A stretch of 64,000 nt of DNA from Nitrosospira multiformis. Its GTDB lineage: Bacteria > Pseudomonadota > Gammaproteobacteria > Burkholderiales > Nitrosomonadaceae. Below are positions 1 through 64,000 of this stretch, piece by piece. The notes under the pieces were generated by a model. It searched no databases. It saw only the letters and a list, made by a program, of their open reading frames with translations, and was not told the origin of the DNA. The stretch spans positions 1 through 64,000 of the forward strand of contig JAFKJB010000009.1 of NCBI GenBank assembly GCA_017306155.1. The letters are read 5' to 3'. Numbering within the stretch: the stretch's first letter is position 1; every line of letters begins with the position of its first letter. A program made the translations under genes and the position numbers.

Positions 1-106
1 CCTTATACGTCTCTTTGGGAACGCTGGGAAAGTTGGCCCACGTGGCGCCCGCAAACAGCACTCCACACGCAAGCGTAACCAGCCTCAGCCAAGGCTTCAT
101 TAACAT
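1..106 (-). CDS. exported protein, N-terminal fragment (partial)
   Basis: Only the first 35 codons are inside the window; the gene runs off the left edge. The start ATG at 106 has an AAGGAG ribosome site 8 bases upstream (115-120). A second ATG lies two codons in, at 100. The N-terminus is a clear Sec signal peptide: basic Lys near the start, a hydrophobic core (LVTLACGVLFAGA) and a likely cleavage after A-T-W-A. The mature part begins NFPSVPKETYK. There is too little sequence to assign a family. The fragment lies downstream of the NIF3-family gene on the same strand, with 271 bases between. Confidence 0.6.
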   Translation of the reverse strand, partial: MLMKPWLRLVTLACGVLFAGATWANFPSVPKETYK

Positions 107-377
107 CTGCTTCTCTCCTTTACTCCGTAATGATGTTGTTGTGTCTGGACCTGCAATTCCTGCCTGCTGTTCGGAAATACGTCAAACCTTTGAAACAGCC
201 GGACTTCAGGACGGAATACCCCTAGCGATCTTAAAATTATTGTGGTCATACTGTATCGCTGGTTTATATAAACCGGTAGCACCAGTACCGGGACTCTTTC
301 TGGTGCCACGGGGAATCATTTTGGGAGGCGAGTATTCGACCACAAAGCCACTTTCGCCGCTTTATTTCTCGCACCAC

Positions 378-1136
378 TCATACGGGATTGTCGATATCGA
401 TATACTGGTGGCGGATGCCGAATTTTTCAGAAATATGCTTTCCCAGGGCTTGCACGCCATATCGCTCGGTGGCGTGATGCCCAGCTGAAATAAAAGCAAC
501 GCCTGATTCGCGCGCAAGATGTACGGTTCGCTCGGAAATTTCCCCGGTGATAAATACGTCTACGCCGAGATCGATGGCGTCACCGAAATAATCCTGGGCG
601 GCACCCGTACACCACGCCACCCGTTCTACCAGCCGTGCATCGTCGCCTATGACCAGCGGTGTACGGGAGAGAGCCTGTTCCACACTTATCCGTAATTCTT
701 TCAGGTTCGATACGTCCGATGGCAAGGTTCCAAGCATGCCGATACCTTGATCCCCGAAACGATTGATTTCCCGCAGACCAAGTTTGTCCGACAGCTGCGC
801 GTTGTTGCCCAGTTCGGGGTGGGCATCCAGCGGCAGATGATAGGAGAGCAGGCTGATGTCGTGCGCCAGCAGCAGCGCAATGCGCTGCCGTTTCATTCCA
901 GTCAGGCAGGGATTCTCGCCGCGCCAGAAATACCCGTGATGCACCAGGACCGCATCCGCCCGAGCCGCGATGGCAGCTTCGAGAAAATCGAGCGACGCCG
1001 TTACGCCGCTTATCAGTCGCCGCACCTCGCGTCGCCCTTCCACTTGCAGCCCGTTTGGGCAATAATCATGAAATTTTGCAGTATCGAGCAATTTGTTCAA
1101 ATAGGTTTCGAGGTCATTTACTTGCATGCTGCTCAT
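378..1136 (-). CDS. NIF3-family dinuclear metal-binding protein (GTP cyclohydrolase I type 2/YbgI-like)
   Basis: A 252-residue protein of NIF3/YbgI type, the usual length for the short bacterial form. Visible family signatures are the HHGYFW block near residue 66, a YHLPLDAHPELGNN block near 98, and a C-terminal GHHATERYG block; their His, Asp and Glu residues bind the two metal ions in solved family members. The cellular role is not settled. It is often annotated as a type 2 GTP cyclohydrolase or a radiation-resistance protein, and I do not assign a reaction. It is divergent from the Do-type protease at 1206, a neighbourhood I recall from other betaproteobacteria. An internal Met at residue 4 is an alternative start. 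Confidence 0.85.
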   Translation of the reverse strand: MSSMQVNDLETYLNKLLDTAKFHDYCPNGLQVEGRREVRRLISGVTASLDFLEAAIAARADAVLVHHGYFWRGENPCLTGMKRQRIALLLAHDISLLSYHLPLDAHPELGNNAQLSDKLGLREINRFGDQGIGMLGTLPSDVSNLKELRISVEQALSRTPLVIGDDARLVERVAWCTGAAQDYFGDAIDLGVDVFITGEISERTVHLARESGVAFISAGHHATERYGVQALGKHISEKFGIRHQYIDIDNPV

Positions 1137-1205
1137 CCAGTCGCATTCGTCTATGATTTAAAATCAATGCTGTTATTTTATCCCTGATCCCATATCTCTC
1201 AACCT

Positions 1206-2402
1206 ATGCACAAGTTCTGGCTGGTTTTCGCACAAGCTACCACGATAGTTCTGGCAGCGCTGTTTGTCGTTTCGACTTTACGCCCGGATCTGCTACCCTG
1301 GCAATCCGGCAATGGCGCTGTCGTAACCATAAAGGAAGCTCCGGCTGACAAGTCAGGCAGGGCAGAGGTCGAGTCTGCCCCTGGGAGCTTCAGTAGCGCG
1401 GCGAAAAAGGCCATGCCCTCGGTGGTGAATGTATTCACCACCAAGGAAATCAAGGCTGCGCCCCACCCCCTGATGGAGGATCCTTTTTTCCGGCGTTTTT
1501 TCGGAGATCGTTTCGAATCACCCGAAAGCCGGCGTGCTGCCAGCCTGGGATCCGGGGTAATCGTGAGTTCGCAGGGATATATCCTTACGAACCATCATGT
1601 CATTGAAGCGGCGGATGAAATCGAGATTGCGCTGGCGGACGGCAGAAAAACGAAAGCGCGGGTCATCGGCTCCGATCCCGAAACCGATCTTGCAGTGGTA
1701 AGAGTGGATATGGAAGGACTTCCAGCCATAACTTTCGGATACTCCGATAATGCGCTGGTCGGCGATATTGTCCTTGCGATCGGTAATCCTTTTGGTGTGG
1801 GCCAGACGGTAACGATGGGCATTATCAGCGCGCTCGGACGAACTCACCTTGGTATCAACACCTTTGAAAATTTCATTCAGACCGATGCCGCCATCAATCC
1901 GGGGAATTCCGGAGGTGCGCTGGTGGATGCATCGGGTAACCTGATCGGCATCAACACTGCGATAGTCTCCCGAACGGGAGGATCACTTGGAATAGGCTTT
2001 GCCATTACAGCAGGTGTGGCCAAGCAGATCATGGAGCAGATCATCCGGACAGGAGGCGTGATCCGTGGCTGGATCGGCGTGGAAGTGCAGGATATGACGC
2101 CGGAACTGGCAGAGTCGTTCAAGCGGCCGACTACCAGTGGAGCGCTGATTGCCGGGGTGCTCAAGGGAGGGCCCGCAGACCGCGCCGGAGTGAAGCCGGG
2201 TGACATTATTGTAGGTGTGGGAGGAAAAGAGGTAACCGATTCATCCGGCATGCTCAATCTGGTAGCGGCATTACCTCCTGGAAACATGGCGACTGTTACA
2301 GTCATGCGTAACCAGAGCAAGAAGGCAATCGAGATCAAGGTTGGAAAACGTCCAAAGCCCCAGCCTCAGGAGCAGTTTCAGGAGCCCGAGGAGTTGGAAT
2401 AA
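1206..2402 (+). CDS. Do-type periplasmic serine protease (DegS/AlgW-like, one PDZ)
   Basis: A 398-residue trypsin-like S1C endopeptidase. Residues about 4-24 form one hydrophobic membrane anchor, as in DegS/AlgW, rather than a clearly cleaved signal. The catalytic triad is visible: His131 in TNHHV, Asp161 in ETDLAV and Ser235 in GNSGGAL. A single PDZ domain follows (roughly 280-375, with the GPADRAGVKPGD motif), then a short Pro/Gln/Glu-rich tail. One PDZ plus an anchor suggests a regulated envelope-stress protease rather than a two-PDZ DegP chaperone. Whether it cleaves an anti-sigma factor cannot be told from sequence. The gene is read divergently from the NIF3 gene and converges on tatC. 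Confidence 0.9.
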   Translation: MHKFWLVFAQATTIVLAALFVVSTLRPDLLPWQSGNGAVVTIKEAPADKSGRAEVESAPGSFSSAAKKAMPSVVNVFTTKEIKAAPHPLMEDPFFRRFFGDRFESPESRRAASLGSGVIVSSQGYILTNHHVIEAADEIEIALADGRKTKARVIGSDPETDLAVVRVDMEGLPAITFGYSDNALVGDIVLAIGNPFGVGQTVTMGIISALGRTHLGINTFENFIQTDAAINPGNSGGALVDASGNLIGINTAIVSRTGGSLGIGFAITAGVAKQIMEQIIRTGGVIRGWIGVEVQDMTPELAESFKRPTTSGALIAGVLKGGPADRAGVKPGDIIVGVGGKEVTDSSGMLNLVAALPPGNMATVTVMRNQSKKAIEIKVGKRPKPQPQEQFQEPEELE

Positions 2403-2491
2403 ACGTTGCAGAGGATAGCGCGGTGACTATGACTATGGCGTGAGATTGGAAATTATCCGAACGAGAACGCTGTTTTTTTCCAGGCAGTAAC

Positions 2492-3292
2492 TCAGCTCTT
2501 TTTTGTTTCCCCTGGTTCGTTCTGCTCGGAAGGGGAATTCATATCAGGACCGCCCGCAGCCTGATAAACGGCCAGAGTTTCCGAACGTCCGATGATTCCT
2601 GCGGCCAATATCCCAAGTTCATACAGCAGGTAAAGCGGCACCGCCAGCATGAATTGGGAAACGACATCCGGCGGCGTAAATATCGCGCCGGCGACAAAAG
2701 CGCCGACAAGAACATAGCGTCGCATCGCCTTCAGCTTTTCAATGGTAACAAGACCTATCCGAACCAGTATCACAACGAATATAGGTACTTCGAATGTGAT
2801 ACCGAACGCAATGAACATGGTCATTACAAAATCCAGGTATTTGCTGATGTCTGTCATCACCGCCACACCTTCCGGCGCAAAATGCGTAATGAATTCGAAC
2901 ACCAGGGGGAGAACGGCAAAATAGGCAAAAGCCATGCCGCAGCCGAACAGAATGCTGCTCACCAGCACCAGTGGCAGTACCAGGCGCTTTTCGTGGGAAT
3001 ACAATCCGGGAGCGACGAATGCCCATATCTGGTAGAGGGTATGGGGCAGGGTAATGATAAAAGCAGCCATCATGGCTACTTTCATGGGTATGAAGAATGG
3101 CGTAACCACTTCCGTCGCGATCATCTGCCCCCCCTGGGGAAGTTTTTCGAGCAAAGGCTGCGCTAATAACGAATAAAGCTCACGGGCATAGTAGGCGCAG
3201 GGCAAAAAGCCGAGCAGAATACCTGCACACGCCCGCAGCAGCCTGGCCCGAAGCTCGACCAGGTGCGAGATAAATGTTTCGTCGGCACTCAT
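2492..3292 (-). CDS. tatC: Sec-independent (Tat) protein translocase subunit TatC
   Basis: A 266-residue polytopic inner-membrane protein, the receptor core of the twin-arginine translocase that exports folded, often cofactor-bearing proteins. The N-terminus has the family pattern FISHLVELRARLL followed by six hydrophobic segments. The conserved FWAF-type periplasmic region appears as QIWAFVAPGLYSHEKR. The C-terminal tail is hydrophilic. It is the last gene of the tatA-tatB-tatC group that follows hisE and hinT on the minus strand. The his-tat linkage is common in betaproteobacteria. Confidence 0.95.
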   Translation of the reverse strand: MSADETFISHLVELRARLLRACAGILLGFLPCAYYARELYSLLAQPLLEKLPQGGQMIATEVVTPFFIPMKVAMMAAFIITLPHTLYQIWAFVAPGLYSHEKRLVLPLVLVSSILFGCGMAFAYFAVLPLVFEFITHFAPEGVAVMTDISKYLDFVMTMFIAFGITFEVPIFVVILVRIGLVTIEKLKAMRRYVLVGAFVAGAIFTPPDVVSQFMLAVPLYLLYELGILAAGIIGRSETLAVYQAAGGPDMNSPSEQNEPGETKKS

Positions 3293-3418
3293 GTGATGGA
3301 AGATGGGCGGGAAAGGTTAGACCGATACACTTATAGTGGCTGTCGATGGTGAAGTACAGCGGGGATGAGGTACAAGCATGCGTTTACTCGATTCCTGATC
3401 AGGTCCTCCGGGGTAGGA

Positions 3419-3865
3419 TTATTCAGCAGTTTGGCGCCCGCGATCTCCATCTGTTCCGCGTACGCTGGAATTCGCAGTTGATTGATCCGGCGATGGTGCA
3501 GATCCGGCTGGAGTCGGAGAGGAATTTTGTGGAGGTGAAGATTCTACCGCAGAAGGGGCTGTAGCAGGGGGAGGTATGGCGGAAGCCTCTGTGCCTGCTT
3601 CTACCGTTTCCCGAAACTTATTTAGTTCGGTATGTACCGAATTTTCAATTGAACGGCCTGTTTCCTCCACGGAAGCTTTCCATTTTTTCAGTTCGTCCAG
3701 CTCAATTTCATGCTGAATATCGCTCTTGACATCATTGACATAGCGCTGCGCTCGCCCGAACAGATGTCCCAGCGTACGCGCCACCTTGGGGAGCCGCTCC
3801 GGACCTAGCACGATCAGTGCGACTGCCGCGATGACCAGAATTTCCGAGAAACTGATATCGAACAT
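3419..3865 (-). CDS. tatB: Tat translocase subunit TatB
   Basis: A 148-residue protein with one N-terminal membrane helix (SFSEILVIAAVALIVLGPERLP), the TatA/B hinge proline, an amphipathic helix and then a coiled-coil-prone charged region. The C-terminal third is Pro/Ser/Ala-rich, low-complexity sequence. The conserved GPERLP motif and Glu at position 8 mark TatB rather than TatA. It partners TatC in substrate recognition. It lies between tatA (66 bases away) and tatC (126 bases away). Confidence 0.93.
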   Translation of the reverse strand: MFDISFSEILVIAAVALIVLGPERLPKVARTLGHLFGRAQRYVNDVKSDIQHEIELDELKKWKASVEETGRSIENSVHTELNKFRETVEAGTEASAIPPPATAPSAVESSPPQNSSPTPAGSAPSPDQSTANSSVRGTDGDRGRQTAE

Positions 3866-3931
3866 TTTTTACAAGAATGGTCCGCATCTAGACTCGCAAG
3901 CCGTTACCGGCATGGCGTGGCTAGCTGGCAA

Positions 3932-4156
3932 TCAGGATTTCGGCTGAGCCTTATCCTTGATATCGGCATCGATAATCCGTGTCTCAGGGTGATTATGTGC
4001 AGATATCTCCTCTTCATCTGCACTTTTTACACCTTCGCGGAAACCCTTCACCGCACCCCCCAGATCGCTTCCCAGGTTACGGAGTTTTTTGGTGCCGAAT
4101 ACCAGAACAACGATCAGCAGAACGATCAGCCAATGCCAGATGCTGAATGATCCCAT
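3932..4156 (-). CDS. tatA: Tat translocase pore subunit TatA
   Basis: A 74-residue single-pass protein, typical TatA size. The N-terminus [20 protein letters not shown] is followed by the [20 protein letters not shown] amphipathic-helix signature and a short acidic tail. TatA oligomerises to form the passage for folded substrates. An AGGAGG-like sequence sits just upstream of the start (plus strand cctcct near 4160). It is the first tat gene of the group and follows hinT by 38 bases on the same strand. Confidence 0.95.
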
Positions 4157-4194
4157 TATTCCTCCTTTATCCCTTATCCTTCACTCATTACCCT

Positions 4195-4566
4195 TTACTT
4201 CCCGCGGGCAATCATCCCCGGCAGGCGTTCCCTGCCACCAATGATGTGGATATGTAGGTGATTTACCTCCTGGCCGCCTACTCGTCCGGTATTGATTACC
4301 GTACGAAAACCATCCGTACAACCTTGTTCCCTTGCCAGCCTGGGCACCAGCACCATCATCTCACCGAGCAAAGGGCTATGAGCATCTTCCACCTCGGCGA
4401 GCGAGTTGATGTGCAGTTTGGGTATCAGCATGAAGTGTACCGGCGCCGCCGGATGGATATCATGGAATGCATAAACGCGGGAATCCTCATAAACTTTCTC
4501 GCTCGGAATTTCTCCCCGCACGATCCTGCAAAAGATACAACTATCCATTTCCTTGTCCTGATTCAT
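4195..4566 (-). CDS. hinT: HIT-family purine nucleoside phosphoramidase
   Basis: A 123-residue histidine-triad protein. The diagnostic HxHxHxx motif is present as HLHIHII near residues 104-110, and the N-terminal [13 protein letters not shown] block is typical of the HinT branch. Family members hydrolyse adenosine 5'-phosphoramidates and AMP-lysine conjugates. The start overlaps the hisE stop in an ATGA sequence at 4563-4566, so it is probably translated coupled to hisE. An internal Met at residue 7 is an alternative start that would match the more usual N-terminus. Confidence 0.92.
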
Positions 4567-4910
4567 CCTGCCTGTCCCGCCGTTCCGCCTGCTTTGCGGG
4601 CAGCTTTTTCATCAATTCCCGAAACCCCTTCCCGCCGGCGTAACTCATCCAGCACATCCTCCAGCTTAAGGTTATGATGAGCCAGTAACACCAGACAATG
4701 AAACCAGAGGTCCGCCGTCTCGCGCACCACGTGCGCGCTATCCCCATCCTTCGATGCCAGCAGAACCTCCGCTGATTCTTCCGCAATCTTTTTCAGAATC
4801 TTGTCCCGTCCCTCATGCAGCAGCTTCGCCACATAAGAGGCGTGGGGATCAGACTGTTTACGTGCCTCTATGGTTTCGGCAAGGCGAAAAAGAATGTCGG
4901 GATGGGTCAT
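4563..4910 (-). CDS. hisE: phosphoribosyl-ATP pyrophosphatase
   Basis: A 115-residue protein catalysing step 2 of histidine synthesis, the removal of pyrophosphate from phosphoribosyl-ATP. The conserved core [13 protein letters not shown] followed by [13 protein letters not shown] gives the metal-binding Glu/Asp set of the MazG-like all-alpha fold. I place the start at ATG 4910, not at the longer upstream frame, because it forms a 4-base ATGA overlap with the hisI stop and puts the family N-terminus ([12 protein letters not shown]) at the right distance. HisE and HisI are separate here, not fused as in enterobacteria. Confidence 0.92.
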
Positions 4911-5299
4911 CGCTGCCCGTAGATCTCTTCGGGATTCTTGATGACGGGTTCGGTCACCAGCCACTGGCCCTGTTCCAGTTTGTTGAAAAAGCAATGATGT
5001 CTGCCGGTATGACAAGCAACCCCTCCGACTTGTTCCACCACCAGCAGCAGGACGTCCTCATCACAATCCAGCCGGATTTCTTTTACCTTCTGCACGTGCC
5101 CGGATTCTTCGCCTTTATGCCATAGTTTTTTGCGCGAGCGTGACCAGTAATGGGCTTCCCCTGTTTGCACGGTAAGTCTCAATGCCTCGGGATTCATCCA
5201 GGCTACCATCAGCACCTTATTGCTGGTTGCATCCTGGGTCACGACCGGCGCTAAGCCATCCGTAGACCAGTTCACCTTGTTGAGCCATGTGTCAGACAT
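4907..5299 (-). CDS. hisI: phosphoribosyl-AMP cyclohydrolase
   Basis: A 130-residue monofunctional PRA-CH, step 3 of histidine synthesis, opening the adenine ring of phosphoribosyl-AMP. Family motifs are visible: [11 protein letters not shown], the [16 protein letters not shown] block, DCDED (metal-binding Asp and Cys) and the C-terminal [11 protein letters not shown] with the zinc-site cysteines. It overlaps hisE by four bases and follows hisF by 35 bases. Confidence 0.94.
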
Positions 5300-5334
5300 G
5301 AATATTCCGGAGTTTGAGTGATCCTGTTACGTTA

Positions 5335-6093
5335 CTATAGCCGTACTTCAATACCATGTTGTGACATATATTCCTTGGCCTGGCGAACGGTATATTCGCC
5401 GTAATGGAAAACGCTTGCAGCCAGCACGGCATCCGCATGACCTTCCTCGATTCCCTCGACAAGATGCTGCAGATTGCCTACACCGCCACTTGCAATCACC
5501 GGGACATCCACTGCATCTGACACCGCGCGGGTCAGCGCCAGGTCGAACCCATCCCGCGTACCGTCTCTGTCCATGCTGGTCAGCAATATTTCTCCGGCGC
5601 CCAGGGACTGCATTTTCCTGGCCCATTCGATTGCATCCAGCCCGGTAGGCCTGCGTCCCCCGTGTGTGAATACTTCCCATCCTTGCCCCACACGCTTGGC
5701 ATCTATCGCCACGACGATGCATTGAGAGCCATAACGGCCCGCGGCTTCAGCCACCAGTTGGGGGTTTTGTATGGCCGAAGTGTTGATGCTTACCTTATCA
5801 GCTCCCGCATTCAGGAGACGGCGTACATCTTCCACCTTGCGAACCCCGCCGCCCACCGTCAACGGGATGAATACCTGGGCGGCCACTTCTTCGATGATAT
5901 GGAGAATCAGATCACGGTCATCGGAGCTCGCGGTAATATCGAGAAAAGTCAGTTCATCCGCTCCCTGGTCATCATAGCGGCGCGCTATTTCGATGGGATC
6001 TCCCGCATCTCGAAGCGAGACAAATTTGACTCCCTTGACAACACGTCCGTTTGTAACGTCAAGACAGGGAATGATACGCTTGGCAAGACCCAT
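5335..6093 (-). CDS. hisF: imidazole glycerol phosphate synthase cyclase subunit
   Basis: A (beta-alpha)8-barrel protein of about 252 residues that pairs with HisH to form imidazole glycerol phosphate and AICAR. The two catalytic aspartates are in [14 protein letters not shown] and [13 protein letters not shown]. Phosphate-binding loops are seen as TVGGGVRK and IASGGVG. The frame extends two codons further to a GTG at 6099, but GAGG five bases before the ATG at 6093 favours the ATG. A 229-base gap with two inverted repeats separates it from hisA. Confidence 0.94.
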
Positions 6094-6164
6094 AGACACC
6101 TCTGGATACCGCTAAAAACCGCAAAGTTTGTAAGCCTCCGCTAAGCGGATCAGCTGCTTTTGTC

Positions 6165-6192
6165 CCTCTTTGCGCTCTGGGCGCGAAAGAGG
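6165..6192. repeat. inverted repeat in the hisA-hisF gap
   Basis: An imperfect hairpin of about 11-12 base arms, CCTCTTTGCGC then GCGCGAAAGAGG, lies in the 229-base gap between hisA and hisF. A small 13-base palindrome (TCCGCTAAGCGGA, 6137-6149) lies just downstream with respect to transcription. There is no U-tract, so an intrinsic terminator is unlikely. The other his genes here are packed much more tightly, so this looks like a small inserted repeat or an mRNA-processing or stability structure. Confidence 0.5.
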
Positions 6193-6322
6193 TTGAAGAG
6201 GTCGAATTTGTAGAGGTATCCGCAAGAGTCGAGCTTTCCGTAAGGAAGTTGTAGTTGTAGAAAAAAGAATGCTTTGAAACAGGAATTATTCCAGTTTGCA
6301 TGACTTGAAATAGGGTGTTTCA

Positions 6323-7096
6323 TCAAAAGAGAACTGTTGTATCCCTGGGGATTGATTGAGTACTCAGCTCATCCGCCAGTTCCTGGGCTACCTTGAAGTC
6401 GAGTGCCCCTTCATAAATGGCACGTCCCGTTATTGCACCTGCAATACCTTCCGGCTCGATCTCGCACAGTGCCTTGACGTCATCAAGACTGCTCACGCCG
6501 CCACTGGCAATGACGGGAATCGTCAGCGCCCTGGCCAGTTCCATGGTCGCCTTGATATTGACACCGCTCAACATGCCGTCGCGCCCGATATCGGTATAGA
6601 TGATTGCTTCCACTCCGTAGTCTTCGAATTTTTTCGCAAGATCCACCACGTCATGCCCCGTCACCTTGGACCAGCCATTTACTGCCACCTTGCCATCCTT
6701 TGCATCCAGCCCGACCATAATATGGCCGGGAAAGGCATTGCACGCCTCGTGCAGGAATCCCGGCGTTTTTACTGCCGCCGTGCCGATGATGATGTAGGTA
6801 ATGCCGTCATCGAGGTAACGCTCGATGGTTTCCAGATCGCGTATGCCGCCCCCGAGCTGAGTTGGAATCTCGTTCCCAATGGCGTCTACGATATCGCGGA
6901 TTGCGGGTTCGTTCTTCGGTTTGCCCGCAAACGCGCCATTCAGATCCACAAGATGCAGCCTTCTGGCGCCCTGATTCAGCCAATGCCTGGCCATGGCGGT
7001 GGGATCTTCAGAAAATACGGTAGCGTTTTCCATCACACCCTGTTTCAGGCGTACACAGTGACCGTCTTTCAAATCTATAGCGGGAATGATAAGCAT
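6323..7096 (-). CDS. hisA: phosphoribosylformimino-5-aminoimidazole carboxamide ribotide isomerase
   Basis: A 257-residue half-barrel-duplicated (beta-alpha)8 isomerase acting between HisI and HisF/HisH. The catalytic aspartates appear in [14 protein letters not shown] and [11 protein letters not shown]. The phosphate loops are QLGGGIRD and IASGGVSS. The Lys-Gly and Arg loops used for the second ProFAR phosphate are conserved. It is 72 bases downstream of hisH in the his run. Confidence 0.95.
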
Positions 7097-7168
7097 TTTG
7101 AATCAGGATGAATAAATGAATCGGGTTTCAGAATTCGTAGCGGCACCAATCTAACCTTCTAACGGTTC

Positions 7169-7807
7169 TCAAACGGGTTTCCATTGGACAAAGTTATGGA
7201 GGAGCGTCAGGCCGGCCGCATGGCTCTTTTCGGGATGGAACTGAACGGCAAAGATATTATCTTTCGCCACCGCACAAGTAAAAGGAAAGGGATAAGCACT
7301 GTAGCCCGCCGAATTGGCGTCAGCGGTTTCGACATAGTAGCTGTGCACGAAATAAAAGCGCGAATCATTGGCAATGTTTTTCCAGAGGAAATGCTCCATC
7401 GCCTGATGGACCTGGTTCCAACCCATGTGCGGCACCTTGAGTTTCTGCCCCTTTTCATCTTTCATTGCGCTTGCGGGAAAACGCTTCACCCTCCCCGGTA
7501 CGATACCGAGGCCGGATACATTGCCCTCCTCGGTGTTGTCGAACAGCATTTGCAGGCCGATGCAGATACCCAGGAATGGTTTATTTGCAGCCGCATCCCA
7601 TACAGCTTCGCGCAAGCCGTACCGGTCCAGTTCATGCAGGCAGTCCGGCATGGCACCCTGCCCGGGAACGACCACGCGCTCCGCTTTCCGCACTACTTCA
7701 GGGTTGTTAGTGACAGCGATGACAGCCTCGGGGGCGACATGTTCGAGTGCCTTGGCTACGGAACGCAAGTTCCCCATGCCGTAGTCAACAATTGCAATAT
7801 CAGTCAT
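7169..7807 (-). CDS. hisH: imidazole glycerol phosphate synthase glutaminase subunit
   Basis: A 212-residue class I glutamine amidotransferase supplying ammonia to HisF. The nucleophile Cys sits in PFLGICIGLQMLF, and the His-Glu pair in VQFHPEKS. The oxyanion-strand signature is VPGQGAMPDC. The N-terminus IVDYGMGNLRSV is typical. It follows hisB by only 23 bases. Confidence 0.95.
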   Translation of the reverse strand: MTDIAIVDYGMGNLRSVAKALEHVAPEAVIAVTNNPEVVRKAERVVVPGQGAMPDCLHELDRYGLREAVWDAAANKPFLGICIGLQMLFDNTEEGNVSGLGIVPGRVKRFPASAMKDEKGQKLKVPHMGWNQVHQAMEHFLWKNIANDSRFYFVHSYYVETADANSAGYSAYPFPFTCAVAKDNIFAVQFHPEKSHAAGLTLLHNFVQWKPV

Positions 7808-7830
7808 ACCGCATCTATGAATGTGGGAAA

Positions 7831-8418
7831 TTACAGAGTGCCTTTGGTGGAAGGTATCGCGCCTGCTGCCCGCGGATCGGCTTCCACTGCCATGCGCAGC
7901 GCGCGTCCGAACGCCTTGAATATGGTTTCTGCCTGGTGATGCGCATTTGCGCCGGATAAGTTGTCGATATGCAGGGTAACCATGGCGTGGTTGACAAAAC
8001 CCCGGAAAAATTCGCTGATGAGATCGACATCGAATTCGCCGATACGCGCACGCGTAAACTCGACATTGAACTCCATTCCGGGACGGCCGGAAAGATCGAT
8101 CACCACCCGGGAGAGGGCTTCGTCCAGCGGCACGTAGGAATGACCATAGCGGCGCAAGCCGCTCTTGGTCCCAACGGCCTGGGCGAACGCCTGCCCAAAG
8201 GTGATACCGATATCTTCCACCGTGTGATGCGCGTCGATATGCAAATCTCCCTCGGCTGAAACCTCGAGATCGATCATTCCGTGGCGCGCCACCTGGTCCA
8301 GCATATGATCGAGAAACGGCACTCCTGTAGCCAGCACTGCCTTTCCGCTTCCATCCAGATTGACTTTGAGGTTGATGCGGGTTTCCAGCGTATTACGGTT
8401 GACCTGGGCGTGACGCAT
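7831..8418 (-). CDS. hisB: imidazoleglycerol-phosphate dehydratase
   Basis: A 195-residue monofunctional IGPD without the N-terminal phosphatase domain found in enterobacteria. The manganese-binding motifs are present: HHTVED in the first half and [15 protein letters not shown] in the second. The [11 protein letters not shown] block is also conserved. Histidinol-phosphatase activity must therefore be supplied by another gene, which is not in this window. Confidence 0.95.
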
Positions 8419-8477
8419 GCGAGGGATCAGGTGAAATAAATCGAATAAAACTGCAATAAGAGAATCAGGATGGGGCG

Positions 8478-9575
8478 TCAGGTTTTTGCTTCAATCTTCA
8501 TGAGCAAAGTTTGCAGGACCGCCAGAAATTGCATGTTTTCATCGGGCATGCCCACGGTCACTCGCAAGCAGTTTTTGAGCAGTGGATGAGTGCCGTCCAG
8601 ATTCTTGACCAATATGCCACGTTGCTTGAGTTCCTGAAACACCCGGCCTGCTTTATGATCCTGGTCCAGGCGAAACAGGATGAAATTCGCATCCGTCGGA
8701 AAAACCTCGATACCTTCCAGTTCCCCCAACCGTCTGCTCATCAATGAACGTTCAACCTTGATGGCTGCCGCCTGTTGCAGCAGGACATCACGGTGCTCCA
8801 GTAATTTCTCTGCAATCCGTTGAGTAACGATTCCTACATTATACGGCAACCGCAATTTTTCCAGTTGCCTCAGCCATTCCGGTTTTCCCGCCAGCAAGCC
8901 CAACCTCAAGCCAGCCAGTCCCAGCTTCGAAAGTGTGCGCATCAGCAACAGATTGGGATGATGCGCAAGCCTGTCCATGAAACTCGCATCGGCGAAGGCA
9001 TGGTAAGCCTCATCGATGACCACCATGCCAGGAGCAGCGTCAATAATACGTGAGATTTCAGCGGCGTCAAACAGGTTGCCAGTAGGGTTATTGGGGTAGG
9101 CGATAAAGATGACCGCGGGCTGGTACCGGGCAATTGCGGCGAGCATTGCCTCCGCGTCGAGTGAAAAATCGGGGTGTAATGGGATACCCACATAATTCAT
9201 CGAAGCAAAAGTGGCAATCATGCGAAACATGACGAATGCAGGCTCCACGCTCAACAATACCGCGCCCGGCCTCCCGCATGCTAAAGCAATAATCTGGATG
9301 ATCTCATCCGAGCCGTTGCCAAGCATGATATCCATCCCGTCCGGGATGCCCAATGCTTCGCGTAGCACCGCTTTAAGCGCTGCTGCATCGGGGTCGGGGT
9401 AGCGGTTGACCGGCATATCACGTGCAAGCCTCGCGATTTCATCGCGCAATTCCATGGGAAGCGTGTAAGGGTTTTCCATCGCATCCAGCTTTATCATTCC
9501 GCGCGCGGAGGGCACGTGGTAAGCGGAAAGCGCAAGAATTTCGGGGCGAATGATCTGATCGGGGGAAAAAGGCAT
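8478..9575 (-). CDS. hisC: histidinol-phosphate aminotransferase
   Basis: A 365-residue PLP-dependent class I/II aminotransferase. The PLP-lysine is in [14 protein letters not shown]. Cofactor-contacting segments are [19 protein letters not shown] and VIDEAYHAF. It converts imidazole-acetol phosphate to histidinol phosphate. A 158-base gap separates it from hisD, in which I see no further gene. Confidence 0.94.
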
Positions 9576-9733
9576 AACAGCAAATTCTACCTCATGGCCG
9601 AGTTAATTACCTCGGGTTTATTCGCCACCACTGCGGGGCGGGATGTCGACAGTTCCTTAAGCCTGGAGCCGGTCGGCCTCATACAGCGGCCAATACCGTG
9701 AACCCTGGAGAGATTCTCGATTTTTCTCAAGGG

Positions 9734-11038
9734 CTATTTTTTTGCGTAACGATATTCTGCTGACATTGCATGGGCCTGCAGTCCTTCGCCATGCGCCAGG
9801 ATGGAAGCAATCGCGCCCAATTTCGCTGACCCCTGCTCCGATACCTGAATAATGCTGGTGCGTTTCTGAAAATCGTATACGCCCAGGGGCGACGAAAAGC
9901 GTGCCGTGCGGGAAGTGGGCAGCACGTGATTGGGACCTGCGCAGTAATCTCCCAGCGCTTCCGAAGTATGGCGTCCCATAAAAACCGCACCCGCATGCCT
10001 TATTTTCTCCACCCATTTTTCAGGCTGTTCTACTGACAGCTCCAGATGTTCGGGCGCGATGCGGTTGGCGAGCTCACAGGCTTCGTCCAGATCACGCACA
10101 TGAATCAGGGCGCCCCGGTTTTCGAGCGAAGTCCGGATTATCTCCTGGCGTGGCATTGCTTCCAGCTGCCGGGCGATACTCGCAGCGACTGCCTCGATAA
10201 AAGAGAGATCGGGCGACAGCAGGATCGCCTGGGCCAGCTCGTCATGCTCTGCCTGGGAAAACATGTCCATGGCAATCCAGTCCGGATTTGTTTTGCCATC
10301 GCAGATGACCAGGATTTCGGAAGGCCCCGCGAGCATATCGATGCCTACCACACCGAAAACATGCCGCTTGGCTGTTGCCACATAGGCGTTGCCCGGGCCG
10401 ACGATCTTGTCCACGCGGGGCACGGTGTGGGTGCCATATGCCAGTGCGCCCACGGCCTGGGCGCCGCCTATGGTGAAAACCCGATCAACTTCGCAAATGG
10501 CCGCAGCAGCGAGCACCAGGTCATTTGTTTCGCCCCGTGGAGCGGGTGTCACCATGATGAGTTCACCTACTTCTGCTACCTTGGCGGGAATTGCATTCAT
10601 CAGTACTGACGAAGGATAGGATGCCTTGCCACCGGGAACATATAAGCCGGCACGATCGAGAGGGGTGATTTTTTGCCCAAGTTGCGTCCCGTCAGGCTCC
10701 ACGTAGCTCCAGGATTGCGTCAACTGTTTCTCATGATAGACGCGGATCCGTCCCGCAGCCTGTTCCAAGGCGTTACGTTGCTCGGCAGGCAGGTTATGGA
10801 GAGCTTGCTGAAGGCGCTTGCGGGGCAATTCCAGATCCGCCGCCGATTTTGCATCGAGATGATCGAAACGGAGCGTGTATTCCAGCAAGGCTTTATCTCC
10901 CTGCATCCTGATTTTCGCGAGAATATCTGCGACAGCGGCCTCCAGCTTTGCATCCTGGGCGTTTTCAAACGCAAGCAGCTCCGACAGCGCCCTGTCGAAT
11001 TCGGTATCGGCGGAAGACAGTCTCTTTATCGAAATCAT
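9734..11038 (-). CDS. hisD: histidinol dehydrogenase
   Basis: A zinc NAD-dependent enzyme of about 434 residues that performs the last two oxidations of histidine synthesis. Conserved segments include [35 protein letters not shown] and the C-terminal [23 protein letters not shown]. The frame stays open to a GTG at 11092, two bases from the hisG stop. I prefer ATG 11038 because the family N-terminus (MISIKRLSS) begins there; neither start has a strong ribosome site. Confidence 0.93.
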
Positions 11039-11095
11039 AAGCGATAGCGGATAAGGGATGAGGGAATGGTTTGCAGTTGCAGTTCCAGGCACCGC

Positions 11096-11776
11096 TCAGG
11101 TTGATGCTCCAAGAGGGTGGGCGGGTAGAGGATTAAGGGGGGTAATTGCAGTCGAGAAGGCTTCCAGCATCGGCTGTATTGCCTGACGCTTCAATTTCAA
11201 TGCTGCCTGATTGATGATCAGCCTGGATGAGATCGGCATTATTTCTTCGACAGCCTTGAGATTGTTCGCTTTAAGCGTATTACCGCTGGAAACCAGATCC
11301 ACGATTGCATCCGCCAGTCCTACCAGGGGAGCAAGCTCCATTGATCCGTAGAGCTTGATGAGATCGACATGCATTCCTTTTTCCGCGAAGTGTTCGCGTG
11401 CCGTCTGTAGATATTTCGTGGCCACTCGTACCCGCGCACCCCGCCGGACTGCGGAATCATAGTCAAAATCGCTGCGTACAGCCACCATCATGCGGCAGCA
11501 GGCGATATTCAAATCGAGGGGCTGGTAAAGGCCCGCGCCGCCGTGCTCCAGCAGCACATCCTTTCCTGCAATGCCCATGTCCGCCGCGCCGTATTGCACA
11601 TACGTCGGTACATCCGAAGCACGCACGATGATGAGCCGTACATCATCGCGATTGGTGCCGAGGATCAGCTTGCGTGATGTTTCGGGATCATCCAGCGGAA
11701 TAATGCCCGCGGCTTTCAGCAGGGGGGCGGTATCGTCAAAAATCCGTCCCTTGGAAAGGGCGATGGTGATGCTCAT
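11096..11776 (-). CDS. hisG: ATP phosphoribosyltransferase, short form
   Basis: The committed step of histidine synthesis, joining ATP and PRPP. The core [20 protein letters not shown] and the PRPP-binding loop [13 protein letters not shown] are conserved. At about 226 residues it is the short (HisGS) form, lacking the C-terminal histidine-binding domain, and in this family activity needs the HisZ subunit, for which I see no gene here. Adjacent ATGs at 11779 and 11776 are both possible; an upstream TTG at 11842 is unlikely. It is the first gene of the his run and is divergent from the outer-membrane protein gene. Confidence 0.92.
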
Positions 11777-11982
11777 CATGAAGAATTCGTAAAGGCCGTA
11801 TTTTACCGCAAAAGTCATCGGCCGGTTTCCCGGACAATTCAAGGACGAATGACACCCTCGAAATTTCAGCAGCGCGTTCCGGGAAATGACATCAGCAAGC
11901 CGTAATTTCCGGAATTGCTGAACAGGATGAGATGCAGATGAAGTGCCAGGATACTTCCCGAAACTCTGCTCAAGGTAATTTC

Positions 11983-12092
11983 TTCACAATTTCATCACAA
12001 ATGAACCACATTATCATCACATATCCATAACGTATACTTCACGCCATCTTCACAATAGCTTCACATATGGTTCACACGAGATTCACACTTCG
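11983..12092 (+). promoter_or_regulatory. ten-unit 11-bp direct-repeat array (TTCACA motif)
   Basis: A hexamer close to TTCACA recurs at an exact 11-bp step, starting at 11983, 11994, 12005, 12016, 12027, 12038, 12049, 12060, 12071 and 12082. Six units are TTCACA or TTCACG and three are ATCACA or ACCACA. One (12027) is degenerate (ATAACG). The spacers are mostly AT-rich in the first half. All copies face the same way, so this is not a set of CRP-type dyads. One repeat per helical turn is the geometry of OmpR/PhoB-family response regulator sites. The array sits between hisG and the outer-membrane barrel gene and ends 64 bases before the barrel gene start. Confidence 0.85.
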
Positions 12093-12156
12093 TGATGTTC
12101 CGTTGCAAGCAAGTACAAAATTCAACATCAATACAACAAGAAAGCGAACTGTAAAA

Positions 12157-13290
12157 ATGTCAGTACCACTGGAAGTATGCAGCAGAATCGACACAATTGT
12201 ATCAAGGGGAAGAAAGAAGTACCTGGGCCTTTGCCTGTTTCTTGGCGCCGCCTTTATGTCATCCAATGCACTGGCCCTGGCGCAGACAGAAGACGAGCTC
12301 AGGAAGAAACTGGAACTGCTGGAGGCGAGAATTGCTGAGCTCGAAGGGCGACTGGAGAATCAGGAAGCTCAGGACGTGCGCGGCAAGGGGCACCATGGAG
12401 GTGTGAATCTGAAGAGGGCGCCGTCCTCTGGCGTTGCGCATCCAGCCTTTGTGCAAACCGAGGGCGAGCCCAGGAAATCCGAAGTCAAGGAAGCCCAGAA
12501 AGCCCAGGAAACCAACGTTGCCCATATGAAGGGACGTGCAGAAGGCGGATGGCAGGCTGCTCATGACAAGGATCATGGCTTCGACAAGGAAAAATTTCAC
12601 GGTGGCGTGACCTTGAAGCAGGACTCGTTCTTTGGTTTCCAGACCATACTCGACGCTGGCTATGAGGTTGCCGACAACATCGACTTCACCTTCTATAGCT
12701 GGCTCTGGACCAGTCCCAATTTCGGCCGTAGTCGGGTGATTGACGGACCCAGCGGCATGCAGGTGGATGCAGGCGGTAACGGATTGTGGACTGAAGTCGG
12801 AATGGGTCTGAATTTTCGCTTTTTCAATGACACTTTGAGCATCAATCCACAGTTCGGTATTCTCAACGGCGCATTGCTTTCCAGCCGGATCGTCGGCAGA
12901 GGCATTCGTGCCGCCGAAGGCGTAGTGCCGAGCATCACCTTAAACTATGACAATGGATTCTTTACCGGGCAGGCGTACGTTGCCTACTACGCCGCTATAC
13001 GTGATGAGCGCGCCAGGGATTTTATCCATAACTGGGTCAACGTCGGTATCAAGCCGGCGCTATTCAATTTCAAAAATGTCCCGATCAATTCTGTCGGTGT
13101 TCACTGGGAGCACTTACGATTTCATGTAGACCGGATTGATGGCAGTCCCGGTACGCTCTACAACTGGATCGGCCCTTACGTCGAATTCGCGCTGCCCATG
13201 CACCTCGCCTTGCGCTTTGCTGCTGGCGCTGATCTCAAGGGCGATGTATCCAATGAGTTCTATCAGGCCAGCATCAAGATGCATTTTTAA
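12157..13290 (+). CDS. outer-membrane beta-barrel protein with N-terminal coiled coil
   Basis: About 377 residues from the ATG at 12157. The signal peptide has a basic n-region (SRGRKKY), a hydrophobic core (LGLCLFLGAAF) and cleavage near ALA. It is followed by a heptad-like coiled coil (about 44-70), a charged His/Lys/Glu-rich linker, and a long stretch of alternating aromatic/polar strands ending in phenylalanine, typical of barrels inserted by the BAM complex. The frame extends to ATG 12067, but that would place coding sequence inside the 11-bp repeat array and give an unlikely N-terminus. I do not recognise a characterised family; substrate or pore function is unknown. A small gene follows 21 bases downstream. 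Confidence 0.75.
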   Translation: MSVPLEVCSRIDTIVSRGRKKYLGLCLFLGAAFMSSNALALAQTEDELRKKLELLEARIAELEGRLENQEAQDVRGKGHHGGVNLKRAPSSGVAHPAFVQTEGEPRKSEVKEAQKAQETNVAHMKGRAEGGWQAAHDKDHGFDKEKFHGGVTLKQDSFFGFQTILDAGYEVADNIDFTFYSWLWTSPNFGRSRVIDGPSGMQVDAGGNGLWTEVGMGLNFRFFNDTLSINPQFGILNGALLSSRIVGRGIRAAEGVVPSITLNYDNGFFTGQAYVAYYAAIRDERARDFIHNWVNVGIKPALFNFKNVPINSVGVHWEHLRFHVDRIDGSPGTLYNWIGPYVEFALPMHLALRFAAGADLKGDVSNEFYQASIKMHF

Positions 13291-13311
13291 GGTCGGAAGT
13301 ACTATTGGCCC

Positions 13312-13962
13312 ATGGTAACTTCAGGCAAAAAAATGGAGCAGAAGCTGGAGCATCTCACAAGCTCGGAATTGCGAGCCTTGATAGCGGAACTGAGGCCCCT
13401 GGAAGTGTGCGATCTGGTGGAGCGCGAGCATCAGGTACTGGCTGGGCGACAGATGCTCGAATCCTTGTCGGAACGACTGCGGCAGGCCAAAACGGAAGCA
13501 AGGGCGGCTCACCGGCAGTTATGCAGCTGGCGCCTGTCTCACCCGCTTCGAACGCGACTGCATTATTGGGGATGGATGCCTTCCCGGTTTCTTGCGGAGC
13601 GCGAGTCGGGCAAATCCCGATTGGAGACGGAAGTACTGCAATTGACGCAGCGTGTTTATCTTGCTGCCGAACATGCCAAAAAAATAGAGCGTGAGGTGGA
13701 GGTGCAGATTCAGCTGGAACAGGCGTCGGTAAGGGAGCGCATTGCCGAACTGGAATACCTGTGGCAGACGAGGGTTGCCCAGGAACAGATGGCGCGGAAG
13801 CAGACACAGGAGCCGGACAGCAACCTGTCGCCGTTCATGACGCGCAAGCTCATGCGGGAGATGAAGGCACAGGACCTTCGTCTTGCGGAGCCTGGCCACA
13901 CTTCAGCCGGCTCGTCCCACAACACCGGTACGGTAACCGAACCGAAGAGTTATGGAAGATAG
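13312..13962 (+). CDS. hypothetical coiled-coil protein
   Basis: A 216-residue, highly charged protein rich in Glu, Arg, Gln and Leu. Helical heptad patterns cover roughly residues 25-70 and 95-160. There is no signal peptide and no membrane segment. I find no catalytic motif and do not recognise the family. It begins 21 bases after the outer-membrane barrel gene on the same strand, so the two are probably co-transcribed from the array-containing promoter region. A second ATG at 13333 is possible; the upstream GGAAG at 13295 favours 13312 only weakly. Confidence 0.6.
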   Translation: MVTSGKKMEQKLEHLTSSELRALIAELRPLEVCDLVEREHQVLAGRQMLESLSERLRQAKTEARAAHRQLCSWRLSHPLRTRLHYWGWMPSRFLAERESGKSRLETEVLQLTQRVYLAAEHAKKIEREVEVQIQLEQASVRERIAELEYLWQTRVAQEQMARKQTQEPDSNLSPFMTRKLMREMKAQDLRLAEPGHTSAGSSHNTGTVTEPKSYGR

Positions 13963-14046
13963 CCGGCAGGATAGGCAAGCAAGGGAGAATCCCCCGGAAC
14001 TTGCCATTCGCCTGAGCTTATTCCATCACTTCGGAGCAGCGGTTCC

Positions 14047-15498
14047 TTAAATATGTATCGCCCGTTTATCCACCGCCAGTGCGGCCTCGTGCACGGCTTC
14101 GGACAGGGAAGGGTGAGCGTGGACGATGCGCGCAATATCTTCACTGCTTGCCGCGAATTCCATTGCCACTACAGCCTCGGCGATCAGTTCGGAGACGTAG
14201 GGGCCAATCATGTGAATACCCAGAATACGATCAGTATCCGCATCCGCGAGCACTTTGACGAATCCGCCCGTTTCTCCCAGTGCGCGCGCACGTCCGTTTG
14301 CCATGAAGGGAAATTGTCCGGCTTTATATTCTACCCCGGCTGCTTTCAACGCCTGCTCGCTCTTGCCCACCCAGGCGATTTCGGGTGAGGTATAGATAAC
14401 CCAGGGGATTGTGTCGAGATTCACATGCCCTGCCTGTCCCGCAATCATTTCTGCAACCGCCACACCTTCCTCGGATGCTTTATGCGCCAGCATGGGGCCG
14501 CGCACCACATCTCCCACCGCATATATATCAGGCAGGTTGGTGCGGCAGTGGGCATCCACCTCGATATAGCCCCGCTCGTCCAATTTTAATCCCACGTTTT
14601 CCGCACCCAGTCCGGTAGTGTTAGGCACACGGCCGACGGCAACAATCAGTTTGTCCACCTCGAGTTTTTGCGGGTTTCCGTCGGCATCGGAATACTCGAC
14701 GGTAATGTTATCCTGTCCCGGGGTAACGCCGCTTATTTTGACACCGGTATTTATAACCAGACCCAGTTCCCGCGTGAAGATTTTTCGCGCCTCCTTAGCC
14801 ACCTGTTCGTCCGCGCTCATCAGAAACCCAGGCAATGCTTCGAGAACGGTGACCTCGGCGCCCAGCCTGCGCCATACACTTCCCATTTCCAGGCCAATGA
14901 CACCTCCGCCGATCACTCCCAGCCGTTTAGGCGTTTCGGCCAGCGCCAGCGCTCCTGCGTTGTCCAGTATCCGTTCATTGTCCACAGGGGCGAAGGTCAA
15001 TTGACGGGGTACTGAGCCCGTGGCAATGATGACGTGCTCGGCCGCGACACTCTCCACCTTGTCTCCATTCCTGATTTCAATCTGCCAGAGTTCTCGCTCG
15101 GCTTCGTCATCCTTGCCATGTTTGCGCAGCGTAGCGCGCCCATGCAGGGAGGTAACCTTATTCTTCTTCAACAGCATGGCAACGCCGCCGGTGAAGTTTG
15201 CAACGATCTTGTCCTTGCGAGCTATCATCACCGGAATATCCACGGACAGACCCTCCACTTCGATGCCATGGGCTGAGAACTTGCGGGCGGCGCGCTCGTA
15301 ATTTTCCGAGGATTCCAGCAACGCCTTTGAGGGGATGCAGCCGACATTCAGACAGGTTCCGCCGAGGCTGGGCTTGTCCTGCGGATTTTTCCATTCATCG
15401 ATACAAACGGTTTTAAGGCCCAGCTGCGCACAACGAATGGCCGCCACATAACCACCTGGACCGGCGCCGATTACAGCCACATCAAAAGATTGGGACAT
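14047..15498 (-). CDS. lpdA: dihydrolipoyl dehydrogenase (E3)
   Basis: A 483-residue FAD/NAD flavoprotein that reoxidises lipoyl groups of the 2-oxoglutarate dehydrogenase complex. It shows the FAD-binding [12 protein letters not shown], the redox disulphide [13 protein letters not shown], the NAD site [16 protein letters not shown], and the C-terminal active-site [14 protein letters not shown] start it at ATG 15498 (residues [10 protein letters not shown] follow), because the upstream 11 codons are not part of the family. It is the last gene of the sdh-gltA-odh run, 75 bases after odhB. Confidence 0.95.
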
Positions 15499-15573
15499 AT
15501 TTTCTCTTTGTTGTTCAAGCAAGGAATGCAAAACGGAAAGACGCCAGCTGCGCAGGCATGTGCCCGCGCAGTA

Positions 15574-16965
15574 TCAGCTCTCAAGCAGGGGGCTCATGGG
15601 ATATTCGAGCGCTTCCTTCATCGCTACCAGGGAAAGCACGGCTTCCCGTCCGTCTATGATGCGATGATCATACGATAGCGCCAGATAGCACATGGGGCGA
15701 ATCACGATTTGGCCGTTTTCGGCCACTGGGCGCTCCTTGGTTGCGTGAATGCCAAGAATGGCGCTCTGCGGGGGATTGATGATGGGGGTGGAAAGCATCG
15801 AACCGAAGACGCCGCCGTTGGTGATCGAAAAAGTGCCCCCGGTCAGTTCCTCGGGGGTCAGTTTGCCGTCCTGCGCGCGGCGGCCAAAATCAGTGACCTG
15901 CCTTTCAATTTCCGCCTGCGACAAGGAATCCGCATTGCGAATGATCGGCACGACCAGCCCGCGCGCACTACTCACCGCAATGCCAATATCATAGTATTCG
16001 TGGTAGACGATGTCGTTGCCGTCCACTGAAGCGTTGACGATGGGAAATTTTTTGAGTGCCGCCACCGCCGCTTTGACAAAGAATGACGTGAGACCCAGTC
16101 TGACGCCGTGCTCTTTTTCGAATTTGTCCTTGTAGCGGGCGCGCAAATCCATGATCGCCTGCATGTTGACTTCGTTGAATGTGGTAAGGATGGCGGCGGT
16201 GGATTGCGACTGTACCAGACGCTCCGCGATGCGGGCGCGCAGCCGTGACATCGGCACTCTTTTCTCGCTGCGTTTCCCTAAAGCCTTGTCTTCAGCCAGC
16301 CGCGGCGCGGGCTCAGGGGTGCGGGAAACGGGCGGGGCAGGTGGAGTTGCCGGAGCGTGCGGAACCGCAGGAGAAGGCGAGGGTGCGACATTGGCCGTTG
16401 AGCGTTTTTGCTCTACATAAGCCGCTACATCTTCCTTGATGATGCGACCATCGCGACCGCTGCCTTTGAGTGCGCGAATTTCTTCCGGCGTCAGATTTTC
16501 CTGTGCAGCCAGCTTCTGTGCGGCAGGCATCATCCCCGGAGCTTCTGCAGCAGTTGCGGAAGCCGGGGCGGTTACGGAAGCCGGAGCAGCTTCCGCCCCT
16601 TTTTTGACCGGCCTGGTTTCAGCGGCAGAACGTGTTGCTTCGGATTCGGTTGCTTTGGATCCAGTTGTTTTGGATTCAGTTGGGGCTGCGGTTGAAGCTG
16701 ACGGCATCCTGCCTTCTACCGCGCCTGCTTCGGTGTCTATCGTGGCGATGACTTCGCCGGCAGTCACCGTGGCTCCATCTTCCTTGATGATTTTCGCCAG
16801 TATTCCCGCAGCGGGGGCTGGCAACTCTATTACGACCTTATCGGTTTCGAGGTCGATCAGGTTTTCGTCACGCTCAACACGTTCACCTTCTTTTTTATGC
16901 CAGGAAAGGAGCGTCGCCTCAGCTACTGATTCGGATAACGCAGGAACTTTGATATCGACGCGCAT
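15574..16965 (-). CDS. odhB: dihydrolipoyllysine succinyltransferase (E2 of 2-oxoglutarate dehydrogenase)
   Basis: A 463-residue E2 core enzyme (SucB type). An N-terminal lipoyl domain (about 1-76) carries the lipoylated Lys in [12 protein letters not shown] long Ala/Pro/Thr/Glu linker and a peripheral-subunit-binding domain ([17 protein letters not shown]) follow. The catalytic domain holds [16 protein letters not shown] near the C-terminus, with the His and Asp of the transferase. It lies between odhA (23 bases away) and lpdA. Confidence 0.95.
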
Positions 16966-16988
16966 ATTCTTCCTCTGTCTCCAGGTTT

Positions 16989-19802
16989 TCAGATTTTTTC
17001 ACGAAATGCAGCCACGACCAGTGCGTTCTGCTGCTCGTTGTGTTTCACCAGATAGCCCGCAGCAGGGGACGCCGACGAGGGGCGCATCGCATCCCCGAGA
17101 ACCTGATCCCGGCGCTTGTGACGCAGCAGGTAGTGCTGGATACGATGCCACGCACCCTGGTTGCGGGGTTCTTCCTGGCACCACAGGATGTCCCGGGCGT
17201 GCGGATAGCGTTCGACCTCAGCCTGGAAATCATCATGGGGAAACGGATACAGTTGTTCGATGCGGATAATGGCGACATCCTCGATCTTGTTCTTGTGCCG
17301 ATAGGCCGTCAGATCGAAGTAAACCTTTCCGCTGCAGGCGATCAGCCGCCGCACCTTCTTTGGATCGAGCTCTTCCACATCGGGAATGATATTCCGGAAG
17401 CCGCCATCGACCAGATCTTCCAGGCTGGATACAGACTCTTTATGGCGCAAAAGGCTTTTCGGGCTCATGATGACCAGAGGCTTTCGCAGCGGCCGTACCA
17501 TCTGGCGGCGCAGCAGGTGAAACATTTGGGCGGGCGTGGTGGGAAAGCACACCTGGATGTTGTATTGCGCGCACAGTTGCAGGTACCGTTCCAGCCGGGC
17601 AGAGGAGTGTTCAGGCCCCTGGCCTTCGTAGCCATGCGGGAGCATCATCACCAGTCCGCACAGGCGCCCCCATTTGGCCTGGCCCGATGCGATGAACTGG
17701 TCGATCACCACCTGGGCGCCATTCGCGAAATCACCAAACTGCGCTTCCCACATCACCAATTCATCGGGTGCGGCGGTGGCGTACCCATATTCGAAGGCAA
17801 GGACTGCTTCTTCGGACAATACAGAGTCGATTATCATGAAATCCGGCTGGTCCGGTCTGATGTGGCGCAATGGAATATATGTCCCCTCACTCCATCTTTC
17901 ACGATTCTGGTCGTGCAGGACCGCGTGACGATGAAAGAACGTACCCCGTCCCGAATCCTGCCCGGAAATGCGGATTGGATATCCGTCATTCAACAGCGCG
18001 GCATAAGCAAGATTTTCAGCCATGCCCCAATCCAGCGGCAGTTTTCCTTCTCCCATCAGGCGGCGGTCGGAGATGATTTTTTCCACGCGCGAATGCAGCT
18101 TGAATTTCGACGGGATATCGGTGAGCCGCCCTGCCAGCTTGCGAAGTTCGGCCAGAGGCAATCCGGTGGGCACTTTTGCATCCCAGGCGGTTTCTTTCAG
18201 AAACGGCGTCCAGTCCACCAGGTTGGGGGATTTATAGCCGTAGACGATGGTCTTGTTGGGATTACGCTCTGCGTCCATGTCATCCCGATATGCCTTTATC
18301 ATTTGATCGGCCGTGCCTGCATCGATCACACCTTCCGCTTCCAGCTTGTCTGCATAAAGCCTGCGCGTACCCGGATGCTGGCCGATGATCTTGTACATCA
18401 GCGGCTGGGTAACCATCGGCTCATCCTGCTCGTTGTGGCCCAGCGTGCGGTAGCAGACCATGTCCACGACCACATCCTTGTGAAACTGCATGCGGAAATC
18501 GAGTGCGATTTCGGTCACCATGACGACCGCCTCCGGATCATCGCCATTCACATGGAAAATCGGCGCTTCGATCATCTTCGATACGTCGGTGCAATAAAGC
18601 GTGGAGCGGGCATCGCGGGGATCGGAGGTCGTGAAACCGATCTGATTGTTGATAATGACATGCACCGTGCCGCCGGTGCCGTAGCCGCGCGTCTGCGACA
18701 GGTTCAGTGTTTCCATTACCACGCCCTGGGCGGAGTACGCGGCGTCGCCGTGCAGCAGCACGGGCAACACCAGATCTCCATCCCTGTCCTGCAGGCGGTG
18801 CTGGCGCGCACGCACCGACCCCTGCACTACCGGATCCACGATTTCAAGATGAGAGGGATTGAAGGCCAGGGAGAGCCCCATGATGCCACCCGGTGTAGAA
18901 ACCGCAGAGGAAAAGCCCTGGTGGTATTTGACGTCGCCTTCGGTCAGATCCTGGGCATGCTTGCCTTCAAATTCGTGGAACAGGTCGGCCGGCAGCTTGC
19001 CGAGCGTGTTGACCAGTACATTGAGACGGCCCCGGTGCGCCATGCCGATTACCAGTTGCTGCACCCCCATGTGGCCTGCGCGCTGGAGCAGATTGTCCAG
19101 CAGCGGAATCATGCTTTCACCCCCTTCGCCGGAAAACCGCTTCTGCCCCACATACCGTGTATGCAGGTATTTTTCCAGGCCTTCCGCCGCAGTGAGCCGT
19201 TCCAGAATGTGCCGTTTATATTCCGGTTCGAAATCGGGCTGCGCACGCGGACCCTCGATGCGGTTCTGTATCCAGCGTTTTTGCTCGGTATCGGTGATAT
19301 ACATATATTCGACGCCGATTTTGCCGCAGTAGGTTTGCCGCAGCGTCTGCAGGATTTCCTTGAGTGAAGCGCGAGGTGGACCGGACAACGAGCCGGTCCC
19401 GAACACCCTGTTCATGTCAGCTTCGGTCAGGCCGTAATAGCCCGGATCGAGTTCGGGAACATGCGGCTTATCGTAGTGCTTGAGAGGGTCGAGATCGGCG
19501 TAGCGCACGCCGAGGAAGCGATACGCGTTTATCATTTGCAGCACGGCTATCTGCTTGCGCTCGGTGGTCAGCAGGCGTTCTTCCCGCATCGTTTCGACGC
19601 CCTTGGCAACGGTAGCGGGTTGAGCGGCGTGTCTGCCCGGTTCGGCCGGTGCCTCCTCCCCTTGAAGCATGTCAAAGTATTCCCGCCATTCGGCAGAAAC
19701 CGATAAGGGTTCCTGCAGATATGCCGCGTAAAGTCCCTCCACGAAGGACGCATTTGATCCGAACAGTAGGGAATTGTCGTGTAGCTGTTTCAGCATGGCC
19801 AA
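16989..19802 (-). CDS. odhA: 2-oxoglutarate dehydrogenase E1 component
   Basis: A 937-residue thiamine-diphosphate enzyme that decarboxylates 2-oxoglutarate, the normal length for bacterial SucA. Visible blocks are the N-terminal [20 protein letters not shown] (E2-binding region), [20 protein letters not shown] (ThDP/Mg), [23 protein letters not shown] and [15 protein letters not shown]. It is intact. Early work held that ammonia oxidisers lack this activity, so an intact E1-E2-E3 set is of interest for their physiology. It is 24 bases after gltA. Confidence 0.96.
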
Positions 19803-19826
19803 GGGTCCCGTTGTCTCGCGATCCGT

Positions 19827-21128
19827 CTACAAGCGCGAGGCGATGGGAATCACATCGCGCGTGGTTGCACCCGTATAGAGCTGGCGCGGACGGCCGATCT
19901 TGTACTCAGGGTCTGAAATCATTTCGCTCCACTGGGCGACCCAGCCGACAGTGCGAGCCATGGTGAATATCGCGGTGAACATGGAAACGGGAATACCCAG
20001 CGCCCGCTGCACGATACCCGAGTAGAAATCGACATTGGGATAAAGCTTTTTGGCAACGAAGAATTCGTCTTCGAGCGCGATCTTCTCCAGCGTGAGCGCA
20101 AGCTTGAATAAAGGGTCATCGCGCAAACCCAGTTCACTCAGCACTTCGTGGCAGGTTTCGCGCATCAGCGTCGCACGCGGATCAAAGTTTTTGTATACCC
20201 GGTGACCGAATCCCATCAATCTGAAAGGGTCGTCCGGGTCTTTGGCCCGGGCAATGTATTCGCCAATGCGCGACTCATCGCCAATCTCTTCCAGCATGTT
20301 GAGGCAGGCTTCATTCGCTCCGCCGTGCGCCGGCCCCCACAGACAGGCAATGCCGGCGGAAATACACGCAAACGGGTTGGCGCCGGTCGAACCGGCGAGG
20401 CGCACCGTGGAGGTGGAAGCATTCTGCTCATGGTCGGCATGCAGGATCAGGATGCGGTCGAGCGCGCGTGCGAGTACCGGGTTCGACCGGTAGTCCTCCG
20501 CGGGAGTGGCAAACATCATATGCATGAAGTTTTCCGCATAATTGAGGTTGTTGCGCGGATACATGAAAGGCTTGCCGATGTTGTATTTGTAGGCCATTGC
20601 AGTAATGGTCGGCAGTTTTGCAATCAGCCGGAAGGCTGAGAGCTCACGATGCGCCGCGTCGGAAATGTCCATTGCGTCGTGATAAAACGCGGACAATGCG
20701 CCCACCACCCCTACCATCACTGCCATGGGATGCGCGTCGCGCCTGAAACCGGTGTAAAAGCGCGCCAGCTGCTCGTGCACCATCGTGTGCTCCTTGATGG
20801 TTTTGTCGAATGACGCCTTCTGCGCGATATTCGGCAGTTCCCCATTCATCAGCAGGTAGCACACTTCCATGAAATCGCACTGCTTCGCCAACTGCTCGAT
20901 AGGGTAGCCGCGGTAGAGCAGAATCCCCTCGTCGCCATCAATGAAAGTTATGCTGGAACTGCAGCTTGCCGTGGACATGAAGCCTGGGTCGTAGGTGAAT
21001 ACGTGGCCTTTCTTGTAAAGCGGGCGAATGTCCACGACATCCGGCCCCATGGTGCCGGACAGGACTGGCAATTCAAGTGGCGTATTACCGTCACCCAGGT
21101 CGAGGGTTGCGTTGCGTTTGTGTTCCAT
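19827..21128 (-). CDS. gltA: citrate synthase (type II)
   Basis: A 433-residue enzyme condensing acetyl-CoA and oxaloacetate. Active-site regions are clear: [36 protein letters not shown] and [13 protein letters not shown]. The N-terminal domain with [22 protein letters not shown] matches the hexameric Gram-negative type regulated by NADH in other species; NADH regulation is not proven here. ATG 21128 has GGTGGG upstream and is preferred to the GTG at 21140. It sits between sdhE and odhA. Confidence 0.95.
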
Positions 21129-21178
21129 GTCGTTTCCCACCGTTTTCCGTTATCGTGATTTACCCAGGAGACTCTTTG

Positions 21179-21415
21179 CTAAACCGATTGCAGCAGGCGC
21201 AATACCGGTTGCAGACCTGCCCTTCCTTCATCTTCTTCCTTCTGCACTATCATATGCCACAAGTCGTTATCCGGGAAATCCAGCAGTGTTTCAAACTGCC
21301 GGATGCCCGCTTCGTCGAGCGCGGCATAATGCTTGTCCATAAAGCGCTGCAGCACGATATCCAGTTCCAGCAGTCCGCGCCGGCACCGCCAGCGGGTGCG
21401 CTCGCGTTCCTTCAT
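21179..21415 (-). CDS. sdhE: FAD assembly factor SdhE
   Basis: A 78-residue protein of the SdhE/YgfY (Sdh5) family, which promotes covalent attachment of FAD to succinate dehydrogenase. The defining RGxxE motif is present as RRGLLELD, followed by the conserved LDxxL and acidic C-terminal half (LLDFPDNDLWHMI). It sits five bases after sdhB, which supports the role. Confidence 0.92.
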   Translation of the reverse strand: MKERERTRWRCRRGLLELDIVLQRFMDKHYAALDEAGIRQFETLLDFPDNDLWHMIVQKEEDEGRAGLQPVLRLLQSV

Positions 21416-21420
21416 TGCTT

Positions 21421-22116
21421 TCAGATGGTTCTTTTAGTCATCATGGTCTTGATCCGGCCGATCGCTTCCATCGGGTTCAGGCCTTTCGGACATACATCCG
21501 TGCAGTTCATGATGGAGTGGCAGCGGAAAAGGCGGTATGGGTCTTCCAGATAATCCAGCCGCTCGGCGGTTGCCTGATCGCGGCTGTCCGCCAGAAAGCG
21601 ATACGCTTGCAGCAGCCCAGCCGGTCCCACGTATTTATCGGGATTCCACCAGAAAGAGGGGCATGCGGTAGAGCAGCACGCGCACAGAATGCATTCGTAC
21701 AGTCCATCCAGTTCCGCCCTTTCCTCGGGAGACTGGAGCCTTTCGGTTTCCGGCGGGGGGTCTTCATTGATGAGGTAGGGCTTGATCGAGTGATACTGCT
21801 TGAAGAACTGGGTCATGTCGACGATCAGATCGCGTATTACCGGCAACCCCGGCAGCGGGCGCAATTCCACCGGTTCCTTCAAGCCCTTCAGGGGGGTGAT
21901 GCATGCCAGTCCGTTACGGCCGTTGATGTTCATCGCATCCGAACCGCATACGCCTTCCCGGCAGGAACGCCGCAGGCTCAGGCTGTCGTCCACGGTTTTT
22001 ATCCGTATCAACGCATCCAGCAGCATCCTGTCCGCCGGTTCCAGCGCGATCTCGTAGTCCTGCATATAAGGCTTTTCGTCCTTGTCCGGATCGAAGCGGT
22101 AGATCGAGAATTTCAT
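21421..22116 (-). CDS. sdhB: succinate dehydrogenase iron-sulfur subunit
   Basis: A 231-residue subunit of complex II. The N-terminal ferredoxin-like domain carries the 2Fe-2S ligands in [24 protein letters not shown]-type spacing (Cys clusters around 50-75). The C-terminal domain has [16 protein letters not shown] and [17 protein letters not shown] for the 4Fe-4S and 3Fe-4S centres. It transfers electrons from SdhA to quinone at SdhC/D. The gene is 34 bases after sdhA. Confidence 0.96.
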
Positions 22117-22150
22117 GGTTTGATTCCGGTTCAGCGGAAGCGATATGTTT

Positions 22151-23926
22151 TTAATAAATTCGTGCCTTGGGTGGAAAAGATTCGACCGTCAAGGGTTTCA
22201 GCCGTACCGGCTTGTAATCGAGCCGCCGGTCTTCGCTGAAATACAATGTGTGCTTCAACCACTTGTCGTCATCGCGATAGGGGAAGTCATCCCTCGCATG
22301 TGCGCCCCGGCTCTCTGTCCGGGCCCGGGCCGAGATCATCGTCGCCACGGCGACTTCGGCCAGATTATCGAGTTCCAGGGCCTCCACCCGCGCGGTATTG
22401 AATACCCGGCTTTTATCCCTGATCTCGGTGTTTCTGGCGCGCTGGGCTACTTCCGAGATTTTATCCACCCCTTGCTTGAGCAGATCCGCAAAACGGAATA
22501 CGCCGCAATGCGCCTGCATGGTTTTGCGCAGCATGTCCCCTACCTGCGACACGTTCTCGCCATCCTTTTGGGAGTCCAGCCGCGCCAGCCGCGCGAGCGC
22601 TTTGTCCGCTGCATCTCCGGGCAAATGTTTATGATGGGAATTCCTTTTCAAATCCTCGATGATCTGGTTGCCTGCAGCGCGACCGAATACGAGTATATCG
22701 AGCAGTGAATTGGTTCCAAGACGGTTGGCGCCATGCACGGATACGCACGCGCATTCACCCACCGCATAGAATCCCTGCACGACTTCCTCCGGTCCCGTTT
22801 TATAGGGCGCTACTACCTGACCATGAAAATTGGTCGGAATTCCTCCCATCATGTAATGCGCGGTGGGCACTACCGGGATGGGCTCACGGATCGGGTCTGC
22901 ATGAGCAAACTTTATGGCGATTTCACGTATGCCGGGCAGTCGCGCCTTGATGACGTCCGCACCCAGGTGATCCAGCTTTAGCAGCAGATGGTCAGCGTCC
23001 CTGCCGCATCCGCGTCCTTCCTTGATTTCCGTCGTCATTGCGCGCGAGACGACGTCGCGGCTGGCAAGATCTTTGGCATGCGGGGCATAGCGCTCCATGA
23101 AGCGCTCTCCGTCCTTGTTGAGCAGGTAGCCGCCTTCCCCGCGCACCGCCTCGCTGATAAGGATTCCTGCACCGTATACTCCCGTCGGGTGAAACTGCCA
23201 GAATTCCATGTCCTGCAATGGCACGCCCGCGCGCGCGGTCATCGCCAGGCCGTCGCCGGTATTGATGAAAGCATTCGTGCTGGCGCTGAATATCCTTGCT
23301 GCCCCACCGGTTGCAAACAGAGTCGCTCTCGCCTGCAGGATCATGACTTCGCCGGTTTCGATATCGAGCGCGGAGACGCCCAACACATCTCCCTGCTCAT
23401 CACGAATAAGATCGAGCGCCATCCATTCGACAAAAAACTGGGTATTTGCCCGCACATTGCGCTGATAGAGCGTGTGCAGCATGGCATGGCCAGTGCGGTC
23501 GGCAACGGCGCATGAGCGCGTTGCCTGGGCACCCCCGAAATTCTGCGATTGTCCCCCGAAAGGACGCTGGTAAATTTTTCCGTTTTCCAGCCGGTCGAAG
23601 GGCATGCCGTAATGTTCGAGTTCATATACCACTTCGCCTGCCTGGCGGCACATGAATTCGATCGCATCCTGGTCGCCGAGATAATCGGAACCTTTGACCG
23701 TATCGTACATGTGCCAGTGCCAGTTGTCTTCGGTGACATTTCCGAGGGCTGCGGCAATACCGCCCTGGGCGGCCACCGTATGAGAACGGGTAGGGAAAAC
23801 CTTGGACAGTACGGCTACCTTGAGCCCCGCTTCCGACAATTGCAGCGCTGCGCGCATTCCGCCGCCGCCTGCTCCGACGATGACCGCATCGAATTTTCGC
23901 CGCGCTATTGTCACGCTACCCTTCAC
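22151..23926 (-). CDS. sdhA: succinate dehydrogenase flavoprotein subunit
   Basis: A 591-residue flavoprotein oxidising succinate. FAD-binding [19 protein letters not shown] is at the N-terminus. The flavinylation loop [16 protein letters not shown] contains the His that is covalently linked to FAD, and the active-site region [21 protein letters not shown] is present. The start is a GTG, either at 23926 (overlapping the sdhD stop by eleven bases) or at 23914; AAGGGT just upstream of 23914 makes the shorter form possible. Confidence 0.95.
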
Positions 23927-24278
23927 TTATCCAGAGAATTTCCACGGACCAGATGGCATAAGACAGCAGTGACAGTATGACCAGTATTTCCAGAATGAAG
24001 CGAATACCGGCAGCATGAACGTAATCCATCAGTATGTTGCGCATTCCAACCCATGCGTGCCAGAAGAGGCTCAGAAGAAACAGGAAGGATGCTACCCGCA
24101 TCCACTGGTTATCAAACAGCGCCTTGAAGGACGCATAGTCCTGCGGGGGGGAAACCAGCAGCACCCCCGTCAGCATCAGGGTATAGATGACCATTACCGC
24201 GGCGGTGACGCGTTGCGCCAGCCAGTCGCGAAGACCATAATGTGCCCCGGTTACCACCCGCACTGGATGTTTTGCCAT
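23916..24278 (-). CDS. sdhD: succinate dehydrogenase membrane anchor subunit
   Basis: A 120-residue protein with three hydrophobic segments (about 26-46, 58-80, 92-115). The family pattern GLRDWLAQRVTAAVMVIY leads into helix 1, and the heme/quinone-side HAWVGMRNILMDYVH segment is present. It anchors SdhAB to the inner membrane with SdhC. The ATG has AAGGAT immediately upstream, and the gene is 4 bases after sdhC. Confidence 0.93.
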   Translation of the reverse strand: MAKHPVRVVTGAHYGLRDWLAQRVTAAVMVIYTLMLTGVLLVSPPQDYASFKALFDNQWMRVASFLFLLSLFWHAWVGMRNILMDYVHAAGIRFILEILVILSLLSYAIWSVEILWISEG

Positions 24279-24282
24279 ATCC

Positions 24283-24660
24283 TTACCATATCACAGTGCC
24301 GGCCAACAAGGTGAGAACGATTCCCGCTCCCACAACCACTTTACTGCTCAGGCGCGCCTGTTCAAGTTTTGCGCCGTAATGCAGGTCCAGCGCAAGATAA
24401 CGGATTCCGGCACAGAGATGATGCACGAAGAACCAGAGCGCCAGTATCAGTCCAAGCTTTGCCGCCGGATTGTTCAGGAAGGATTGAAGCCGGGTGTAGC
24501 CTTCCGGAGAACCCAGCGCCCTATCGAGACCGCAAAGGACGAGAGGAATACCGGGAAAGAACAGCAGTGCTCCGCTGATGCGATGCAGGATCGATATCAC
24601 TGCGGGCAGAGGCTGCCGGATTTTCAGCAGATCAAGATATTTGGGGCGCTTTTTTGGCAA
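24283..24660 (-). CDS. sdhC: succinate dehydrogenase cytochrome b556 subunit
   Basis: A 125-residue, three-helix membrane subunit. The signature SILHRISGALLFF lies near residues 24-36, and the heme-ligand helix contains HHLCAGIRYLALD. It starts at a TTG (24660); an in-frame stop lies 18 codons upstream and no ATG or GTG lies between, so TTG is the only reasonable start. It is the first gene of the sdhCDAB-sdhE-gltA-odhA-odhB-lpdA run, whose promoter should lie in the 409-base region shared with mdh. Confidence 0.92.
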   Translation of the reverse strand: MPKKRPKYLDLLKIRQPLPAVISILHRISGALLFFPGIPLVLCGLDRALGSPEGYTRLQSFLNNPAAKLGLILALWFFVHHLCAGIRYLALDLHYGAKLEQARLSSKVVVGAGIVLTLLAGTVIW

Positions 24661-24847
24661 TTTCGATTCCGCTGTCGTCGCCGTTGTTATTGTTACCGGA
24701 AGTGATCACGTTGAGGCTGCGATCAAGTTTAGACCGTTATTGCAGGGGATACAACCACGCGAGCCATCAAGGAGCATACCGCGCTTTCCGCTTTCCTGCC
24801 TTCGCGGAAGATACTTCGAATGTTGAACCGAAATCGGCAAACTGAAA

Positions 24848-24877
24848 TTGACAACACAGGGGGAATGTTTTTATAGT
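24848..24877 (+). promoter_or_regulatory. sigma-70-type promoter for mdh-prpB-prpC
   Basis: TTGACA at 24848-24853 and TATAGT at 24872-24877 are separated by 18 bases, close to the sigma-70 consensus. Transcription would start near 24884, leaving a 5' leader of about 185 bases before mdh. The surrounding sdhC-mdh gap (24661-25069) otherwise holds a short leader reading frame at 25023 and no larger gene. Confidence 0.65.
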
Positions 24878-25022
24878 CCCCGTTTCTTTGCTCCTGTTCA
24901 ATGTGCCTGGAGCAGATTGTAGGAGAAATTCCCGAAGCATTGCCCGCCCAGCTATTGGTCCGAGAGGCGCGGTCATCATCCGCTCCTTGTCGGGTCCGGC
25001 TCATTACAGCCTGAAGGACGCA

Positions 25023-25073
25023 ATGGAAAATTACTACCCGGTAGTATATCTACAGGAGCATAAGAAAAAATGA
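25023..25073 (+). CDS. possible 16-residue leader peptide overlapping mdh
   Basis: An ATG at 25023 preceded by AAGGA (25014-25018) opens a 16-codon frame reading [16 protein letters not shown]. Its TGA stop overlaps the mdh start as ATGA. The same frame stays open back to a TTG at 24888. The overlap and the ribosome site suggest translational coupling or an attenuating leader, but so short a frame can occur by chance. mdh has its own AGGAG at about 25053. Confidence 0.3.
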
Positions 25074-26053
25074 AGACTCCCGTTCGTGTCGCCATAACTG
25101 GCGCCGCCGGCCAGATCGCTTACAGCCTGTTGTTTCGTATCGCGGCGGGCGACATGCTTGGCGGGGATCAGCCTGTCATTCTGCAATTGCTCGATATTCC
25201 ACAATCGTTGCCTTCCCTGAAAGGCGTTGTCATGGAACTGGACGACTGTGCGTTTCCATTACTGAAGCGCGTCACAGTTACCGACGACCCTGAAACGGCT
25301 TTTCGAGACACGAATATCGCCATTCTGGTGGGCGCCCGCCCGCGCACCAAGGGTATGGAACGCAAGGATCTGCTGGAGGCAAACGGCACAATATTCCGTG
25401 CGCAGGGGAGGGCGCTCGACGAGGTTGCCCGGCGCGATGTGAAAGTCCTGGTGGTGGGGAATCCTGCCAATACCAATGCCTATATCACGATGAAAAATGC
25501 GCCTGGCCTGAAGCCGGCCAATTTCTCGTCGATGATGCGGCTGGATCATAACCGCGCCATGTTCCAGCTTGCTGCCAAGGTCGGCCAACCGGTTTCCAGC
25601 GTGAGAAAGATGATCGTATGGGGCAATCACTCCTCAGCCCAGTATCCCGATTTGAGTCATGCCGAGGTTGATGGCCGGAATGCCGCCGACCTCGTGAATG
25701 ACGTGACATGGGTGGAAAACGGTTTCATTCCTGTAATACAGAAGCGCGGCATGGAGGTGATCGAAGCGCGCGGCTCTTCGAGTGCGGCCAGCGCGGCCAA
25801 TGCCGCAATCTGCCACATGCGCGACTGGGTTTCCGGCACTCCTGAAGGTGACTGGGTGTCCATGGGTATTCCTTCGGATGGAAGCTACGGCATTCCGGAA
25901 GGCGTTATCTATGGCTATCCCGTGACCTGTCAGGGCGGCGAGTGCAGGATCGTGCCCGGCCTGGAAATAAGCGATTTCAGCAGGATGAAGATGCAGGCAA
26001 GCTATCGGGAATTAATGGGAGAGCGCGAGTCGATAAAGCATCTGCTTGGATAA
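25070..26053 (+). CDS. mdh: malate dehydrogenase
   Basis: A 327-residue NAD-dependent enzyme of the cytosolic/plant-like malate dehydrogenase branch. NAD-binding [18 protein letters not shown], the catalytic-loop [20 protein letters not shown], the substrate region [11 protein letters not shown] with MRLDHNRA, and the catalytic [12 protein letters not shown] are all visible. It closes the TCA cycle with the divergently transcribed sdh-gltA-odh genes. prpB follows 33 bases later. Confidence 0.95.
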
Positions 26054-26086
26054 GGCTGCATTCTCGCCCCCGTTTCTCCTCTTTTC

Positions 26087-26986
26087 ATGCCCGCTTCCGC
26101 CGGTTCCCGTTTTCGCGCAGCACTTGACGCGGAAAAGCCCCTCCAGATCGCGGGCTGCATCAATGCATATGCCGCTCGCATGGCGGAGCGTACCGGTTTC
26201 AAGGCGCTTTATCTCTCGGGCGGGGGGGTGGCTGCGGCATCCCTCGGAGTCCCCGATCTTGCCATTTCCACCCTTGATGATGTGCTGGTCGATGTGCGGC
26301 GCATCACCGACATCACCGACCTGCCGTTGCTGGTGGACGCGGATACCGGTTTTGGCGGCGTTCTCAATATCGGCCGTACTGTAAAATCATTGATAAAAGC
26401 CGGAGCAGGCGCGCTTCATATTGAAGATCAGGTGCAGGTCAAGCGCTGCGGTCACCTTCCAGGCAAGGCTGTGGTCAGTGAAATGGAGATGGTGGAACGG
26501 ATTGGCGCCGTGGTGGATGCAAGAACCGATCCCGCTTTCGTCATCATGGCGCGTACCGATGCGCTCGCGGTGGAGGGGCTGCAAGCTGCCATCGATCGGG
26601 CCTGCGCTTACGTGGAGGCGGGCGCCGACATGATCTTTCCCGAGGCCGTGCCTGATCTGGAAACCTACCGGCGGTTTGCGGCAGCAGTCGAGGTGCCCAT
26701 CCTGGCCAACATCACGGAATTCGGTGCAACGCCCCTTTACACAGTCGGGGAATTGGCCCGGGCCGAGGTTTCCCTGGTGCTTTATCCGCTTTCCGCATTT
26801 CGCGCCATGAGCGCTGCGGCGTTGAATGTATATCGAACAATACGCGCGGAAGGCTCGCAAAAAAGCGCGCTTCCGAGCATGCAGACGCGCGCCGAGCTGT
26901 ATGAATTTCTCGACTACCCTGCCTATGACGAGAAACTGAACCTTCTGTTCAAGCCCGAAAAACCGGAAGAATCTGAAAATGAATGA
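26087..26986 (+). CDS. prpB: methylisocitrate lyase
   Basis: A 299-residue member of the isocitrate lyase/PEP mutase superfamily that splits 2-methylisocitrate into pyruvate and succinate. The Mg-binding DADTGFGG motif and the catalytic-cysteine loop KRCGHLPGK are present. The substrate-size motif and the tail [11 protein letters not shown] match PrpB rather than isocitrate lyase. It overlaps the prpC start by four bases. Confidence 0.93.
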
Positions 26987-28161
26987 ACCTGATGATGAAT
27001 AAACCTGATGGAAGCACTGTGAGCACTGCGCTGAAGGCGAAGAAGTCTGTCGTGTTGTCCGGTGTGCGGGCCGGCAATACGGCCATTTGCAGCGTCGGGC
27101 GAACAGGGAGCGATCTGCATTATCGCGGCTATGACATTCTGGATATCGCGGAAAGCAGCGAATTTGAAGAAATTGCCTACTTGCTGATATACGAAAAGTT
27201 GCCGACGGCGGATGAGCTCGCTGCCTACAAGGAGAAACTGAAAAAGCTGCGCGATCTGCCTGCCAGGATAAAAACCCTGCTGGAGACGCTGCCGGCAAGC
27301 GCTCATCCCATGGATGTGCTGCGCACCGGCGTTTCCGCGCTGGGTACAGTGCTGCCGGAAGCAGAGATATATACAGTGGAGGGTGCCAGGGATATTGCAG
27401 ACCGCCTGCTGGCCTCGATGGGCTCCATGCTGCTGTACTGGTATCACTATTCGCATCACGACCGCCGCATCGAACTGGAGTCAGATGACGATTCCATCGG
27501 TGGTCATTTTTTGCACCTGCTGCACGGCAAGCCACCCCCCGAATCCTGGGTAAAGGCAATGCATACCTCCCTGATCCTGTATGCCGAGCATGAGTTCAAC
27601 GCATCCACCTTTACCGCCCGGGTGATCGCAGGGACGGACTCGGATTTCTATTCCGCCATAACTGGTGCTATCGGCGCTCTGCGCGGCCGCAAGCACGGAG
27701 GTGCCAACGAGGTTGCATTTGACATCCAGACACGCTACCGCAGCCCGGATGAAGCCGAGGCAGACATCCGCCGCCGGGTGGCGAACAAGGAGATCATCAC
27801 CGGTTTCGGCCATCCCGTCTATACCGCTGGCGATCCGCGCAACCGGGTAATCCGCGAAGTGGCAAGAAAGCTCTCGGCCGAGGCGGGGGACATGCAGATG
27901 TTCAACGTGGCCGAGCGGTTGGAAACGGCGATGTGGAGCATCAAGAAAATGTTCCCCAACCTGGACTGGTACTCCGCCGTGGGCTATCACATGATGGGCA
28001 TTCCCACGGCCATGTTCACCCCGTTGTTTGCGATTGCCCGCACCAGCGGCTGGGCCGCGCACATCATCGAGCAGCGGATAGACGGAAAGATTATCCGCCC
28101 TTCGGCGAATTACATCGGGCCGGAAGAGCGGGAGTTTGTGCCGATTGAGGCGCGTAGATAG
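26983..28161 (+). CDS. prpC: 2-methylcitrate synthase
   Basis: A 392-residue citrate-synthase-fold enzyme condensing propionyl-CoA with oxaloacetate. Catalytic blocks are [28 protein letters not shown] and [13 protein letters not shown]. It is shorter than the GltA in this window, lacking the N-terminal beta-domain, as PrpC proteins do. It starts at ATG 26983, overlapping prpB by 4 bases; a second ATG at 26992 is possible. The expected next gene, prpD, is displaced to 34561 by the island. Confidence 0.92.
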
Positions 28162-28251
28162 TCGAGAGCATCGACGAACTCGAAGAAGCATGTTTCGAGT
28201 CAGGGCAGCAATCACGTAGCTCCAAGAGTTACTTACAACGGTATATTTTTA

Positions 28252-30057
28252 CTATCTCATCAAAAGAGGGGTTAAGCCAAAGATATTTCTTAAAAAATTC
28301 CCCAGCTCAAGAAGATCATTAGGCCTGTTTGATAATAGCCAGGACACAATTCGAGGGGTGTCACGAGTTTTTTTGAATTCATGGCGAGCTTCTGAAAGTT
28401 CAGAGAAAATTTCCCCTAAAACCCTTGCTCCGTTCAGCGTAGGGGCGGATGAATGAGTTTTGATGGTTTTGTTGAGTGTATCCTTAACTTGCTCAATGCT
28501 AATCTGTTCTCCGAACTCACTCAGCACCTCAGTAATGGCTTCAGGAATTAGTAAATAGCTCTCCAGCATCGGGTGCTCCAAAAATCTCAGGAGCCCATTT
28601 GTGGTGGTTTCAAGGCGCGAACACTCTAATGGCTCACGCGCTTCACCGTCCAACAAAATCGCAACCATTGGAGGCACAAGAGCTGATGATTCAGTGAGAC
28701 GCTTATATAGTTTTACGACTTCTGTTGGATCAACGCCTTTCTTTTCGAAAGTGCCAGTGTGCTCTACCCGTAATACAGCGGTTCCGGCCGAGATTTCTGG
28801 ACAAAAGGCTCGCAAGAGCTCAGGCATTACGATTTCTTCTGTTTGACCTTCCACCCAAAGCACTCGATCTCTTCCATGTAGATCAGTCATTCGGATTCCG
28901 AGTTCTGCCAAATCTGTACGAAGAGAAGTAATGTCTTTACCATTGACTTGCTTGATGGTGGTGGACGCGCCGTCAAAGTCAAACAATGTGATCAGACTCG
29001 GATTCACTGCGGTTAATACATCAGCAGAGTGAGCGGTAAGGATAAACTGATGCTGTTTTCCTTCAGTTGATAGGATTTGGAGCAGTTCACGTAATGCTCG
29101 CGGATGTAAAAATGAATTCGGTTCATCGATTGCAATCACTTGCGGGTATCTGGATGTCAAAACAACATACAGTATCGCGATGACGTTCCCAATACCGGTG
29201 CCCATATCAGCCAAGGGCAGTGCAAGGTCCTCACGACGTGCGTCTGGCGGTAACGGCAGGCACTTTAATTCAAAACCTCCGCCAAGTGGAGGTGCCTGAA
29301 TCCATTTCACATCAGGAAAGACTCGATTTACCCATTTACACAAAATATGATGACCGTGAGCATCATTTGACTGAAGGTGATTAATACAGTATGGGAGATT
29401 TGTGGCTTCACGGTCGAGTTGTATGACGCCGTTAGTTTCCGAACTTGGATTGCATCTTCCTGCTGGCCTCCGGTGAGCCGAAAATCTATAAATATATTTG
29501 CGAAATTGTTCACGAAGACCTTGCAGATTATTTCCAACGTTCGCTATTCCAATTTGTCCCATGAGGGAATTATCTTTTTTATAAAGGCTCAATGAAAGCA
29601 GATCGCTTGTGCTTCTTCGGAACCGCGGAGACTGCCCTAGACAACTTTCAATAACACCGGCTTCACTTCCTTCGATGGATTCCAGGGTTATTCCTATAAG
29701 AGGCTGGGAAAGCAAACGGTCAATTACCTTCGCCACAGGGGGAGCACTAGGTTTGACATCGGTGGTAACTGGAAACGGTATTACGATAGTTCTCATTATC
29801 CGCTGCCATTCGTGAAGATCGGTATCTAATTTGATCGCAAACCGGGAGGTGTCGGCGGGATTTGCACCATATTCCAGCAGATTTTTAGAAGAACGATGAG
29901 GTGAGTTCATCCCCAATTCCAAGTCCAGCGCTTGAAGCATGGAAGTCTTGCCTGAATTGTTCGCTCCCACAAACAGGTTAAATCCATGCGCAAGCATTGC
30001 TACTTGTGGTTTCCAAAAGCACTTATAGTTTTCAATTTCAATAGATTTCAGATGCAT
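28252..30057 (-). CDS. OLD-family ATP-dependent nuclease (ABC ATPase + TOPRIM)
   Basis: A 601-residue protein. It has an SMC/RecF-like ATPase: the N-terminal LKSIEIENYKCF strand, Walker A GANNSGKTS at 31-39, Walker B VIAIDEPNSFLHPRA, and the H-loop FILTAHSADVL. A C-terminal TOPRIM domain follows with VLWVEGQTEE and LLDGEAREP as acidic motifs. This is the class 1 OLD/GajA-like architecture. Members include phage P2 Old and the Gabija nuclease, which act in phage defence. No helicase (GajB), HNH (PtuB) or other partner gene is adjacent, so a stand-alone OLD-type system is the best reading. The gene is AT-richer than its neighbours and lies on the opposite strand to the prp genes it separates. 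Confidence 0.85.
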   Translation of the reverse strand: MHLKSIEIENYKCFWKPQVAMLAHGFNLFVGANNSGKTSMLQALDLELGMNSPHRSSKNLLEYGANPADTSRFAIKLDTDLHEWQRIMRTIVIPFPVTTDVKPSAPPVAKVIDRLLSQPLIGITLESIEGSEAGVIESCLGQSPRFRRSTSDLLSLSLYKKDNSLMGQIGIANVGNNLQGLREQFRKYIYRFSAHRRPAGRCNPSSETNGVIQLDREATNLPYCINHLQSNDAHGHHILCKWVNRVFPDVKWIQAPPLGGGFELKCLPLPPDARREDLALPLADMGTGIGNVIAILYVVLTSRYPQVIAIDEPNSFLHPRALRELLQILSTEGKQHQFILTAHSADVLTAVNPSLITLFDFDGASTTIKQVNGKDITSLRTDLAELGIRMTDLHGRDRVLWVEGQTEEIVMPELLRAFCPEISAGTAVLRVEHTGTFEKKGVDPTEVVKLYKRLTESSALVPPMVAILLDGEAREPLECSRLETTTNGLLRFLEHPMLESYLLIPEAITEVLSEFGEQISIEQVKDTLNKTIKTHSSAPTLNGARVLGEIFSELSEARHEFKKTRDTPRIVSWLLSNRPNDLLELGNFLRNIFGLTPLLMR

Positions 30058-30372
30058 AATTTGTTTTTAACTTGCAAATCTCAAAATAAGCCAAAATTAA
30101 TCATCATATTTTCTTCTGTTTTGACACGTTGAATACCATTTCTCCCTTTTTGGATAATCGAATTTATGCAAATTGCTCCTCAATTTGTATATTATTTAAT
30201 TTATAGTGCTATCCCTTGAGAGGGTTTTATACAGATTTTCGGGGATTTGTCCCATCGAGAGAAGAATGATGAAGCGTTGTTCTTGCTGCATAAAATACAA
30301 TCGGAATCCCGGATCGTGATCAATACAGGGTTCCGAGATGCCTAGCCAACTGCATCGAGCCGGGTACGATTC
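30058..30372. other. AT-rich intergenic stretch, no gene seen
   Basis: A 315-base gap upstream of the OLD-family gene and downstream of the antitoxin gene. The part 30060-30230 is strikingly AT-rich compared with the window and probably holds the OLD gene promoter; I cannot fix its position. 30240-30372 has more usual composition and no convincing reading frame or structure. Confidence 0.6.
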
Positions 30373-30657
30373 TCAAACCGTAACGTGCAGCTTCAACCCC
30401 AGTGCCTTTACTACTTTCAGAACGGTAGCGAATTCCGGATTGCCTTCGCCGGAAAGTGCCTTATAAAGTCCTTCGCGGCTAATGCCCGTATCTCGGGCCA
30501 CCTGGCTCATACCTTTGGCGCGTGCAATATCGCCTAATGCCGCTGTAATAAGTGCGGGATCTCCTTCTTCAAGGCAGGCTTCAAAATATAACGCCATGTC
30601 CTCATCGGTTTTCAGGTGCTCCACTACATCCCATTTACGTAATTTACCGGTACTCAT
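30373..30657 (-). CDS. HigA-type addiction-module antitoxin
   Basis: A 94-residue helix-turn-helix protein of the putative addiction module antidote family. The HTH region is GMSQVARDTGISREGLYKALS, and the C-terminal NPEFATVLKVVKALGLKLHV is typical. It binds its own promoter and neutralises the toxin encoded just upstream. Its start overlaps the toxin stop as ATGA, giving the toxin-first order of HigBA-like pairs. Confidence 0.88.
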   Translation of the reverse strand: MSTGKLRKWDVVEHLKTDEDMALYFEACLEEGDPALITAALGDIARAKGMSQVARDTGISREGLYKALSGEGNPEFATVLKVVKALGLKLHVTV

Positions 30658-30956
30658 ATCGTCCCTTTCAGTTCATCCGCCAATTGCAGTGCAACTTTTA
30701 TATCTTGCATCTGAGTGGATTTATCGCCACCTGCCAACAGGATGAATGTTTGCTGTCCGCGCCGCGTCAGGTACAGCCGATAACCAGGACCATAGTGAAT
30801 TCGCATTTCCAATACTCCTCCACCTATGAGCTTACAGTCACCAAAATTTCCCAGCTCAGCACGGCGTAATCTGGCATTGATTCTTGCCTTTGCCTGAATA
30901 TCATGTAAGCGGGTAAACCAGTCAGCGTAGATTTCCGTTTCAATAAGCTGGTTCAT
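30654..30956 (-). CDS. RelE/ParE-superfamily (HigB-type) toxin
   Basis: About 100 residues from ATG 30956; the frame continues to ATG 31004, but family alignment should begin at the NQLIETEIYADWFTRL segment. Core signatures are RINARLRRAELGNFGDCK, LEMRIHYGPGYRLYLTRRG and the C-terminal LLAGGDKSTQ. Relatives are ribosome-dependent mRNA interferases or gyrase poisons; which applies here is not visible. It is paired with the downstream antitoxin. The pair looks intact. Confidence 0.87.
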   Translation of the reverse strand: MNQLIETEIYADWFTRLHDIQAKARINARLRRAELGNFGDCKLIGGGVLEMRIHYGPGYRLYLTRRGQQTFILLAGGDKSTQMQDIKVALQLADELKGTI

Positions 30957-31015
30957 GCCTGATCGTAATCCATGGTTCACAGGATTGCAAGATAAATGGA
31001 GCACATTAAGTTTGA

Positions 31016-31190
31016 TCAGGAAAGATCATCAAGATGCGCAGCCATTTCCCAAGTGATGAGGCAGCCGCCTGGCTGATCTTTCTGGCGCTGAAGAACATTA
31101 CTGCTGATTGGAGACGTGCTGCCCCTGACTGGAACAGGCGATGAATAATTCGCCGTTCTCTTTGAAGACCGTTTCAGGCTGATGCGATAA
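31016..31190 (+). pseudogene. IS256-family transposase, C-terminal remnant
   Basis: The plus strand reads KIIKMRSHFPSDEAA, then WLIFLALKNITADW, then a TGA after DWNRR. One frame over it continues FAVLFEDRFRLMR and a stop at 31188-31190. Together these match the conserved C-terminal end of IS256-family transposases (HFPSDEAA, LALRNI, DWKAAMNQFA). The rest of the transposase is missing and at least one frameshift is present, so it is a dead fragment. About 80-110 bases downstream the sequence CACATACAAAAATTCTGACA resembles an IS256-type terminal inverted repeat. Confidence 0.7.
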
Positions 31191-31564
31191 AATGAGATCG
31201 ACTTTCCCGCCGCGCTGCTCGCTCCTGCTCTATACAAGGGGCTGCGTGCGTCGCCGTGGAAAAGTCTATGAGCGCCTCACATACAAAAATTCTGACACTT
31301 CCTGCTCCACTGCGTCGCTTGCCCCGCTTGCGGGGATTCAGTTTGCGTGGTCAGTGCCGCCAGACGCGCCGCATCCACCTTGCATGCAGGCGCACCCCGC
31401 GGCAAGTCACGCTCAATCCCTGCAAGGATCTGAGCTCGGCATAGCGCTCACGCCAGCGCCCGGCTTGCACACGCCCCGTGTCCAGTTCGGCTCAATGTTC
31501 TTGTTCCGCATTCTCATTGGAATGCAAGCCGAACTATAAATTCCCTCAAGAAAGACTCACTACT
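31191..31564. other. unassigned sequence between IS remnant and mer operon
   Basis: About 370 bases with no supportable gene. Near 31275-31300 it carries what may be the end of the IS256-type element. From about 31300 to 31500 a minus-strand frame is open for some 45 codons (reading AELDTGRVQAGRWRERYAEL) but begins right after a stop and has no start. It may be debris of another gene cut by the insertion. Confidence 0.4.
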
Positions 31565-31777
31565 CTAGCCGCAGCACGCCCGTTGCTGTTGAATCGGCGG
31601 GCATGGCACCGTACCAAACGAACAGAACATGCAGCAGTCGCCCGGATTAGGTCGCAACAGCGTCTTGCACTGTCTGCACTCATAGTAGAACTGGCAGGCA
31701 TCGGTAGGCATGGTTTCCTGCTGGGCATGACCGCAATGCGGACAGGTCAGCACGGATTCGAGAATGACGACGCTCAT
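31565..31777 (-). CDS. GDCCVxC-type small cysteine-rich protein of mer loci
   Basis: A 70-residue protein from ATG 31777. It has two CxxC pairs (Cys12/15 and Cys34/37), the hallmark GDCCMFCSFGTVPCPP segment at 47-61, and a terminal Cys-Cys pair at 68-69. This is the GDCCVxC family, some members of which are selenoproteins, commonly beside mercury transport genes. The function is not established; the cysteines suggest metal binding or relay. It begins 7 bases after merP, so it is the last gene of a merT-merP operon. Confidence 0.8.
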   Translation of the reverse strand: MSVVILESVLTCPHCGHAQQETMPTDACQFYYECRQCKTLLRPNPGDCCMFCSFGTVPCPPIQQQRACCG

Positions 31778-31784
31778 CGTCTGA

Positions 31785-32060
31785 TCACTTGCGCACGGTG
31801 GACGGATAGCCTGCATTCGTCGTGGCTTTGGTCAGCGCTTCCGGTTGCGCCTTGTCAGCGTCATAGCTGACGGTGGCGGTCTTGTAGTCGAAATCAACCT
31901 TAACCGCACTCACGCCGGGCACTTTTTCAAGCGATTTTTTGACCGTGAGCGGGCACAGCTCACAACTCATGTTCTGCACGCTGAGCTCAACGGTTTTCGG
32001 GGTGGCGGCCAGTGTCGTCAGTGGCAGCGCGACCAGCGCCGCGAGTAGTAGTTTGCGCAT
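31785..32060 (-). CDS. merP: periplasmic mercury-binding protein
   Basis: A 91-residue protein with a signal peptide (MRKLLLAALVALPLTTLAA) and a heavy-metal-associated domain. The metal motif is MSCELC (Cys33, Cys36), a variant of the usual MTCxxC. An AAAGGA ribosome site lies 8 bases before ATG 32060, so the longer open frame upstream, which overlaps merT, is not used. MerP passes Hg(II) to MerT. It is 11 bases after merT. Confidence 0.9.
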   Translation of the reverse strand: MRKLLLAALVALPLTTLAATPKTVELSVQNMSCELCPLTVKKSLEKVPGVSAVKVDFDYKTATVSYDADKAQPEALTKATTNAGYPSTVRK

Positions 32061-32071
32061 GACAATTCCTT

Positions 32072-32419
32072 TCAGTAGAAAAATGAAGCCAGCCACGGCA
32101 CGGCCAGCAGGCCGAGCAGCGGCACGGCGACGATCCAGAAGATGAGCCGCTGCCGCTGGATCGTGCGCGGATCGGCGCAAGGCGAGCCAGGTGTGCATGC
32201 CTGCGGCGCCAGGTAGAGCTTGCGGAAGGCCAGGCCAAGAAACAGCAGTGTCAGGCCGATGAAAATAGGCCGGTACGGCTCCATCGCCGTGAGGTTGCCT
32301 ATCCATGTGCCGCCGATGCCGAGCGCCAACAGCACGAGCGGCCCGACACAGCAGACCGATGCACCGATGGCCGCCAGTACACCCGCGATCAGCGAGCCTT
32401 TGCCAGTGAGTTGTGCCAT
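32072..32419 (-). CDS. merT: mercuric ion transporter
   Basis: A 115-residue inner-membrane protein with three hydrophobic segments. The first carries the vicinal Cys23-Cys24 pair, and the cytoplasmic loop carries Cys75 and Cys81, the same layout as MerT of Tn501. In known systems it imports Hg(II) for reduction by MerA. No merA is present in this window. It is divergent from merR across a typical mer operator. Confidence 0.92.
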   Translation of the reverse strand: MAQLTGKGSLIAGVLAAIGASVCCVGPLVLLALGIGGTWIGNLTAMEPYRPIFIGLTLLFLGLAFRKLYLAPQACTPGSPCADPRTIQRQRLIFWIVAVPLLGLLAVPWLASFFY

Positions 32420-32451
32420 TTCGATTCCCTTACCTTATGCACTCAAGTGTT

Positions 32452-32483
32452 ACTATACATCCTGTACCCAGGTACGGAATCAA
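32452..32483 (-). promoter_or_regulatory. merT promoter with MerR operator
   Basis: On the minus strand, TTGATT (32478-32483) and TATAGT (32452-32457) are separated by 20 bases. The spacer holds a dyad reading CCGTACCTGGGTAC. An overlong spacer with a GTAC dyad is the hallmark of MerR-activated promoters, where MerR untwists the DNA on metal binding. The site also lies just upstream of merR (start 32495) and would autoregulate it. Confidence 0.75.
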
Positions 32484-32494
32484 GGGAAATTTGC

Positions 32495-32893
32495 ATGGGC
32501 GCCAAATTGACTATTGGCAAACTGGCGGAAGCCGCTGGAGTGAATATCGAGACAATCCGCTATTACCAGCGGCGCGGCCTGCTGGATGAGCCCCCCAAGC
32601 CTCTGCGCGGCCATCGGCGCTACGCATCGGAGCAGGCTAAGCGCGTGCGCTTCATCAAGCGGGCGCAGGCGCTTGGCTTCACGCTGGACGAAGTGGGCGC
32701 GTTGCTGACGCTGGATGCAGCCTGCGCCTGTACAGAAACGCGAGGATTGGCTCACCGCAAGCTGACTCTGATCGAAAAGAAGATGGCCGACCTTGCGGCC
32801 ATGCACCAGGTGTTGAGCAACCTGGTGAAGCAGTGCGATACAGGGTCGGGGGATGCGCCTTGCCCAATCATCGACGTGCTGGCTCAGGAATGA
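32495..32893 (+). CDS. merR: Hg(II)-responsive regulator MerR
   Basis: A 132-residue MerR-family activator. The HTH is TIGKLAEAAGVNIETIRYYQRRGLL. The three mercury-ligand cysteines are in the expected places, Cys79, Cys114 and Cys123, with the nine-residue spacing between the last two seen in the Tn501 protein; an extra Cys77 is present. AAGGGA lies about 8 bases before the ATG. It is divergent from merT. Confidence 0.92.
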   Translation: MGAKLTIGKLAEAAGVNIETIRYYQRRGLLDEPPKPLRGHRRYASEQAKRVRFIKRAQALGFTLDEVGALLTLDAACACTETRGLAHRKLTLIEKKMADLAAMHQVLSNLVKQCDTGSGDAPCPIIDVLAQE

Positions 32894-32920
32894 TCCTGAG
32901 CGTGCCTTATTTTCCGTTTT

Positions 32921-32956
32921 CTGAGATGACTCCCATTACTGAGATGACCCCCATTA
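32921..32956. repeat. 18-bp tandem duplication
   Basis: CTGAGATGACTCCCATTA is repeated once head to tail (32921-32938 and 32939-32956) with a single C/T difference. It lies in the 117-base gap between merR and the lipoprotein gene, just past the merR stop. No function is evident. Confidence 0.7.
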
Positions 32957-33010
32957 AATAGGCGCCCCTGAATATCGAACAGTCAGCGGATTTTCCTGCT
33001 TTCTGCGATA

Positions 33011-33646
33011 TTAACGCGCAAGAGGTTGAACACCCCTCAGTATCTTGCCGGGCGGTGGCGGCGGGGGAACACCGGCCGGCGGCGGAGGTATGTTTACTGT
33101 TCCCTGCGGCCCGGGCGGCGGAGGCGGGTAGGAAGAGGAATAAGGCGGATAGGAAGGGGAGGTGTAGCGACCGCCCGGATAATTGTTCGTGACCTGGCCA
33201 TATACCGGCACCTGATGTCCCTTGGCGTACATGCATTGCACGTAGGCAGCGTCATAACGCTCCTGGGAAATCGAACCCGAGGCTCCGGCGCTACCGATGC
33301 CAGCCAGGCTGCCTGCCAGGGCACCGGTACCGGCTCCAATTGCTGCGCCGCGTCCACCGCCCAGGGCAGCGCCAGCCGCAGCCCCTACTCCGGCACCTAC
33401 GGCGGCGCTTCCCACTCCGCTGGATATCGAAGCGCGGCTTGGCGTATTTCCTCCAACCTGGTCATAAGCAAACTGCCGGCAGAGGTAGTCGTCGTAGCGG
33501 AACTCGTCGAAGCTTCTTCCTGTGCCCGGCAGGGCCATCATGCTGGGACCTGTTGGCATACCGACACAGGCAGTGAGCGAAGCGAGCGCGAGTAGCGGGA
33601 GGGACAACCTCGGGGATAACTTCGGAAGTAACTTGGCCCGGTGCAT
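33011..33646 (-). CDS. glycine-zipper lipoprotein with proline-rich tail
   Basis: About 211 residues from ATG 33646. The signal ends in the lipobox LASLTAC. A conserved FDEFRYDDYLCRQFA segment follows, then an Ala/Gly-rich glycine-zipper region (about 75-125) and a Pro/Tyr-rich C-terminus. Glycine-zipper proteins of this kind are usually outer-membrane or envelope proteins of unknown role. An ATG at 33697 that overlaps the upstream gene as ATGA is an alternative start, but it would give an unusually long signal n-region. It probably forms an operon with the gene at 33694-34200. Confidence 0.7.
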   Translation of the reverse strand: MHRAKLLPKLSPRLSLPLLALASLTACVGMPTGPSMMALPGTGRSFDEFRYDDYLCRQFAYDQVGGNTPSRASISSGVGSAAVGAGVGAAAGAALGGGRGAAIGAGTGALAGSLAGIGSAGASGSISQERYDAAYVQCMYAKGHQVPVYGQVTNNYPGGRYTSPSYPPYSSSYPPPPPGPQGTVNIPPPPAGVPPPPPPGKILRGVQPLAR

Positions 33647-33693
33647 TTTATCCGAGACCGGGGATTTCCTGAATATGGATTGGATCATTACGT

Positions 33694-34200
33694 TCATTGA
33701 CTGGGTTGGGGCGCTACCTGCAGCCACCCTTCAGGACAATTTTTGACATAAGGATAATAGCCTTCGGGATTGCGGCAATAATACCAGTAACTGGTTGCCG
33801 GGGGCTGGGGTTGGGATTGCTGGGCCACCGGCGGCTGCTGGATGTAAACAGGGGGCTGTGCCGGTGTTACAACTACTGGCGCCGCCGGCGGATAAACATA
33901 CCCGGGCGTGTAGCCATACCAGGGGGTAAACCCGTAAGCCGGATAGCTGTAGGGTGCGTAACCGTATGGCGGCCCGTAGCGGTAATAAGGGGAATAAGAA
34001 GGCGCTCTGCCGTAGTAACCCAGGCCGTAACCGCCCAATACTCCCAGTCCGAAAGCCAATCCGGGACCGGGCCAATGACCGCTGTGGGAGTGACCTCCGT
34101 AGTGACCTCCGTAGTGGCCTCCTCTGTCTGCCCATCCCGCAGTTGCCGAAAATGATCCGAGCAAAATGAGGAAAGCGTACATGAATCCCTTTTTTTTCAT
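33694..34200 (-). CDS. exported Gly/Tyr/Pro-rich protein
   Basis: A 168-residue protein from ATG 34200, which has TGGAGA upstream. The signal peptide (MKKKGFMYAFLILLGSFSATAGWA) is followed by HYGGHYGGHSHSGHW repeats, a hydrophobic glycine stretch (LAFGLGVLGGYGLGYYG), Tyr/Pro-rich low-complexity sequence and a C-terminal YYCRNPEGYYPYVKNCPEGW module. That last module is widespread in small proteobacterial exported proteins of unknown function. The upstream 35 codons of the same frame are not supported. Confidence 0.7.
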   Translation of the reverse strand: MKKKGFMYAFLILLGSFSATAGWADRGGHYGGHYGGHSHSGHWPGPGLAFGLGVLGGYGLGYYGRAPSYSPYYRYGPPYGYAPYSYPAYGFTPWYGYTPGYVYPPAAPVVVTPAQPPVYIQQPPVAQQSQPQPPATSYWYYCRNPEGYYPYVKNCPEGWLQVAPQPSQ

Positions 34201-34560
34201 GCCAGTCTCCACTTTGCGATTCCAGTAGTTGAAATTACTTCTCGCCTTTTCATGGGTGATTGTGATTGAATTGTTCCGTGAGCAAAAAAATTCCGGCTGG
34301 ATCATTTAATACGGATATAACGCATTATCGGCACTTTGGTTGTCATACTTGAATAATCCTGGCAAGCCTGGATCTTCCTCTTTTGAAAGCAAGAACAGTA
34401 GAGTTTCGAGTGGAGCAGCAGGGGCGTGCTTCGCCGTTCAATCAAAATAGAGATAATTTCCTGCTTTTGCGGAAAAAAACGGTACCCGGAAGAAAAACGG
34501 CTTCTCTTTTCGCCGCACAGACTCTCCTCGTTGGAGATGCAGGCTCTATAATAGGCGCCC
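34201..34560. other. island/prpD boundary, no gene seen
   Basis: A 360-base divergent gap. I see no supportable gene. It must hold the promoter of the exported Gly/Tyr-rich protein on the minus strand and the promoter of prpD on the plus strand; a perfect TATAAT (34547-34552) lies eight bases before prpD. No integrase, tRNA or clear attachment repeat was found. Confidence 0.6.
34547..34552 (+). promoter_or_regulatory. prpD: candidate -10 box immediately before prpD
   Basis: A consensus TATAAT ends eight bases before the prpD ATG. Transcription starting six to eight bases downstream would begin at or next to the start codon, giving a leaderless mRNA. This fits the absence of a ribosome site in front of prpD. 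There is no good -35 hexamer at 16-18 bases. Confidence 0.4.
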
Positions 34561-36012
34561 ATGTCATCCGCGTCCTCCAATATTCGTCCCCAGCCTGACC
34601 AGGTTCTGGTCGATATTGCAGATTACGTCGTAGGGCGGGATATCCAAAGCGATCTGGCTTACGCTACCGCCCGCCACTGCCTGATGGATTCTCTCGGGTG
34701 CGCCATGGAAGCGCTTGCATATCCGGCCTGCACCAAGCTGCTTGGGCCGCTTGTGCCTGGCGTTGCCGAATCCGGGGGCGGCGCGAGAATTCCGGGGACA
34801 CGGTTTCAGCTCGATCCGGTGGAAGCGGCCTTCAATATCGGCACGATGATTCGCTGGCTCGATTTCAACGATACCTGGCTGGCCGCGGAATGGGGCCATC
34901 CATCGGATAATCTTGGTGCCATACTGGCTGTGGCCGACTGGCTTTCGCGCAGCGCCGTGAACGGAAGCCGGCGGCCGCTCATGCGGGATGTGTTGACCGC
35001 GATGATAAAGGCATACGAGATTCAGGGTTGCCTCGCTTTGGAAAACAGTTTCAACAAGGTGGGTCTGGATCATGTGGTACTGGTTAAAGTCGCATCCACA
35101 GCCGTCGTAACGCATCTGCTGGGCGGCAGCCGCAACCAGATTGTCGATGCGCTTTCCCAGGCGTGGGTGGATGGACAGGCATTGCGCACGTATCGTCATG
35201 CGCCCAACACCGGCTCGCGCAAATCCTGGGCCGCGGGAGATGCTACCAGCCGGGCGGTATGGCTCGCGCTGATCACACTCAAGGGGGAGACAGGCTACCC
35301 TTCAGCACTGACCGCGAAAACCTGGGGGTTCTACGACGTGCTGTTCAAGGGAAAACCTTTCAAATTCCAGAGGCCCGTTGAGCGATGGCATTCCTACGTG
35401 ATGGAAAATGTGCTGCTCAAGATTTCGTTCCCGGCCGAATTCCACTCCCAGACGGCGGCGGAGTGTGCGATGCAGCTATACCCGCAGGTGAAGGACCGGG
35501 TTGACGATATCCGGAAAATAACGATCCGCACCCACGAGGCCGCAATCCGTATCATCGACAAGAAGGGGCCGCTCAGCAGCCCGGCCGACCGCGACCATTG
35601 CATGCAGTATATCGTTGCGGTGGCACTTATTTTCGGCAGGCTTACGGCTGCCGATTACGAGGATGCCGTGGCCGCCGACCCTCGCATCGATGCGTTGCGG
35701 GACAAGATAATCTGCGTCGAGGACCCGCAGTTCACAAAGGATTATTACGATCCCGAAAAACGCTCCATCGCAAACGGTCTTGCCCTGGAATTCAGGGACG
35801 GCAGTAAACTGGAGGAAGTGGTGGTGGAGTATCCCATCGGCCACAGGCTGCGTCGAAACGAAGGCATTCCGCTACTGGAAGAAAAGTTCAGAATCAATCT
35901 TGCGCGCCGTTTCCCGGCCCACCGGTGCGAGGCAATCATGAATGCCTGTCATGATCAAGGCAGGCTTGAAGGGATGCCGGTTCACGAGTTTATCGATCTG
36001 TTTGTGGTTTAG
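34561..36012 (+). CDS. prpD: 2-methylcitrate dehydratase (MmgE/PrpD family)
   Basis: A 483-residue protein, the same length as E. coli PrpD, that dehydrates 2-methylcitrate in the methylcitrate cycle. Family blocks include [38 protein letters not shown] and [15 protein letters not shown]. It is the missing partner of prpB and prpC at 26087-28161, from which it is separated by 6.4 kb of unrelated genes. Its last 23 bases overlap the convergent gene at 35990. No Shine-Dalgarno sequence is seen. Confidence 0.92.
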
Positions 36013-37507
36013 ATAAGCCGGTTTCTGCTTCGGGACGCGCAACATGAGGCGGGATGAGATCCCTTTCGATGAGATCGTGATCGTTCTCCTGCCGGGAAGA
36101 GTTTGTATTCAGCAGTATCCGGAGAGTATTGAGCCTCAATCTCCACGAAGCGGCGGTTGCCGGGTCTGCTGACAGGGCGGCCAGCAATTGTTCCACCCCG
36201 TCGGTATGTGAGGCGTCGCAGGTGGAGAAGAAACGGTGAAGCTCCTCACTGTTCGTGATGCCGGTCCGCTGCACGAAACCGGGATAATCTTCACGCAGAT
36301 GGGAGGCCAGCCAGGCCTGATCGATCCATTGCTTCAACTGGTTATAGCTGAAATAGGTGCGTATTGCGAGGTCCACCGGATCGGCATTGCTGAGGTTTTC
36401 GATGTTATCGAATCCTTCCCGCTCCAGTCTCAATTCGTGCGAGTAGCTCATTCCCGCCAGCATGGAAAGCGGCAGCGCGCGGTAGCTCATGGCGGGGATG
36501 ATATCTCTGGTCAGTTTAACGACGATGCGCTCGATTCCGAGTTCAGCCCGTTTCGGATAGAAACCGAGAAAAAAAGCAACAAGGGGCAGCAGGCTCAATC
36601 TGGGAGGGAAGGGGATTTCCTGTTTTAGAGCTGGTTTTTCACCATTGCCTGATCTTTCAGGAGATGCGGTTTCTTTGGGCTCCTCACCGGCAGGAGGCGT
36701 TGTGGAGGTTGGGAGCGCTGGCGCTGCGGCATTAACATCGGAAGACGCGGCAGTTGAGGATGCCATCGCATCGAGTTCGTGTGGCAGCAGCAGATCGAAC
36801 GCAAAAGAGAGCACCAGCGCCAGCAGGCTTGCGATGATCATGCGGATGGTGCCATCGACGAACGTATTGGAAGTGAGGTCCATCGTGAAGTAGGCGCGGA
36901 CTACGGAGCCGATGAAATAGACGTAAGCACCGAGGAATCCGAACTGGAAAGCCGTCAGGTTGCGGACGAGGTGGGAATAATAGGAAGCGTGATCTGTTTC
37001 ATACAGTTCCATGAAGGGGCCCATCGTCAGCATGTTCGCCCCGAGACTGAAATCCACGCCCAGTTCCGCGGAGGAGGAAACGGGCTTGAACAGCAGCAGA
37101 ATCGAACTGCCGAGCAGCACGACGACAGTAGTCAGCCAGACACTTCCCCTATAGGCGCCAAAGGAGGCCCGGTGCCCCATCCGCTGGCGGATTTCACTGC
37201 GCCGCTCGGGTGGAACGTCGTGGTACAAACGGCGCTCCTTGCGGTTCGCCATCTTCATCGTGTAGCTCAAGGCGAGCGATGGCACAACCAGAACCGCCAC
37301 CAGGGTCATGATAAGGTTGTACTGGAAGAAGACCGGGTCAAACCAGTGCGCGACTGCACGGAAATCCCGGTGTGCGGCTGTGCCGGGTCCCGGCGTTGTC
37401 CCAAAGGCGGACTCCAGTCCCAGGCTCAGGATGAAGATCACTGGTACCGCAAATACCAGCCAATCGTACCAGTGCATGTCCCGTTTTTTGCTCTCGTTCG
37501 GATCCAT
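35990..37507 (-). CDS. multi-pass membrane protein of unknown function
   Basis: A 505-residue protein from ATG 37507 (GACGGAT upstream). Hydrophobic segments are at about 15-35, 65-90, 125-145, 185-210 and 220-245. A long Ala/Ser/Pro/Glu linker follows (about 250-290), then another hydrophobic stretch ([17 protein letters not shown]) and a soluble C-terminal region. The latter includes an [20 protein letters not shown] helix-hairpin-like stretch followed by an [17 protein letters not shown] segment. I cannot name the family. It starts 10 bases after the alpha/beta hydrolase stop, so the two are co-transcribed. The frame upstream of 37507 overlaps the hydrolase and is not used. Confidence 0.7.
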
Positions 37508-37517
37508 ATCCGTCTTT

Positions 37518-38246
37518 TCAACTTTCCTTGCCTTCTGCCGCAGCAATTGCCTGAAGCGCCGCCTCGATCCAGAATTGGCGATGATTGAAAGGCCGTGCGG
37601 ATTGCCTGTCCGGCAGGGCCAGGCTCCAGCCCAGAAGCTCGATATGGTCGGCCCGCAGTGTTCCCCGAAACTTTCCCCATCCGGCAGAGGCCACGGGAAC
37701 CATGCCATCGTTGTCTTCCCGCATTACCCTGCCATAGGGCCTAAGCCAGAAAGGCAGCTCCTCCAAAGGACGGTGGCTTGCATAGGAGGAATAGGCGACA
37801 TCCGGCCGATCCGGGATCTGTATTGCTTCGCACGCGGCGGGAGTCAGTTCGGCGAGCGCCGGATGACCAATGTGTCGAATCCAGGCGGGAACAGGCCCTT
37901 TGGCTTCGAGGAACCATTGTGCCAGGGGCGAACCGCGATGCGGAGTGGAAACAGTGAGCAGGCTTTTTACGCGCCGGTCCGGGTCGAGGTGGTTGATGAG
38001 ATACCGGGCATCGAGCCCACCCATGCTATGCGCGACCAGGGCAAAAACCGGCGCGCGTCCGCGGAAAAGTTTGCTTGCGAGTATTTCAGCGCGTTCTGCT
38101 ATGGTTCCAGCGCCCGGTACTTCCGGTATGAGAGGCCTGATATCCTTGCGGCCTAATGCCTTTTCCACGCCGCGAAATTGTTCGATGGGACCCCACCGCG
38201 AGAAGCCCAGAAAGCCGTGCAACAGCACCACCGTTGGAGTTGCCAT
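37518..38246 (-). CDS. alpha/beta hydrolase (triacylglycerol lipase-like)
   Basis: A 242-residue protein from ATG 38246, which has AGGAT upstream. The oxyanion-hole HGFLGFSRWGP comes first, the nucleophile elbow is AHSMGG with Ser74, and candidate acid/base residues are in DNDGMVP and RADHIELLG. No signal peptide is seen, so it should be cytoplasmic. The pattern VSTPHRGSPLAQWF is typical of PGAP1/lipase-class proteins. The substrate is unknown. It is the first gene of a pair with the membrane protein downstream. Confidence 0.8.
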   Translation of the reverse strand: MATPTVVLLHGFLGFSRWGPIEQFRGVEKALGRKDIRPLIPEVPGAGTIAERAEILASKLFRGRAPVFALVAHSMGGLDARYLINHLDPDRRVKSLLTVSTPHRGSPLAQWFLEAKGPVPAWIRHIGHPALAELTPAACEAIQIPDRPDVAYSSYASHRPLEELPFWLRPYGRVMREDNDGMVPVASAGWGKFRGTLRADHIELLGWSLALPDRQSARPFNHRQFWIEAALQAIAAAEGKES

Positions 38247-38724
38247 ATAATCCTGTTCGCAATAAATGAACACATCCAATGAAGCTTGCAGCCGCACTGC
38301 TGCTGCCTGCGCCTGTCAGTTCATCGCACCACGATACGTGGCAACGATACTCTGCTACCTTATTTCTATTATAGGATATTCCGCATTCTGCACCAGGCTG
38401 TATTTATGCAACCAACATGACGCCGTCTCACCGGTATCATCACGTTATCATCAGCCCTGAATATTTTGCTGGCGTGCCTGCCGAACTGCCCGCAGACAGG
38501 TTTTGCCGATGCAAGTAAATCACAATGACTTGTTCAGTGACTTCTCAAGGGGAATATAATCCGATAGGTGGATTAAGCCCTGATCGGAAGCCGGTTCGGT
38601 AACCGATTCGGGGAGGACTGGCCCCGGATTGCACTCTGGAGTCTGAACGTGATTTCGACCGCCGTGCTGTTTATCCGCTTTGAGCAACCGTATTGAGCGA
38701 CTATATCGAGCGAGGAGCCGAAGA
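38247..38724. other. intergenic region upstream of the SDR gene
   Basis: A 478-base divergent gap without a supportable gene. A possible plus-strand promoter is TTGTTC (38530-38535), 19 bases, then TATAAT (38555-38560), which would leave a leader of about 160 bases before the SDR gene. The inverted sequence CGGTTCGGTAACCG near 38592 is a minor palindrome. Confidence 0.4.
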
Positions 38725-39489
38725 ATGAAAATGGCATACGATGTCAGCGGAAAAACTGCTCTTGTGACAGGGGCGAATCGTGGCATAGGCAAGGCGATTG
38801 TCGATGCGCTGCTGCATCATGGCGCGATGAAAGTCTATGCAGCGGTACGCAACCTCGATTCCACCGATCCGCTGGTAGAGCGCTTTGGCGATATGGTGAT
38901 TCCAGTTCATCTGGAGTTGACCATGCCGGAAAGCATTGCAGCATTGGCTGACAGAGCTCCGGATGTCCAGGTGGTGGTCAACAGCGCGGCGATTTTCAAG
39001 ACCTCCACCCCGCTGGATGCCGATGCGATAGATGCGCTTGAGATGGCGATGAAGATCAATGTGTACGGACTTATCCGCATGGCTCAAACCTTCGCCCCCA
39101 TTCTCGCAAAAAACGGAGGGGGCGCATTCATCCAGCTCAATTCAGTTGCATCCTTGAGGTGCGCTTCAAATTTTGCGACGCATTCGGCATCCAAGGCCGC
39201 TGCCTACTCCATTACCCAGGCATTGCGTGAACTGCTGGCACGGCAGGGTACGACGGTGCTGAGTGTACATCCGGGTCTGATCGCAACCGACATGAGCAGC
39301 AGTGCCGGACTGGCAGGTACCGCCGCCCCTCCCTCTGTCGTTGCAGAAGGTATAATCGCTGCGCTGCGATCAGGAGGTTTTCACCTTTTTCCCGATCCTA
39401 TGGCTCAGCGCATCGGAAATGCCTACCGGAGTTTTTCTGAAAATGTCATTGAAGCGGACATTGAAGAATACAGGACGGAAAAGCAATAG
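38725..39489 (+). CDS. short-chain dehydrogenase/reductase-family protein, catalytic Tyr replaced
   Basis: A 254-residue Rossmann-fold SDR protein. ATG 38725 has GAGGAG 7 bases upstream and is preferred to the longer frame. The cofactor motif TGANRGIG (15-22), the NSAA strand (86-89), Asn112 and Ser140 are all present. The YxxxK motif reads H-S-A-S-K, with His153 (codon 39181-39183) in place of the catalytic tyrosine and Lys157 retained. Either it is not a classical oxidoreductase or His takes over. The substrate is unknown. It is followed 96 bases later by acnA. Confidence 0.82.
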   Translation: MKMAYDVSGKTALVTGANRGIGKAIVDALLHHGAMKVYAAVRNLDSTDPLVERFGDMVIPVHLELTMPESIAALADRAPDVQVVVNSAAIFKTSTPLDADAIDALEMAMKINVYGLIRMAQTFAPILAKNGGGAFIQLNSVASLRCASNFATHSASKAAAYSITQALRELLARQGTTVLSVHPGLIATDMSSSAGLAGTAAPPSVVAEGIIAALRSGGFHLFPDPMAQRIGNAYRSFSENVIEADIEEYRTEKQ

Positions 39490-39585
39490 GTGCCGGCAGA
39501 AGCAGTCCGGGCGGGTTGTCCGGCAAGATCGATATCCCTGAGGGCGGCATCATGAAGATGCAGAAATTTTTCAAGGAGTGCATGT

Positions 39586-42426
39586 ATGGCCCATAACCTG
39601 TTCAATACCCTGAAAGAGCTTTCACTGCCTGCGGGCAAAAAGGCAAAGTATTATTCGCTGCCCGCTCTGGAGGCAGCAGGCCTCGGCCGGATCTCCCGGC
39701 TGCCTGTCTCCATTCGCATCGTGCTGGAGTCCGTCCTGCGCAATTGTGACAACAGGAAAGTGACCGAGGCGCATGTAAAAAGATTGGCGGGTTGGCAACC
39801 GACCGCAACCCGGCTGGATGAGATTCCATTTGTTGTATCCCGTATCGTGCTGCAGGATTTTACCGGGGTGCCCTTGTTGGTCGATCTGGCTGCCATGCGC
39901 AGCACCGCAAAAAAAATGGGCAAGGATCCCGAGATGGTCGAACCCCTGGTGCCGGTTGACCTGGTGGTCGATCATTCGGTGCAGGTCGATTACTACGGCA
40001 CTAATGATGCGCTCAAGCTCAACATGGAAATGGAGTTTCACCGTAACCGGGAGCGTTACCAGTTCATAAAATGGGGCATGCAGGCTTTCGAGACTTTCAA
40101 GGTTGTTCCGCCTGGCATCGGCATCGTGCACCAGGTCAACCTTGAATATCTTGCACGAGGAGTGCATGAAAAAGAGGACATCCTTTATCCCGACACCCTG
40201 GTAGGTACGGATTCACACACCACCATGATCAATGGAATAGGCGTGGTGGGGTGGGGAGTGGGCGGGATCGAGGCCGAGGCTGGCATGCTGGGGCAGCCGG
40301 TCTATTTCCTGACTCCCGATGTTGTCGGCGTGAACCTCACAGGCAAGCTTGCCATGGGTGTCACCGCAACGGATCTGGTGCTGACGGTTACCGAACTCCT
40401 GCGTAAATCCGGCGTGGTGGGAAAGTTCGTGGAATTTTTTGGCGAGGGGACCGCGTCGCTTACGGTTCCCGACCGTGCCACCATTGGAAATATGTCTCCG
40501 GAATATGGCGCCACCATGGGGTTTTTTCCGGTCGATGACGCTACTGTGGAATATTTCCGCGGAACCGGGCGAAGCGAAGAAGAGATCGCGGCCTTCCAGT
40601 CTTATTTCAAGGCACAGGAGTTGTACGGAGTTCCGCGCAAGGGCGAGATCGACTACACGCGCGAGCTGGAGCTTGATCTCTCTACCGTCAAGCCTTCTCT
40701 CGCCGGACCGAGGCGTCCCCAGGATCGTATCGAGCTTGCCGATGTCAAGACCCGTTTTACAGAACTCTTCTCACGGTCTGTCATGCAGGGAGGTTACGGC
40801 AGGGATGCTGCCGCACTGAAACTTCGCTACAAGATACATGGCAGCGAAGAGTCTGGCGCCGTCACAGAGGCTGCCGACAGCGCCAGCGCAGAGTGGAACG
40901 CGGCAGCCGTGAGGCCGGGAACTGAAAGAAACATCACGGAAATGGTCAATAACCGGCCTATCCTGGTTCCGGCTGAAGCTCCTGTGTATGGCGCAAACGG
41001 CCTCTTCGACCTGGCACATGGGGATATCCTGATTGCGGCCATTACATCCTGCACCAACACCTCCAACCCCAGCGTACTGCTTGCCGCCGGCCTGCTGGCA
41101 AAGAAAGCAGTGGAAAAAGGGTTGTCGGTAAGGTGTCACATCAAGACATCGCTTGCACCCGGATCACGTGTCGTGACGGAGTATCTCCGGGAAACAGGCC
41201 TCTTGCCCTATCTCGATAAGCTTGGCTTCAATCTTGCCGGTTATGGCTGTACCACCTGCATTGGCAATTCGGGTCCGTTGTCCGTGCCGATTGAAGAGAC
41301 GGTGGTATCCAGTGATCTGGTTTGCGCCGCAGTGCTCTCCGGCAATCGTAATTTCGAGGCTAGAATTCATCCGAACATTCGTGCGAACTTCCTTGCTTCG
41401 CCACCTCTGGTGGTTGCCTATGCTCTCGCGGGAACCATGCTCAAGGATCTGACAACTGAGCCGCTCGGATATGGCGAGAATGGGCAGCCGGTATGGCTGG
41501 CTGATATCTGGCCGCAAGAGGATGAAATCCAGAGCCTGATGAAATTTGCAGCAAACGGGGAAACATTCCGCAGGCTCTACAGCAATCTTACACAGGATCA
41601 TCCGCTATGGAACGATATAGCGTCTGTTTCAGGAGAGGTCTATGACTGGCCGAAATCGACCTATATAGCAGAACCTCCATTTTTCCAGGACTTCTCGCCG
41701 CAGCCGCGGCCGCATAGCGAGATCCGGAGTGCGCGGGCGCTCGCCATCTTCGGTGATTCGGTGACGACCGACCACATCAGTCCTGCCGGCAGTATCAAGG
41801 ATACTTCGCCGGCGGGGGAATACCTGCTCGCAAGCGGCGTATCCAAGCCTGATTTCAACAGCTACGGAGCGCGTCGCGGCAATCATGAAGTCATGATGCG
41901 CGGGACATTCGCCAACGTACGCATCAAAAATCTGATGATTCCCGGCAGCGAAGGAGGTATAACCCTGCATCAGCCGGATGGCGAGCAGATGAGCATCTAC
42001 GATGCCGCCATGCGCTACGTTGCGGACGGTATCCCCACGGTGGTATTCGGGGGGGAAGAATATGGCAGCGGATCGAGTCGCGACTGGGCGGCAAAGGGAA
42101 CGCAGCTACTAGGGGTCAAGGCAGTGATTGCGAAGAGTTTCGAGCGCATCCATCGCAGCAACCTGATCGGCATGGGCGTGCTGCCGCTACAGTTCAAAGG
42201 CGACGACAGCGTGGAATCGCTCGGTATTCAGGGCAATGAAGCATTCGACATCGAGGGACTGGGGAGCCTCCGTCCCCAGCAGGATGTAACGCTCGTTGTA
42301 CGTGACGATACCGGCTCACGCCGGGAAATCGACCTGCTTTGCAGGATAGATACCGGCATAGAGATCGACTACTACCAGCATGGAGGTATATTGCCTTATG
42401 TTCTTCGTGAACTCATGAAGGCGTGA
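39586..42426 (+). CDS. acnA: aconitate hydratase A
   Basis: A 946-residue 4Fe-4S enzyme interconverting citrate and isocitrate. The cluster ligands are in [12 protein letters not shown] and [14 protein letters not shown]. Other family blocks are [41 protein letters not shown] and [16 protein letters not shown]. Length and the [11 protein letters not shown] segment fit AcnA rather than AcnD; a PrpD is also present, so AcnA can provide the second step of the methylcitrate cycle. AAGGAG lies 7 bases before the ATG. Confidence 0.94.
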
Positions 42427-42448
42427 ATGCAAAAATGCGGCGGCAAGG

Positions 42449-42509
42449 CCGGGTGACTCGGCTCGAACCTGGGTCGGGGAGGAAAACCGGTTCTTGCCGA
42501 GCAACCCGG
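42449..42509. terminator. large inverted repeat between convergent acnA and crp-type gene
   Basis: Two 21-base arms (42449-42469 and 42489-42509) match at 17 of 21 positions around a 19-base loop. The outer 14 bases of each arm are CCGGGTGACTCGGC and GCCGAGCAACCCGG. It sits exactly between two convergent genes (acnA ends 42426, the regulator gene ends 42518), so a bidirectional terminator or mRNA 3'-end structure is likely. There is no T-tract, so Rho-independent termination is not certain. Confidence 0.55.
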
Positions 42510-42517
42510 GGCTCTCC

Positions 42518-43294
42518 TCAGCTTACTGTCTCCAACTCCTCGCTTGTATCCTTTCTTGTGGAAGTTTGAGCAGGCTCGGCCATGGAGCGGTTCCATAGCA
42601 GCCGGTCATACTCGTCATTTACCACGGAATAGCATTCACATACGGGATCTTCCAGTTCTTCACGATCCATTACGGCTATATGCCCCCGGCTATACTGTAT
42701 TGCACCGATCGTCTGCAGCTTGAGCGCGGCTTGCGTCACGCTCTCCCGCCGCACCCCCAGCATGACGGCAATCTGCTCGTGTGTCATTTGCAGTTCATGG
42801 CCTGGCAACCGGTCGAGGTTCATCAAAAGGAAGCGGCACAACTGCTGCTCTATGTTATGGTGCCGGTTGCAAACCGCATTCTGCGCCGTCTGGGTCATGA
42901 GCGCCTGAGTGAAGCGCAGTACCAGATATTGTAATTTCCCCTGCCGATCGAATTCTTTTTTCAGCACGCTGGTTTTCATGCGGTAGCCGCTGCCCGCACT
43001 TTGTACCACGACGCCGGCGGGTGTACTGGCGCCTCCCAGCAATGACGAGATACCTGTCATGCCCTCGTTGCCAATGATTGAAAGACGTACCGATGCGCCG
43101 CTTTCCACGCTGTAGAGCGGCGCGACGATGCTTGTGGTGGGAAAATATGAATGAGTAATAATCGCTCCTGGTTCATGGATTGTTTGTCCTACCGGCATCG
43201 GCATGAATTCAAGATAGGGAAGCAGTCTCGCGTAGTCCTCCGGCGGCAGGGCGGCAAGAAGTCGGTTTTGCTTGGGGCTGTGCGGTGAGAGCAT
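42518..43294 (-). CDS. Crp/Fnr-family transcriptional regulator
   Basis: A 258-residue regulator from ATG 43294 with AGGAGG 9 bases upstream. The N-terminal cyclic-nucleotide-binding-like beta-roll covers about residues 15-130, and the C-terminal winged helix has MTHEQIAVMLGVRRESVTQAALKLQTIGAI. It lacks the N-terminal cysteine cluster of FNR and the R-S-S type cAMP-binding signature of CRP, so the effector is unknown. The tail after the HTH is longer than usual and acidic. It converges on acnA. Confidence 0.88.
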   Translation of the reverse strand: MLSPHSPKQNRLLAALPPEDYARLLPYLEFMPMPVGQTIHEPGAIITHSYFPTTSIVAPLYSVESGASVRLSIIGNEGMTGISSLLGGASTPAGVVVQSAGSGYRMKTSVLKKEFDRQGKLQYLVLRFTQALMTQTAQNAVCNRHHNIEQQLCRFLLMNLDRLPGHELQMTHEQIAVMLGVRRESVTQAALKLQTIGAIQYSRGHIAVMDREELEDPVCECYSVVNDEYDRLLWNRSMAEPAQTSTRKDTSEELETVS

Positions 43295-43794
43295 AACAAT
43301 ATTCCTCCTCATTCCTCATGTCAGGCTGTATCGCCAGAATATGCCTTATCATGTTTCTGCTAAAACACGTTCCGGCGTTGGGCGAACCGTTATCGGTATT
43401 TCTTGCGGTTTCTCTTTTTGAGCTGGATCGGTAGCAGATCCTGGCTCATTTTCAGCAGACACAAGCCGATATACGGTATCACCGTAAATACAAGCAGTTA
43501 TCGTGCCAGTATAATAATATGAGTTAAAACAATAACTTATATGGAAGCTGGAGAATAAAACCCTTATCGCATTGTTGCTTGCCGGCAACAGGCCCCTATT
43601 GCCTGTCAGTAATCACTTGATTATTCAGGATTATTTGATGTCTCCAAACAGAGACGTGAAAAAGATGTTTTCAATCAATTACTTTTTCGCGCACTTATCT
43701 GTGGCGAAGCAACGGTGCACGGGAGTTTGAAGTAGCCTAGTAATAGTAAGAGTATGATATGGGTGTTTACCTCCGATAGTGACGAAGATCAGCA
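43295..43794. other. 500-base intergenic region, no gene supported
   Basis: A divergent gap between the Crp/Fnr-type gene and the Cys-rich lipoprotein gene. It is AT-richer than its surroundings around 43480-43720. A 79-codon minus-strand frame at 43349-43588 has no ribosome site or recognisable sequence and is not annotated. Promoters for both flanking genes should be here; I cannot place them. Confidence 0.5.
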
Positions 43795-44418
43795 ATGAAG
43801 TTTATGGGTACGAATCCGGTCAAGCGCGCAATAGTCCTGATCAACCTGGTCGGAGGCCTGGCTGGCTGCACCGTTTTCTCTCTCCGCTATCAGATTACCC
43901 ATCGGTATGAACCGCCAACCGATCCGGCAGGCCTCGTTTGCCTTGAAAAATGCACGCAAAAGCTGGAGGTGTGCCAGCAAAGCTGTCAATCGGCATATCA
44001 GGCCTGCCTGAAGCGCATCGAACCCCTGGCTGAAGAGAGATATAGAAAAGCCGTCGAGCGTTATGACGATGAACTTGATACATACCGCCGGCGAATGCAG
44101 TTCGGATACTCCGGCTGGGGGCGCGCCACACTGGGCTGGGGGATGGGGGGATATCCATGGAGCGGGGGTGGCTATCCCTGGGGGTGGGGTTCGCCGTGGG
44201 GCTGGGGAGGGGGGCCTTACTATGGCCTGGGCTACTCGTCTCCTTTTTTCTACCAGCAGCCTCCCCTCAGGCCGAATCGTACGCAGGAATTCGATCGGCT
44301 ACGCTACCAGCAGTGTGAAGTGGAATGCGGGTGTCAGTCGGTGCAGGATGCGTGCTTTCTGGGTTGCGGTGGCAGGAAAATCATAGAAGAGAGATGTATA
44401 GCAAACTGTCCGAAGTGA
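43795..44418 (+). CDS. cysteine-rich, Gly/Trp-rich lipoprotein
   Basis: A 207-residue protein with a signal ending in the lipobox GGLAGC. Three regions follow: a cysteine-paired helical segment (CLEKCTQKLEVCQQSCQSAY, Cys spaced 3-6 apart), a glycine/tryptophan/proline-rich low-complexity middle (YPWSGGGYPWGWGSPWGWGG), and a second Cys-rich segment (CEVECGCQSVQDACFLGCGG) with a final Cys near the end. I do not recognise the family. The cysteine pattern suggests disulphides or metal binding in the envelope. A Met at residue 4 is an alternative start. Confidence 0.72.
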   Translation: MKFMGTNPVKRAIVLINLVGGLAGCTVFSLRYQITHRYEPPTDPAGLVCLEKCTQKLEVCQQSCQSAYQACLKRIEPLAEERYRKAVERYDDELDTYRRRMQFGYSGWGRATLGWGMGGYPWSGGGYPWGWGSPWGWGGGPYYGLGYSSPFFYQQPPLRPNRTQEFDRLRYQQCEVECGCQSVQDACFLGCGGRKIIEERCIANCPK

Positions 44419-44536
44419 AAAACTGCCTCGGGTGGACCAGACCTTTGACGGGCTGGCAAAGCAGCAGTACCACGGGAAGAACCGGAGGCGGAGCGCGGCC
44501 AATTACTGAAGCCGGGTTTCATCGCCTCTATTCCTT

Positions 44537-45367
44537 TTACGGAGTGATTTCGAGATTATCGATTAGCCGGGTTTTACCCAGGCGGGCTGCTCCCAGCACC
44601 ACCACATTCCCATCCGTGGGCTGGGCTGGCGCCAGGGTATCTCTCTCGCGTATCGAGACGTAATCGGCGTTCCAGCCGCAGGAGGCAAGGGTTTTCATCG
44701 CGCTTTCCTCCAGTCCGGCAAAGTTGCGATTACCGCCTTCTATCTCCCGCTTCACTTGCGATAATACCTGATACAGCCGGATTGCCTCGGCGCGCTCTTC
44801 ATCACTGAGATAACGGTTACGCGAGCTCAATGCCAGGTTGTCCGGAGCGCGAACTGTTTCGCCGGCAACAATTTCTATTGGCAAATTAAACTGCCGCACC
44901 AGTTCGCATACGATATGCAATTGCTGATAATCTTTTTTTCCGAGCACCGCCGTATGCGGCTGCACGATATTGAAGAGCTTCAGCACGACAGTTGCTACCC
45001 CCCGAAAAAAGCCGGGACGATACTTCCCTTCCAGCATGTTCGCGATGGGGGAGGGTTCCACCGTAAACTCTTGCGGCGCGGGATAAAGCGTTCTTTCTTC
45101 CGGCGCGAACACGACATGAACGCCCTGCTCTTCGAGAAGCGCGCAGTCCTGCTCCAGCGTGCGCGGATACTGGTCAAAATCCTCGGCGGGAGCAAACTGC
45201 AGGCGGTTTACAAAAATGCTTGCGACTACACATTCCTGATGCTGCCGGGCGATGTGAATCAGGGACAGGTGCCCCTCATGCAATCCGCCCATCGTCGGTA
45301 CGAAGGCAATGGAGGATTCGCGCCTGAGGCGTACTCGTAGCGGTGAGATATCGGTGATGACGTCCAA
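44537..45367 (-). CDS. panC: pantothenate synthetase
   Basis: A 276-residue ligase joining pantoate and beta-alanine with ATP. The nucleotidyl-transferase motif PTMGGLHEGHLSL, FVNRLQFAPAEDFDQYPRT, VLGKKDYQQLHIV and the KMSKS-like LSSRNRYLS are present. The start codon is a TTG (45367), since no ATG or GTG precedes the family N-terminus. It is 14 bases after panB. Confidence 0.94.
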   Translation of the reverse strand: MDVITDISPLRVRLRRESSIAFVPTMGGLHEGHLSLIHIARQHQECVVASIFVNRLQFAPAEDFDQYPRTLEQDCALLEEQGVHVVFAPEERTLYPAPQEFTVEPSPIANMLEGKYRPGFFRGVATVVLKLFNIVQPHTAVLGKKDYQQLHIVCELVRQFNLPIEIVAGETVRAPDNLALSSRNRYLSDEERAEAIRLYQVLSQVKREIEGGNRNFAGLEESAMKTLASCGWNADYVSIRERDTLAPAQPTDGNVVVLGAARLGKTRLIDNLEITP

Positions 45368-45381
45368 CTCGGATCGGATAG

Positions 45382-46173
45382 TCAGAATGCATGCTCGGGG
45401 CCAGGGAACTCTCCCGCTTTGACCGCCCTGATGTAGTTTTGCACCGCCTCCTCTATGTTACCTGCGCCTGTGAGGAAATTCTTCATGAACCTGGCCTTCT
45501 TGCCCGAATAAATGCCCAGCATGTCGTACAGCACCAGTACCTGCGCCGAACAATCCTTTCCGGCGCCGATGCCGATGGTGGGAATGGAGAGTGTTCGGGT
45601 AACGTGCGCTGCAAGGGCGGCAGGCACGACTTCCATCAGAAGCATTCCTGCTCCGGCCTGTTCGAGCGCTACCGCATCTTCCAGCAACTGCCCCGCTTCA
45701 TTGTCGGTCTTTCCCTGCACCTTGTAGCCCCCCAACTGGTTTACCGATTGTGGCGTGAGGCCGATGTGCGCGCAGACGGGGATGCCGCGCTGTGTCAGGA
45801 ATTCCACGGTTTCGGCCATGACGGAACCGCCTTCGATCTTGACCATGTTGGCGCCTGCCGCCATGAGTTCGGCCGCATTGCGGAGGGTTTCTTCCGGATT
45901 CACCTGCGAGGTGCCGAAAGGCATATCCGTCATGATGAAGGCCGTGCTTGAGCCGCGCTTCACACAAAGTGTATGGTAGATCATGTCATCCAGGCTAACC
46001 GGAAGGGTAGTCTCTTCACCCTGGATCACATTCCCCAGTGAATCCCCCACCAGCAGGATATCGACGCCCGCTCTTTCCAGCAATGTAGCAAAACTTGCGT
46101 CATAGCAGGTGACGATGGCAATTTTCTCCCCATCATCCCGCATTTTTTGAAAAACATCTTGTGTGATGCGCAT
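45382..46173 (-). CDS. panB: 3-methyl-2-oxobutanoate hydroxymethyltransferase
   Basis: A 263-residue (beta-alpha)8-barrel enzyme making ketopantoate. Conserved segments are [68 protein letters not shown] and [21 protein letters not shown] lies before the ATG. It precedes panC in the same transcript and follows the deoxynucleoside kinase gene by 70 bases. Confidence 0.95.
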
Positions 46174-46243
46174 GGCTCAGCTCCTGGTTACGTGTATCGG
46201 ATAGGTCATCCAGTTCATTTTTAGGCTCCTGGTTTCCGACTTC

Positions 46244-46885
46244 TCATCTTCCGGAATTGAAATATTCCCTGGGGCCGCGCATTTGTTCGACCTGCCTCAG
46301 CAGTAATGCAAAGTCTTCCTCGCTATCAACGAAATTGAGATGTTCGCTGTTGATGATCAGAAGTGGCGCATCCTCATAGTGATGGAAGAAGCGCGCATAG
46401 CTGTCGGCCAGCCGCCATAAATACGTTTCGGAAATGTTTTGTTCATAGGGACTGCCACGGCGCTTCACCCGCTCCACCAGCGTGGCAGGGGGAGCCTGCA
46501 GATAGATCACGAGGTCGGGGGTGAAAGCTTCGGGTTGCAGATGATGATAGATTTTCTGGTATAAACTGTATTCTTCATTGTTGAGCGTCAGCCCCGCGAA
46601 CAGCGTATCCTTGTCCAGCAGAAAGTCGCTTATGGTCGTTTTCGTAAACAGGTCGATCTGCGGCAGGTCCTGCAACTGGTTGGCGCGCTGAAACAGAAAA
46701 AACAGCTGGGTAGGGAGCGCATATCGGCGGATATCCTCGTAGAATTTGCCGAGAAACGGATTTTCCTCGGGTTTTTCCAGCAGGAGCTGTCCACCCGTGT
46801 ATTCCGCCATTCGTCGCGCCAGGCTGGTTTTTCCCACGCCGATCGGGCCTTCCACCGCGATGTGGCGATATTCCTCCAGCTTCAT
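46244..46885 (-). CDS. deoxynucleoside kinase family protein
   Basis: A 213-residue P-loop kinase of the dCK/dGK (DNK) family. It has Walker A EGPIGVGKTSLARRMAEYTG, the DRS-type region replaced by TISDFLLDKDTLFAGLTL, and the lid segment RVKRRGSPYEQNISETYLWRLADSYARFF. It should phosphorylate deoxynucleosides for salvage; specificity is unknown. It overlaps folK by four bases (ATGA), inside a folK-kinase-pan cluster known from other beta/gammaproteobacteria. Confidence 0.88.
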   Translation of the reverse strand: MKLEEYRHIAVEGPIGVGKTSLARRMAEYTGGQLLLEKPEENPFLGKFYEDIRRYALPTQLFFLFQRANQLQDLPQIDLFTKTTISDFLLDKDTLFAGLTLNNEEYSLYQKIYHHLQPEAFTPDLVIYLQAPPATLVERVKRRGSPYEQNISETYLWRLADSYARFFHHYEDAPLLIINSEHLNFVDSEEDFALLLRQVEQMRGPREYFNSGR

Positions 46886-47394
46886 GTGTTCAGCCTGTGT
46901 TCCAGCCGCTGTCCTTCGCAGGCAGCAAGCAATTCCCTTATGTTACCGCGTCCCGGTATGCTGCTGATCGACGCAATTTCGAGCAGGGGCTGCAATACGA
47001 ACGCCCGTTCGTGCATTCTCGGATGGGGCAGAGTCAAGCTATCCTCATCCAGTTGCAGATCATCATACAGCAGCAAGTCGAGATCAAGCGTACGCGGAGC
47101 ATTGAGATACTCGCGCACCCGCCCATGCTTTTGCTCGATCCCGAGCAGGGCTCGCAACAGATCCTGAGGCGGCAGGGCAGTTTCGATATGCGCGACTGCG
47201 TTGATGAAATCAGGCTGATCCAGGTGCCCAACGGGCGCGCTGCGGTAGAGCGAAGAATGGGCCAGCAAGCGCGTAAAAGGAAGCTCACCCAGCTCTTCAA
47301 ACGCTTTTTGCACATGCGCTGCAGATTCGTCCAGATTGCTCCCCAGTCCGATATACGCATACGAGGCGATTCGACCGTTATCAGCCCCGTTCAT
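46882..47394 (-). CDS. folK: 6-hydroxymethyl-7,8-dihydropterin pyrophosphokinase
   Basis: A 170-residue HPPK of folate synthesis. It shows the IGLGSNLDESAAHVQKAF N-terminal loop, YRSAPVGHLDQPDFINAVAHIET and the catalytic RTLDLDLLLYDDLQL followed by LPHPRMHERAFVLQPL. Start and stop overlap pcnB and the kinase gene by four bases each, so the trio is translationally coupled. Confidence 0.95.
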   Translation of the reverse strand: MNGADNGRIASYAYIGLGSNLDESAAHVQKAFEELGELPFTRLLAHSSLYRSAPVGHLDQPDFINAVAHIETALPPQDLLRALLGIEQKHGRVREYLNAPRTLDLDLLLYDDLQLDEDSLTLPHPRMHERAFVLQPLLEIASISSIPGRGNIRELLAACEGQRLEHRLNT

Positions 47395-48806
47395 GGGGCA
47401 AAACCATCCTGCTTTTCGGATACTACGTGGCCGCCTTCTCCCGCAGGGGCAGCGCCTGCTTTTTTACGGCTGCGGTTTCTCCTGCGTCTCTTCTGGCTTT
47501 CATCGCTGATCAGCATGGCTTCACGTTCGCGGGAACCAGCATGCTGGAATGCTTCCCACCATTTGCCCAGTTCCTCATCCGCTTCGCCGCTTTCGCAACG
47601 CAATAACATGAAGTCGTAGGCAGCGCGAAAGCGGGGGTTTTCAAGGAGCCGGAACGGTCTGCTCCCTGAACGGTGGGCAAAGCGCGGCTGCATCATCCAG
47701 ATTTCTTTCATGATGGCATCATACCTGCGCGGAATTGCCAGGTTCTTGTCCTGTACCGCCAGCACGTCATTCATTGCCAGGTGCAAGGCGGGAACTGGTC
47801 TTTCACCTGTCGCCTGGTAAGCATTCCAGGATGCGAGCACTTCGTGCCACAGCAGGGCGGCAAACAGGAATCCCGGCGAGACAGGCTTTTCCTGGCGCAC
47901 GCGCTCATCAGTATTTTTGAGCGCGAGCGTGATAAAGCGCTCGCCCAAGGGTTGTTCCCGTATCACGTCCAGCATGGGAAGCAGGCCGTGGTGCAATCCG
48001 CGCTTCTGCAGATCGGTCACGCAGGCCAGCGCGTGGCCGGACAGCAGCAATTTCAGCATTTCATCGAACAGCCGTGAGGGCGGCACATGCAGCAACAGAG
48101 GGGCCAGTTCGCTGATAGGCGCGGCCGTATCGGCATCGATTTCCATGCCAAGCTTGGCGCCTAGCCGTACCACCCGCAACATCCGCACGGGATCTTCGCG
48201 ATATCTTCGCACCGCATCTCCAATGATGCGCAGGCGTCGTGCCTTCAGGTCCTCATAGCCGTTCAGATAATCCCAGATTTCCTCATGGACGGGATCGAAG
48301 AACAGCGCATTCACAGTGAAATCGCGCCGTCTGGCATCCTCCTCCTGGCTGCCGAATACATTATCGCGCAAGAGGCGTCCATGCTCGTCAGCATGCTCGC
48401 CACCCTCCAGTCCGCCTGCCTCCCCGGACGTGCCGCCACGGAAAGTCGAAACCTCTACCGTTTCCGCTCCCCACATGACATGCACCAGTCGGAAACGGCG
48501 GCCGATGATACGCGAGCGGCGGAAAACGGCGCGCACTTCTTCGGGGGTGGCATTCGTGGCAACATCGAAATCCTTTGGCTCCAGTCCCAATACCAGGTCG
48601 CGCGCGGCTCCGCCCACGATGAAAGCGGAATACCCTGCTTCCTGCAGACCTGAAGTCACTTTAAGCGCGCCGGAGCTGATGTGATCGCGCGTGATGCCGT
48701 GCTGGTCGCGTGTGATGATATGCGGCTTCGTGGAGGAAGTGCGGCCGGAAGAGATGGAAGCGGATGTATTGCGGTTGAAGACGCGATCGATAAGTTTACG
48801 AATCAT
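47391..48806 (-). CDS. pcnB: poly(A) polymerase I
   Basis: A 471-residue class II nucleotidyltransferase. The head domain has GYSAFIVGGAARDLVLGLEPKDFDVATNATPEEV with the catalytic Asp pair; RRSRIIGRRFRLVHVMWG is the signature distinguishing poly(A) polymerase from CCA-adding enzymes, and RRDFTVNALFFDP follows. The C-terminus is Lys/Arg-rich (KRRRRNRSRKK), suited to RNA binding. It polyadenylates RNA 3' ends for decay. It is the first gene of the pcnB-folK-kinase run. Confidence 0.93.
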   Translation of the reverse strand: MIRKLIDRVFNRNTSASISSGRTSSTKPHIITRDQHGITRDHISSGALKVTSGLQEAGYSAFIVGGAARDLVLGLEPKDFDVATNATPEEVRAVFRRSRIIGRRFRLVHVMWGAETVEVSTFRGGTSGEAGGLEGGEHADEHGRLLRDNVFGSQEEDARRRDFTVNALFFDPVHEEIWDYLNGYEDLKARRLRIIGDAVRRYREDPVRMLRVVRLGAKLGMEIDADTAAPISELAPLLLHVPPSRLFDEMLKLLLSGHALACVTDLQKRGLHHGLLPMLDVIREQPLGERFITLALKNTDERVRQEKPVSPGFLFAALLWHEVLASWNAYQATGERPVPALHLAMNDVLAVQDKNLAIPRRYDAIMKEIWMMQPRFAHRSGSRPFRLLENPRFRAAYDFMLLRCESGEADEELGKWWEAFQHAGSREREAMLISDESQKRRRRNRSRKKAGAAPAGEGGHVVSEKQDGFAP

Positions 48807-48970
48807 TGTGAATATAGATGAACAAGCTCCGGGATTCCGTCATCCCGCGCGGCGAACTCATCCAAAAGGGGAAGATGAGGTGAGGGCAAACAGCCACTGC
48901 CGTCCACGGCCCTTGCTGGAAAAAGCGCTGAAGAATTGCAGCTGAGAAAAAGTATGCCTGAAATTCCAGA

Positions 48971-49756
48971 TTATACACTCGGCACCGTTTGCGGGAAGAA
49001 ATGGTGCTGCCGGCCTGCGATGAACTCCCCCAGATTGCAGTGATAAAGCGCTTCGAGATTATCACGCTTGAGCACTTCGTCTGTGCTGCCGCTCATGGCA
49101 TGGCCGTCGTCGAACAGCAGCAATGCATGGTCGCAGAATCTGGCTGCCCAGCCGATATCGTGCAGCACCATTATGATGGAATTGCCCCGCTTCGCCAATT
49201 CGCTGAACAGGATCATGGTCCCGAGTTGATGGCGCAGATCGAGGTGCTGCAAGGGTTCATCCAGCAGATAGCATCCGGGCGACTGGGCAAGCAGCAAGGC
49301 AATACGCGCGCGCTGACGCTCGCCGCCGGAAAGCGTAACCAGTAGACGATCGGCAAGGTCACCCAGTTCCATCTGCTCGATAGCGCGAGATGTCATCTCG
49401 AGGTCGTCCGCCTCCCAGCCCAACATGCTGGTTGCATGAGGGTGCCGTCCCAGCAGCACGTAGTCGTATACCGTACCCCAGAACTCGCCGGGCTCATCCT
49501 GCAACAGAATGCCGAGATTGCGGGCGAGTTCCCGTCGGGGCCATTGCCCAAGCGCCATTCCCGCGATGGTTACGGATGAATCCTGTCCCGCCTTCGCCGG
49601 GTGCAGCCCGCCCAGGGCGTGTATCAAAGTCGTCTTGCCACAGCCGTTTCGACCCAGAACCGCCCAGCATTCCCCCGGATTGATAGTGAGGCTCAGATTC
49701 CGGCACAGCAGTTTGCCGGGATGCTGCAAGGTCAGGTTTCTGGTTTGTAGAATCAT
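48971..49756 (-). CDS. ABC transporter ATP-binding protein, Fe-siderophore/B12 type
   Basis: A 261-residue ABC ATPase. Walker A is GRNGCGKTT, the Q-loop ILLQDE, the signature LSGGERQRARIALLLAQ, Walker B CYLLDEPLQHLD and the H-loop VLHD. The segment YDYVLLGRHPH is typical of FecE/BtuD/HmuV-type importers. No permease or binding protein is adjacent (recG upstream, pcnB downstream), so its partners must be encoded elsewhere. Confidence 0.85.
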   Translation of the reverse strand: MILQTRNLTLQHPGKLLCRNLSLTINPGECWAVLGRNGCGKTTLIHALGGLHPAKAGQDSSVTIAGMALGQWPRRELARNLGILLQDEPGEFWGTVYDYVLLGRHPHATSMLGWEADDLEMTSRAIEQMELGDLADRLLVTLSGGERQRARIALLLAQSPGCYLLDEPLQHLDLRHQLGTMILFSELAKRGNSIIMVLHDIGWAARFCDHALLLFDDGHAMSGSTDEVLKRDNLEALYHCNLGEFIAGRQHHFFPQTVPSV

Positions 49757-49805
49757 TCACGAGTACGAAAAATCCGCGATGAAGAGGAGCCTCAGGTCGT
49801 CCTAT

Positions 49806-51884
49806 CTATGCCCTCAGGTATTCGCTTTTCCTTCCCAGCCAGCGATGAAGATGGTGTTTTGCCGCTTCCGGATAGTCACGCAGCAATTCTTCGGCCACCC
49901 TCCGCGCCGCGTCGAGCAGGTTTTCATCCCGTTCCAGGTCTGCGAAGCGCAGCATGGGCAGGCCGCTCTGGCGCGCGCCCAGGAATTCGCCGGGACCGCG
50001 CAGCTGCAGATCGCGGCGTGCTACCTCAAAGCCGTCGGTGTGCTCAAAAATTATCTTGAGCCGCTCGCGTGCGGTTGCGGAGAGAGGTTGCTGATACATC
50101 AGTATGCATACGCCACCGGCCGTACCTCGTCCGATCCGCCCGCGCAACTGGTGTAATTGCGCAAGGCCCATGCGTTCCGCATGCTCGATCACCATCAGGG
50201 ACGCATTAGGGACATCCACGCCCACTTCGATCACTGTTGTCGCTACCAGGAGATGGATTTCACCTCGCGTAAATGCTTCCATCACATGGGATTTCTCCTG
50301 AAAGGGAAGCCTGCCATGCACCAGGCCGATTTTCAATTCGGGAAAAGTCTCCGTCAGTCCCTGATGGGTTTCCAGAGCAGTCTTGAGCTGCAGTGCTTCG
50401 GATTCTTCGATCAACGGACATACCCAGTAAGCCTGCTTTCCATCGCAGCATGCTTCCCGCACGCGCGCTGTTACTTCGTCACGCCGGGCGTCGGCTACAA
50501 GCTTGGTCACTACCGGTGCACGTCCGGGAGGCATTTCGTCTATTACGGACACATCCAGATCAGCGTAGTAGCTCATCGAAAGTGTGCGCGGAATGGGCGT
50601 TGCACTCATCATCAACTGGTGGGGCATGGAGTACGCGCCGGTTCCTTTTTCTCGCAATGCCAGCCGCTGGTGGACACCAAAGCGATGTTGTTCGTCAATA
50701 ACCACAAGCCCCAGCCTGTCAAACTCCACCTGGTTCTGGAACAATGCGTGTGTCCCGATGGCAAGCAGGGCACTGCCGCCAGCAATATCGGCAAGTGTGG
50801 TTTCCCGTTCCTTCTTTTTCTGATTGCCGCCAAGCCACGCGACCCGCAGGCCCCGCGGCCCCAGCAGGGGGGCAAGCCATGTCGAGAGTTTCTGATAATG
50901 CTGCTCCGCAAGAATCTCGGTCGGTGCCATCAGGGCCGCCTGGAAATTATTTTCAATCGCTTGCAGCACGGCCAGCGCGGCAACAATCGTTTTGCCGCTT
51001 CCCACATCACCCTGCAACAGGCGTTGCATGGGGTGGGGCTCCGCCAGATCGCGGCTGATTTCGTTGAAAGTCTTCTTCTGGGCTTGAGTGAGATCGAAAG
51101 GCAGCAACTTCAGCAACGCTCTGGTCAAATCGTTTTTTGCCATCAGAACAGGGGCGCTGCCGCTGCGCCGCTGCTGATAGTGCACCCGCATCGACAATTG
51201 CTGCGCCAGCAATTCGTCGAACTTGATCCGCTGCCAGGCGGGATGAGTGCGTTCCCGCAAAAGAACGGGCGATGCATCCGGGGGGGGCTGGTGCAGGAAC
51301 AGCACGCTGTCCTTGAAACCCTGAAGCTGGCAGCGCGCGCGTACGGTATCAGGCAGCGTTTCGGAGAGAGCAGTCTCATGGTTTCCGCCCTCTCCTGTTT
51401 GCAACACCCGGGAAATCAGTTTGCGCAGTGCTTCGGAAGGAAGTCCGGCTGTAGAGGGGTAAATCGGAGTGAGCGCCTCCGGCAGGGGCTCATCCCCGCG
51501 CAGAATCCGGCATTTGGGATGAACCATTTCAACACCGAAAAAGCCGGGACGGACTTCTCCCAGCAGGCGCACCCGCCGGCCCGCCGAATACGCTTTTACC
51601 TGACTGCCGTAAAAATTCAGAAAGCGCATGAACAAAACACCCGTTCCATCCTCCACCTGGCATACCAGTTGACGGCGCGGCCGGTACATGACCTCGCTTC
51701 GGGTGATCACACCCTCGACCTGGACTGCTCGATCGGCAGGCACATCATTGATAGGGCAGAGGTGCGTCTCGTCCTCGTAGCGAAACGGCAAATGCAGTAT
51801 CAGGCTTGAAGCATCGGTAATGCCGAGCTTGACGAGCTTGTCCCTGATTGTCCCGCTGATGGGAGAGGTAGCGAGTGACTGCAT
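49806..51884 (-). CDS. recG: ATP-dependent DNA helicase RecG
   Basis: A 692-residue superfamily 2 helicase that remodels stalled forks. It has an N-terminal wedge/OB domain, then motif I LLQGDVGSGKTIVA, motif II VVIDEQHRFGVHQR, motif III MSATPIPRTL and motif VI QLRGRIGRG. The C-terminal GPGEFLGARQSGLP block is diagnostic of RecG. Length is normal. ridA is upstream on the same strand, 65 bases away. Confidence 0.96.
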   Translation of the reverse strand: MQSLATSPISGTIRDKLVKLGITDASSLILHLPFRYEDETHLCPINDVPADRAVQVEGVITRSEVMYRPRRQLVCQVEDGTGVLFMRFLNFYGSQVKAYSAGRRVRLLGEVRPGFFGVEMVHPKCRILRGDEPLPEALTPIYPSTAGLPSEALRKLISRVLQTGEGGNHETALSETLPDTVRARCQLQGFKDSVLFLHQPPPDASPVLLRERTHPAWQRIKFDELLAQQLSMRVHYQQRRSGSAPVLMAKNDLTRALLKLLPFDLTQAQKKTFNEISRDLAEPHPMQRLLQGDVGSGKTIVAALAVLQAIENNFQAALMAPTEILAEQHYQKLSTWLAPLLGPRGLRVAWLGGNQKKKERETTLADIAGGSALLAIGTHALFQNQVEFDRLGLVVIDEQHRFGVHQRLALREKGTGAYSMPHQLMMSATPIPRTLSMSYYADLDVSVIDEMPPGRAPVVTKLVADARRDEVTARVREACCDGKQAYWVCPLIEESEALQLKTALETHQGLTETFPELKIGLVHGRLPFQEKSHVMEAFTRGEIHLLVATTVIEVGVDVPNASLMVIEHAERMGLAQLHQLRGRIGRGTAGGVCILMYQQPLSATARERLKIIFEHTDGFEVARRDLQLRGPGEFLGARQSGLPMLRFADLERDENLLDAARRVAEELLRDYPEAAKHHLHRWLGRKSEYLRA

Positions 51885-51949
51885 CTGTCGTGGAAGCGCG
51901 ATTATCCCTGGCTTATCGCGCGGCTTCCCTGTATCAGTCCATCGAATCC

Positions 51950-52339
51950 TTACGCTGGCACCACCAGCACCGCATCGACCTCCACCAGCGCATTCCGCGG
52001 TAGCGCGGAGACGCCGATGGCAGCGCGCGCAGGGTAGGGAGCGCTGAAATATTGCACCATGATTTCATTCACCTTCTGGAAATTGGAAAGGTCCGTGAGA
52101 TAGACGTTCAATTTGACGATATCGCCGAGACCGCCTCCACCGGCCGCTGCAACTGCTGTCAGGTTCTGGAATACCCGATGGATTTGATTCTCGATGCCTT
52201 CCACCATGTGCATGGTCGAGGGTTCGAGACCGATCTGACCGGAAATGTAGATGGTATCGCCTCCGCTGACGCGTATCCCCTGGGAATAAGTGCCGATAGC
52301 CTGCGGCGCATCCGCTGTATGTATTGTCTTTTTTTTCAT
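51950..52339 (-). CDS. ridA: RidA-family enamine/imine deaminase
   Basis: A 129-residue YjgF/YER057c/UK114 protein that hydrolyses reactive enamine/imine intermediates such as 2-aminoacrylate. It has [13 protein letters not shown] at the N-terminus, [10 protein letters not shown] and the C-terminal [22 protein letters not shown] with the conserved Arg and Glu. AAGGAGA lies before the ATG. It is divergent from murA across about 100 bases. Confidence 0.93.
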
Positions 52340-52419
52340 CTGGTCTCCTTTGGTTGATAATACATTGACATAACAAGCCGAAATTTGAAACTACGGGTAT
52401 CGTGTTTGCGATATGATGA

Positions 52420-53697
<1,278 letters not shown>

Positions 53698-53784
53698 AAC
53701 CAGGCTGGCTGGACGGCAACGTCAGTTTGGGTTGGGATAGTCTCTGAGCGGTACGAGAATTTATTCATCAAGCGCAACACTTAC

Positions 53785-53852
53785 CTTCTCCCCGGCTGTC
53801 CTCGCTCTCCTCTCCCATTTGCGAGAGAGGTCGGGGGAGAGGGAAAAAGCGG
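53785..53852. repeat. C/T-rich and G/A-rich inverted repeat after murA
   Basis: The segment opens with CTTCTCCCCGGCTGTCC, has a central CTCTCCCATTTGCGAGAG hairpin and closes with GGGGGAGAGGGAAAAAG. It lies between convergent murA (ends 53697) and the FGE-like gene (ends 53856). It resembles the small dispersed CCCTCTCCC/GGGAGAGGG palindromes common between genes in proteobacteria, and a related hairpin lies at 55248. It may act as a bidirectional terminator. Confidence 0.5.
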
Positions 53853-53855
53853 GCT

Positions 53856-54569
53856 TCAGGGGAGCGTCATCGCAGGTCGAAATCCCAGATAGCGCATGCG
53901 TTTGTTGGTATCGAACCAGTTGCACATGCCTGCCCGCATATCCTGCGGCCGGTGATTCCAGGAACCTCCGCACAAGAGGCGTTTTGCACAATTCCCTTTC
54001 CGGCAGGTATCCGTCCACTGCCAGACATTGCCCATCACATCGTACAGGCCAAAGGTGTTGGGTTTGAAACTGCCGACGGGAGCGGTTCTCCTGTTATCCC
54101 ACTCGCTTCCGCATCCATCACAATTGGCGTTATTGCGCCCGACATCGTTGCCCCAATAGTATTGGGTAGTCGCACCCGCCAGCGCGGCGGCTTCCCATTC
54201 CTCTTCCGTGGGCAGCCGATAAGTCTTGCCCGACTTATCCGACAACCATCCCAGATAGGCCTGCGCATCGTCCCAGCTTACGTTCACAACCGGTCTTTTG
54301 CCGCGCCCCCAGCTATTATCGGGGGGAACATACCCACCGCAGCCGCCTCCTGCAACACATGCCTCCCAGTCGTCGAACGTTACAGCATATTTACCCACGG
54401 CGAATTTCTTGCCTGGAATGGACACCATTTCAGGACAGACAGGACACGCTTTTGCGGAGTTCAAGGTATTGTTTTCGCTCGCCGTCACTGGATTGCAGAA
54501 GAGTGCGCCGATGCTTATGAATAGCGCGAAAACCTGAACATACAGGGAGCGAAGATATACCAATTTCAT
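53856..54569 (-). CDS. exported formylglycine-generating-enzyme-like (SUMF1-fold) protein
   Basis: A 237-residue protein with a signal peptide (ends near VTAS) and a SUMF1/FGE-sulfatase domain. Fold signatures are MVSIPGKKFAVGKYAVT, NVSWDDAQAYLGWLSDKSGKTYRLPTEEEWE-type helices, GLYDVMGNVWQW and the C-terminal GGSWNHRPQDMRAG followed by RMRYLGFRPAM. Eight or more cysteines in the mature part suggest disulphides, consistent with a periplasmic location. No sulfatase gene is nearby. Whether it has oxidase activity is unclear. Confidence 0.82.
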   Translation of the reverse strand: MKLVYLRSLYVQVFALFISIGALFCNPVTASENNTLNSAKACPVCPEMVSIPGKKFAVGKYAVTFDDWEACVAGGGCGGYVPPDNSWGRGKRPVVNVSWDDAQAYLGWLSDKSGKTYRLPTEEEWEAAALAGATTQYYWGNDVGRNNANCDGCGSEWDNRRTAPVGSFKPNTFGLYDVMGNVWQWTDTCRKGNCAKRLLCGGSWNHRPQDMRAGMCNWFDTNKRMRYLGFRPAMTLP

Positions 54570-54768
54570 AAGTTGTATTTAAGCAAGTGAAAAAACTGAT
54601 CAACAGTTTTCTAATTGTATAGAAAAGCCGTGGATATCCAAAACCTCACGAATAATCAGATTAATGCAGGTAATATGTATGCTAGCGCACGGAATGACGT
54701 TGGAATCAGGCGTACTGTGCGGTTTCAGTCACTTTCGGTCAACCGTTGAGCTGATAAGGAGAGCAATC

Positions 54769-55119
54769 ATGAAACGTTTTTCTTTGATATCCGGGCTCAC
54801 ACTGCTTCCAATTGCCGTGGCATTTGTTCTCGGTGTCAGTGCATCGGGCGGAGTCTATGCCGGTGAGGATTCATATGTCTTGCCTGCACCGAGGGATAAC
54901 GATATATCGGACGAGATCGGGCCGGCCGATTCTCCGGCTGTTGTGGATACGGATGAGGAAGGCGGGGATGAGAGCATCAAGGAAAGATTGCACATAAAGG
55001 AAGGCACCTCGATGAAAAGAGGTCAGGATAATTCCAGATACCGTACCGATGGTACTGAAAGATATGAGCAGCAGGAGAATTACAGCGGCACCGGGCCGAA
55101 GCCCGCTGGCCGATATTGA
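54769..55119 (+). CDS. small exported acidic protein
   Basis: A 116-residue protein from ATG 54769, with AAGGAGA 6 bases upstream. Its signal peptide (MKRFSLISGLTLLPIAVAFVLG) ends near VYAG. The mature part is short, Asp/Glu-rich in the middle and Gly/Tyr/Gln-rich at the end, probably disordered. I do not recognise the family. The upstream in-frame 35 codons lack support. Confidence 0.65.
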   Translation: MKRFSLISGLTLLPIAVAFVLGVSASGGVYAGEDSYVLPAPRDNDISDEIGPADSPAVVDTDEEGGDESIKERLHIKEGTSMKRGQDNSRYRTDGTERYEQQENYSGTGPKPAGRY

Positions 55120-55247
55120 AATATTGAAAGACAGGGACAGGCGCCGGGCATTCTCCCCGGGCTACTGTCCTCTCCTGCATGGCTGCGGCGCGCGATGCCC
55201 TCAGGTTTGGCTTGAAACCCTGAATCCTGCTCCTTCTTTCATTGGAG

Positions 55248-55277
55248 GCTCCCTTTCCCCATTGGGGGAGAGGGAGC
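55248..55277. terminator. strong hairpin between convergent genes
   Basis: GCTCCCTTTCCCC (55248-55260), a 3-base loop and GGGGGAGAGGGAGC (55264-55277) form a near-perfect 13-base-pair stem. It lies in the 219-base gap between the small exported protein gene and convergent ettA. It has no T-tract, and belongs to the same pyrimidine/purine palindrome type as the element at 53785. Confidence 0.5.
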
Positions 55278-55338
55278 TTCGCGCTTGCCCAGGATCGAAG
55301 GGGGTGGAGGGCAGGCTTGCCGGACCATCGCTCAACGT

Positions 55339-57003
55339 TCACCGATTGATCGGCTTATACCTGATCCGTTTGGGCTTTGCGCCTTCCTCCCCGAGGCGTT
55401 TCCGCTTGTCGGCTTCATATTCCTGGTAATTGCCATCGAAGAATGCCACCTGCGAATTGCCCTCGAACGACAGGATATGAGTGGCGATACGATCGAGGAA
55501 CCAGCGGTCGTGCGAAATGACCATCACGCATCCTGCGAACTCGAGCAGCGCATCTTCCAGCGCCCGCAACGTTTCCACATCGAGATCGTTGGAAGGCTCA
55601 TCCAGCAATAGCACGTTGCCCCCGGCGATAAGCGTTTTAGCCAGGTGAAGCCTTCCGCGTTCACCGCCGGACAAGTTGCCGACGATCTTCTGCTGGTCCG
55701 AGCCCTTGAAATTGAAGCGGCCAAGGTAAGCGCGCGCAGGCGTTTCATATTTGCCAACGGTCAGGATGTCATGCCCGTCCGAGATCGCATCAAATACGGT
55801 TTTGCCGTCTTCCAGGGCGGCGCGTGATTGGTCCACATGGGCAATTTTGACGGTTGCGCCGATTTCTATGTTACCGGAATCCGGCTGCTCCTTTCCTGTA
55901 ATCATCCTGAAGAGAGTGGATTTTCCCGCTCCATTCGGACCAATGATGCCGACAATAGCGCCAGGAGGCACCTTGAAGCTCAGGTTGTCGATCAGCAGGC
56001 GATCGCCATATGCTTTCGATACGTTCGAAAACTCGATGACTTCGTTACCCAGCCTTTCGGCCACAGGAATGAATATCTCCTGCGTCTCGTTACGTTTCTG
56101 GTATTCCTGCGAATTGAGTTCATCAAAACGCGCAATACGCGCCTTGGATTTCGCCTGGCGTCCCTTGGGGTTCTGACGTACCCATTCCAGCTCTTTTTTC
56201 AGCGCCTTCTGGCGTGCGGATTCGGCTGATTCTTCCTGTTTCAGGCGGGTTTCTTTCTGCTCCAGCCAGGAACTGTAATTACCCTTCCACGGAATGCCGT
56301 GCCCGCGGTCGAGTTCCAGGATCCATTCCGCGGCGTTGTCGAGAAAATAGCGGTCATGCGTCACTGCCACCACCGTGCCCGGAAACCGCGTGAGGAATTG
56401 CTCCAGCCATTCCACTGACTCCGCATCCAGGTGATTGGTGGGTTCGTCCAGCAATAGCATGTCCGGTTTGGACAGTAGCAATTTGCATAAGGCGACGCGC
56501 CGTTTCTCGCCTCCCGAGAGATTTTTCACGATGGCATCCCATTCCGGCAGCCGCAGCGCGTCAGCGGCAACTTCCATCTGCTGATCGATGTTTCCACCGC
56601 TGGCGGCAATAATGGCTTCAAGCCGGCTTTGCTCGGATGCCAGGGCGTCGAAGTCTGCATCCGGCTCGGCATAGGCGGCGTAAACTTCTTCCAGTTTTTG
56701 CTGCGCGTTGACTACCTCGCCGAGCCCTTCCTGCACAGCTTCCCGTACCGTGTGCTCGGCGTTGAGCTGCGGCTCCTGCGGAAGATAGCCGATATTGAGA
56801 TTGGGCATGGCCGTGACCTCGCCCTCGATATCCTTGTCCACGCCTGCCATGATTTTCAGAACGGTGGATTTGCCCGAACCGTTGAGTCCCAGCAAACCTA
56901 TCTTTGCGCCGGGAAAGAAGCTGATGGAAATATCCTTGAGGATCGTGCGCCGCGGTGGAACCACCTTGCCCACCCGGTTCATGGTAAGTACGTATTGGGC
57001 CAT
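55339..57003 (-). CDS. ettA: energy-dependent translational throttle protein EttA
   Basis: A 554-residue ABC-F ATPase with two ABC domains. Walker A motifs are GLNGSGKST and GPNGAGKST; signatures are LSGGEKRRVALCKLL and LSGGERGRLHLAKTL. The P-site-tRNA-interaction linker sits between (about 240-320, rich in Lys/Arg/Glu). In E. coli EttA binds the ribosomal E site and gates the first peptide bond according to ATP level. Length matches EttA (about 555). Confidence 0.95.
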   Translation of the reverse strand: MAQYVLTMNRVGKVVPPRRTILKDISISFFPGAKIGLLGLNGSGKSTVLKIMAGVDKDIEGEVTAMPNLNIGYLPQEPQLNAEHTVREAVQEGLGEVVNAQQKLEEVYAAYAEPDADFDALASEQSRLEAIIAASGGNIDQQMEVAADALRLPEWDAIVKNLSGGEKRRVALCKLLLSKPDMLLLDEPTNHLDAESVEWLEQFLTRFPGTVVAVTHDRYFLDNAAEWILELDRGHGIPWKGNYSSWLEQKETRLKQEESAESARQKALKKELEWVRQNPKGRQAKSKARIARFDELNSQEYQKRNETQEIFIPVAERLGNEVIEFSNVSKAYGDRLLIDNLSFKVPPGAIVGIIGPNGAGKSTLFRMITGKEQPDSGNIEIGATVKIAHVDQSRAALEDGKTVFDAISDGHDILTVGKYETPARAYLGRFNFKGSDQQKIVGNLSGGERGRLHLAKTLIAGGNVLLLDEPSNDLDVETLRALEDALLEFAGCVMVISHDRWFLDRIATHILSFEGNSQVAFFDGNYQEYEADKRKRLGEEGAKPKRIRYKPINR

Positions 57004-57270
57004 AACTGAATGAAAAATTGAAAAAATTCGAGTTTAACGCATGAGAGCGCCAGCATGAAGCACTATACGAACAGAATGTTCTTCTACTGTTTCGTTTATC
57101 GAAAATCACGCAATAAATGCTGAGTTAGAGTTATTTCTTTATAATTTCTCCTGCCCCCGGCAGTAGAAAGATTTCTTCATCTGAATCCATGGGCTACTGG
57201 TTTTTTGCGCGTGGCCGGATCCGCCCCGGCTTCGATTACGCATGCTTGGCGGTTGATTGGAGTGAAATAA

Positions 57271-57600
57271 ATGCTGTTCTCTGTGAGAAGCGCGGTGCTT
57301 GTCACCATTGCCGCGAGTAGCTTACTGGTCGGTTGCGCGACCTCGGAAAAAATACAAGTGGTGCAGCCCGGTGACCAGAATCTATCCTGCAATGCAATCA
57401 AGGAGGAACTGGCGAGGCTTGACAAAGCGCAAGCTGACATAGATTCAAAGAAAGGGGTTACTGGAACCAATGTTGCAGCGGCGCTTTTTTGGCTTCCGGG
57501 CCTGGCCTATACCTATTACGATGCCGGGGAGGCAACCCGGTTGATCGGTGACAGGAAGAGCGCGCTCACGACTATCTACAACAACAAAAATTGCCAGTAA
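57271..57600 (+). CDS. small lipoprotein
   Basis: A 109-residue protein with GGAG 9 bases before the ATG. The signal ends in the lipobox LLVGC. The mature part has a short helix (CNAIKEELARLDKAQADIDSK) and a hydrophobic GTNVAAALFWLPGLAYTYYDAG stretch that may insert in the membrane, then ATRLIGDRKSALTTIYNNKNC. Similar small lipoproteins of unknown role are common in proteobacteria. Confidence 0.75.
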   Translation: MLFSVRSAVLVTIAASSLLVGCATSEKIQVVQPGDQNLSCNAIKEELARLDKAQADIDSKKGVTGTNVAAALFWLPGLAYTYYDAGEATRLIGDRKSALTTIYNNKNCQ

Positions 57601-57695
57601 ACTGTCGCACGGCCTGTTTGAACCGCTTGCTCTGAAGGGGGCAAGCGTCAGGGCTGCAAATTGCGCAGCGCCAGGTAAAATTTCTCATGCCTTCC

Positions 57696-58421
57696 TCATG
57701 GCTTGCGCGATGTCGCCCGCACAAGCCGCTCGGCATTATCCCTGGTGTCGTACATATTGATAACAGGCTTGTCCTTTGCCGCCTTTTCCATCCGGGTCCG
57801 AATTTCGGCCGTCATTTCATTATTGCGCTGCACCGCGGGACGATCCTCCATTGCAGTAAACCAGCGCATGAAGTTCGGAAAGGCGGTTTTGTCGACACCG
57901 CGCTCAGTGTGCCCTTTGCACCAGGGATAGGTGGCGATATCGGCAATTGAATATTCATCACACCCGAGCCACGCGGATTCACCCAGCCGGTTTTCCAGCA
58001 CTCGATAGAGGCGAAGCGACTCATTGTTGTACCTGTCCCGCGCGTACTGGTTGTCCCTCGCCTGTCGATTGAAATGGTTCGCCTGGCCGAACATGGGGCC
58101 GATATGCGCAACCTGAAAGAACAGCCATTGCAGTGTGCCATAGCGCTTCCGGGCATCCACGGGCAGAAATCTGCCTGTTTTCTCCGCCAGATAAACGAGA
58201 ATCGCGCACGATTCCATCATTGTGTAGGGACTACCTCCTGGACCGTCCGTATCCACGATTGCCGGAATCTTGTTATTGGGATTGAGCTTCAGATGCTCCG
58301 GCTGGAATTGCTCCCCCACATTGATATCGACGTCGATGTGTTTCCATTCGATTCCGGTTTCTTCCAGCATGATCATCACCTTCTGGCCGTTCGGGGTTGG
58401 ACTGGAATGCAGTTCGATCAT
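57696..58421 (-). CDS. glutathione S-transferase family protein (YfcG-like)
   Basis: A 241-residue protein with an N-terminal thioredoxin-like domain (IELHSSPTPNGQKVMIMLEE; the Pro-Asn-Gly of the Nu-class active site; NNKIPAIVD with the cis-Pro; MESCAILVYLAEK for glutathione binding) and an all-helical C-terminal domain. The pattern matches the YfcG/YghU/Ure2p group, which has disulphide-reductase activity in E. coli. The substrate is unknown here. Confidence 0.9.
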   Translation of the reverse strand: MIELHSSPTPNGQKVMIMLEETGIEWKHIDVDINVGEQFQPEHLKLNPNNKIPAIVDTDGPGGSPYTMMESCAILVYLAEKTGRFLPVDARKRYGTLQWLFFQVAHIGPMFGQANHFNRQARDNQYARDRYNNESLRLYRVLENRLGESAWLGCDEYSIADIATYPWCKGHTERGVDKTAFPNFMRWFTAMEDRPAVQRNNEMTAEIRTRMEKAAKDKPVINMYDTRDNAERLVRATSRKP

Positions 58422-58674
58422 AGCTCCTCCTATGTCACTTTCATGGGCAGGCTCTTTCCGTTATTCTCTCGCGGCCCATCCATTGTCTGGCTTGTCTTGC
58501 TGACTCATGGTTGTATCAGGCTGTAACGGACCGGTGCTGTTCGACAGGCAAAAAGGTTCAGCATGGTGCAGAGGCATTTACTGATATTATTTCACTCATC
58601 ATTGCTCTTTTCCCAGAATAACGGCGCACCGAATCACTTTTTTGCCGTTTTCATGTCCGTCAAAGGAAGCTCGC

Positions 58675-59448
58675 TTGTTCAAAATAATTCTAGCCCTGCT
58701 GGGCCTTTACTTCTTCGGCATTTTCGGCGCATTTCTCGGATATATCGTCGGCAGCTTCATCGACCGTTATCGTGCTTACGGCGCAGGTGCGATCAATCCG
58801 TTTACGAGCGCGCAGCGGCAGACAGTTTTTCTCGAAACCGTTTTCATACTCATGGGAAAGCTTGCCAAAGCAGACGGGCATATTTCCCAGGAGGAGATTA
58901 ACCATGTCGAAGGCTTCATTCAAAAGCTGGGAATGCCGGCGGAGCATCGGCAGAGGGCGATTGCGCTTTTCAAACAGGGCGCTGCGCCCGGTTTTGATCA
59001 CGTCCCCAAGCTGAATGAGTTCATGATTGTTTGCGGGCATACCCGTAACCTTGCGCAGATGCTTCTGGTTTATCTTATCGTCATGGCAGTGGCGGACGGG
59101 CGCATGGACGCAGCCGAGGAGAGCCTGTTAAGAGATGTGGCGCGCCATCTGGGTTATGACTCCGTCGCATTCCAGCAACTGCTGGATATGGTGTTGAGCC
59201 AGTCGCATTTTGCAACGGGCCAGCCCCCTTCGGCCACCACTCTCGACGATGCCTATAAAGCGCTGGGAGTGACCAGGGAAAACAGCGACCAGGAAGTCAA
59301 GCGCGCCTATCGCAAGCTGATGAGCCAGTATCACCCCGATAAATTGATGGGGCAAGGCATGCCGGAAGATATGATTGCAATGGCCACTGCAAAATCCCAG
59401 GAAGTACAGGCTGCCTATGATGTGATCAGGAAGAGCAGGAATATGTAG
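58675..59448 (+). CDS. djlA: DjlA-type J-domain co-chaperone (TerB-N + DnaJ)
   Basis: About 257 residues. I choose the TTG at 58675, which has AAGGA 7 bases upstream and places the membrane helix (FKIILALLGLYFFGIFGAFLGY) at the N-terminus, as in DjlA. A TerB-like helical domain (about 55-165, KLAKADGHISQEEI and VMAVADGRMDAAEE) and a C-terminal J-domain with the YHPDKL motif follow. DjlA proteins are inner-membrane DnaK partners. An alternative TTG at 58642 would add 11 residues. Confidence 0.85.
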   Translation: MFKIILALLGLYFFGIFGAFLGYIVGSFIDRYRAYGAGAINPFTSAQRQTVFLETVFILMGKLAKADGHISQEEINHVEGFIQKLGMPAEHRQRAIALFKQGAAPGFDHVPKLNEFMIVCGHTRNLAQMLLVYLIVMAVADGRMDAAEESLLRDVARHLGYDSVAFQQLLDMVLSQSHFATGQPPSATTLDDAYKALGVTRENSDQEVKRAYRKLMSQYHPDKLMGQGMPEDMIAMATAKSQEVQAAYDVIRKSRNM

Positions 59449-59471
59449 GGCAATGTGCTGAACCTGCCGGC

Positions 59472-59521
59472 TCTTTCGGCAAGGGCTGTCCCGAGCCTGC
59501 CGAAGGGCTCGGGGCGAACGG
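59472..59521. repeat. REP-like palindrome (GCCGAAGGGCTCGGGGCGAAC type)
   Basis: CTTTCGGCAAGGGCT pairs with GAGCCTGCCGAAGG around a short loop, followed by GCTCGGGGCGAACGGA. This is close to a very widespread dispersed repeat of proteobacterial genomes (variants of TTCGACAGGCTCAGGGCGAACGG). It sits between convergent djlA and the lipocalin-type gene. Confidence 0.6.
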
Positions 59522-59563
59522 AGTACAAAGCCCCGGCCGCGAGGGGGCGAAGGTTTTGAATGC

Positions 59564-60724
59564 TCAGAGACTCAGCGGTTCCACGTAACCGGTCAGTTCG
59601 AGGTAGCCGCGCCCTGCGGGTTCGCCATCGCGGGTAACGGTCACCGCGCCTTCCCAATAAACTGCGCCGGTGGATTGCCGCGAGTCGAGTTCCTGGTCGT
59701 CCATCAAGGGTGTGAGCACCCAGACAGAAGTGCCGGTCTGGATTCGTATTTTGACTGGATAAGTGGCGTTGGTGCGCGCCGAATGCCAGGTGCGTTGCGG
59801 TTCAAAGCTTACCTGATCGGGTTCAAAGCGCTTGAACTGCCCTGACGGCTCCCGAATGCCGGCATATGCCCAGACCTTGCTGCCGTCCTTACCGCGGATT
59901 TGAAACGCCATCAGGGCTGACCCGTCATCGAGATTGGCGCCAACCCAATCCCATCCCACCGCTTTCGGGTCGAGGTAGGCGGTAGACCACTCGTGGTCGA
60001 GCCAGGCGGTACCCTTCACGACGATCTCCTTGCCATCGCGCGTTACCTTCCCGCTCACCTGCAGGTGGGGCTCGCTGTAGTAATAGCTGGCCTGCTCAGG
60101 TTGCGGCCCCTTCCTGGAAAAACCGTCGAGGTCTTGCAGCATGGGGGATTGCGCGGGCGTCAGCGAAAAATCGAGCCTGAAATGGTCTGCTTTTATGCTT
60201 GCCTGGTAGCGCCCGTTTTCCTCCCGCACTATAAACCAGTCGTCCAGTTTGACGTTCGTGTTGCCCTCCGTGCTATACGCCAGGCCAAAACCGTCGCGTG
60301 CGCTTTTCTGGTCATGCAGGAGCTTGCCCGCTGCCGGATCAGACAATGCGGCGTGGGCAATGATGAGGTCCTTGGGGGCAAAGCGGCTGGGGTTGGCGCG
60401 GTCATGTTCGGTTGCCACGCGGAAAAAGGTGATCTGGAAGCCAAGCGGTTTTTTTTCGGGCGTTTCCAGCCACCCGGTTACATACCACCACTCGTTTCTG
60501 AAGCCGGGATGCGCCCCGAAATCCCGCGGGAACACAAGGGGCACGTTTCGAACTACCGGCGATGGCTGTGGCCGTTCCGCCAGAACGTAGCCAGTGGTAA
60601 AGAAAGCAAGAAACAAAGCCGCAACCAGGAAAACGGTTCTACCCAGCCATTCGAATGCGGCGCAGCGCCACCCTTGTCTGGGGGAACAGGTGAAATATCC
60701 GGCATTACGCTTTATGGCTGGCAT
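59564..60724 (-). CDS. CrtC/AttH-type lipocalin-like exported protein
   Basis: A 386-residue protein from ATG 60724, whose start overlaps the stop of the FtsX gene as TAATG. An N-terminal membrane segment or uncleaved signal (about 26-48) is followed by the CrtC/hydroxyneurosporene-hydratase-like fold. Its signatures are RDFGAHPGFRNEWWYVTGWL, FQITFFR and GTAWLDHEWSTAYLDPKAVGWDW. It is regularly found after ABC/FtsX pairs, suggesting an extracytoplasmic partner of that transporter, probably handling a lipid or hydrophobic compound. No carotenoid genes are nearby. Confidence 0.82.
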   Translation of the reverse strand: MPAIKRNAGYFTCSPRQGWRCAAFEWLGRTVFLVAALFLAFFTTGYVLAERPQPSPVVRNVPLVFPRDFGAHPGFRNEWWYVTGWLETPEKKPLGFQITFFRVATEHDRANPSRFAPKDLIIAHAALSDPAAGKLLHDQKSARDGFGLAYSTEGNTNVKLDDWFIVREENGRYQASIKADHFRLDFSLTPAQSPMLQDLDGFSRKGPQPEQASYYYSEPHLQVSGKVTRDGKEIVVKGTAWLDHEWSTAYLDPKAVGWDWVGANLDDGSALMAFQIRGKDGSKVWAYAGIREPSGQFKRFEPDQVSFEPQRTWHSARTNATYPVKIRIQTGTSVWVLTPLMDDQELDSRQSTGAVYWEGAVTVTRDGEPAGRGYLELTGYVEPLSL

Positions 60725-63291
60725 TACCAGTCCTCCCTTACTGCGCGTACTGCACTGCCCGAAACTGCATGGCGCCCCGATGCCACTGCCGTGAACGCGG
60801 CCAGAAACATCAGCGCCAGCGCCACGCTCAAGAGACTCCTCCAGGGAAGACTCAATTGCATGGTCCAATGGAACGATTGGGGATTCACGATAAAAACCAG
60901 GATCAGGCTGATACATCCTCCAAGCACAAAGCCGAGCAGAACGCCGAGCGCTGTCAGCAGGCCTCCTTCAATTGCCAATATGCCGAGTATCTGGCGCCGT
61001 GTCATGCCGATGTGGCGCAGCATTCCGAATTCTTTGACGCGCGCCAGGGCCTGTGCCGAAAAGCTGGCCGCAACACCAAGCAGGCCAATGAGGATTGCCA
61101 CACCTTCCAGCAGATAGGTTACGGCAAAGCTGCGGTCAAAAATATTCAGGCTCAGCGCGCGTATCTGACCCGGATCGGAAAACTCCAGCGCCTTGCCAAA
61201 CGGTAGCCGCCTCATCGACTCGATTATCTGCTCCGGCGCCACCCCTTGCTTCAGCCAGAGTGCTGCATCATTCACGAGCCGGTCGTCCGTCAGCGCCTGA
61301 TAATCCGCCAGGCGCATCTGTATCGCGCCGAATTGCCGCCCATAGTCGCGCCACACTCCTGCCACGATAAACGTGCGTGCGGGAATGGCGATGGGCAGGG
61401 TAACGTGCTTGCCGGGGGTATAACCATATATATCCACCATGGGTTCGGAAACCCAGATCGGAATCGCATCATCCGGAAGCTGGGCGGCCGGGATCGATTC
61501 GCCTGTCAGCGGCAGCGTATTGCCGGGCTCGGATATATCGATGGGACGTGCGATCAGCATGATATTGGGCCGGCCTGGATCGAGCATCAGCTTGGAGGAA
61601 CGGAAAAAATCCACTCGCATGAGACCTGGCGTTTCCGCCAGCGCTTTCCTCTCATCCGGCGTGAGCCCGCGCGTGTCCCCGCCCGCTGCGGTTTCGACAT
61701 ACAGATCCGCGGGCAGGATATGCCTCAACCAGTCATCGACCGATACGCGAAAACTTGAGACCATGATCGCCATGGCGACCATCAGGGTAAAGCTTGCCAG
61801 TATGCCGCCGAGGGCGATCGCCGCCTGGTTGGGCGCATTGGCGAGCCGTGCCAGGGCCGTTGCCAGCACCGGCCTGGCATGACTCGCATGCTGCACCATA
61901 CCGAATACGGCAGTGAAAATGATTGCAGAAAGGCGCGGCATGAGAATAATGCCGCCCGTCAGCAACTGCGCTACGGCGAGATAACCGAAAATCGGCAAAT
62001 CGAAAATCGGCGGCAATCGGGTAAACAGAATGCCCGAAGCAAGGAAAAGCAGCCCCGGCCAGGGATTCCCCAGCCTGGCGAGCGCCGTATCTTCGCTTCC
62101 GGACTTCAGTGCAGGTGCGGGAAGAGCGTTGGCTGCTTCCCAGGCGGGAGCAGCGCTGCCAAGCAAGGTAATGCCTACTCCCAGAATGAAAAAGACTATT
62201 GCCGCCACAGGATCGAAATGCATGACGGGTTTTATTCCCCGGAAGAAACCGCCGCCGAGATCTCCGCCAAAATAATGCAGCGCGCTGACAGCCGTGGCAT
62301 AGCCGAGAGCAAGGCCGAGCAGCGACCCGACGAAGCCAAGAATGGCTCCCTCCCATAAAACCTGTCCCAGCATTTGTCTGCGCGTAAAGCCAAGCACCCG
62401 CAGCAGGGCGAACTGATGTCTTCGCCGGACAATGGAGAGCGCCTGGGTGGAGAATACCAGAAAGGTGCCGGTAAACAGCGCTACCATCGCAAGCACGTTC
62501 AGGTTCACCCGATAGGCACGCGACATGTTGGCTATCCGGGCTTCCCGGGCGGCGGGTTCGGCAACAAGGTATTGGCTTCGGGGTTCCAGTTCCTGTTCGA
62601 GTTCCGCCTTGAATACAGCTTTATCAATGCCGGGAAGCAGTTTCAACTCGATGCGCGATAACTGGCCGAGACGATGAAATCGCCATTGTGCCGTGGCAAT
62701 ATCCATTACGCCAATGCGCTGTCCCGCCCGTGCCCTGCGTAAACCCCCGGCAACCCGCAATGCAACCGTCTGGGTGCCTACACTCAGGTTCAGGATGTCG
62801 CCTTGCTTTACCCCCAGCCATTCCATGGCGGCAGGAGAGAGGAAAATGGCGTCATCCGCAAGGACATCGAACAGCTTGTCTTCCGCCGGAATCCCGATCA
62901 GGTCGGGCGCCATGACCGAAGCGCGAAAAATATCCAGCCCGAGAATTTTCAGGGTGGCGTCTTTTCGTTCCTTCGAATGGTTGGGAAGAGCGACATCGAG
63001 TTCCAGTACCGGATTTGCCAGTTCGACACTCCCGTGCCCTGCCAGCAGTGGATAAACCAATTCGTCGATGGTGGCTTGCGGCCCACGCACTTCAAGATCC
63101 GACTCGCCGGAAAGGCTGTGCGCGGCAGCGGAAAATTCGTTGAAGGCGGCTGTATTGATGAGGTGAATGGCAAACCCGAGTGCCACCCCGAGCGCGATCG
63201 CGATCACGGCCACCCCTGACTGAATCCTGTGAGCCTGCCATTCACCCGCCAGCAACCAACGAGCGAGCATGCTCCTATTGCGCCGCCTCAT
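60724..63291 (-). CDS. ABC transporter permease, FtsX/MacB-like (duplicated)
   Basis: An 855-residue permease with two FtsX domains and about ten hydrophobic segments: one near the N-terminus, groups around 265-400 and 450-500, and a last group around 720-830. Large extracytoplasmic segments lie between. The layout resembles E. coli YbbP, a family that works with a LolD-like ATPase. The start overlaps the ATPase stop as ATGA (63288-63291), and the lipocalin-type gene overlaps its stop, so the three are translationally coupled. The substrate is unknown. Confidence 0.85.
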
Positions 63292-64000
63292 TTCATCTGC
63301 TTCGGCAAGTCCTTATCCCTTTCCGCTACAAAGGGATGCAGCCCATCCTTTGTCAGCACGAGAACCCGGTCTGCCGTTGCCGCGGCAGCATGCGAATGGG
63401 TGACAATAATGCCGGAAGCGCTATTCGCCTTGGTCTCCCGGCGCATGAGCATGAGGATATCGTGCGCCGTATCGGGGTCCAGGTTGCCTGTGGGTTCATC
63501 AGCGAGAATCAATTTCGGTCGATGTACCAGCGCACGAGCGATTGCAACGCGCTGTAGTTCTCCGCCCGACAGGTGACGGGGAAAATGGTGGCCCCGGCCG
63601 GCCAGGCCTACCGCATCCAGCATGTGTTCCGTACCTTCGACAGGAAGGTCATTCAGAAGCAGGGGCAAGGCTATGTTCTGGCTCAGGGTCAGGTGCGGCA
63701 GGATGTGAAATGCCTGGAAAATGAAGCCGAATTCCCTGCGCCGCAAGCGGGTGGCGGCATCATCGTCCAGTGATGACAGGGTAACGTCGTCAATCAGTAT
63801 CTCACCTGTATCGGGCGTATCCAGGCCGGCAATCAGATTCAGCAGCGTGGATTTTCCGACGCCGGACTCACCCATGATCGCCACATATTCTCCCGCTCTC
63901 AAGGTATAGGAAAGATCCGTCAACACCTGTCGCCCCTCTCTGGCGTTGGGGTAGGCTTTGCCGATATGACGTAACTCCAGTATTGCCGGCTTCAGGTCAA
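63288..64000 (-). CDS. ABC transporter ATP-binding protein, LolD/YbbA-like (partial)
   Basis: The reading frame is open from the right edge of the window ([15 protein letters not shown]) to its stop at 63288; the start lies outside. At least 236 residues are present. Walker A is GESGVGKST, the signature [15 protein letters not shown], Walker [16 protein letters not shown] and the H-loop IVTHSH. This is the LolD/MacB-type ATPase pairing with the FtsX permease downstream. Confidence 0.9.

Follow-up and report, generated by a model that had tools for sequence, protein, structure and literature searches.

The locus considered here raises the question of what is bound at, and what is achieved by, ten short DNA words repeated head to tail at exact 11-bp steps in front of a single gene. 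The window that was analysed, 64,000 nucleotides of a Nitrosospira multiformis contig, contains one such array (Table 1). A sequence-only reading had described ten TTCACA-like units without a break in phase, nine of them keeping at least four of the six hexamer positions, and all facing one way and so neither a CRP site nor a palindromic operator. Each of these points was borne out, and the CRP palindrome, TGTGA-N6-TCACA, fitted at 7 of 10 positions at best and was rejected. On a score that was fitted to the motif after the motif had been seen, the array reached 19.9; the highest value among 60 dinucleotide-shuffled copies of the 64-kb window was 5.0, and among 5000 shuffled copies of the local 211 bp it was 5.8. 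It is a real feature, far beyond chance. No further array scoring at least 5 was found in the window on either strand. Tandem Repeats Finder reports the first two units only (11977-12000), and misses the others because their spacers differ.

Table 1. Features of the array locus, in window coordinates
Feature	Position	Strand	Sequence	Basis or remark
hisG (ATP phosphoribosyltransferase, PF01634), divergent upstream neighbour	11096..11779	-		Pfam
Ten-unit array, 11-bp head-to-tail, core TTCACA (general form TNACA)	11982..12091	+		motif reading and score
Unit 1	start 11982	+	CTTCACAATTT	6/6 TTCACA positions
Unit 2	start 11993	+	CATCACAAATG	5/6 TTCACA positions
Unit 3	start 12004	+	AACCACATTAT	4/6 TTCACA positions
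Predicted -35, weak, 16-bp spacer	12011..12016	+	TTATCA	sigma70 scan
Unit 4	start 12015	+	CATCACATATC	5/6 TTCACA positions
Unit 5, degenerate	12026..12036	+	CATAACGTATA	3/6 TTCACA positions; identical in orthologues L002-L005
Predicted -10, unit 5/6 junction	12033..12038	+	TATACT	sigma70 scan; register as in small-gene arrays
Unit 6	start 12037	+	CTTCACGCCAT	5/6 TTCACA positions
Unit 7	start 12048	+	CTTCACAATAG	6/6 TTCACA positions
Unit 8	start 12059	+	CTTCACATATG	6/6 TTCACA positions
Unit 9	start 12070	+	GTTCACACGAG	6/6 TTCACA positions
Unit 10	start 12081	+	ATTCACACTTC	6/6 TTCACA positions
Downstream gene, PF20507/DUF6733 protein, 377 aa	12157..13290	+		Pfam E 2e-56

The long open reading frame downstream has an alternative start, ATG 12067, that falls within the array. 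The start at ATG 12157 is more likely because two homologues align over residues 1-377 from that codon. PF20507, a family of unknown function, is the sole Pfam family above cut-off for the gene. An AlphaFold model built from ten homologues reached a mean pLDDT of only 48; in this low-confidence model the N-terminal part is helical and eleven strand segments lie from residue 175 onward, in the C-terminal half, and at such a pLDDT an outer-membrane barrel is no more than plausible. Directly 3' of the gene lies an ORF of 216 aa (13312-13962) that is charged and possibly coiled-coil, and for which a Pfam search gave no family above cut-off.

DUF6733 homologues occurred in 9 of the 61 genomes searched, all nine belonging to Nitrosospira, and array units stand upstream of every one of the ten DUF6733 loci located in them, so that the 11-bp period is indeed conserved in relatives. 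The number of units ranges from 3 to 13. Five loci (L001-L005) have 10, 10, 10, 13 and 10, three others (L006-L008) have 6 with 4 more out of phase, 6, and 8 with 4 more out of phase, and L010 has 7, or 6 by a later score. The three-unit locus (L009/L011) is that of genome G017, in which the gene was found as two pieces. Among four gap-free orthologous arrays the TNACA core was variable in 4 of 50 columns as opposed to 26 of 60 other columns (Fisher 3e-5), and therefore the period and core are kept as the spacers drift. A functionless, neutral tandem duplication would sit well with the variation in unit number among orthologues, yet it is extremely improbable when the core columns are conserved, the spacers have diverged and the same motif precedes many unrelated genes.

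Head-to-tail half-sites of this kind are a feature of operators bound by OmpR/PhoB-family regulators, and the one-strand 11-bp repeats support the earlier assignment of the array to that kind. As in those operators, the half-sites advance in 11-bp steps and lie upstream of, or over, promoters; the difference is in number, with ten to thirteen units at L001-L005 and two to nine at the other sites found here. The PhoB box also consists of 11-bp direct repeats recognised by a regulator of the OmpR/PhoB family. The array is alike in both respects, whereas the CTGTCA-type consensus fits it at 12 of 18 positions at best and the gene downstream is one of unknown function; a Pho box is not supported by this fit. 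RpaB and RpaA are OmpR-type response regulators of cyanobacteria, and RpaB, which has direct-repeat sites, both represses and activates. The likeness here is again in regulator type and in the direct repeats; the RpaB motif fits best (12/16) outside the array units. The ResD motif, compared as another look-alike, fitted at 14 of 18 positions, and a literature search for it found nothing. In PMC4832192 the PhoP box of Mycobacterium tuberculosis is described as direct repeats of the 7-bp TCACAGC with a 4-bp spacer, an 11-bp period, and PhoP as a cooperative tandem dimer that can be extended to a trimer and tetramer. The PhoP box has the same period as the array and fits it at 10 of 14 positions at best, in a different organism and at different genes.

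Taken together, the best explanation is that the array constitutes an operator with many sites for an OmpR/PhoB-family response regulator, most likely the hemE-linked one discussed below, and to this explanation as a whole we would give a probability of about two in three. The properties of such operators that were found are repeats of about 11 bp on one strand, sites before several genes and at predicted promoters, and, with the exceptions given below, co-occurrence and linkage with a PF00486 regulator. Binding by an OmpR-type response regulator of one identity or another is predicted from these with high confidence.

The motif is not confined to DUF6733 genes. The genome that contains the window has 20 pairs with at most one mismatch and 4 for the reversed pattern, and in 23 Nitrosospira genomes the exact three-unit TNACA pattern gave 182 overlapping matches, one array being counted several times, against 11 for reversed-pattern controls. 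The motif is thus a recurrent one, and the three-unit pattern is frequent in Nitrosomonas as well. Some of these matches, TGACAGTTTTGTTACA forms for instance, resemble Pho boxes in reverse orientation and add noise to the counts. Forty regions were fetched from among the three-unit matches listed, and their first genes encode BBP2-like porins (one representative run, PF07642), small secreted coiled-coil proteins (two checked, neither with a Pfam match), one-helix peptides of about 35-43 residues, a glycine/histidine-rich secreted protein (by reading) and an AmoC of the divergent, stand-alone type (one checked, PF04896). Across the family Nitrosomonadaceae the motif has 2 to 9 units at other genes, and for this reason the window array stands at the long extreme of a regulon instead of forming a separate kind of switch. 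The earlier contrast of ten units with the usual two to four therefore holds for the DUF6733 gene and fails as the mark of a distinct type.

Arrays precede divergent stand-alone amoC genes in six genomes (G000, G003, G008, G009, G013, G019). The idea that they drive the amoCAB operon proved wrong, since the arrays precede these stand-alone copies instead. Only 4 of 22 amoC loci (L126, L131, L132, L149) have an array within 700 bp; the 18 with none at that distance include L139 and L154, where amoA follows amoC (by reading). The divergent AmoC3 of N. europaea is reportedly part of a stress response. At five loci (L093, L079, L062, L067, L091) the arrays before stand-alone amoC or leader ORFs are themselves preceded by a GGGAA(C/T)(T/C)T-like sequence, which resembles a sigma-E -35 element. 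Array and amoC are separated at L064, L079 and L093 by short ORFs (about 25-31 aa, MKxGKLLAISYF...), and similar ORFs follow the array at L062, L091 and L099, where amoC was not recognised; their products look like the signal peptides found on the small secreted coiled-coil proteins. The conserved peptides of about 35-43 aa under arrays form two families (L066, L072, L078, L089 and L073, L083, L085-L087, L098), each with one probable membrane helix, and the second is multi-copy in G016. A nitrosocyanin gene lies 0.7 kb from the L070 array, which has only three weak units, too weak a link.

How the array might act was approached through its position relative to predicted promoters, using a simple sigma70 scan, without shuffle control and grouped by eye, of 45 loci: 36 of the 40 fetched regions (all but L070, L082, L095 and L097) and nine DUF6733 loci, the ninth being the neighbouring array L010. 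The peptide, one-helix and coiled-coil groups together comprise 18 arrays, and in every one of them the predicted -10 directly follows unit 1, with 2-5 units downstream; the predicted -35 of these small-gene arrays is mostly TTGACA-like at 17-18 bp spacing, L069 having TGGGCA. Such a geometry is what would be expected if the array were purely repressive, the regulator covering the -10 and the early transcribed region to shut the gene and extra units only strengthening binding, and the five window units downstream of the predicted -10 point the same way. Against this, 7 of 11 porin and glycine/histidine arrays (L063, L068, L096, L101, L074, L080, L092) have every unit upstream of the predicted -10, and the other five window units are likewise upstream, with a weak -35. 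Pure repression is accordingly a minority possibility. In the remaining porin and glycine/histidine arrays, L094 has three units up and one down and L077, L090 and L100 differ, and the amoC/leader group shows the unit-1-then-(-10) arrangement in only 2 of 7 cases (L064, L091).

The window array brackets its predicted -10 with five units on each side. All of L001-L005 retain the string at this -10, CATAACGTATACTT. Of eight DUF6733 loci, however, just two (L001 and L004) had TATACT picked by the scan, and a third (L007) had a TATAAT in a similar place. With units 6-10 in or near the 5' leader, if the predicted promoter is right, they could also be bound as RNA by a repeat-counting protein. This is very unlikely: the strict 11-bp phase fits the geometry of the DNA helix, the predicted -10 has half of the window units and the majority of the porin-group units upstream of it, and two-unit sites occur beside a response-regulator operon. 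Under the operator explanation, a winged-helix response regulator would bind TTCACA half-sites head to tail, one every 11 bp, and once phosphorylated could occupy the array cooperatively. RNA polymerase might then be helped by units that precede the -10 and blocked by those that follow it, and with five units on either side the output might be graded or biphasic. That the window promoter is both activated and repressed is nevertheless a tentative suggestion, one that we would sooner doubt than accept.

If an OmpR-type regulator is responsible, it should be sought among few candidates. The genome of the window (98.3% complete) encodes four PF00486 response regulators, on contigs C5, C22, C23 and C25. 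The C5 regulator is PhoB-like and is followed by a PhoR-like kinase (by reading). Family-wide profiling covered the other three PF00486 regulators. Of the 81 family genomes, 3 had the C25 regulator (cut-off E 1e-60) and 8 had that of C23 (cut-off E 1e-70); both were rejected as the array binder because, being rare in the family, they cannot explain a genus-wide motif. The C22 regulator, which adjoins hemE (G000:C22:53619-54296) and is accompanied by a histidine kinase, was matched in 67 of the 81 and alone among the three is family-wide. With orthologues defined by at least 69% identity, the 66 genomes possessing one contained 408 array matches and 46 controls, and the 15 genomes without contained 13 and 3. 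Presence of the regulator and number of matches were associated overall (Mann-Whitney 4e-7) and inside g3, Nitrosomonas (7e-4), in tests that ignore phylogeny. None of the best 25 of 98 matched NCBIfam models reached its cut-off for this regulator; its third-best PDB sequence match is RpaA. Five of six regulators compared share the recognition-helix stretch SDTLRSHMH and the sixth has SDTLRSQMY, so that the stretch is nearly invariant in a set of which five members are 62-78% identical to the first.

The hemE-linked regulator and kinase also have the motif beside them. Taking as a pair two TTCACA words 11 bp apart with at least 10 of 12 positions matched and at least 4 in each, 60 regulator loci were examined, a set that includes L026 and leaves out L166, whose fetched piece held no regulator, and the kinase end could be parsed in 52, the other eight being dropped. 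A pair was present within 400 bp behind the kinase stop at 31 of the 52, a few of them weak hits (e.g. L185, L188), compared with 3 in the reversed control and 0 on the other strand; a nearby pair was absent at 21. Two of the dropped loci (L170, L172) nonetheless have the pair. Outside the family it was found at 3 of 8 parsed loci, belonging to two other families (L157, and L158 and L159 from one genus), and at L160 it lies upstream of the regulator on the other strand. In G161, of another family and with a regulator 62% identical, the only exact pair of the genome sits at the regulator-kinase locus. In a scan of named genomes, covering the first 29 of 80 loci, the Nitrosospira and Nitrosomonas loci had the pair at L217 (same contig as L204) and L218, not at L216, and pairs flanked 5 of 26 distant relatives, two behind the kinase (L225, L226) and three upstream of the regulator (L224, L227, L231), with one hit in reversed sequence. 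At L226, a Nitrosomonadales MAG with a distant regulator (52%), a 4-unit 11-bp array lies 46 bp behind the kinase gene.

It is also possible that another DNA-binding protein, such as PhoB, another winged-helix regulator or an unrelated head-to-tail binder, owns the operator, and that the link to the regulator-kinase pair arises through a neighbouring carbon gene. Regulator orthologues do exist without arrays: there are no three-unit arrays in four genomes whose orthologues, of other families, are 69-73% identical (G127, G170, G178, G105), and an excess of pairs is clear in G105 alone (7 vs 1). G087 and G100 have the regulator and no array match, and in G018 (93% complete) arrays are present and the regulator was not found. 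Genus g2 has the regulator and few arrays (8 genomes, 11 matches vs 7 controls); pair counts were 38 vs 31 in five g2 genomes and 18 vs 18 in three g4 genomes. Four regulator-bearing Nitrosomonas had 111 pairs vs 25, and five Nitrosomonas-like genomes lacking the regulator had 60 vs 31, so the regulator-lacking set is not clean. An order-wide sample of 150 genomes gave 9, 4 and 3 array matches in three family genomes, 0 in two family genomes lacking the regulator (G027, G030), and 11 matches in 9 genomes with 3 controls among the other 145. The profiling set of three OmpR-type regulators likewise leaves room for a different binder, PhoB or a non-OmpR protein. On the other hand, the pair follows the regulator and kinase also at loci lacking a recognised carbon gene (G161, G127, G170), the next gene in G161 being that of a periplasmic binding protein, the Pho box fits poorly, and the other two OmpR-type regulators profiled are rare in the family. 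We therefore regard a different binder as rather improbable, and predict from these genomic associations that the protein acting at the array is probably an orthologue of the hemE-linked regulator.

The surroundings of this regulator may indicate what it senses. An inorganic-carbon gene was present in the fetched piece at 45 of 60 regulator loci, comprising 31 Sbt-type, 7 DabA, 3 SulP and 4 carboxysome-type carbonic anhydrase-like genes, classes that were assigned by short N-terminal strings, with Pfam run on representatives only (L156 PF05982; L026 PF10070; L171 and L184 PF00916; L178 PF20686, weak at E 4.5e-7). At loci where the carbon gene is the next ORF of at least 150 codons, the distance from the kinase to its start is 48 to 1465 bp. 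Because unrelated carbon genes share one slot behind the regulator and kinase, inorganic-carbon status may be the signal of the pair, a proposal for which we consider the chances even; the SulP proteins may carry sulfate instead. The earlier proposal of PhoB and phosphate is not upheld, given the Pho box fit, PF20507 as the only Pfam family and a genomic partner that is another two-component pair beside carbon genes, and of the two nutrients inorganic carbon is the more probable signal. The suggestion of nutrient uptake perhaps survives in spirit, if from its genomic context the nutrient is taken to be inorganic carbon, and not as phosphate.

Which regulators connect ammonia oxidation with the supply of carbon in nitrifiers is little established. 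A search covering mostly titles and the beginnings of abstracts, with subscription papers largely outside it, found no literature on such a regulator or regulon. The passages of PMC5960693 and PMC6967387 that were consulted contain nothing on a regulator of these genes, and the main text of the latter uses neither "two-component" nor "response regulator". It is tempting to speculate, and we do so with reserve, that a family-wide two-component system of ammonia oxidisers senses how much inorganic carbon is available and uses TTCACA arrays of 2-13 units to adjust together the genes for carbon uptake (Sbt, DabA, SulP, carbonic anhydrase), those for outer-membrane channels, and the divergent amoC that stands alone. 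The response of each promoter might then be encoded in how long its array is and where it lies with respect to the -10, and a row of regulators on the long window array could wrap the promoter. One regulator pair, one DNA word and a list of targets are now testable in cultured Nitrosospira, and the natural arrays of 2-13 units at varied offsets from the -10 are a series in which position and copy-number effects of OmpR-type regulators can be studied.

Arrays also occur near carbon genes at other loci. In Nitrosomonas an array lies upstream of dabBA-like genes at L115, at distances of 0.6 and 2.0 kb, and another lies 0.5 kb upstream of a carbonic anhydrase gene at L125. At L166 a SulP gene stands beside an array-like pair, with no regulator in the fetched piece. 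In a further Nitrosomonas locus (L109:1575-4839) an eight-unit array is followed by a minus-strand ORF for an IS3-like transposase (by reading) and then, at 2.2 kb, by an Sbt_1 gene, and it seems from this arrangement that an insertion has separated the array from the transporter.
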